Positions 1 to 35,807 of a stretch of DNA of 35,807 nt are shown piece by piece. The stretch lies in contig JAQWQE010000068.1 in the NCBI GenBank assembly GCA_029244925.1, forward strand, positions 1-35,807. The letters run 5' to 3'. Under the pieces are notes generated by a model, which was not told the origin of the DNA, searched no databases, and saw nothing but the letters and a program-made list of their open reading frames with translations. The position numbers and the translations under genes were made by a program. Source of the stretch: Gammaproteobacteria bacterium. GTDB taxonomy: Bacteria > Pseudomonadota > Gammaproteobacteria > Steroidobacterales > UBA11654. Each line of letters opens with the position of its first letter. The first letter of the stretch is position 1.

Positions 1-141
1 GACTTATCTGAAGTAGAAGCATTCTCATTCAAGCAAACACAAATAGGTTCGGTTACAGTAGGAGTACCACATAAAGAAAAAGTGTGGTTAGGTACTTTTA
101 TGGGCAATCGAATTGCATCCTTTAACCTAAATCAAGAGTAG
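1..141 (+). CDS. C-terminal fragment of a beta-propeller/SMP-30-like protein (5' truncated by window)
   Basis: Open frame 1 from base 1 to TAG at 139-141: DLSEVEAFSFKQTQIGSVTVGVPHKEKVWLGTFMGNRIASFNLNQE*. The VWLGTFMGNRIASF ending resembles SMP-30/gluconolactonase-type C-termini. Confidence 0.45.
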   Translation, partial: DLSEVEAFSFKQTQIGSVTVGVPHKEKVWLGTFMGNRIASFNLNQE

Positions 142-146
142 TAAAA

Positions 147-1148
147 ATGAAAGCGTATTTATGTAGAGAGTTTGGCCCCATTGATTCACATAAAGTTGAG
201 GAAATTGACAATCCAATTCCAGTAGATCATGAAGTTCTTATAAATGTTCATGCGGCCGGAGTTGCGTTTCCTGATGTTTTAGTTGTTCAGGGTTTGTATC
301 AGATTAAACCTGATTTCCCTTTTTCCCCTGGAGGTGAATTTGCAGGTGTAGTTCACTCAATAGGTAATAAAGTAAAACTGTGGAATGTTGGTGACCGAGT
401 AATTGGCTTTAAAGGTAGCGGGGGCTTTTCAGAGCAAGCGATATGTAATGAATACAATATTATGCCTCTCCCTGAATCAATGGATTATGTGTCGGGATCT
501 ATTTTTCCTCTAAATTATGGAACCTCCATTCATGCTTTTAAACAACGAGCTGAACTGCAAGCCAAAGAAACAGTTCTAATTATGGGAGCAGCAGGTGGAC
601 TAGGTATAACAGCTATTCATGTAGCAAAAGCACTAGGCGCAACAGTTATAGCTGCTGCTTCATCTCAAGAGAAGCTAAGCTTATGTAAAGCTCAAGGAGC
701 AGATGAATTAATATTATATTCAAGAGACAACATGGACAAGGAGTCTCAAAAAGGATTTTCTGATCAAATTAAAGCATTAACAAACAAACAAGGTATTGAT
801 GTCGTTTTTGATCCAGTAGGTGGTGCTTATTCCGAACCAGCCTTAAGAGCAATGGCTTGGAAAGGAAGATATCTAGTCATTGGATTTACTTCTAGTATAC
901 CGTCAATACCCTTAAACTTAGCCTTATTAAAAGGTTGTCAGATCGTAGGTGTTTTTTGGGGTAATTTTTGCGTAAAAGAACCATTAGTTAATACAGCAAA
1001 TTTTAAAGATTTATTTGATATGTTTGAAGAAGGAAAAATAAAACCTTTTGTTGTTAAGACATACCCTTTGGAAAAAACCGGATACGCGATTCAATTATTA
1101 GCAAAACGTGAGGCAATTGGAAAAATCGCTATCAAGATTCGCGATTAA
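147..1148 (+). CDS. NADPH:quinone oxidoreductase, zinc-independent medium-chain dehydrogenase family
   Basis: 333 aa; GxxGxxG-type cofactor motif MGAAGGLGITAIHVAKALGATVIAAASS, FDPVGG, PGGEFAGVV. Confidence 0.88.
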   Translation: MKAYLCREFGPIDSHKVEEIDNPIPVDHEVLINVHAAGVAFPDVLVVQGLYQIKPDFPFSPGGEFAGVVHSIGNKVKLWNVGDRVIGFKGSGGFSEQAICNEYNIMPLPESMDYVSGSIFPLNYGTSIHAFKQRAELQAKETVLIMGAAGGLGITAIHVAKALGATVIAAASSQEKLSLCKAQGADELILYSRDNMDKESQKGFSDQIKALTNKQGIDVVFDPVGGAYSEPALRAMAWKGRYLVIGFTSSIPSIPLNLALLKGCQIVGVFWGNFCVKEPLVNTANFKDLFDMFEEGKIKPFVVKTYPLEKTGYAIQLLAKREAIGKIAIKIRD

Positions 1149-2411
1149 ATGAATTCAACTAAGAGTTATTCTATATTGGGGTTTCTAACAGTATTAAATA
1201 TCCTCAATTTTATTGATCGACAATTATTAACAAGTTTTTCTAATTTTATAGTCCCGGAACTCGAGCTTACGAATACTCAATACGGGATTTTATCAGGCCT
1301 GGCTTTCATTGTTTTTTATTCTGTTATGGGAATAATCATGGGGACCTTAGCAGACCGAGTTAATAGACCAAAGTTTATAGCTATTGGTGTGGCTCTATGG
1401 AGCTTATTAACAGCCGCTTCCGGTATGGCAAAAAACTTCTGGATGCTTTTTTTTCCAAGAATATTCATTGGCGTAGGGGAATCTATTTTAACGCCAACAT
1501 CTTTATCCTACTTGTCTGAACACTTTCATAGGAAGAATTTGGGATTTGTGGCTGGTTTTTATTATCTCGCAGTACCTTTTGGCGTAACACTTTCTTTTTA
1601 CATAGCTGGTTTTCTTGGCCCTTTATGGGGTTGGAGAAACTGTTTTTATGCCTTGGGACTTTTGGGTCTGGTATTAGCTGCTTTAATGCTTTTATTTAAA
1701 GAAACCCCTAAAAGAAAAAAGGCAATAAAAAATCTGTCCATTCGGGATGTACTAACTAAAGAAACTTTTATAGAGTCACTTCATGAATTAAGAAAAACCA
1801 TTAGAGGAAGTTATGCATTGAGAATGACAATTTATGGAGGTATAGCTGCTAATTTTATTCTCGGCGCTCTCGTTTTTGATCAACTCTGGTTGGTCAATGA
1901 TAAAGGCTTTGATAGAGCTGAGATTCTTATAACCAGTGGAACAATAGGCTTACCTGCTGGTATTTTAGGTATTCTATTTGGCGGTATAGGCAGTGATTAC
2001 TACACTAAAGTTACAGGCAAAGGCAGACAAATGTTTCTGTTTTGGTGTCTACTAATTCTTACTCCATTTATTCTCTTTTTTCGATTAACAGACGATACAG
2101 GGACGATTTTCTTTTCATTATTGTTTCTTGGTTTCTTCCAGTGGGGATGTTTGTATGGGCCAATTAAATCATCAATCCTAGAACTTTCACCTGAAAAAAA
2201 TAAAGCCCTAGTCTTTGCTTATTATTTATTTTTGACGAATTTAATTGGCATTGGTTTATCTACAACCACTGCCGGGATTATGATTGATTTCTTAATTGCA
2301 AATAATATTGAAAAGCCTTACTCCATTACATTGCTAACTTTCCAATTACTTTCAGCAATTTGTCTGCCAGCATTCTATGTGGCTGGAAAGAACTATAAAC
2401 CCATTGATTAG
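1149..2411 (+). CDS. MFS transporter (Spinster-like family)
   Basis: 420 aa, about 12 hydrophobic segments, N-terminal LNFIDRQLLTSF, GTLADRVNRPKFIAIGVALWS, RIFIGVGES. Starts immediately after the upstream stop codon. Confidence 0.85.
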   Translation: MNSTKSYSILGFLTVLNILNFIDRQLLTSFSNFIVPELELTNTQYGILSGLAFIVFYSVMGIIMGTLADRVNRPKFIAIGVALWSLLTAASGMAKNFWMLFFPRIFIGVGESILTPTSLSYLSEHFHRKNLGFVAGFYYLAVPFGVTLSFYIAGFLGPLWGWRNCFYALGLLGLVLAALMLLFKETPKRKKAIKNLSIRDVLTKETFIESLHELRKTIRGSYALRMTIYGGIAANFILGALVFDQLWLVNDKGFDRAEILITSGTIGLPAGILGILFGGIGSDYYTKVTGKGRQMFLFWCLLILTPFILFFRLTDDTGTIFFSLLFLGFFQWGCLYGPIKSSILELSPEKNKALVFAYYLFLTNLIGIGLSTTTAGIMIDFLIANNIEKPYSITLLTFQLLSAICLPAFYVAGKNYKPID

Positions 2412-2423
2412 TATTTGTATAAC

Positions 2424-3878
2424 CTAAAAAAACTTTAAATCTTTGTCTTTGATTTTTCCATAACGCAAAGCAAACAAATCGGATAGGTACTGTTGTGTAT
2501 TGGTCCATGGTGCTCTCGCTCCTTGCTTTGGAAACTTATGTTTTGCTCTTTCAACATAACCGGAAGTAAAATCCAACCAAACACCTTTTTCTTCGACTGT
2601 TTCATCTGTAATTGCCATACAATAATCAAAACCTTTTGTATCAATGTAGTTAATTAGTCTGCATGTGTATTCTGCAGTAAGATCCGCTTTTAATGTCCAA
2701 GAAGCATTGGTATAACCAAACGTTACAATCATATTGGGAACATCAGCAATCATCATACTCTTGTAGAACATTTTGGAAGAGATGTCCAAGTCATTGCCAT
2801 CCACAATAATCTTCATATCACCAGCAACTTCCATATTCAGTCCTGTTGCTGTAATAATAATATCCGCATCCAGTTTTTCGCCCGATTTAAGAGTGATACC
2901 ATTTTCTGTGAATCGCTCTATTTGATCCGTAACAACACTTGCTTTATCTTCATTGATGGCATTAAAGAAGTCGCCACCAGGAACCAGACATATTCTCTGA
3001 TCCCATGGATTGTATTGTGGGGTAAAATGTTTGTCTACATCGTAATCTGGCTTCAGTTTATTTTTTATTTCTGAGATTAACCAAGCTTTTACTTTTTTAG
3101 GTCTCGCTCTTGCTTGATTGAAAAAGAACCATTGAGAGAATAGTATATTTTTCCAACGAACAATGATGTAGGCAAGTCGATCGGTAGTGTATTTTCTAAA
3201 GAAGTTACCAAGAGGATCCTCTTTTGGTCCTATGATGTAATAAGTAGGGGATCTTTGAAGCATTGTGATATGGTCTGTGTCATCAGCCATACTTGGTATA
3301 ATCGTTACCGCAGTAGCACCACTGCCAATAACCACAACTTTTTTATTCTTGTAATCTAAATTACTTGGCCATTGTTGTGGGTGAATAATTTCTCCATTAA
3401 AGTCTTCTTCTCCAAGGAAAACTGGTTTATAGCCCTCATCATAATTATAATAGCCACCACAAAATAGAATAAAATCGCATGTGAGACTATCTGCAGGGTA
3501 ATCGTTATTAGCATTGATTGACAAAGACCATTGTTTATTTTCTTTCGACCATGAAACAGAATCCACCATCCGATTGAATCTAATATACTGATCAATACTG
3601 TTTTCATTAACAATGTCTTTAAGATATTTGAGTATAGAAGGGCCATCAGCAACCACTTTTCTTCCAACCCATGGTTTAAATCTGTAACCCATTGTGCACA
3701 TGTCTGAATCCGACCTAATACCAGGGTATTGAAAAAGATCCCAAGTCCCTCCGATTGAAGATCGTCCTTCCAGCAGAAGAAAACTTTTATTAGGGCAACT
3801 TTTTTTAAGATTATAAGCAGCAGCAATACCGGAGATACCGGCACCAATTATAATGACATCAGTGTGGTTATTTTCCAT
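2424..3878 (-). CDS. Flavin-containing monooxygenase, Baeyer-Villiger type
   Basis: 484 aa; FAD Rossmann motif GAGISGIAAAYNL, GGTWD, BVMO-type fingerprint FxGxxxHxxxWP (FNGEIIHPQQWP), second nucleotide motif VIGSGATAVTI. Confidence 0.88.
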   Translation of the reverse strand: MENNHTDVIIIGAGISGIAAAYNLKKSCPNKSFLLLEGRSSIGGTWDLFQYPGIRSDSDMCTMGYRFKPWVGRKVVADGPSILKYLKDIVNENSIDQYIRFNRMVDSVSWSKENKQWSLSINANNDYPADSLTCDFILFCGGYYNYDEGYKPVFLGEEDFNGEIIHPQQWPSNLDYKNKKVVVIGSGATAVTIIPSMADDTDHITMLQRSPTYYIIGPKEDPLGNFFRKYTTDRLAYIIVRWKNILFSQWFFFNQARARPKKVKAWLISEIKNKLKPDYDVDKHFTPQYNPWDQRICLVPGGDFFNAINEDKASVVTDQIERFTENGITLKSGEKLDADIIITATGLNMEVAGDMKIIVDGNDLDISSKMFYKSMMIADVPNMIVTFGYTNASWTLKADLTAEYTCRLINYIDTKGFDYCMAITDETVEEKGVWLDFTSGYVERAKHKFPKQGARAPWTNTQQYLSDLFALRYGKIKDKDLKFF

Positions 3879-4026
3879 TTCAATATTGATTAAATTAATA
3901 AAATGATTGGTAATATTATAGTATAGATATTACCGTTACTTAAAGTATTAAAATTTATTTATGAACGACCAATAAGACTGTAATATGTCTACACCCTATT
4001 AAGAATAATTATTTCAAATCTTATTT

Positions 4027-5607
4027 ATGAGTTATCTAGTTTTAGCAAGAAAATGGAGACCAAAGTTCTTCTCTGAAGTATCTGGACAGGATCACGTAGT
4101 CAAACCTCTCCAAAACTCCCTAAATAAAGATAAAGTTCATCATGCATTTTTGTTCACAGGCACAAGAGGAGTGGGTAAAACAACGATTGCGAGACTTTTA
4201 GCGAAAGCATTAAATTGCGAGAATGGCGTAACGTCTGAACCTTGTGGAAAATGCCAACCATGTACATCCATTGATGATGGTAACTTTATAGACCTAATCG
4301 AAGTCGATGCAGCCTCACAAAGAGGGATTGATGACACCAGAGAGCTATTGGAGAACAGTCAATATACGCCTTCAACAGGAAGGTATAAAGTCTACTTAAT
4401 AGATGAAGTACATCAATTAACCAAAGAAGCCTTTAACGCTCTCCTTAAAACACTTGAAGAACCACCCCCACATATGAAGTTTCTTTTAGCAACCACAGAA
4501 AGTGAGAAAATACCGATTACTGTTTTATCAAGATGCTTGAAATTCAATCTTAAGAAAATATCTGAAGATACAATTCAACAAAGAATGATAGACATATGCA
4601 AAAAAGAGAAGATTAAGTATGAAGACAATGCATTGGGTTTAATCAGTCAAGCTTCCGATGGAAGTATGAGAGATGGTTTAAGTCTTCTGGATCAAGCACT
4701 AGCGTATGGTGATTATAATCTCACCACTGAGCACATAGAGAATATGCTTGGAACAATAGATATTAATTACTCAATAAATCTCTTAGTTGCAATTTTTAAT
4801 CAAGACAAAGAGCAGCTACATGAAGCGCTTAAAGAAGTCGATGAACTCTATCCAGACTATTCTTTAATCTTAAACTCGATGGCTTCTTTGTTGCAAGAAA
4901 TTGCTTTCAAACAAGTGACTGATAAAACTGATAAAACAATAAATTTAGACATCATTGAGTCCATAGCAATGAATCAAGAACCTGATTTAATTCAATTGTT
5001 GTATCAAATAGCAATTACATCAAAAAGGGACATGGAGATTGCACCAAGTATGAAAGAAGGTTTTAGAATGTCCATACTTCGTATGTTTTCATTCTCTATC
5101 AATGAAGAGATTGCTCCCATTCAAACTTTAGAAAAAAAAACAGTAAAAATACAAAAAATAGAGAATGGCAGTGAATCTCAATCTAAAAATAACAACAATC
5201 GTCAAAGTGAAACCAAACCTAAAGCAACAACACATGTTATGAATAGTAAGACTTGGCCCAATCGAGTCAATGAGATGAATATTAATGGAACGGTTAGACA
5301 GTTGGCTTCTCATTGCAGTCTAGAGAGTATTAAGGATCAGAAACTGCTGTTAACAATTGATACGATGCACGAACATCATTTATCAACAAACAGAGTTGAC
5401 GCTTTAAAAAATTATTTAATATCTAATTATGATTCCATTAAAAGTGTCGATATAGCACTCAAATCCAATGATGGCAGAACATTAGCAAAAAAAAGAAGTG
5501 AAGCCAATGAAGAGCAAAAGATCATGAACCAATCCAGAATAAAAACAGATCCAAATCTTCAACAATACATGGAGCTTTTTGATGCAAAAATAGATGAAGA
5601 ATCATGA
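4027..5607 (+). CDS. dnaX: DNA polymerase III subunits tau/gamma
   Basis: 526 aa; YLVLARKWRPKFFSEVSGQDHV, Walker A GTRGVGKTT, zinc-binding CENG..CGKCQPC, IDEVHQLTKEAFNALLKTLEEPP. Confidence 0.97.
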   Translation: MSYLVLARKWRPKFFSEVSGQDHVVKPLQNSLNKDKVHHAFLFTGTRGVGKTTIARLLAKALNCENGVTSEPCGKCQPCTSIDDGNFIDLIEVDAASQRGIDDTRELLENSQYTPSTGRYKVYLIDEVHQLTKEAFNALLKTLEEPPPHMKFLLATTESEKIPITVLSRCLKFNLKKISEDTIQQRMIDICKKEKIKYEDNALGLISQASDGSMRDGLSLLDQALAYGDYNLTTEHIENMLGTIDINYSINLLVAIFNQDKEQLHEALKEVDELYPDYSLILNSMASLLQEIAFKQVTDKTDKTINLDIIESIAMNQEPDLIQLLYQIAITSKRDMEIAPSMKEGFRMSILRMFSFSINEEIAPIQTLEKKTVKIQKIENGSESQSKNNNNRQSETKPKATTHVMNSKTWPNRVNEMNINGTVRQLASHCSLESIKDQKLLLTIDTMHEHHLSTNRVDALKNYLISNYDSIKSVDIALKSNDGRTLAKKRSEANEEQKIMNQSRIKTDPNLQQYMELFDAKIDEES

Positions 5608-6206
5608 AAAAGTTTAGTCCAATACTTCAAGATCTAATTGACGCATTCAAGCAATTACCTGGTATAGGTATAAAAAGTGCTCAACGAATTGTTTTTTATT
5701 TACTGAAAAATAATGATGATAAAGCACAGTTTATAACTGAGGCACTCACAAAATCTCTAGAATCCATCAAAGAATGTTCTCAATGCAGAATGTATACAGA
5801 TTCTGATGTATGCGAAATATGCTTAGATGAAAAAAGAAATAGTAAAACTATTTGCATAATAGAATCACCAGCTGACTTACTGGCTATAGAGAATACTCAA
5901 CAATATAATGGTAAATACTTTGTATTAATGGGTCATTTATCACCGATTGATGGTATTGGTCCAGATGAATTAAAAATTAATGACTTAGAAGAACTCATTG
6001 TCAGTCGTTCGATAAAAGAAATCATATTAGCAAGCAGTCCTACTGTTGAAGGTGAAGCCACTGCAAATTATATCGCTACGATTGCTGAGAATAATAATAT
6101 TAAAGCTACTCGTATTGCTTATGGTGTTCCAGTAGGGGGCGAGCTTGAGTATGTTGATGCCAATACACTAATACAAGCCATTAATAATAGAAACATTATG
6201 GATTAG
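5604..6206 (+). CDS. recR: Recombination mediator RecR
   Basis: 200 aa; LPGIGIKSAQRIVFYLL, CSQCRMYTDSDVCEIC zinc finger, TOPRIM ICIIESPADLLAIE, GVPVGGELEYVD. ATGA overlap with dnaX. Confidence 0.97.
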   Translation: MKKFSPILQDLIDAFKQLPGIGIKSAQRIVFYLLKNNDDKAQFITEALTKSLESIKECSQCRMYTDSDVCEICLDEKRNSKTICIIESPADLLAIENTQQYNGKYFVLMGHLSPIDGIGPDELKINDLEELIVSRSIKEIILASSPTVEGEATANYIATIAENNNIKATRIAYGVPVGGELEYVDANTLIQAINNRNIMD

Positions 6207-7089
6207 AAGTCTTTTTATAGTCCACTACAAGTTTTTTATAGTTTTCGTACCTGGAGGATTCAATTTCATTTTTTCTTAAATGTTCTTTTACAGAGCAGAG
6301 CGGTTCAGAAATATGAATGCAATCTCGATATTTACACTTCCCTATATGAAGTTTCATTTCCTTAAACCCAAGTTGAATATCTTGAGCATTTTCTATTGCA
6401 GGGTGTAAATTTTCTACACCTGGAGTATCAATCAAAAAGCTCTCTGAGTTTATTTGATACAAACTGGTAGTGGAAGTAGTGTGCCTGCCTTTCTTAGTCT
6501 TTGACGATAATGTTTTAGTTTTCAATGCTTGATTGTTCAGAAGCATGTTGGTAATTGTGGATTTTCCAACACCAGATTGTCCCACTAGAAATGATGTTTG
6601 GTTCATTAATTGATTGTATAACTGCTCGAAGTTGTTATTGGACTTAGCTGACATATTAATGAGTTTATAACCAAGTGTTTTATATTTTAATATCCTATTG
6701 TCTGTCAAACCACCCAAATCATTTTTATTGTATACAATTGCTGCTTGATTCTTCATCAATTCACTAACCAGTAATAATTTATCCAGCAATAGAAAATTCG
6801 GTTGAGGTTCAGGTGCAATCACAATCAATAATTGAGTAACATTTGCAGCCACAATTTGTTTTTTGCCTAACTTATCAAAACGTTCTACAACATTAATTCT
6901 TTCTTTTGGCTTATCAATAAGGGTTACATCATCAATTATTATATTCGATTCTATACTGTCTCCAACATAAAGTTTTGTTTTTGAATTCTTCAGCATGAAT
7001 TTATGCGTCTGATTATTAGAGTCAATTAATAGACCATGATTGCCATAAATATTAGCAATTCTTGATACTGATTGTTTAGATTCTTTCAT
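6196..7089 (-). CDS. rsgA: Small ribosomal subunit biogenesis GTPase RsgA
   Basis: 297 aa; circularly permuted GTPase motifs YNKNDL, GQSGVGKST, DTPGV and C-terminal Cys-His zinc motif CKYRDCIHISEPLCSVK. Divergent from orn as in other gammaproteobacteria. Confidence 0.95.
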   Translation of the reverse strand: MKESKQSVSRIANIYGNHGLLIDSNNQTHKFMLKNSKTKLYVGDSIESNIIIDDVTLIDKPKERINVVERFDKLGKKQIVAANVTQLLIVIAPEPQPNFLLLDKLLLVSELMKNQAAIVYNKNDLGGLTDNRILKYKTLGYKLINMSAKSNNNFEQLYNQLMNQTSFLVGQSGVGKSTITNMLLNNQALKTKTLSSKTKKGRHTTSTTSLYQINSESFLIDTPGVENLHPAIENAQDIQLGFKEMKLHIGKCKYRDCIHISEPLCSVKEHLRKNEIESSRYENYKKLVVDYKKTSNP

Positions 7090-7137
7090 AGTTAAACTTT
7101 TATGATTATACCTTTAATACTCTGTTAAAATCGTTTT

Positions 7138-7686
7138 ATGTCTACAGATTCAAAAAGACTTATTTGGCTAGATCTAGAGATGACTGGTCTTGATACTTTC
7201 AATGATACGATTATTGAAATAGCAACCGTTGTCACTGACGGTAATCTTAGTGTAATCGCTGAAGGTCCTAGCCTTGCTATTCATCAAGACGATACTATTC
7301 TCGATGCTATGGATAATTGGAACAAAAAAACACATTCACAATCTGGATTGCTTAAAAGAGTGAGAAAATCAAAACTCACGATTGCTGATGCTGAGAATAT
7401 GACACTTAGTTTTTTAAAAAAAATCACCAACAAAGAAGAATCACCAATGTGTGGCAACACCATTTGTCAGGATAGAAGATTCTTGGCAAGACAGATGCCA
7501 CAATTGGAATCACATTTCAACTACAGGAATCTTGATGTTACTTCTTTAAAAATTATCTCTCAGCTTTGGAATCCAGAAGTAACAAGATCGCACAGTAAAA
7601 ACTCAAATCACCTAGCAATGGATGATGTATATGACTCCATATATGAGTTAAAGCACTATAAGAATTACTTGATCAATGAAGAGTAG
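7138..7686 (+). CDS. orn: Oligoribonuclease
   Basis: 182 aa; DEDDh exonuclease motifs WLDLEMTGLD and HLAMDDVYDSIYELKHYK. Confidence 0.97.
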   Translation: MSTDSKRLIWLDLEMTGLDTFNDTIIEIATVVTDGNLSVIAEGPSLAIHQDDTILDAMDNWNKKTHSQSGLLKRVRKSKLTIADAENMTLSFLKKITNKEESPMCGNTICQDRRFLARQMPQLESHFNYRNLDVTSLKIISQLWNPEVTRSHSKNSNHLAMDDVYDSIYELKHYKNYLINEE

Positions 7687-7690
7687 AAGA

Positions 7691-8065
7691 TCATCCTGCA
7701 AAAAATAGTGCGATCACACAAGTCAGACCTACGATATATGAAATAGACCTTAAATTACCTTTTTCTTGGATATAAAATACTCCATGGAGCACTCTACAAA
7801 AAACGAAAGATACAGCTAAAACATCAATTATGAACTGATTATGTCCAAGCAGATGTGCAATGATTACTGCTGCAACAAAAGGAGGAAATGTTTCATAGCA
7901 GTTTTGTTCAGCGCAGTAAGCATTTTTTGCTTTTCCTGATAACTGATTAAGATGATCTCTTGGTGAATCATTGTTGTATTTTAATGTGGAATTCTTTTTT
8001 GATACGCCAGCCCAGTAAATTGGAATAAGCATGCAAATTAGTATGCAAAGGTATGCTAAAGTCAT
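7691..8065 (-). CDS. MAPEG family membrane protein
   Basis: 124 aa, four hydrophobic segments, NCYETFPPFVAAVIIAHLLG and RVLHGVFYI typical of MAPEG (Pfam01124-like). Confidence 0.8.
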   Translation of the reverse strand: MTLAYLCILICMLIPIYWAGVSKKNSTLKYNNDSPRDHLNQLSGKAKNAYCAEQNCYETFPPFVAAVIIAHLLGHNQFIIDVLAVSFVFCRVLHGVFYIQEKGNLRSISYIVGLTCVIALFFAG

Positions 8066-8134
8066 AACGATCTCCTTATGTGATATTTTTATTTATTTAG
8101 TATTATTATTATGTAATATTTATGTCTAAATATT

Positions 8135-8635
8135 GTGATTATTAAAATAAAAAAAGCCCTTTCTAAAAACAATCCAAATTCCATTAGTAGGGCTGAAGAT
8201 TTGTATTTACTTTATGAAGATAATTACAAACTATTTGAAACAAAGATATTGATATCTTTCAAAAACATAAAAGGTAAAAAGGCTGAGACTAATAATCATG
8301 TAGAATTGCTTTTTTCTGATTTAGAATTACCGCCCATAAAAATTATCATCAAGCCTATTTCAAAATTTACACTTGATTGTTCTATGCATTATGATCTAAC
8401 TTCATACAATCATTCATCCATTAATATCTTCCCTTTCAGAATAAATTTTAGAGTATTTAAGGATGCTAATGTCATTGAAGCCCAAACGATTGATGATAGT
8501 AATAATAACTTTTCTATAAACACTGAGAAACGAACAGTTAAAAAAACAGAAATCAATATCATGGATCAAAAGCTTGCAATAAACTCTCTTTTACATGAGT
8601 GGCTAACCATGATTAACCAACATTATTGTAAATAA
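8135..8635 (+). CDS. Hypothetical protein (GTG start)
   Basis: 166 aa ORF abutting the downstream MFS start (stop at 8635, next ATG at 8636). No recognised motif; no clear SD seen. Confidence 0.6.
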   Translation: MIIKIKKALSKNNPNSISRAEDLYLLYEDNYKLFETKILISFKNIKGKKAETNNHVELLFSDLELPPIKIIIKPISKFTLDCSMHYDLTSYNHSSINIFPFRINFRVFKDANVIEAQTIDDSNNNFSINTEKRTVKKTEINIMDQKLAINSLLHEWLTMINQHYCK

Positions 8636-10021
8636 ATGAACACCAATAATCCTTTAAGCAATAATACCTTTAGAAAACTTTTTACTGCACAAATCATAGC
8701 TCTTATTGGTACAGGCCTTTCTACAATCGGATTATCTCTTTTGGCTTATGATATGGCTGGGAGCAATGCTGGTGCAGTTCTTGGGATTGCTCTGGCTTGT
8801 AAAATGATAGCCTATATAGTTTTTTCACCCATCATAGGTGGCTTGGTTCATAGGTTTGCTAGAAAACAATTTATGATTATGATGGATGTCTCTAGAGCTT
8901 TAATTGTTTTATTTATGCCGTTTGTAAATGAAATATGGCATATCTATGTTTTAATATTTTTGCTCAACTTATTTTCAGCTGGATTTAAGCCTGTTTTTCA
9001 AGCGGTTATTCCCGATATTCTTAATGACGATAAACAGTATGGTAAAGCACTTTCTTATTCAAGATTAGCCTATGATTTAGAGGTTTTACTAAGCCCGATT
9101 CTTGCAGGAATAGCATTATTATATTTCTCTTTTTCCAGTCTGTTTGTTTTAAACTCTTTTGCGTTTATTGTTTCAGCTTTAATTATTATTATAACTTTGG
9201 TTCCAAAAGCCGAACCAGTAGAAAGAACAGGTAATGCATGGAATGAAATTACTTATGGAGTGATTTCTTACTTTAAGACACCAAGATTGAGAGCAATATT
9301 AGTTTTGTATATTGGAATTGCTAGTGCAAGCTCTATGATTATTGTTAACACAGTTGTCTATGTGAAAGATTATCTGGGCGCATTTGACAATACTACAGTT
9401 GCTGTATTTTTTGCATTGTCAGGTTTAGGATCCATGATTGCTGCTTTCATCTATCCTATAATATCAAGTAGAATTGAAGATAAAATAGTCATCCAAAGTG
9501 GAATATTCATAATTGCATTAAGTTTAGCTTTTATGTCATTAGAACCGTCATTCATACCCGCCTTAATTTGTTGGTTTTTTACAGGAATGGGACTCTCTTT
9601 TTCACAAATACCTGTTGGTAAGATCGTGAATATGTCTTCCAATCCTAAAGACAGAACAGCTTACTTTTCAGCACAATTTGCTTTATCGCATATCTGTTGG
9701 TTTTTTGGATATTTAGCAGCAGGGCAATTGGCCCTAATTTTTGGATTTAGTTTTACTGCATCTTTTCTAGCATCCATTATTGCTATCTGTTTAATATACA
9801 GTGTATTATTTTGGCCAAATGAAGAATCGTCAATTCTTAAACATGCACATAGTGAATTAATACATACTCACTCTCATTTACATGAGGATGAACATCATAA
9901 GCATACGCATCAATTAGAGAATAATAATGAAAATCATGAACACAAGCATAAACACGCTTCAGTAACTCATGAACATCCATTTTATATTGATATTCATCAT
10001 CAAAACTGGCCAAAAGGATAA
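8636..10021 (+). CDS. MFS exporter, NreB-like, with histidine-rich C-terminal tail
   Basis: 461 aa; LFTAQIIALIGTGLSTIGLSLLAYDMAGSNAGAVLGIALACKMIAYI resembles NreB-type nickel exporters; tail HAHSELIHTHSHLHEDEHHKHTHQ...HEHKHKHASVTHEHP. Confidence 0.8.
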   Translation: MNTNNPLSNNTFRKLFTAQIIALIGTGLSTIGLSLLAYDMAGSNAGAVLGIALACKMIAYIVFSPIIGGLVHRFARKQFMIMMDVSRALIVLFMPFVNEIWHIYVLIFLLNLFSAGFKPVFQAVIPDILNDDKQYGKALSYSRLAYDLEVLLSPILAGIALLYFSFSSLFVLNSFAFIVSALIIIITLVPKAEPVERTGNAWNEITYGVISYFKTPRLRAILVLYIGIASASSMIIVNTVVYVKDYLGAFDNTTVAVFFALSGLGSMIAAFIYPIISSRIEDKIVIQSGIFIIALSLAFMSLEPSFIPALICWFFTGMGLSFSQIPVGKIVNMSSNPKDRTAYFSAQFALSHICWFFGYLAAGQLALIFGFSFTASFLASIIAICLIYSVLFWPNEESSILKHAHSELIHTHSHLHEDEHHKHTHQLENNNENHEHKHKHASVTHEHPFYIDIHHQNWPKG

Positions 10022-10028
10022 ACAAGCT

Positions 10029-12119
10029 CTATTGGTTAGATACTTCAACGAAAAGGTTTTCTTCATCATTTAATACAGGCGGATTTAGATAATTAATATA
10101 ATCAACTACCATATTATAAATCTCATTAAGTATTGTTTGATTTCTAAAGTCGTCAAAAGATTCTTCTTCAAAACCTAAAGCCTTGAGTCTACTGGATCTT
10201 CTGCCTTTATTGTCTTTAAGAATTTGCTCTCTTGAAGCAGTTCTTGTTTCAATGTTTAAGGATACAATTGAATTTTCTCTTTGCTCAAACGATCGCTTGA
10301 TATCTTCTTTTAAATAATCAAATGGTAGATTATTTTCTGATCTGGATTTAAAATTATTTTCAATAAAATGAATCGGTTCTTTCAACGAGTTATTGGTATT
10401 AAACTCCAATGATGGAATCTTATCCCATGGGAGTGAATTTATTTTTGTTTCTTCTCCTATCAATCTCTCATCAATAAATGAGGGCAATACTATATCGGGT
10501 ATTACACCTTTATTTTGAGTGCCTGCTCCAGTTACACGGTAGTATTTAGCTATTGTTAAGGTTAGTTGTCCAAAACCTTTTTTTGAAGTAAATCTAGAAT
10601 ATCTGTCCAAAGGGTATAAGCTTTGAACACTGCCTTTCCCATAGGTTTTCTGACCGATTATAATTCCTCTTTTATAATCTTGTATTGCACCGGCAAATAT
10701 TTCTGACGCTGATGCACTAAAACGATCAATTAAGACTACCATTGGTCCATCGTAAATAGATCCTGGAATAGGGTCTTCGATAACATCTATCTTTTCATTT
10801 GTATCCTTTAATTGTACCAATGGTCCATCGTTAATGAATAAACCTGTTAAAGAAGCGGCTTCATCTAATAGACCACCTGAGTTACCTCTTAAATCAATTG
10901 TTAACGCATCAATACCAATATCCACTAAGTTTTCAACAATTTTCATAACATCAAGTGTCGTGCTTCTATAATCTTTGTCTCCACGTCTTCTAGCTGCAAA
11001 GTCTTGATAAAAACTTGGAACTTTTATTATTCCAATAGAATATGTACCTTGAGCATTATTTATTGTCTCTATATAACTTGATGCAGCTTGTTGCTCTAAC
11101 TCAACTTCATCTCGTTCCAAGGTTAATAAATATGGATTTCCATCAGGATTTGATCCTGTTGGCAGTATTTGAAGTGTTACATCAGTATTCTTTGGTCCTC
11201 TAATCAGTTTAACAACTTCATCAAGCTCCCAACCTATAACATCTATCAGTTCATCACTCTCATTGTCCAAAACGCCTATAATCTTGTCCAAAGGTTTTAA
11301 TTCACCGTTTTTAAAAGCAGGACTTCCAGGGATTATGCTTTGAATTTGAACATAGTCATCACTCAATTCCAGTCTTGCTCCTATTCCTTGATACGATAAT
11401 GTTGTTTGAATTTCATATTCTTCTGCTCGATTTGGATTAAGATAATTCGAATGTGGATCTAAAAAATGAACATAGGAGTTTAAAAATATATCAATTACAT
11501 CATTGCTCTCATAGTTATTGATTCGATTCAGAAACTTTTGGTAACGTTTGTTTAATGTCTTTTTAGCTGTGTTTATTTCTTGACCGGCTAATAGAATAGA
11601 CAACAAGTCATTTTTCGATTTCTTTTCCCAAGATGTATCCAATATTGAGACATCTTTTTGCCACTTTACATTTTCTCTACTAAAATCATATTCATCATCA
11701 ACTAAGAAACTATTGGTTGAATTTATGATCTTTATAGAATATTCAATTCGCTGTTGCACTCTGAGTCTGTATATTCTAAAAATATCAAATATCGGTTCAA
11801 GATTTCCATTTTTCAAAGCATCATCAATTTTATAACGATACCTTTGAAAATAATTAATATCTGATTGAGTGAAATATATTTTTTGTGAATCCAATGTATT
11901 TAAATAGTTTTTAAGAATTAAATGAGAGGATTCATTGCTGATTTTCTTTTTTGAAAAGTGTCCCTGCTCAGAAATTGCTGCAACTAATCTTAATAGATGA
12001 CTGTGTTCAGGATTATACTTTAATAATGAAGGCACATGATCTGGTAAATCATTAGATAAAGTGATTGGAATAAAGAACGCCAACAGCAGTAGGGTAATTA
12101 ATTTAAAATTATTAACCAT
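10029..12119 (-). CDS. prc: Carboxy-terminal processing (tail-specific) protease
   Basis: 696 aa with signal peptide; PDZ domain (SYQGIGARLELSDDYVQIQSIIPGSPA), catalytic Ser region DRFSASASEIFAGAIQDY and Lys region GQKTYGKGSVQ. Confidence 0.92.
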   Translation of the reverse strand: MVNNFKLITLLLLAFFIPITLSNDLPDHVPSLLKYNPEHSHLLRLVAAISEQGHFSKKKISNESSHLILKNYLNTLDSQKIYFTQSDINYFQRYRYKIDDALKNGNLEPIFDIFRIYRLRVQQRIEYSIKIINSTNSFLVDDEYDFSRENVKWQKDVSILDTSWEKKSKNDLLSILLAGQEINTAKKTLNKRYQKFLNRINNYESNDVIDIFLNSYVHFLDPHSNYLNPNRAEEYEIQTTLSYQGIGARLELSDDYVQIQSIIPGSPAFKNGELKPLDKIIGVLDNESDELIDVIGWELDEVVKLIRGPKNTDVTLQILPTGSNPDGNPYLLTLERDEVELEQQAASSYIETINNAQGTYSIGIIKVPSFYQDFAARRRGDKDYRSTTLDVMKIVENLVDIGIDALTIDLRGNSGGLLDEAASLTGLFINDGPLVQLKDTNEKIDVIEDPIPGSIYDGPMVVLIDRFSASASEIFAGAIQDYKRGIIIGQKTYGKGSVQSLYPLDRYSRFTSKKGFGQLTLTIAKYYRVTGAGTQNKGVIPDIVLPSFIDERLIGEETKINSLPWDKIPSLEFNTNNSLKEPIHFIENNFKSRSENNLPFDYLKEDIKRSFEQRENSIVSLNIETRTASREQILKDNKGRRSSRLKALGFEEESFDDFRNQTILNEIYNMVVDYINYLNPPVLNDEENLFVEVSNQ

Positions 12120-12181
12120 TCAGATGGTGAAACATTGATTTAAGTTATCTCTTGTTTTGAACATTTTATAATATTTTTTAC

Positions 12182-12832
12182 TCAACTAAAGAAAGCAAGT
12201 ATTTGATTTGATAGACCTTCACAAGCATTGGATTGTGTTCTTGCTAAAATAGGAATCGGTATAACGATAGCTGGAATTACAGATGTCCCTGTAACACTAG
12301 CTGAAACATTTCCTACGACTATTGCTTCGTTCAAATCCCAAACTGAAGCAGAATATGATGAAGTGTCATCCCACCATGCAAAACCAAAGCAACCTCCACC
12401 TCCTGGTCCAGCTGCACAAGACAGCGCTCCAGAACTAGAATTAGTTGTTGTTTCTCCTGTGATGTTAATAATGTATTTGATTTTTAGGTTTTCAAGTTTA
12501 TTTTTAATAACCTGTTTTTTTAAAAACTTGGGCAACTGTTCTGCATTTTGAGGCGCTGTACTGGGTTCAAACCATGGATAAAAATCATCTTTAAATTGAT
12601 TTGTTGGTATTAGATTAAATTTATTTTGTTTTCTTTTTAGATTTTTATTTAAGCAATTCATAAAATCAATCTCAGTTTTATTACCCGTGTGGTAACTGTC
12701 AGAAAGAATTACAATAGACTGACCTTCAATTAACTCAAAAGGTAAATTTACTTCTTCATCAACTCTTGTAGTCGAACAAGAAGAAATTAGAGTCATTAGC
12801 AATAATGAGGATAATGTAATATTTCTTTGCAT
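12182..12832 (-). CDS. Putative lipoprotein of unknown function
   Basis: 216 aa; lipobox-like LLMTLISSC, Gly-rich CAAGPGGGGCFGFAWWDD. Coupled to the upstream gene by TAATG overlap. Confidence 0.7.
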   Translation of the reverse strand: MQRNITLSSLLLMTLISSCSTTRVDEEVNLPFELIEGQSIVILSDSYHTGNKTEIDFMNCLNKNLKRKQNKFNLIPTNQFKDDFYPWFEPSTAPQNAEQLPKFLKKQVIKNKLENLKIKYIINITGETTTNSSSGALSCAAGPGGGGCFGFAWWDDTSSYSASVWDLNEAIVVGNVSASVTGTSVIPAIVIPIPILARTQSNACEGLSNQILAFFS

Positions 12833-13431
12833 TATGTAATTGCGCTGACTATTGACTCCATTTCTTCTTCCATCTTAATTGTTAAATTAGCTCCAGTATC
12901 TCGAAGTGCTAAATCGATAGCATTAATCAGAGCCTGATTTTGATTCAATGACGCTGTTTCTTGTTCCCCATAACCTGTAATATTCCATTTTTCAGAATAT
13001 TCATGTTCTGTATTTGTTAACAGAATATCGTATTTCAACCAGACTGAATATTTATCATTTGATGCTAAAGATGGTGTCAAGAATTCAAACTTATCCAATT
13101 TAATATTTATTACAATATAGTAAGCATCGTTTAAAGGTTCGCTGTTAGATTCCATCTGGATTGAATTGTTAAAAAAACCATTTAATATTTTATCAAAAAG
13201 CTTTTTATGCGAGTCATTGAATTCTATCTCCCAAGGCGATTCATTTTTTTCAATATTGGTACTTTTAAACTGATAGTTAATAATATTCTCATCATAGTTC
13301 ACTAGAACTCTAATATTATCCACTTGATTAACTAAGGGTGACGGTATATTGGTACTGATTATGAGTGACTGAGAACAGCCATAAATAAGTACAATTAACA
13401 AGAAAGAGGCTATACGGTTTGATAGTTTCAT
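12832..13431 (-). CDS. Putative lipoprotein of unknown function
   Basis: ORF 12832..13470; preferred start is MKLSNRIASFLLIVLIYGCSQ (13431), which gives a lipobox-like signal peptide. Confidence 0.68.
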   Translation of the reverse strand: MKLSNRIASFLLIVLIYGCSQSLIISTNIPSPLVNQVDNIRVLVNYDENIINYQFKSTNIEKNESPWEIEFNDSHKKLFDKILNGFFNNSIQMESNSEPLNDAYYIVINIKLDKFEFLTPSLASNDKYSVWLKYDILLTNTEHEYSEKWNITGYGEQETASLNQNQALINAIDLALRDTGANLTIKMEEEMESIVSAIT

Positions 13432-13438
13432 TATTGTT

Positions 13439-14434
13439 TCATTTAACCTCTGGAGGTATCTCTTCAGCATATGCTTCCCAAGTGCCTTTTGGTATTGTAT
13501 TGCCCCAGCCAGATTGAACCTCTAGTATTTCAGGGTGATCTTTTTCAACTCTTTCTAAGACTCCTCTAGGTATGTCATCAAGAGTACCTGTAATTTGATA
13601 ACTATGCATTCTTCCAAATAAACACCCATCAATATGAGTTTGTCCCATTTTCATCCAAGGCCACCAGGGAGAAGTCCTCATAAAACCAGCATGAAATGGA
13701 GAAGAGGGCACAGATTTATCATTCATTTTATCTATTGGTGTGTAGAAACTAAAATGTTCCGACGGATTAATAATAGAAGTTGTATGTGCTTTGGGCCATT
13801 TTTCTTTTGTTACAGGATTACTGTATTCATGTGAGTACTCCCATGAAAGAAGATATTGATCTCCTAGTTGTTTCCAAGGAAGAATAAAAGGTGATGTAGA
13901 ATTCTTCGTTAATGCCTCAGCCTCATTCATCAGTGTTGGTTGGTCTAAGTTAATATTACCCATTGCAAAAATAGGCATCTCAGCAGTTAAATGCCCCCTC
14001 ATTTTTTTGTTAATAAATGGAAATACATCCACAGTTTCACCGGTCCAAGGATTTTTCCAATGGTCAATTATTTTACCTGTATTCAGATCAGTAAAATAAC
14101 CGCCTTCAGTTCCTCTGACATTGATGGTTTTATCATCATTGATTTTTGATTGCATATTACCAAAACCGGTATATCCAAATAAAGGAATAAGTCTATTTGT
14201 TCCTATTCTAGCGAATTGAACACCCTCATAGCCACCGTAGGTTGGTTTATCATCATAACTGCCCCAAAGTTTTCCAAAAGCATACAAGTTGTCGTGTGGG
14301 TTATTAAAATCTAATGCGTTATTAGCCATCAAGTCTAATTGAGTAGAGGATGCCAATGAAGCGGCAACTATGGATGTGGTATTTTTAAAAAACTTTCTTC
14401 TAGACGTTATAGATGTAAAAGAAGAGGTAAACAT
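13439..14434 (-). CDS. DUF1838-like protein with twin-arginine signal
   Basis: 331 aa; N-terminal SRRKFFKNTTSIVAASLASS Tat-like signal; body resembles DUF1838 family (LFGYTGFGNMQ, GQTHIDGCLFGRMHSYQITG). Confidence 0.7.
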   Translation of the reverse strand: MFTSSFTSITSRRKFFKNTTSIVAASLASSTQLDLMANNALDFNNPHDNLYAFGKLWGSYDDKPTYGGYEGVQFARIGTNRLIPLFGYTGFGNMQSKINDDKTINVRGTEGGYFTDLNTGKIIDHWKNPWTGETVDVFPFINKKMRGHLTAEMPIFAMGNINLDQPTLMNEAEALTKNSTSPFILPWKQLGDQYLLSWEYSHEYSNPVTKEKWPKAHTTSIINPSEHFSFYTPIDKMNDKSVPSSPFHAGFMRTSPWWPWMKMGQTHIDGCLFGRMHSYQITGTLDDIPRGVLERVEKDHPEILEVQSGWGNTIPKGTWEAYAEEIPPEVK

Positions 14435-14438
14435 TTTA

Positions 14439-15047
14439 TCATTCTATGAATTCTTCATTGAAATCATCAATCTCATCTTGCTCTGTATCGGTTTCAGCAT
14501 TTGGCCATATTTTAGAAAACTTCGTTCCCTCCATACTCAGGCCTGCAATTATACCTTTATGACCAAAAACAAAGCCAACAATCGGATCTTGACTTTCAAT
14601 AGTGTCAATTGAGCCACCAATTCCCATAGATAAAAAAGCAACAGAACCATCAACACCAACTTCCCATCCAGAACTGTATAAAAAATCATCCATGGCTTGA
14701 TCATCAAAAAATAAAATAATCATATCCTTGGAACCCACACCGACTTGTAAACCTAATGATGTGGTAAAAGCTCTAAAATATTGGACCTTAACATCGTCAA
14801 CAATCAAGGCTCCTTCACCATATTCCATTCCTAGTATTACACCAGCTTTAATCATTTTTGGGATTACTAATATTCCTCTAGCACCATCTAGATATGAATC
14901 ACTGCCTTGAATTTCTTCTGAAAATCTTTCCATTGCACTCTCAATAGCTGCATCTATCTCAAGAGTGCTCTTGGAAAAAGAGCTAATGGGGTGTATCAAA
15001 GAAAAAAATATTATTAATGTAAAAAACTTTCTGAAAAAATTATTCAT
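14439..15047 (-). CDS. SYLF/YSC84-like lipid-binding domain protein, exported
   Basis: 202 aa; GARGILVIPKMIKAGVILGMEYGEGALIVDD, SLGLQVGVGSKDMIILF; N-terminal signal peptide. Confidence 0.85.
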   Translation of the reverse strand: MNNFFRKFFTLIIFFSLIHPISSFSKSTLEIDAAIESAMERFSEEIQGSDSYLDGARGILVIPKMIKAGVILGMEYGEGALIVDDVKVQYFRAFTTSLGLQVGVGSKDMIILFFDDQAMDDFLYSSGWEVGVDGSVAFLSMGIGGSIDTIESQDPIVGFVFGHKGIIAGLSMEGTKFSKIWPNAETDTEQDEIDDFNEEFIE

Positions 15048-15161
15048 GTATATATCCTTTGGTGAATCTGTATGTTAACTTTTTCTAATCTTTTACTCAA
15101 CGCTTCACTTAGAATTAAGCCTTTAAACTTATGATTAGATGAGTATAGTTAATTTTGTTTC

Positions 15162-15514
15162 TGGAGGCGGCGGGAATCGAACCCGCGTCCGCTAACCATC
15201 CATAAAATGATCTACATGTTTATCCCGTTCTTCTTTTTATTTAATTTAATAACGCCGAAAGGAAGGCAATTAGCAAACGATTTCCCGACTTATGTTTAAT
15301 GATTATTTGCAAGAAAAAGAACAATCACGATCTTGGATAATTGTCATTAATAAATTCCTCCAAGTGAAAAGTTATTAATGCCAGCCGGATTTAAGCGGCT
15401 AGTGCGTAGTTGTCGTTATTTGCAACTAAGTTTTATCAGATTGATTAACGAGGATTCTGATACCTCGACATGCACATAAAACTTCAGTATCAACGTCGAA
15501 ACCTTGTCGCCCCC
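15162..15514 (-). ncRNA. ssrA: Transfer-messenger RNA (one-piece)
   Basis: Minus strand 5' GGGGGCGACAAGGTTTCGACG...; 3' GGACGCGGGTTCGATTCCCGCCGCCTCCA. 7-bp acceptor GGGGGCG/CGCCTCC with one G-U; T-arm GCGGG-TTCGATT-CCCGC. Tag frame GCA AAT AAC GAC AAC TAC GCA CTA GCC GCT TAA = ANNDNYALAA at 15391-15423. Confidence 0.96.
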
Positions 15515-15576
15515 TTTATTATTAATAAATATAATTATCTCAAGAACTATGAGAAGTTAAAAGGTCTGTTGCGTTT

Positions 15577-16602
15577 TTATTTCATAATTGATTTTTCAAT
15601 CCAGGTTCTAAATTTTTGATGAGTCAGTAAACCCTTCGAATTAAAGGTGTAAGTAAGTCCATTAAGATCTTTCTCTATACTCTTTTGTATGCCTTTGCCA
15701 GACATAAGGTTGGAGACAATAAGAACTCTCTTTCCTTGTTTGGATGATTCATCAATAAAATTTCTAATTTTGAGGACATTAGATTCTCTTATACTTTTGC
15801 CTGCATCATCTTGAAGTGTAAAAGATTTAACTACGGAATATTCAGAATTATCAGAGATATAATGAGCTATATTGTCCATAATTCTTAATTCTTTTACATT
15901 ATCTGATTCACTAACAGGTCCATGCGCAATGATTAAGACCACTTCTTCTTCCTGCTTATCGCTGATTTCATTAGCATATTCTAGAATTATTTCTTTAGCC
16001 ATTTGATCATCACTTATAGGTTCTATAAATTTAAACACTTCTGAATCTAAAACATTTACATCCGCATAAGAGTAGTTGTCTTCAATATTAAATATATACT
16101 TCCATTGTCTAACGAGAGTATTAAATGGGGTGCTACTAATTGGCACAATAAATATTGTTTCTACTCCTTGGTTTTTGAAACTTTTGACTGAGCATTCGAT
16201 ATGTCTAGAAGTCATCATACTCATACCCATTGATAGTATGATTTCATAATCAGCGTTAAAATCTAACAAACTATTGAAAAGATCTAAATCTCCATCAGAC
16301 CCATAACCATGAGCCAAGATAAGCAATCCTTGATTAGGGGATTGACCATTTTTTACAGGCCAATAGTAATTTGGACCCATCGATTTCATCATATTACGAA
16401 TCTGGTCATTATCAAGCATGGATAAACTAGGAAGATTTAATTTAATTTGCTTATACTTTTCATCCATACTCATGGCATCCATCATCAAGGGATACTTTTT
16501 TCCTAATAAATCTGTATCTACCTTACAAGACTCTTCAGCAACTATTGGTGAGGTGAATAAAAGCAATAAAAGTAAGAAGCTGTTTAAAGATTTTGTATTC
16601 AT
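15577..16602 (-). CDS. Exported CbiX/sirohydrochlorin-chelatase-like protein
   Basis: 341 aa with signal peptide (SFLLLLLLFTSPIVA); two chelatase-like halves each with a His-Gly motif (LLILAHGYGSDGDL; VVLIIAHGPVSES). Confidence 0.6.
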   Translation of the reverse strand: MNTKSLNSFLLLLLLFTSPIVAEESCKVDTDLLGKKYPLMMDAMSMDEKYKQIKLNLPSLSMLDNDQIRNMMKSMGPNYYWPVKNGQSPNQGLLILAHGYGSDGDLDLFNSLLDFNADYEIILSMGMSMMTSRHIECSVKSFKNQGVETIFIVPISSTPFNTLVRQWKYIFNIEDNYSYADVNVLDSEVFKFIEPISDDQMAKEIILEYANEISDKQEEEVVLIIAHGPVSESDNVKELRIMDNIAHYISDNSEYSVVKSFTLQDDAGKSIRESNVLKIRNFIDESSKQGKRVLIVSNLMSGKGIQKSIEKDLNGLTYTFNSKGLLTHQKFRTWIEKSIMK

Positions 16603-17057
16603 CTATTGTACTTTTGCTTACTTAATCTTTCTTTGTCAAGCTTCCAATCACGCTCCTTAATAAGAGCTCTTTTATCTTGTTTTTTTCTACCTTTGGCTAA
16701 ACCAATTTGAATTTTTACATTACCTCTTTTCCAATATAAAGACAGTGGTATCAAGGTGTAACCTTTTTGTTGGATAAAATTAATAATTTTAGTTATTTCT
16801 TTTCTATTAAGTAATAACTTTCTTGTTCTTGTAACTTCATCTTCGTCTTTAATATTTGCATTTGCTAATGGAGAGAAGTGTGCCCCAATAAGATAAACTT
16901 CTTTTTTTCTTAGAATGGCATAACTTTCTTTAATATTTCCTCTATTGGCTCTCAAGCTTTTAACTTCCCACCCTTTGAGTACAATTCCTGCTTCAATCTT
17001 TTCTTCTATAAAAAAATCAAATAAAGCTTTTCTATTATCTGTAATTGTAGTTGCCAT
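16599..17057 (-). CDS. smpB: SsrA-binding protein SmpB
   Basis: 152 aa; NRKALFDFFIEEKIEAGIVLKGWEVKSLRANRGNIKESYA, LIPLSLYWKRGNVKIQIGLAKGRKKQDKR. Confidence 0.97.
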   Translation of the reverse strand: MATTITDNRKALFDFFIEEKIEAGIVLKGWEVKSLRANRGNIKESYAILRKKEVYLIGAHFSPLANANIKDEDEVTRTRKLLLNRKEITKIINFIQQKGYTLIPLSLYWKRGNVKIQIGLAKGRKKQDKRALIKERDWKLDKERLSKQKYNR

Positions 17058-17131
17058 TATGTTTATTTTAATTATCCTTAAGCTACTGTTAATCTTCTAA
17101 TTATATCCATTATTAATAAAGGAATAATAAA

Positions 17132-18496
17132 ATCTCTAATATTCAAAGAAAATCTCTTCATGGCCATTGGTCTTCTAGGCTCATGTTTATATTGGCTGTT
17201 AGTGGTTCCGCTATTGGCTTAGGAAATATCTGGAAGTTTCCGTATATTACAGGTGTAAACGGTGGAGGTGCATTTGTAATAATTTATCTTATATGCATCT
17301 TCTCAATTGGTTTACCCATCATGATTTCAGAAATTATGATTGGCAGAAAAGGCAAAAGAAACCCTATTACCTCAATGGAAATCCTAGGTATAGAAGAAAC
17401 TGGTAATGGTGTTTGGAAAATTGTCGGTTTTATTGGTTTAATGGCTGGATTCTTAATCTTATCATTTTACAGTGTAATTGCGGGTTGGACATTCCATTAT
17501 TTTCTCTTAACACTTCAAGGATTATTCATTGAAACTTCTGCTATGGAAGTGAAAACTGTCTTTAATCAATTGACTCAATCCATACCCAAACAATTAATAT
17601 ATCATTCATTTTTTATGATTCTTACAGTTTCTATTATTTCAAAAGGGGTTCGAAATGGCCTTGAGAAAGCAGTTTATTTTATGATGCCTGCTTTATTAAT
17701 TATAATGTGTATATTGCTCTATTATTCTATTACTCAAGGTAATTTCTCAGAAGGAGTATCTTTTTTATTCAAACCTGATTTCTCGATAATAACAGCTTCA
17801 ACTATACTGGTAGCAATGGGTCATGCTTTTTTTACATTGAGTTTAGGCATGGGTTGTGTAGTCATGTATGGAGCATATCTCCAAGACCATGAATCAATTT
17901 TTAAAACCTCTATAATTATTATTCTATGCGATACTTTTATAGCTTTGTTTGCAGGTTTGATTATATTTCCTATTGTATTTGCTAACAATCTGGATCCTGG
18001 AGCTGGACCAGGTTTGATTTTTCAAACTCTACCTTTAGCATTTGGTCAAATAAATGGTGGAATTCTATTTGGCGCTTTATTTTTTGCTTTAATCTCATTT
18101 GCTGCCTTAACTTCTGCAATAAGCCTATTAGAGCCTTCAGTTGTTTGGCTAATTGAAAAAAGACAAATAAGACGTTCAACTGCTGCCATTTTAATGGGAC
18201 TATTGATTTGGACTATGGGTTTATTTACGATTTTATCGTTTAATAATCTCTCCTCTTTTGTATTCTGGAAAGGTACAATATTTGATAATATTGACTTCTT
18301 AGCTAGCAATATCTTGTTACCAATAAGTGGATTACTCTTTACTGTTTTTGCTAGCTGGTTCATGAGTCATAAGTCATCTAAAAGAGAATTATCAGACACA
18401 ACTACACTTCAGTACAATATTTGGCGATTTCTAGCACGATACATAGCACCATTAGCTGTCATTATAATATTAATTAATTTTATTGGGGTTTTTTAG
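17132..18496 (+). CDS. Sodium:neurotransmitter symporter (SNF) family transporter
   Basis: Annotated ATG at 17183, but the conserved SNF N-terminus (HGHWSSRLMFILAVSGSAIGLGNIWKFPY) is encoded in frame upstream. Candidate non-canonical start ATC 17132 (or ATT 17141) with AAAGGA at 17118-17123. Confidence 0.8.
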   Translation: MSNIQRKSLHGHWSSRLMFILAVSGSAIGLGNIWKFPYITGVNGGGAFVIIYLICIFSIGLPIMISEIMIGRKGKRNPITSMEILGIEETGNGVWKIVGFIGLMAGFLILSFYSVIAGWTFHYFLLTLQGLFIETSAMEVKTVFNQLTQSIPKQLIYHSFFMILTVSIISKGVRNGLEKAVYFMMPALLIIMCILLYYSITQGNFSEGVSFLFKPDFSIITASTILVAMGHAFFTLSLGMGCVVMYGAYLQDHESIFKTSIIIILCDTFIALFAGLIIFPIVFANNLDPGAGPGLIFQTLPLAFGQINGGILFGALFFALISFAALTSAISLLEPSVVWLIEKRQIRRSTAAILMGLLIWTMGLFTILSFNNLSSFVFWKGTIFDNIDFLASNILLPISGLLFTVFASWFMSHKSSKRELSDTTTLQYNIWRFLARYIAPLAVIIILINFIGVF

Positions 18497-18499
18497 GGT

Positions 18500-18934
18500 T
18501 TGGAATATTTTGAAAAGATAATAAATATTGAAGAACCAGTTGAGAATATCTACAGCATTATTGTCAATATAAATCATTACCCTGATTTCTTACCTTACTG
18601 CGATTCAACTACTATTCTATCAACAACAAAAGATGCTATAACAGCAAAAATAGATTTCAACTTCTATAGTTATAAAGTATCAATTACAACTGAAAATAAA
18701 AATATTCAAAATGAGAGAATTGAAATGACACTAATGGATGGACCATTTGATTCTTTTAATGCAATTTGGGTATTTAGTAAAAATTCACCACACTCAACCA
18801 GTATTAAGTATTCAATGGATTATGCAGTTTCAAATCCTATCATTGCAATGCTTATAAGAAAAAATAGGAATGTTTTTATTGATAATTTTATAGCAGCTTT
18901 TAAAAAACAGATTAAAAAGAAAGCAGCTAGCTAG
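18500..18934 (+). CDS. ratA: RatA/Coq10-type SRPBCC protein (TTG start)
   Basis: 144 aa; EEPVENIYSIIVNINHYPDFLPYC, typical of RatA; located near smpB and bamE. Confidence 0.88.
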   Translation: MEYFEKIINIEEPVENIYSIIVNINHYPDFLPYCDSTTILSTTKDAITAKIDFNFYSYKVSITTENKNIQNERIEMTLMDGPFDSFNAIWVFSKNSPHSTSIKYSMDYAVSNPIIAMLIRKNRNVFIDNFIAAFKKQIKKKAAS

Positions 18935-19262
18935 TATCTGTCAGGACATCTTTTTCTATTGATGTAACTATTCCATCCATAAAATTTATTATTAGCCAGT
19001 AACGCTGGCTGTCTTCGTTATCATCTGCATTCATTCGAGGTTGATATAAATAAATATAATCCCATCTTTCAGATTCGTAAGGAGTTCCTACAACTGGCCC
19101 TCCAAGTAAATATCTAATTTGGCTTTTTGTCATTCCAATCTCAATACGATCAAGATTTTCTAAATTTAATAGATTTCCTTGTTGTAGTTCTGGTCTATAC
19201 ACACAAGAGACGTTTAAAATGACTACAACTAACAACAGCAATGCTTTCATATTCTGATACAT
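18927..19262 (-). CDS. bamE: Outer membrane assembly lipoprotein BamE
   Basis: 111 aa; lipobox-like VSCVYRPELQQGNLL, IEIGMTKSQIRYLLGGPVVGTPYESERWDYIY. Confidence 0.93.
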   Translation of the reverse strand: MYQNMKALLLLVVVILNVSCVYRPELQQGNLLNLENLDRIEIGMTKSQIRYLLGGPVVGTPYESERWDYIYLYQPRMNADDNEDSQRYWLIINFMDGIVTSIEKDVLTDTS

Positions 19263-19269
19263 CCTTTAT

Positions 19270-20157
19270 TTAATTCTTTTTTTTATTAGAACCCCATAAC
19301 AACTTAGATCTTAGCACATCAAAATAATCATAATCCTCTGGATGAATAAGCTTTATTGGGGTTTTTGTAGCATTAATTATAATTGTTTCACCTTGCTTAA
19401 TCTCATAACTAGAGTCTCCGTCTAATGCAATTTCTGCAATTTCACCAGTGTTTAGTATGGGTTCAATTAAGATCTCTGAATTTGATGGTATAACCATAGG
19501 TCTATCATTAAGAGAATGAGGACAAATTGGCACTAATATAAATGCTTCAACATCAGGTTTTAGTATTGGACCTCCACAACTTAAGGAATATGCAGTGGAG
19601 CCTGTAGGAGTAGAGACAATAAAACCGTCACCTTCATGTTGATTAATGTAGTTACCATCAATAGAAGTAGTGACTTTCATCATACGACCAGTTTCTTTTC
19701 TCCTTATAGCTACATCATTGAGAGCGATGCCTATAGAGTTTTTGATACCATCTTTATTAATTATAGTTTCAATAAGCAGTCTATCTTCAGTTATAAATTT
19801 ACCTGATATCAAGTTATTTATAGTTTTATTTGCAGCCGAGGGATTGATATCAGTTAAAAAACCTAGCCTTCCTTTATTAATGCCAGTGACTGGAATTTGG
19901 TGCTGGTGTGAAAGTTTAGCAGACTTAAGCATTGTTCCATCTCCACCTATAGAGATTATTAGGTCGCATTGATGTATTTCTGATTCATTAATAACTTTTA
20001 TCAGATCTATTTCAGTAATATTATTAGAATAAGAGGAATCAAATATTTTAACAGATACATCATGACTGAAATTCTTTTGAAGAATAACTTTTAAGCTATC
20101 AACTGAATTTTGATCGCCAGTATTGAGTACGAAAAGAATATTTTTAAAGCTTGGCAT
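19270..20157 (-). CDS. nadK: NAD kinase
   Basis: 295 aa; IISIGGDGTMLKSAKL, TGINKGRLGFLTD, DGFIVSTPTGSTAYSLSCGGPI. Confidence 0.97.
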   Translation of the reverse strand: MPSFKNILFVLNTGDQNSVDSLKVILQKNFSHDVSVKIFDSSYSNNITEIDLIKVINESEIHQCDLIISIGGDGTMLKSAKLSHQHQIPVTGINKGRLGFLTDINPSAANKTINNLISGKFITEDRLLIETIINKDGIKNSIGIALNDVAIRRKETGRMMKVTTSIDGNYINQHEGDGFIVSTPTGSTAYSLSCGGPILKPDVEAFILVPICPHSLNDRPMVIPSNSEILIEPILNTGEIAEIALDGDSSYEIKQGETIIINATKTPIKLIHPEDYDYFDVLRSKLLWGSNKKKN

Positions 20158-20237
20158 TAATATTGTTCTTGACTAGTTATTATTAATTGGAAATGATAAC
20201 AAATTATTATGATCTAAGTTTAGGACTATTATTTTAC

Positions 20238-21281
20238 ATGGATAATGAAGATAACAAAATACCATCAGGAAGAGCTAAGGATATCTTATCAGTCATTATT
20301 AATAAGTACATAGCTGAAGGAATACCAATTGGGTCTAAAAACCTATCCATGTCTGATCAAATAGATTTAAGTCCAGCATCCATCAGAAATGTGATGTCGG
20401 ATCTAGAAAACTTAGGTTTTATAGCTTCTCCTCATACTTCAGCTGGAAGAATACCAACATCCAAAGGCTATCGTTTCTTTATAGATAGTTTGCTTCAACT
20501 TCAACCAGTCAATGATAGGGAAGTTGAATCCATTAAAGAAAAAGTAATCAATAAAGAATCAAACAGCAGAGAATTAGCTAAAAATATATCATTAACATTA
20601 TCTACTATCACCCAATTAGCAGGAATTGTGACGGTACCCAAACAAAATGTATCCAGATTAAAGGAATTAGATTTTATACCTTTATCAGAAAACAGAATAC
20701 TCGCCATATTGGTCATAAATGATTCAGAAGTTGAAAATAGAATTCTGCAAATGAAGAGAGGGTACACTCGTGATGAATTGAGACTCACTTCTAATTATAT
20801 TAATCAAAATTACATAGGAAGAAGCTTCAATTACATTAAAAATGATTTACTAAAACAGTTAAAAAGAACAAAAGAATTAGCTAATTCTTTAATGAACGAC
20901 ATAGTTAACATTGCTGAAGAAGTTTCAGATGAAAGCAGTTCAGATGAGTACATACTTAGCGGTGAAAATAAATTACTAGACTTTGATAAACCATCAAACA
21001 TAAAAGAACTCAAATCTTTATTTGATGCTTTTAATGAAAAACAAGAAATACTTCATCTTTTAGATAAAAGTATGACTACAAGTAATATACAAATTTTTAT
21101 TGGAGAAGAATCTGGCTATAAAATGTTTAATAACTGTAGCTTGATAACTTCTCCATACACAACTGAGGACGGAGCTATAGGAGTTCTTGGTGTCATAGGT
21201 CCAACTAGAATTGCCTATCAAAAAGTTATACCTATTGTTGATATTACTGCAAAAATATTAAACCAATCATTGAAATCATAA
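20238..21281 (+). CDS. hrcA: Heat-inducible transcription repressor HrcA
   Basis: Longest ORF begins 20187 (TTG); MDNEDNKIPSGRAKDILSVIINKYIAEGIPIGSKNLS at 20238 looks like the natural start. DLSPASIRNVMSDLENLGFIASPHTSAGRIPTSKGYRFFID is diagnostic. Confidence 0.95.
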   Translation: MDNEDNKIPSGRAKDILSVIINKYIAEGIPIGSKNLSMSDQIDLSPASIRNVMSDLENLGFIASPHTSAGRIPTSKGYRFFIDSLLQLQPVNDREVESIKEKVINKESNSRELAKNISLTLSTITQLAGIVTVPKQNVSRLKELDFIPLSENRILAILVINDSEVENRILQMKRGYTRDELRLTSNYINQNYIGRSFNYIKNDLLKQLKRTKELANSLMNDIVNIAEEVSDESSSDEYILSGENKLLDFDKPSNIKELKSLFDAFNEKQEILHLLDKSMTTSNIQIFIGEESGYKMFNNCSLITSPYTTEDGAIGVLGVIGPTRIAYQKVIPIVDITAKILNQSLKS

Positions 21282-21314
21282 AATTCAACCTTATAAAGTA
21301 TATGAGGAAATATT

Positions 21315-21890
21315 ATGAATGAAGAAATCAAAGAAGAACTATTCAATAAAGCTGATGAAACTATCGACCCAATAACAGATAAAAACAATGAAGAAATCAT
21401 AGATGAAACACTAGAACAAAATATTGATCCCTTATTATTAGCTCAAACAGAAGCTAAAGAAAATTGGGATAAAGTTCTAAGATTGCAGGCTGAAATTGAC
21501 AACCTCAGAAAACGCACTTTCAAAGATATTGAAAATGCAAGTAGAGGTTCTATAGAAAGAGTTATACAAGAAATCCTTCCTGTTATAGATAGTTTTGAGT
21601 TAGGTCTAAAAGTAGACACAACAACTAAAGAAGGTGTGGAAACATTTATAGAAGGTCAATCTTCAACATTTAAAATCCTAAAGAGTATTTTGGAAAAGCT
21701 TTCAATAGAGACCATCAACCCAAAAGGCATGCAATATGACGCATCCTTTCATGAAGTTATAACAATGGCGGAAGACAAGAATATAAAGCCAGGTTATATT
21801 ATTGAAGTTATTCAAAAAGGCTATAGGTTACAACAGCGATTACTTAGACCGGCAAGAGTTATAGTCAGTTCTGATAATGAAAATAAATAA
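21315..21890 (+). CDS. grpE: Nucleotide exchange factor GrpE
   Basis: 191 aa; NWDKVLRLQAEIDNLRKRTFKDIENA, VIDSFELGL, VIQKGYRLQQRLLRPARVIVS. Confidence 0.97.
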   Translation: MNEEIKEELFNKADETIDPITDKNNEEIIDETLEQNIDPLLLAQTEAKENWDKVLRLQAEIDNLRKRTFKDIENASRGSIERVIQEILPVIDSFELGLKVDTTTKEGVETFIEGQSSTFKILKSILEKLSIETINPKGMQYDASFHEVITMAEDKNIKPGYIIEVIQKGYRLQQRLLRPARVIVSSDNENK

Positions 21891-21899
21891 TAACTTAGC

Positions 21900-21926
21900 C
21901 TTGAAAAAATATTACTCGTTCATATA
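21900..21926 (+). promoter_or_regulatory. Candidate heat-shock sigma32-type promoter of dnaK
   Basis: CTTGAA (21900-21905), 13 nt, TTCATATA (21919-21926; 6/8 to CCCATNTA). Confidence 0.5.
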
Positions 21927-21960
21927 AAGAGATTAACTAAAAACTTTTTTGGAGTAAACA

Positions 21961-23880
21961 ATGTCTAGAGTTATAGGAATAGATTTAGGAACAACAAATT
22001 CATGTGTTGCCATAATGGATGGGGATCAAGCAAAAGTAATTGAAAACAGCGAAGGCGACAGAACAACACCTTCCATAGTTGCATACACCAATGAAGATGA
22101 TAGATCTTTAGTAGGACAATCAGCAAAAAGACAAGCTGTTAGCAATCCAGAAAACACATTATTTGCTATCAAACGACTTATTGGTCGGAAATTTAACGAT
22201 AACTTAGTAAAAAAAGATATGGATAAAGTTCCATATAAAATCATAAAAGCTAAGAACGGAGATGCTTGGGTTACAGCTAGTAACAAAGAATTATCACCAC
22301 CAGCAATCTCAGCAGAAGTTTTAAGAAAAATGAAAGAAACAGCTGAAAGTTATCTAGGAGAAACTATAACTGAAGCAGTAGTGACAGTACCCGCATATTT
22401 CAATGACTCTCAAAGACAGGCAACTAAAGATGCAGGTAAAATTGCAGGATTAGATGTTAAAAGAATTATCAATGAACCTACAGCAGCAGCTTTAGCTTAT
22501 GGTCTTGATAAAAAGAGAGGCGATAGAAAAATTGCTGTCTATGATCTTGGTGGAGGTACATTTGATGTTTCAATTATAGAAATAGCTGATGTCGATGGTG
22601 AAAATCAATTTGAAGTATTAGCTACGAATGGAGATACATTTCTTGGTGGCGAAGACTTTGACCGAAGAATTATGGAACACTTGTTATCAGAGTTTACTAA
22701 ACAAACAGGCATGGATATTAAAAATGATCCACAAGCTGTTCAACGGCTGAAAGAAGCAGCTGAGAAAGCAAAAATTGAATTGTCTAATCAAGCACAAACA
22801 GATATTAATCTACCATACTTGACTGCTGATTCATCGGGTCCTAAACATTTAAATATGACTTTAACCAGAGCCAAGCTTGAATCTCTTGTCGAGGATTTAG
22901 TAGTTCAAACAATTGAGCCTTGTAAAACAGCTTTGAAGGATGCTGGATTGAAAGTTTCTGATATCAATGATGTTATTCTTGTTGGAGGTCAAACAAGGAT
23001 GCCTAAAGTCCAAGATGAAGTGAAATCATTTTTTGGCCAAGAACCAAGAAAAGATGTTAATCCAGATGAAGCTGTTGCTATTGGTGCTGGAATACAAGGA
23101 GGTGTTCTTTCAGGCGATGTTAAAGATGTTTTACTTCTCGATGTAACTCCACTGTCACTGGGAATTGAAACATTGGGTGGTGTTACAACAAAACTCATCG
23201 AAAAGAATACTACAATCCCAACAAAAGCAGACCAGGTTTTCTCCACAGCTGAGGACAATCAAACTGCGGTAACGATCCATGTACTTCAAGGAGAAAGAGA
23301 AAGAGCTCAAGACAATAAGTCATTGGGTAGGTTTGATCTAACAGATATTCCAGCTAAACCTAGAGGATTGCCACAGATTGAAGTTATTTTTGATATTGAT
23401 GCGAATGGAATAATTAATGTTTCTGCTAAAGATAAAGAAACAGGAAAAGAACAAAAAATTGTCATACAAGCATCCAGTGGTCTTTCTGACGAAGAAATTG
23501 AACAAATGATCTCAGAAGCAGAATCAAACGCTGAAGAAGATAAAAAATTTAGAGAGACTGTTGATATTAAAAATCAAGGTGACCAACTAGTGCATGCAAC
23601 TGAAAAAACACTTGAAGAGTTAGGTGAAAAAGTTGAGGCAGAAGAAAGAGCTAATATTGAATCAGCTATAGCTGAATTAAAAGACGCGCTCAAAGAAGAA
23701 GATAAAGATACTATTGAGGCTAAAATAAAAACATTAAGTGAGGCATCTGTTGGCATGGCACAAAAAGCTTTTGAAGAAGCACAGACTAAAGCCAATGATG
23801 ATAATGCTACATCTGATGATAAAGGAGTAGAAGACGTAGTTGATGCAGAATATGAAGAAGTAAAAGAAGAAGAAAAATAA
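21961..23880 (+). CDS. dnaK: Chaperone DnaK (Hsp70)
   Basis: 639 aa; [54 protein letters not shown]. Confidence 0.99.
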
Positions 23881-23909
23881 CTATAATTAATTCTACATAT
23901 TAAATTACT

Positions 23910-23935
23910 ATAGGGTGGGTAATAACTTGCCCTAT
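23910..23935 (+). other. Intercistronic RNA hairpin between dnaK and dnaJ
   Basis: ATAGGGTGGGT-AATA-ACTTGCCCTAT: 11 consecutive pairs (three G-U) with a 4-nt loop, no trailing T-run. Confidence 0.7.
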
Positions 23936-23954
23936 CTATATTTGGACGTTTTAA

Positions 23955-25091
23955 ATGAGCAAACCTGATTATTATCAAACTTTGGGAATTGAAAAAAACT
24001 CAAGCGAATCAGAGATAAAGAAAGCTTATCGAAAAAAAGCAATGAAATATCATCCAGATCGCAACCCAGATGATAAAACCTCTGAAAACAAGTTCAAACA
24101 AGCCAAAGAAGCTTATGAGATTTTATCAGACCCTCAAACAAGAAATACATATGATCAATTTGGTCATGCTGGTATCAACTCTCAAGGAGGTATGGGAGGA
24201 GGTTTTAACTCAGGCGACTCTTTTAATGACGTATTTGGTGACATGTTTGGAGATATATTTGGAGGTAGAAGAGGAGGCAGTCAACAAAATCAATCTCAAA
24301 GAGGGTCAGATTTAAGATATGAGCTTACTTTGGATCTTGAGCAAGCGGTATTTGGCGATAAAGTTAGTATAAATATACCATCACTGAGCACATGTGAACC
24401 TTGCAATGGAAGTGGAGCAAAACCAGGAACATCCCCAACAACATGTCAGCAATGTGATGGAAGAGGAAATGTTAGGGTACAACAAGGATTTTTCACGCTC
24501 CAACAAACCTGCCCACAATGCAGAGGAGCTGGTCAAACAATAAACGACCCTTGTCAAAGTTGTTCAGGTCAAGGAAGAATTCAAAAACAAAGAACCATAT
24601 CGATTAAAATACCAGCAGGTGTAGATCAAAGCGATAGAGTTAGACTATCCAATGAAGGAGAAGCAGGAATTAGAGGTGGTTCATCTGGAGACTTGTTTGT
24701 AGATATCACTATCAGAGAACACCAAATCTTTCAAAGAGAAGGGAGTAATCTTTTCTGTGAAGTACCTACTAGATTTTCTACCGCAGTTCTAGGTGGAGTT
24801 TTGAAAGTACCCACAATAGATGGTGCTGTAAATCTAACAATTCCGGAAGAAACTCAATCTGGTAAAGTATTTAGACTTAAAGGAAAAGGCATTAAATCTT
24901 ACCGTGATAGAAGCATTGGTGACCTGTACTGTACTGTGCAAATTGAAACACCAGTTAGTTTGAATAAAAAACAAAAAGAACTATTGGAGGAATTTGAACA
25001 TTCACTCAACTCAAGTTCTAAAGAGCATCGGCCTCACAGAGACAATTGGAAGGCCAGTGTGAAAAGTTTCTTTGATAAGATAGGTATTTAA
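23955..25091 (+). CDS. dnaJ: Chaperone DnaJ
   Basis: 378 aa; J domain with HPD ([10 protein letters not shown]), Gly-rich region, four CxxCxGxG-like zinc repeats. Confidence 0.98.
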
Positions 25092-25155
25092 CAACTTATT
25101 CATAATCACATTAAAATATACCTTTACAATTGATTAAAGAAAAAAAGTTTTTAAT

Positions 25156-25848
25156 TTGAAACAAAATGCATTTCAACTTTTTGGCTCTCAACACTTGGTA
25201 GTATTATTCTTATCATTGTTATTTATTTACTTATTCCCAATATTAATTAATAAACATGCTTCAATATTTTTAAAAAATACTATTTCAAAAACATTAGCAA
25301 TTGTAATGATATTGAATGAGCTATCAAAACCTTTCTATAGAACATTCTTTTTCGATGATTTATTAATACAAAGCTTGCCTTTTCATATGTGTAACTTAGC
25401 TTCAATTTTAATGGGTTTATATTTTATAACTAAAAAAAGATTACTCTTTGAGATCAGTTTCTATTGGGCATTTACTGGAGGATTAATGGCTTTAATTACT
25501 CCTGATTTAACATATGCATTCCCTAATAAAGAGTGGTTTCCATTCTTCTTAGGACATAATTTAGCCATTATGAGTGTATTCTATGCAATGTATTGTTTTA
25601 ATGAAAAACCGGATAAGCAATCATTTAAAAAAGTTACTACTATTTCACTATTAACATTACCAGTTATCTACTTTCTGAATTATTCATTAGGCTATCCTGC
25701 TAACTATTGGTATCTAATTAGTAAACCAGAAGCAGACTCTTTGGCTAATTATTTACCTGATGCACCATTCCATATTATTCCTATAATCTTTATTGCTATT
25801 TTTCTTTTTTATCTCATTCAGCTGCCTTTTCGAAACCATAAAAATTAA
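25156..25848 (+). CDS. TIGR02206/YwaF-like integral membrane protein (TTG start)
   Basis: 230 aa, about 6-7 hydrophobic segments; PFHMCNLASILMGLYFI, FYWAFTGGLMALITPDLTYAFP. Confidence 0.72.
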   Translation: MKQNAFQLFGSQHLVVLFLSLLFIYLFPILINKHASIFLKNTISKTLAIVMILNELSKPFYRTFFFDDLLIQSLPFHMCNLASILMGLYFITKKRLLFEISFYWAFTGGLMALITPDLTYAFPNKEWFPFFLGHNLAIMSVFYAMYCFNEKPDKQSFKKVTTISLLTLPVIYFLNYSLGYPANYWYLISKPEADSLANYLPDAPFHIIPIIFIAIFLFYLIQLPFRNHKN

Positions 25849-25851
25849 AGA

Positions 25852-25880
25852 GTGACATCATCCCAATTTATCTCTAAGAT
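25852..25880 (+). promoter_or_regulatory. Candidate sigma70-type promoter for carAB
   Basis: GTGACA (25852-25857; 5/6) - 17 nt - TAAGAT (25875-25880; 4/6), immediately after the upstream stop codon. Confidence 0.35.
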
Positions 25881-25905
25881 ATTACGGGTTCCAACCATTT
25901 TTTCA

Positions 25906-25939
25906 GGAAGAACCTTTTTTAAAGGCTCTTCCTTTTTTT
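25906..25939 (+). terminator. Intrinsic terminator/attenuator in the carA leader
   Basis: GGAAGA-A-CCTTT / TTT / AAAGG-C-TCTTCC (11 pairs plus one A.C mismatch), then TTTTTTT (25933-25939); carA starts at 25960. Confidence 0.8.
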
Positions 25940-25959
25940 AAATAAAGGGATATAAAAAA

Positions 25960-27057
25960 TTGACAACAGCAGTTTTGGCACTTGAAGACGGTACCTTTTT
26001 CAAAGGGATTTCAATAGGTACTATTGGTAACTCAATAGGTGAAGTTGTATTCAATACAGCCATGACAGGTTACCAGGAAATTCTAACGGATCCTTCTTAC
26101 CACAAACAAATAGTCACTTTGACATACCCGCATATAGGTAATACTGGAACTAACAATGAAGATTACGAAAGTAGACAATCTTTTGCTGCTGGTCTGGTAA
26201 TAAGAGAGGCCTCAATATTATCTAGTAGTTGGAGAAATCAAGCAAATTTTAGAGATTTTTTAATAAAAGAAAACATTGTTGCTATAGCGGATATAGACAC
26301 CAGAAGATTAACAAATCATATTCGCACAGTAGGGTCATTGGCAGGATGCATTACAACTGATACCAATGATTTCGACCATGCAATAAGCAAAGCAAAAGAA
26401 TTTACTGGGCTCAATGGGTTGGATTTAGCAAAAGAAGTTTCCACAAAAGAAAGTTACGAATTAAAAACTAAACTAAACAATCAAGCCAATAATAATTTAA
26501 CTATTGTTGCTTATGATTTTGGAATTAAAAAAAACATCCTAAATATATTAAGTAAGTATGGTTGCAATGTAATCATTGTCCCTGCGGAAACAAAACCTGA
26601 AGAAGCTTTATCCATGAAGCCAGATGGGATATTTCTATCCAATGGTCCTGGTGATCCTGAACCATGTATCTATGCAATTGAATCCATTAAAGAGTATCTC
26701 AATAAAAAAATACCCATATTTGGTATTTGTCTCGGGCATCAGCTATTGGCGATTGCTAGTGGAGCTAAAACAGTAAAAATGAAATTCGGTCATCATGGTG
26801 CCAATCATCCTGTTAAAGATCTATCAACTGGAAACGTATTGATTACTAGTCAAAATCACGGCTTTACAATTGATGAGAACTCAATACCTTCTAATGTTAA
26901 AATTACACACAGATCACTTTTTGATAACTCAATTCAAGGCATAGAATTAAACGATTCAACAGCATATGGGTTTCAAGGTCATCCTGAAGCAAGTCCAGGT
27001 CCACATGATGTTTCACACTTATTTACAAAATTCATCGAGCTTATGAAAAATGCCTAA
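25960..27057 (+). CDS. carA: Carbamoyl-phosphate synthase small subunit (TTG start)
   Basis: 365 aa; [54 protein letters not shown] at 25945-25951. Confidence 0.98.
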
Positions 27058-30000
27058 AAGAGATGATATTCAAACAATTTTAATTATTGGAGCTGGACCA
27101 ATAATTATAGGACAGGCTTGCGAATTTGATTACTCTGGTACGCAAGCTTGTAAGGCTCTAAAAGAAGAGGGCTACAAAGTAGTATTGATAAATTCAAATC
27201 CTGCAACAATCATGACGGATCCAGATAGTGCAGATTCTATATATATAGAACCAATTAACTGGAGAACGGTTGAGAAAATTATTCAGAAAGAAAAACCGGA
27301 TGCATTATTACCAACAATGGGCGGTCAAACTGCATTAAACACAGCTTTAGATTTAGCCAGTAAAGGCATATTAGAGCAATATAACGTTGAGCTCATTGGT
27401 GCTTCAAAAGAAGCTATAGATAAAGCAGAAGATAGAGATCTTTTTAAAAAAGCTATGCAAGAGATAGATATTGATGTCGCTAAATCAGGATTAGCAAACA
27501 ATCTCAAAGAAGCTATATCCTTAGCTAATAATATTTCTTATCCAATCATTATAAGACCTTCTTTTACTATGGGAGGATCTGGTGGAGGTGTTGCAAATAA
27601 TGAAAATGAACTTATTGAGATAGTGACTAGAGGATTGGATCTTTCGCCTACAAATGAAATTTTGATTGAAGAATCATTGATTGGGTGGAAAGAATTTGAA
27701 ATGGAAGTTGTCAGAGATAAAGATGATAACGCAATAATAATATGCTCAATTGAAAACATAGATCCCATGGGTGTCCATACTGGTGATTCAATAACGGTAG
27801 CGCCAGCTCAAACCCTAACAGACAAAGAATATCAAGTAATGAGAGATTATTCCCTTAAGGTACTTCGTAAAATTGGTGTAGATACTGGTGGTTCAAATGT
27901 TCAGTTTGCAATTAACCCTGAAGATGGAAGGATGATCATAATAGAAATGAACCCAAGGGTGTCTAGATCATCTGCTCTAGCTTCAAAAGCTACAGGTTTC
28001 CCAATTGCAAAAGTAGCGGCTAAGCTTGCTGTAGGATATACATTAGATGAGCTGAGAAATGACATCACAGGAGGAAAGTCTCCAGCTTCTTTTGAACCAT
28101 CTATTGATTATGTGGTAACCAAAATACCAAAATTTACTTTTGAGAAATTTCCAAATGCTAATCCAACATTGACAACTCAAATGAAGTCGGTTGGTGAAGT
28201 CATGGCCATAGGTAGAAGTTTTCAAGAATCGTTGCAAAAAGCATTGAGGGGACTTGAGAATGGCAACTATGGTTTCACTGAGATTCCAGATGTAACAAAC
28301 ATTGAAGAGAAAATATCCACACCAACAGCGGAAAGAATATTATATTTAGGACAAGCCTTTAGAGTAGGCCTAACATTGGAGACGATCCATGAACTGACAA
28401 AAATAGACCCATGGTTTCTTTCATACATAGAAGAAATTATTACACTTGAAGAAACCATTAAACAGTTGGAACTCAATACACTTGGTAAAGACTTCTTATT
28501 TAATCTTAAAAGAAAAGGTTTCTCGGACATAAGATTGGCCGAGCTTTTATCTGTTTCAGAACTAGACATTTATAGTTATAGAGAAAAACTAAACATACAG
28601 CCAGTTTTCAAAAGAGTAGACACTTGTGCAGCAGAATTTGAAACTACAACTGCATATCTCTATTCAACTTACGAAGAAGAATGTGAAGCACTTCCAACCA
28701 ATAATAAGAAAATTATGATACTTGGGGGTGGGCCCAATCGAATAGGGCAAGGCATTGAATTTGACTATTGCTGTGTCCATGCCGCTATTGCTGTTAGTGC
28801 ATCTGGACATGAGTCAATAATGGTTAATTGCAATCCAGAAACTGTATCAACAGATTATGATACATCAGACAGACTGTACTTTGAGCCATTAACATTTGAA
28901 GATGTAATGGCTATTGTAAATGTTGAAAAACCAAAAGGTATTATTGTTCAATTTGGTGGCCAAACACCCCTTAATCTTGCTCAACAGCTTCAAGAGGCTG
29001 GGGCTCCTATTATTGGTACATCACCTGAATCTATTGACATAGCTGAAGACAGAGAAAGATTTAAAAAGATTGTCACAGAGTTGAATTTACTACAACCTTA
29101 TAATGAAGTAGCAAAAACTAAAGAAGAAGCAATAAAAAATTCAAAAAAAGTTAAATACCCATTGGTAGTAAGGCCATCATATGTATTAGGAGGGAGAGCC
29201 ATGGATATAGTTTATAACGATCACGAACTGAATAAATATATGAAAGAAGCAGTTAAAGTTTCAAATGATTCCCCAGTTCTACTGGATCACTTTCTTGATA
29301 AAGCTATCGAAGTTGACATAGACGCAGTATCAGATGGTAAAGATGTATTAATAGGTGGGATTATGGAGCATATTGAGCAAGCAGGAGTTCATTCTGGAGA
29401 CTCATCCTGTTCTATTCCACCCGTAACGCTTTCTGTTGAAATTCAAGATCAACTTATAAAACAAATGATTGCATTCACAAAAAAACTTAATGTTATTGGA
29501 CTAGTTAACGCTCAATTTGCTGTGAGAAAAAATAAAATATTTATTCTTGAAGTAAATCCAAGAGCTTCAAGAACAGTTCCATTTGTGTCTAAGGCTACAG
29601 GTAATCAATTAGCAAAAATCGCAGCAAAAGCTATGATTGGAATACCTTTGAGCAAACAAGATGAGACGTTTTCACATACTCCTGGTTTCTACTCTGTTAA
29701 AGGTCCTGTTTTTCCATTTAATAAATTCCCTGACACAGACCCAATTCTTGGACCAGAAATGAAATCTACTGGTGAAGTAATGGGTACAGGTATGAGTTTT
29801 GGTGAAGCTTATATAAAATCTCAATACGCTGCAGGCACTGAAATCCCCTTAAGTGGAAATGTCTTTATTTCAGTCAGAGAACCTGATAAAACAAAACAAT
29901 TAATCAAAATTGCGAAGCAACTACTTAAAAAAGACTACAATCTTTTTGCTACTCAGGGAACTTGTGACTTTCTACTAAATAATAATGTTAAATGCACATT

Positions 30001-30253
30001 TATCAATAAAGTACGTGAGGGTAAACCTCATATTGTTGATATGATAAAGAATAAAGAAATAAATTTAATAATTAATACAACCGAAGGCAAGCAATCCATT
30101 CAAGAATCTTTTTCAATCAGAGCTGAAGCTGTGATTAAGAATGTAACCTATTACACAAGTCTTGAAGCTGCTATTGCAACTATTGATTCATTCGATTACT
30201 TTAATAACATTGATATAAATAAAATACAAAACTATAAATACAATAAAAACTAG
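27050..30253 (+). CDS. carB: Carbamoyl-phosphate synthase large subunit
   Basis: 1067 aa with two ATP-grasp halves ([47 protein letters not shown]). Overlaps carA by 8 bp. Confidence 0.99.
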
Positions 30254-30254
30254 T

Positions 30255-30731
30255 ATGGAAAGATTCGTGATGACAATAAATGGGCAGTTAGCCTTAAGAG
30301 AAGAATTGAGAACACTCAAATCGGAAGATAGACCGACCATCATAAAAGCTATCGCTACAGCAAGGGAATTTGGTGACCTTAAAGAGAATGCTGAATATCA
30401 TGCAGCTAAGGAGAAACAAAGCTTCGTAGAAGGACGGATTAAAAACATAGAATCTAAATTATCAAATGCTGAAATTATTGATGTAACTACTTTAAATATC
30501 TCTGGTAAAGTTATTTTTGGATGCACTGTGAGTCTTTTAAACCTGGATGATAACTCGAAAATAACTTATAAAATAGTTGGTGAAGACGAATCGAATATAG
30601 AAGAAGGACTTTTGTCCTATAAAGCACCTTTAGCTAAAGCAATTATAGGTAAGAATATAAATGACATTATAGAATTCAATATACAAGATTTTAAAAAGAA
30701 TTTCGAAATACTGAAAATAAAATACATTTAA
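30255..30731 (+). CDS. greA: Transcription elongation factor GreA
   Basis: 158 aa; [49 protein letters not shown]. Confidence 0.97.
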
Positions 30732-30737
30732 AATTCA

Positions 30738-31361
30738 ATGGCTAAAGAACATTGGCGACAAAAACAATCACTGGATAAATATTTCTTAGAATCTAAAGCA
30801 AAAGGATTTAGATCAAGGTCGGCATTCAAGTTACAAGAAATTGATCAAAAGTTAAAATTATTCTCATCAAATATATCAATTCTAGATTTAGGCTCAACAC
30901 CTGGCGGATGGAGCCAGTATATTTCAAAAAAAAATCACAAGAAATTAAACATTATTGCAACTGATATAAACGTTATGACTAAAATAAATGGCGTATCTTT
31001 TTTTCAAGGAGATTTCACAGAAAAAAGCACCCAAGAAACGCTTATTAATATGAATAAAAACAACAGATTTAATGTTATTTTATCTGACATTTCACCAAAT
31101 AAATCTGGTAATAAGATAACGGATCAGTATATTTTCTATGACTTAATCTCAAATATCCTTGAATTCTCAAAAATTGCCCTTATAAATGAAGGTAAGATTG
31201 TCATTAAGGTGTTTCATGGGCTAGGATTTGAGGATTTTACAAATGATTGTAGAAAAATATTTGAAACTGTTAAGTTCTTTAAACCGAAAGCTTGTAGAAC
31301 CGACAGTAAAGAAACATACATGATAGCTAAAAACATTAGGTATAATTCAAAAAATGAATAA
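30738..31361 (+). CDS. rlmE: 23S rRNA 2'-O-ribose U2552 methyltransferase
   Basis: 207 aa; [58 protein letters not shown] retain the K-D-K-E catalytic residues. Confidence 0.93.
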
Positions 31362-33255
31362 CTTCTTCAAAAATGCAATGGTTTGGATAGTACTAGGGTT
31401 AGTGATGCTAACCTTCTTCCAATCCTTTTCTCCCAATGCAATCAGGCAGCAAACAATAGACTACACTACCTTTCTAGAGTTAGTAAGAACTGGAAGTGTT
31501 AGTGAGGTAGTTTTTGAGAACGATGTCATTAAAGCAAAAAAACTTAATGGTGAGAATTTCCTAACTTACAATCCTGAAACAGACAACACTGCTTTGATCG
31601 GGGAACTAAATAAAAGTGGTGTTAGGATTAGTGCTACACCACCCAAAAGCCAAAACCTTTTTATTAGCTTATTGATCAACTCTTTTCCTGTAATTCTACT
31701 GATTGCAGTATGGATTTACTTTATGAGACAAATGCAAGGAGGAGTAGGTGGCGGAAAAGGGGCAATGTCTTTTGGTAAAAGTAAAGCTAGACTACTTGGT
31801 GAGGATCAAATAAAAGTAACGTTTGCAGATGTAGCAGGAATAGAAGAATCAAAAGAAGAAGTTGTTGAGGTAGTTGAGTTTCTTAAAGACCCAGGTAAGT
31901 TCCAAAAATTAGGTGGCAAAATGCCAAAAGGCGTTTTAATGGTAGGATCTCCTGGTACAGGAAAAACACTCTTAGCTAGAGCAATTGCTGGAGAAGCCAA
32001 AGTCCCATTTTTTACTATCTCTGGATCTGATTTTGTTGAAATGTTCGTGGGTGTGGGCGCTTCTAGAGTTAGAGATATGTTTCAAGAAGCTAAATCACAT
32101 TCCCCTTGTATAATTTTTATTGATGAAATTGATGCAGTTGGTCGACAAAGAGGTGCAGGACTTGGAGGAGGGCATGATGAGAGAGAGCAGACCTTAAATC
32201 AATTGTTAGTAGAAATGGACGGTTTTGAAGACAATGCTGGTGTTATTGTTATCGCTGCTACAAACAGACCTGATGTTTTAGATTCTGCTTTATTAAGACC
32301 AGGAAGATTCGATAGGCAAGTAGTCGTTCCACTTCCTGATGTCAGAGGAAGAGAGCAAATCTTAAAAGTTCATATGAGAAAAGTTCCTCTAGATAAAAAT
32401 GTTAAACCTTCAATCATAGCAAGAGGTACTCCTGGCTTTTCTGGAGCAGACCTTGCTAACTTAGTTAATGAATCTGCACTACTAGCCGCAAGAGCAAATA
32501 AAAAACACATAAGCATGGATGATTTAGATAAAGCTAAAGACAAGATAATGATGGGAGCAGAAAGAAGATCTTTAGTCATGAGTGAAGATGAAAAGAAATT
32601 AACTGCATACCATGAAGCAGGTCATGCAATTGTTGGTTTAAGCTTGGAGGATCATGATCCTGTTTATAAAGTTACAATTGTTCCTAGAGGAAGAGCACTG
32701 GGAGTCACCATGTTTCTTCCAGAACAAGATAGATACAGCATGAGTAAGAAAAGATTACTTGGACAAATCACAAGTCTATTTGGAGGTAGGGTTGCTGAAG
32801 AATTAATTTTTGGAAAAGATTCTGTAACAACTGGAGCGTCTAACGATATTGAAAGAGCAACAGAAATAGCAAGAAACATGGTTACAAAATGGGGTTTATC
32901 AGAAAAACTAGGGCCGCTGGCTTACAGTGAAGAAGAAGGAGAAGTATTCTTAGGGAGATCGGTAACGCAAACAAAACAAGTCTCCGATGTAACTGCAAAA
33001 ACAATAGACGAAGAAATTAGGCACATAATTGATGGTACTTATAAGCATGCTACCTTGATCCTAAATAAGAATATAAAACGCCTTCATAAAATGTCTGAAG
33101 CTCTCATGAAGTTTGAAACAATTGAGCAATTACAAATAGAAGACATAATGAACGATAAAGAACCCAGACTCCCTGATGATTGGGATAATAGTGATGAATC
33201 CAATGAAGATAATGATCAAACACCTAATTTAGGTGACCATGCAACTCAACACTAA
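31354..33255 (+). CDS. ftsH: ATP-dependent zinc metalloprotease FtsH
   Basis: 633 aa; two N-terminal TM segments, Walker [22 protein letters not shown] region, HEAGH zinc site. Confidence 0.99.
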
Positions 33256-33362
33256 ATTTACTTATATTTATCAATTAGTAATTACCTAAACTAGATTAAT
33301 TAGGCTCAATGGCTATAATGTAGTCCAAATTCACATAATAGTAGGTAAGAAACTTTAATTAA

Positions 33363-34679
33363 ATGAACGTATTTGGAACAGATGGAATTCGAGGAAAAGT
33401 TGGCGATCACCCAATGACTGTCTCCTTTACTTCTGCATTTGCAAGTGCTATCTCTGCGGTTCTGGCACCCACTGGTGGTAAAGTAATTATAGGTAAAGAT
33501 ACTAGAAGATCTGGCTATATGTTTGAATCGTCATTGGAATCAGCGTTTGTTGCCTCCGGTTTAGATGTTGTATTACTAGGTCCACTTCCTTCTCCAGCTA
33601 TTGCAATTTATACAAAAGAAACAGATGCAGATTTTGGAATCATCATAAGTGCTTCTCATAATTCATATGAATACAATGGGATTAAAATAATCAATAGTCA
33701 CGGTGAAAAAATTGATTCCCAATTAGAAAATGAAATTGAAAAAAAATTATTAGATGAACCAATTACAAAAACATCTGAGAATATAGGAAAAGCAACTAGA
33801 TCTGCAGATTCTAGAGACATGTACGAGTCTTTTTTAACAAGTGTATTTAATCATAAAAAAACACTCACTAATGTTAAATTAGTATTAGATTGTTCTAATG
33901 GAGCAGCCTATAAAGTAGCCCCAAGCATTCTTTCAAAACTTGGCGCTGAAATTATTCCAATAGCCTGTTCTCCTAATGGCTTTAACATTAATAAAAATTG
34001 TGGTTCGACAAACCCTGAAAATATTATGAACACTGTCAAAGCATTAAAAGCAGATTTAGGTATTGCTTTAGATGGAGACGCTGACAGAATTCTCCTTATT
34101 GACGAGAATGGTAAATGCCTAAATGGAGACCAGATACTCTACATGTTAGCAATGATAAATAAGGATAAGCCAAACTTCAATTCTAAAGTTGTTGGAACAA
34201 TACTTACAAACTCAGGCCTTGAATCATCATTGAATGATCAAAACATACGGTTATATAGATCGGATGTTGGCGATAAGAATGTTTTAGATATGATGAAAAA
34301 AACTGGATCAATAATTGGCGGTGAAACATCAGGCCACATTATCAATTCTGAATATTCACCCACTGGAGATGGCCTTCTAACAGCGTTATTGATTCTAAAA
34401 GATATGGTGGAAAATAACAGAAAGACTGAAGACCTTCTCTCAGGATTATCTCTCCTGCATCAATTCAATGAAAATATAAATATCGAAGGTAGAAGTATTA
34501 GTGAATCATTGATTCATGAAATAAATACTAAAGCTTCAAAGAGGCTCGAGAAAGGAAGAGTAATCATTAGACTATCAGGTACAGAACCTATTATAAGGGT
34601 AACAATAGAATCGAATGATCAAGATCATTTTAATGATATATTTAACTATATTGAATCAGAATTAAATTCCAATGAATAA
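33363..34679 (+). CDS. glmM: Phosphoglucosamine mutase
   Basis: 438 aa; FGTDGIRGKVGDHPMT, catalytic Ser loop ISASHNSYEYNGIKI, DGDADR, RLSGTEPIIRVTIE. Confidence 0.97.
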   Translation: MNVFGTDGIRGKVGDHPMTVSFTSAFASAISAVLAPTGGKVIIGKDTRRSGYMFESSLESAFVASGLDVVLLGPLPSPAIAIYTKETDADFGIIISASHNSYEYNGIKIINSHGEKIDSQLENEIEKKLLDEPITKTSENIGKATRSADSRDMYESFLTSVFNHKKTLTNVKLVLDCSNGAAYKVAPSILSKLGAEIIPIACSPNGFNINKNCGSTNPENIMNTVKALKADLGIALDGDADRILLIDENGKCLNGDQILYMLAMINKDKPNFNSKVVGTILTNSGLESSLNDQNIRLYRSDVGDKNVLDMMKKTGSIIGGETSGHIINSEYSPTGDGLLTALLILKDMVENNRKTEDLLSGLSLLHQFNENINIEGRSISESLIHEINTKASKRLEKGRVIIRLSGTEPIIRVTIESNDQDHFNDIFNYIESELNSNE

Positions 34680-35436
34680 CATGTACATTGTGGCAAACTG
34701 GAAGATGAATGGTGATCAAATCTTTAATAGTCATTTAATTACCACTATAGAAAAAAATAGTGTTATCAATGATGCTTCTCATATGATCATTTGCCCATCA
34801 ATGCCTTATCTTCAACAAATAAATACTCAAAAACCATCCTATATGATTCTGGGTGCTCAGAATATCTCTCAATATGACACTGGTGCTTATACAGGTGAAG
34901 TTTCTGGAAAAATGCTAGCAGATTTAAAAACAAAATATGTCATTATTGGCCATTCAGAAAGAAGGGAACTCTACAATGAAGACAATAATGTTATTAGAGG
35001 CAAGTTCTCTAAAGCTATCGAGAATAATATTAAACCCATACTGTGTGTTGGTGAAACTATTGAACATCGAAATAATGGTGAAACATTTGATTATATTCAT
35101 TCACAAATAGACGCTGTTATTAGCAGCAATAAATTAGATAATCTAAAAGAATTAATAATTGCCTATGAACCTATCTGGGCTATAGGCACTGGTCAAACAG
35201 CAACTCCAGAAAGTGCAGAAGAAGTACATTCATACATCAGAAATACACTATTAAATACTGATTCGAATTTAGCTGAAAATACACCTATACTCTACGGTGG
35301 AAGTGTTAATAGTGATAATGCTGAAAAACTATTTAAAATGGAAAATATAAATGGAGCTCTGATAGGTGGAGCTTCATTAAATGGCGAAGAATTTTCAAAA
35401 ATTTATAACATAGCAGGGGAACTCACAAATGAATAA
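34672..35436 (+). CDS. tpiA: Triosephosphate isomerase
   Basis: 254 aa; [38 protein letters not shown]. Confidence 0.98.
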
Positions 35437-35767
35437 TATTAATTCTATTTTACTAAGCTTTCACGTGGGAGTTGCCATCCTTATTGTCATATTAATTTTA
35501 ATGCAAAAAGGAAAAGGTGCTGATATGGGTTCAGCTTTTGGTGCAGGCGCATCAGGAAGTGTGTTTGGCTCTAAAGGTTCAGCAAACTTCTTATCTAGAA
35601 CCACAGCAGTCCTGGCTACCGTTTTCTTTGTAACCAGCTTAACACTTGCATATTTTAATAAAGGAACAGTTGATAGTTCCAGTGTCTTGGATCAAATTAA
35701 CGATAGCAGCATTACTATTGAGAGTGATGAACCTACATTCCTCAAATCACCTATTATCCCAGACTAA
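35429..35767 (+). CDS. secG: Preprotein translocase subunit SecG
   Basis: 112 aa; [55 protein letters not shown]. Confidence 0.97.
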
Positions 35768-35776
35768 ATATATTAA

Positions 35777-35807
35777 GCCGATGTGGTGGAATCTGGTAGA
35801 CACGCTG
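35777..35807 (+). tRNA. tRNA-Leu, 5' part only (cut by window end; probably the GAG isoacceptor by synteny)
   Basis: GCCGATGTGGTGGAATCTGGTAGACACGCTG matches the tRNA-Leu acceptor/D-arm pattern; position after secG matches the usual secG-leuU order. Anticodon is outside the window. Confidence 0.88.

Follow-up and report, generated by a model that had tools for sequence, protein, structure and literature searches.

A conserved nine-adenine run beyond the clamp-loader domains of dnaX as a putative Thermus-type transcriptional slippage site in a marine gammaproteobacterium

Does a run of nine adenines within an intact dnaX gene mark the origin of a second, shorter clamp-loader protein? To our knowledge, the production of a long and a short form by transcriptional slippage has been proven to date only in heat-loving Thermus, and we asked the question here of a marine member of the Gammaproteobacteria. 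The window (the whole 35,807-nucleotide stretch analyzed) carries dnaX on its forward strand at 4027-5607, encoding the DNA polymerase III subunit tau/gamma at a full length of 526 aa, as identified by its open reading frame, Pfam and NCBIfam dnaX matches, and a PDB match to E. coli tau/gamma. Clamp-loader domain III occupies residues 233-362 (4723-5112, PF12169), and ILRMFSF, its last conserved motif, ends at residue 356. Domain V of tau, which binds the alpha subunit, occupies residues 395-526 (5209-5604, PF12170). Given these Pfam boundaries, the A9 run falls in the variable linker between the two domains (residues 357-394, 5095-5208), which is poorly conserved in an alignment of the genus. 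The sequence there reads TTA GAA AAA AAA ACA, with a G at 5131 followed by the nine adenines at 5132-5140, which open within codon 369 and extend to the first base of codon 372, roughly 13 residues beyond the end of domain III. An A_AAA_AAA heptamer, a potential ribosomal -1 site, lies in frame within the run at 5133-5139.

The gene is open through all 526 residues, and the zero frame has no stop at the run. Messages lacking one A would end at a TAA (5144-5146) in a 372-aa product finishing ...LEKKQ, while messages with one extra A, or a -1 ribosomal shift, would end at a TGA (5172-5174) in a 382-aa product finishing ...LEKKNSKNTKNREWQ. A sequence-only reading of this DNA had called the G and nine A's, the in-frame heptamer, and both truncated products, and these are exactly as it described. 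It had also placed the run directly past domain III, a position now supported by Pfam and the E. coli alignment and one that holds across families. The alignment with E. coli gamma/tau stops at window residue 357, equivalent to E. coli residue 360, and the crystallized E. coli gamma comprises residues 1-373 (PDB); the 372-aa product would therefore correspond to a complete minimal gamma. In the same linker (5095-5208), domain IV has shrunk to ~36 residues versus ~146 in E. coli. Domain IV of E. coli tau binds DnaB.

Several known systems offer models for such a locus. In Thermus thermophilus, dnaX undergoes transcriptional slippage (Larsen et al. 2000, as relayed in PMC1088944, PMC5009743, and PMC4320859), with slippage on an A9 run yielding 50% short product gamma (PMC1088944). 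Our dnaX resembles that of Thermus in its single open tau frame with a nine-A run, the nearby stops in both other frames, and the two lysine tRNAs of the genome, but the Thermus run lies seven-eighths of the way along the gene whereas ours lies at ~70%, directly past domain III. Slippage is demonstrated in Thermus and putative in our host. The programmed -1 site of E. coli dnaX (A_AAA_AAG) shares the gene region, the short gamma, and an in-frame A-rich heptamer, but our site has no AAG, Shine-Dalgarno element, or 3' stem-loop and sits 13 residues past domain III rather than 69. For two-ORF dnaX genes with A7-A10, realignment at transcription has been proposed (Antonov et al. 2013, PMC3711429); these share a slippery poly-A run with our gene, but their tau requires a shift, whereas ours is read without one. 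Blochmannia dnaX has a poly-A frameshift of another kind, corrective and located farther downstream (PMC3017870). Our literature search, which covered few subscription papers, found no A9-type dnaX in free-living Gammaproteobacteria.

An A9 run by itself is unremarkable in this genome. The window contains two, versus 7.9 expected when dinucleotides are shuffled and 2.9 when its genes are shuffled synonymously, and there are 52 in the incomplete host genome. The sequence-only reading had cautioned that A9 alone is weak evidence and had named a second run in rlmE (30926-30934). That run is present, and it is interrupted in the sister species, which is 89% identical, and missing elsewhere, so the caution was well placed. 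We rejected A9 rarity as an argument on the window and genome counts. Synonymous shuffles of the window revealed no clear codon-level depletion of A9, and slippage at A9 in the host therefore draws no independent support from this quarter. One alternative involves no recoding at all, the run arising because the linker is rich in lysine and the genome in A and T. AAA makes up 81% of lysine codons in the window, A9 runs are common enough in the genome, the probability of an A9 given the dnaX linker amino acids is ~0.38, and only 13 of 126 dnaX linkers in the order carry one. The run is thus non-significant in a single genome, since neither the genome count nor the linker probability sets it apart, and any significance must lie in its conservation.

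Within the genus we compared ten genomes, nine with a full dnaX. Exactly one dnaX A9 was present in eight of the nine, always in the linker and 13-17 residues past domain III, written as GAA AAA AAA ACA (G000, G001), as CAA or GAA AAA AAA ATT (G002, G003, G004, G006, G008), or as AAA AAA AAA (G009). The remaining member, G005, has lost the lysine pair and has no linker A9, and neither does G010 from the sister genus; the run is therefore not universal. Four-fold synonymous sites in dnaX are mostly 25-50% identical between species of the genus, near saturation, so that most lineages sample codon choice almost independently; G002/G006 (69%) and G000/G001 (64%) are the most similar pairs. Comparison of G008 with G004 uncovered several loci with A9 in both genomes, which are orthologous. 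Shared runs in this pair need no special cause, and we dropped pairwise conservation as an argument, building instead on the wider genus and order sets. At a conserved EKKI site of a ZipA-like gene, a control, A9 was kept in three of six capable genomes, the others having AAG or GAG.

In the order sample of 126 dnaX genes, 13 linkers have an amino-acid sequence compatible with an A9, and every one of them carries it; the codon usage of the individual genes predicts 4.6 (P = 7e-7 assuming independence). Because the species are related this joint probability is optimistic, and with one representative per lineage we estimate P ~1e-3. In a class sample of 88 dnaX genes, picked blind to A9 and skewed toward the query's relatives and smaller genomes, all three capable linkers carried the run versus 1.7 expected, for a combined 16/16 versus 6.3. 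Such conservation beyond amino-acid and codon-usage expectation is a supporting feature of Thermus-type slippage. The sequence-only reading had proposed checking related dnaX genes and held that a run broken by synonymous AAG codons in relatives would count against its reading; every capable linker in the order (13/13) and class (3/3) had the full A9 or A10. Outside the linker, runs of A9 or longer are almost missing from dnaX, making up two of the 15 in the order set. Two dnaX genes with 55-57% GC (L018, L095) have AAA AAA AAA in the linker while using AAA for only 50-60% of lysines, and are good candidates for wet-lab work. The by-product explanation accounts poorly for the complete realization of capable linkers, for runs in these GC-richer genes, and for the interruption of the rlmE and ZipA-like runs, and we regard it as improbable. 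On the sequence evidence, the dnaX A9 is very probably a selected recoding site.

Counting from the run start, the host gene meets a stop after four codons in the minus-A frame and after 14 in the plus-A frame. For slippage both frames must close, whereas one suffices for a -1 ribosomal shift. Among 15 representatives, both frames close sooner than they do when codon order is shuffled, with P = 2e-4 for the minus-A frame, as low as the test can go, and P = 3e-3 for the plus-A frame. The prompt closure of both frames, argued earlier from this one gene, thus exceeds shuffle controls across families; for the host plus-A frame alone the individual P is 0.86. The 113 dnaX genes of the order without A9 give median stop distances of 44 and 31 codons when counted from the equivalent position, and both frames close within ten codons in only 4%.

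The main competing form of recoding is an E. coli-style programmed -1 ribosomal frameshift at A_AAA_AAA(_A), which would make the 382-aa gamma and leave the extra run length incidental. The heptamer is in frame, and in E. coli cassettes runs of A7-A11 shift 10-63% (PMC3711429); the same paper also gives 40% shifting for a nine-A cassette from another gene in an E. coli reporter, where slippage and ribosomal shifting were apparently not separated. The E. coli-type signals are missing from the host site: there is no Shine-Dalgarno-like sequence within 20 nt upstream of the run, no A_AAA_AAG heptamer (A_AAA_AAA is followed by A, with no AAG), and no stable 3' stem-loop (-2.1 kcal/mol, z about 0), and an Rfam search returned no relevant match. 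The same checks on E. coli dnaX found the upstream GGAG and a 3' stem-loop of about -19 kcal/mol. The lack of a strong stem-loop, also part of the sequence-only reading, extends to most A9-type genes, unlike those of the A_AAA_AAG type. Predicted hairpins in dnaX across the class have a median of -18.7 kcal/mol at A_AAA_AAG sites and -5.0 at A9/A10 sites (P = 9e-4; P = 0.03 on composition-corrected z), so that the two kinds of signal seem to be separate.

Some genes blur this distinction. A modest downstream hairpin (-6 to -8 kcal/mol) in the G002/G006/G008 subclade would suit a ribosomal shift; we rejected the G006/G008 stem-loop as a stimulator, as it probably echoes conserved PL-NG codons. 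In family f81, A9 and A_AAA_AAG occur together, and one of the three members has a -13 kcal/mol hairpin; this family and a few other A9 plus AAG sites are possible hybrids. Two more gammaproteobacterial families (L319, L330, L340) have a dnaX A9 or A10 followed by AAG ~53-57 residues past domain III, near the position of the E. coli site, and these may likewise be hybrid slippage/frameshift sites. Other gammaproteobacterial dnaX genes (L304, L316, L323, L339) have the E. coli-type A_AAA_AAG with strong 3' hairpins and are predicted ribosomal frameshift sites.

Three further observations weigh against the ribosomal explanation for our host. Seven A's and one closed frame would suffice for it, whereas the genes retain nine or ten; the frame that a -1 shift would not use closes even more strictly across representatives, while the -1 frame of the host closes late, at 14 codons; and the host genome encodes a separate tRNA-Lys CUU alongside the UUU species. 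The presence of two lysine tRNAs in T. thermophilus has been cited as disfavoring ribosomal shifting and favoring slippage (PMC5009743). We consider a purely ribosomal mechanism unlikely, though the most credible of the alternatives.

Two explanations would leave the run without a role in recoding of the message. Homopolymers can undergo slippage during replication, and the A9 could therefore be a phase-variable (contingency) tract that switches dnaX. All run-bearing dnaX genes are open in frame, their runs measure either nine or ten, and dnaX belongs to the essential core of replication genes, making this the least probable of the readings considered. Alternatively, gamma could arise by proteolysis of tau with the A9 irrelevant, as in Caulobacter crescentus (PMC5009743). 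Caulobacter shares gamma as an end product, but makes it at the protein level without an RNA signal. Proteolysis leaves both the nucleotide-level conservation of A9 and the early stops in both frames unexplained, and we judge it very unlikely here.

We therefore favor programmed RNA-polymerase slippage at the dnaX A9, leading to a short gamma as in Thermus, as the probable explanation, with confidence limited because the species are related. RNA polymerase would add or drop A's on the putative slippage site, giving a mixed population of dnaX messages. Those with nine A's (or nine plus or minus three) would encode the 526-aa tau, and those with eight or ten would reach a stop 0-11 codons past the run and encode a 372- or 382-aa gamma. 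This predicted gamma would retain the full clamp-loader domains I-III and lack the alpha-binding domain V. We predict that the slip likely occurs at transcription rather than on the ribosome; ribosomes may slip at the site too, since A9 includes A_AAA_AAA. Both the efficiency of the slip and the use of gamma in the cell we infer.

The dnaX neighborhood has features of its own. The dnaX/recR junction (5604-5607 in the window) ranges from -4 to +6 nt, overlap or near contact, in all ten family members (L001-L010), while in 20 other members of the order the dnaX-recR gap is 320-430 nt, sized for ybaB as in E. coli. From these sequences, ybaB seems to have been lost from the operon in the L001-L010 family. 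Early stops on slipped messages could lower coupling to recR. Elsewhere in the window, a tmRNA gene with the tag ANNDNYALAA lies on the minus strand at 15162-15514.

How far does the trait extend? A pattern survey of 369 genomes of the class, with matches verified by translation, added 12 dnaX A9/A10 runs in seven further families (G277; G211, G342, and G445; G276; G231; G257 and G373; G254 and G370; G219 and G448). In total, at least 12 gammaproteobacterial families have A9/A10 at +8 to +17 residues from domain III. A9 is scarce genome-wide in some carriers (5-20 in all), with five in G373 and 13 in G277. A phylum-wide pattern survey yielded no additional dnaX A9. The DnaX tree of the order requires at least five changes of the trait, which is therefore patchy.

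The host thus apparently represents an unreported, widespread occurrence of a known kind of slippage. We lean toward the view that Thermus-type A9/A10 slippage arose or persisted repeatedly in dnaX, in at least 12 gammaproteobacterial families, beside E. coli-type frameshifting. A review holds that most non-enteric bacteria lack dnaX frameshift signatures and may make no gamma (PMC3290774); our reading, if true, conflicts with the published view that such signatures are missing outside enterics. How important gamma is beyond E. coli, Thermus, and Caulobacter has long been asked, and a recurrent, conserved A9 would imply much wider selection for it. Selection for a short gamma would then be widespread, with evolution arriving at it along two interchangeable routes, and a single class would offer natural comparisons of slippage-type with ribosome-type dnaX for studying the choice between them.
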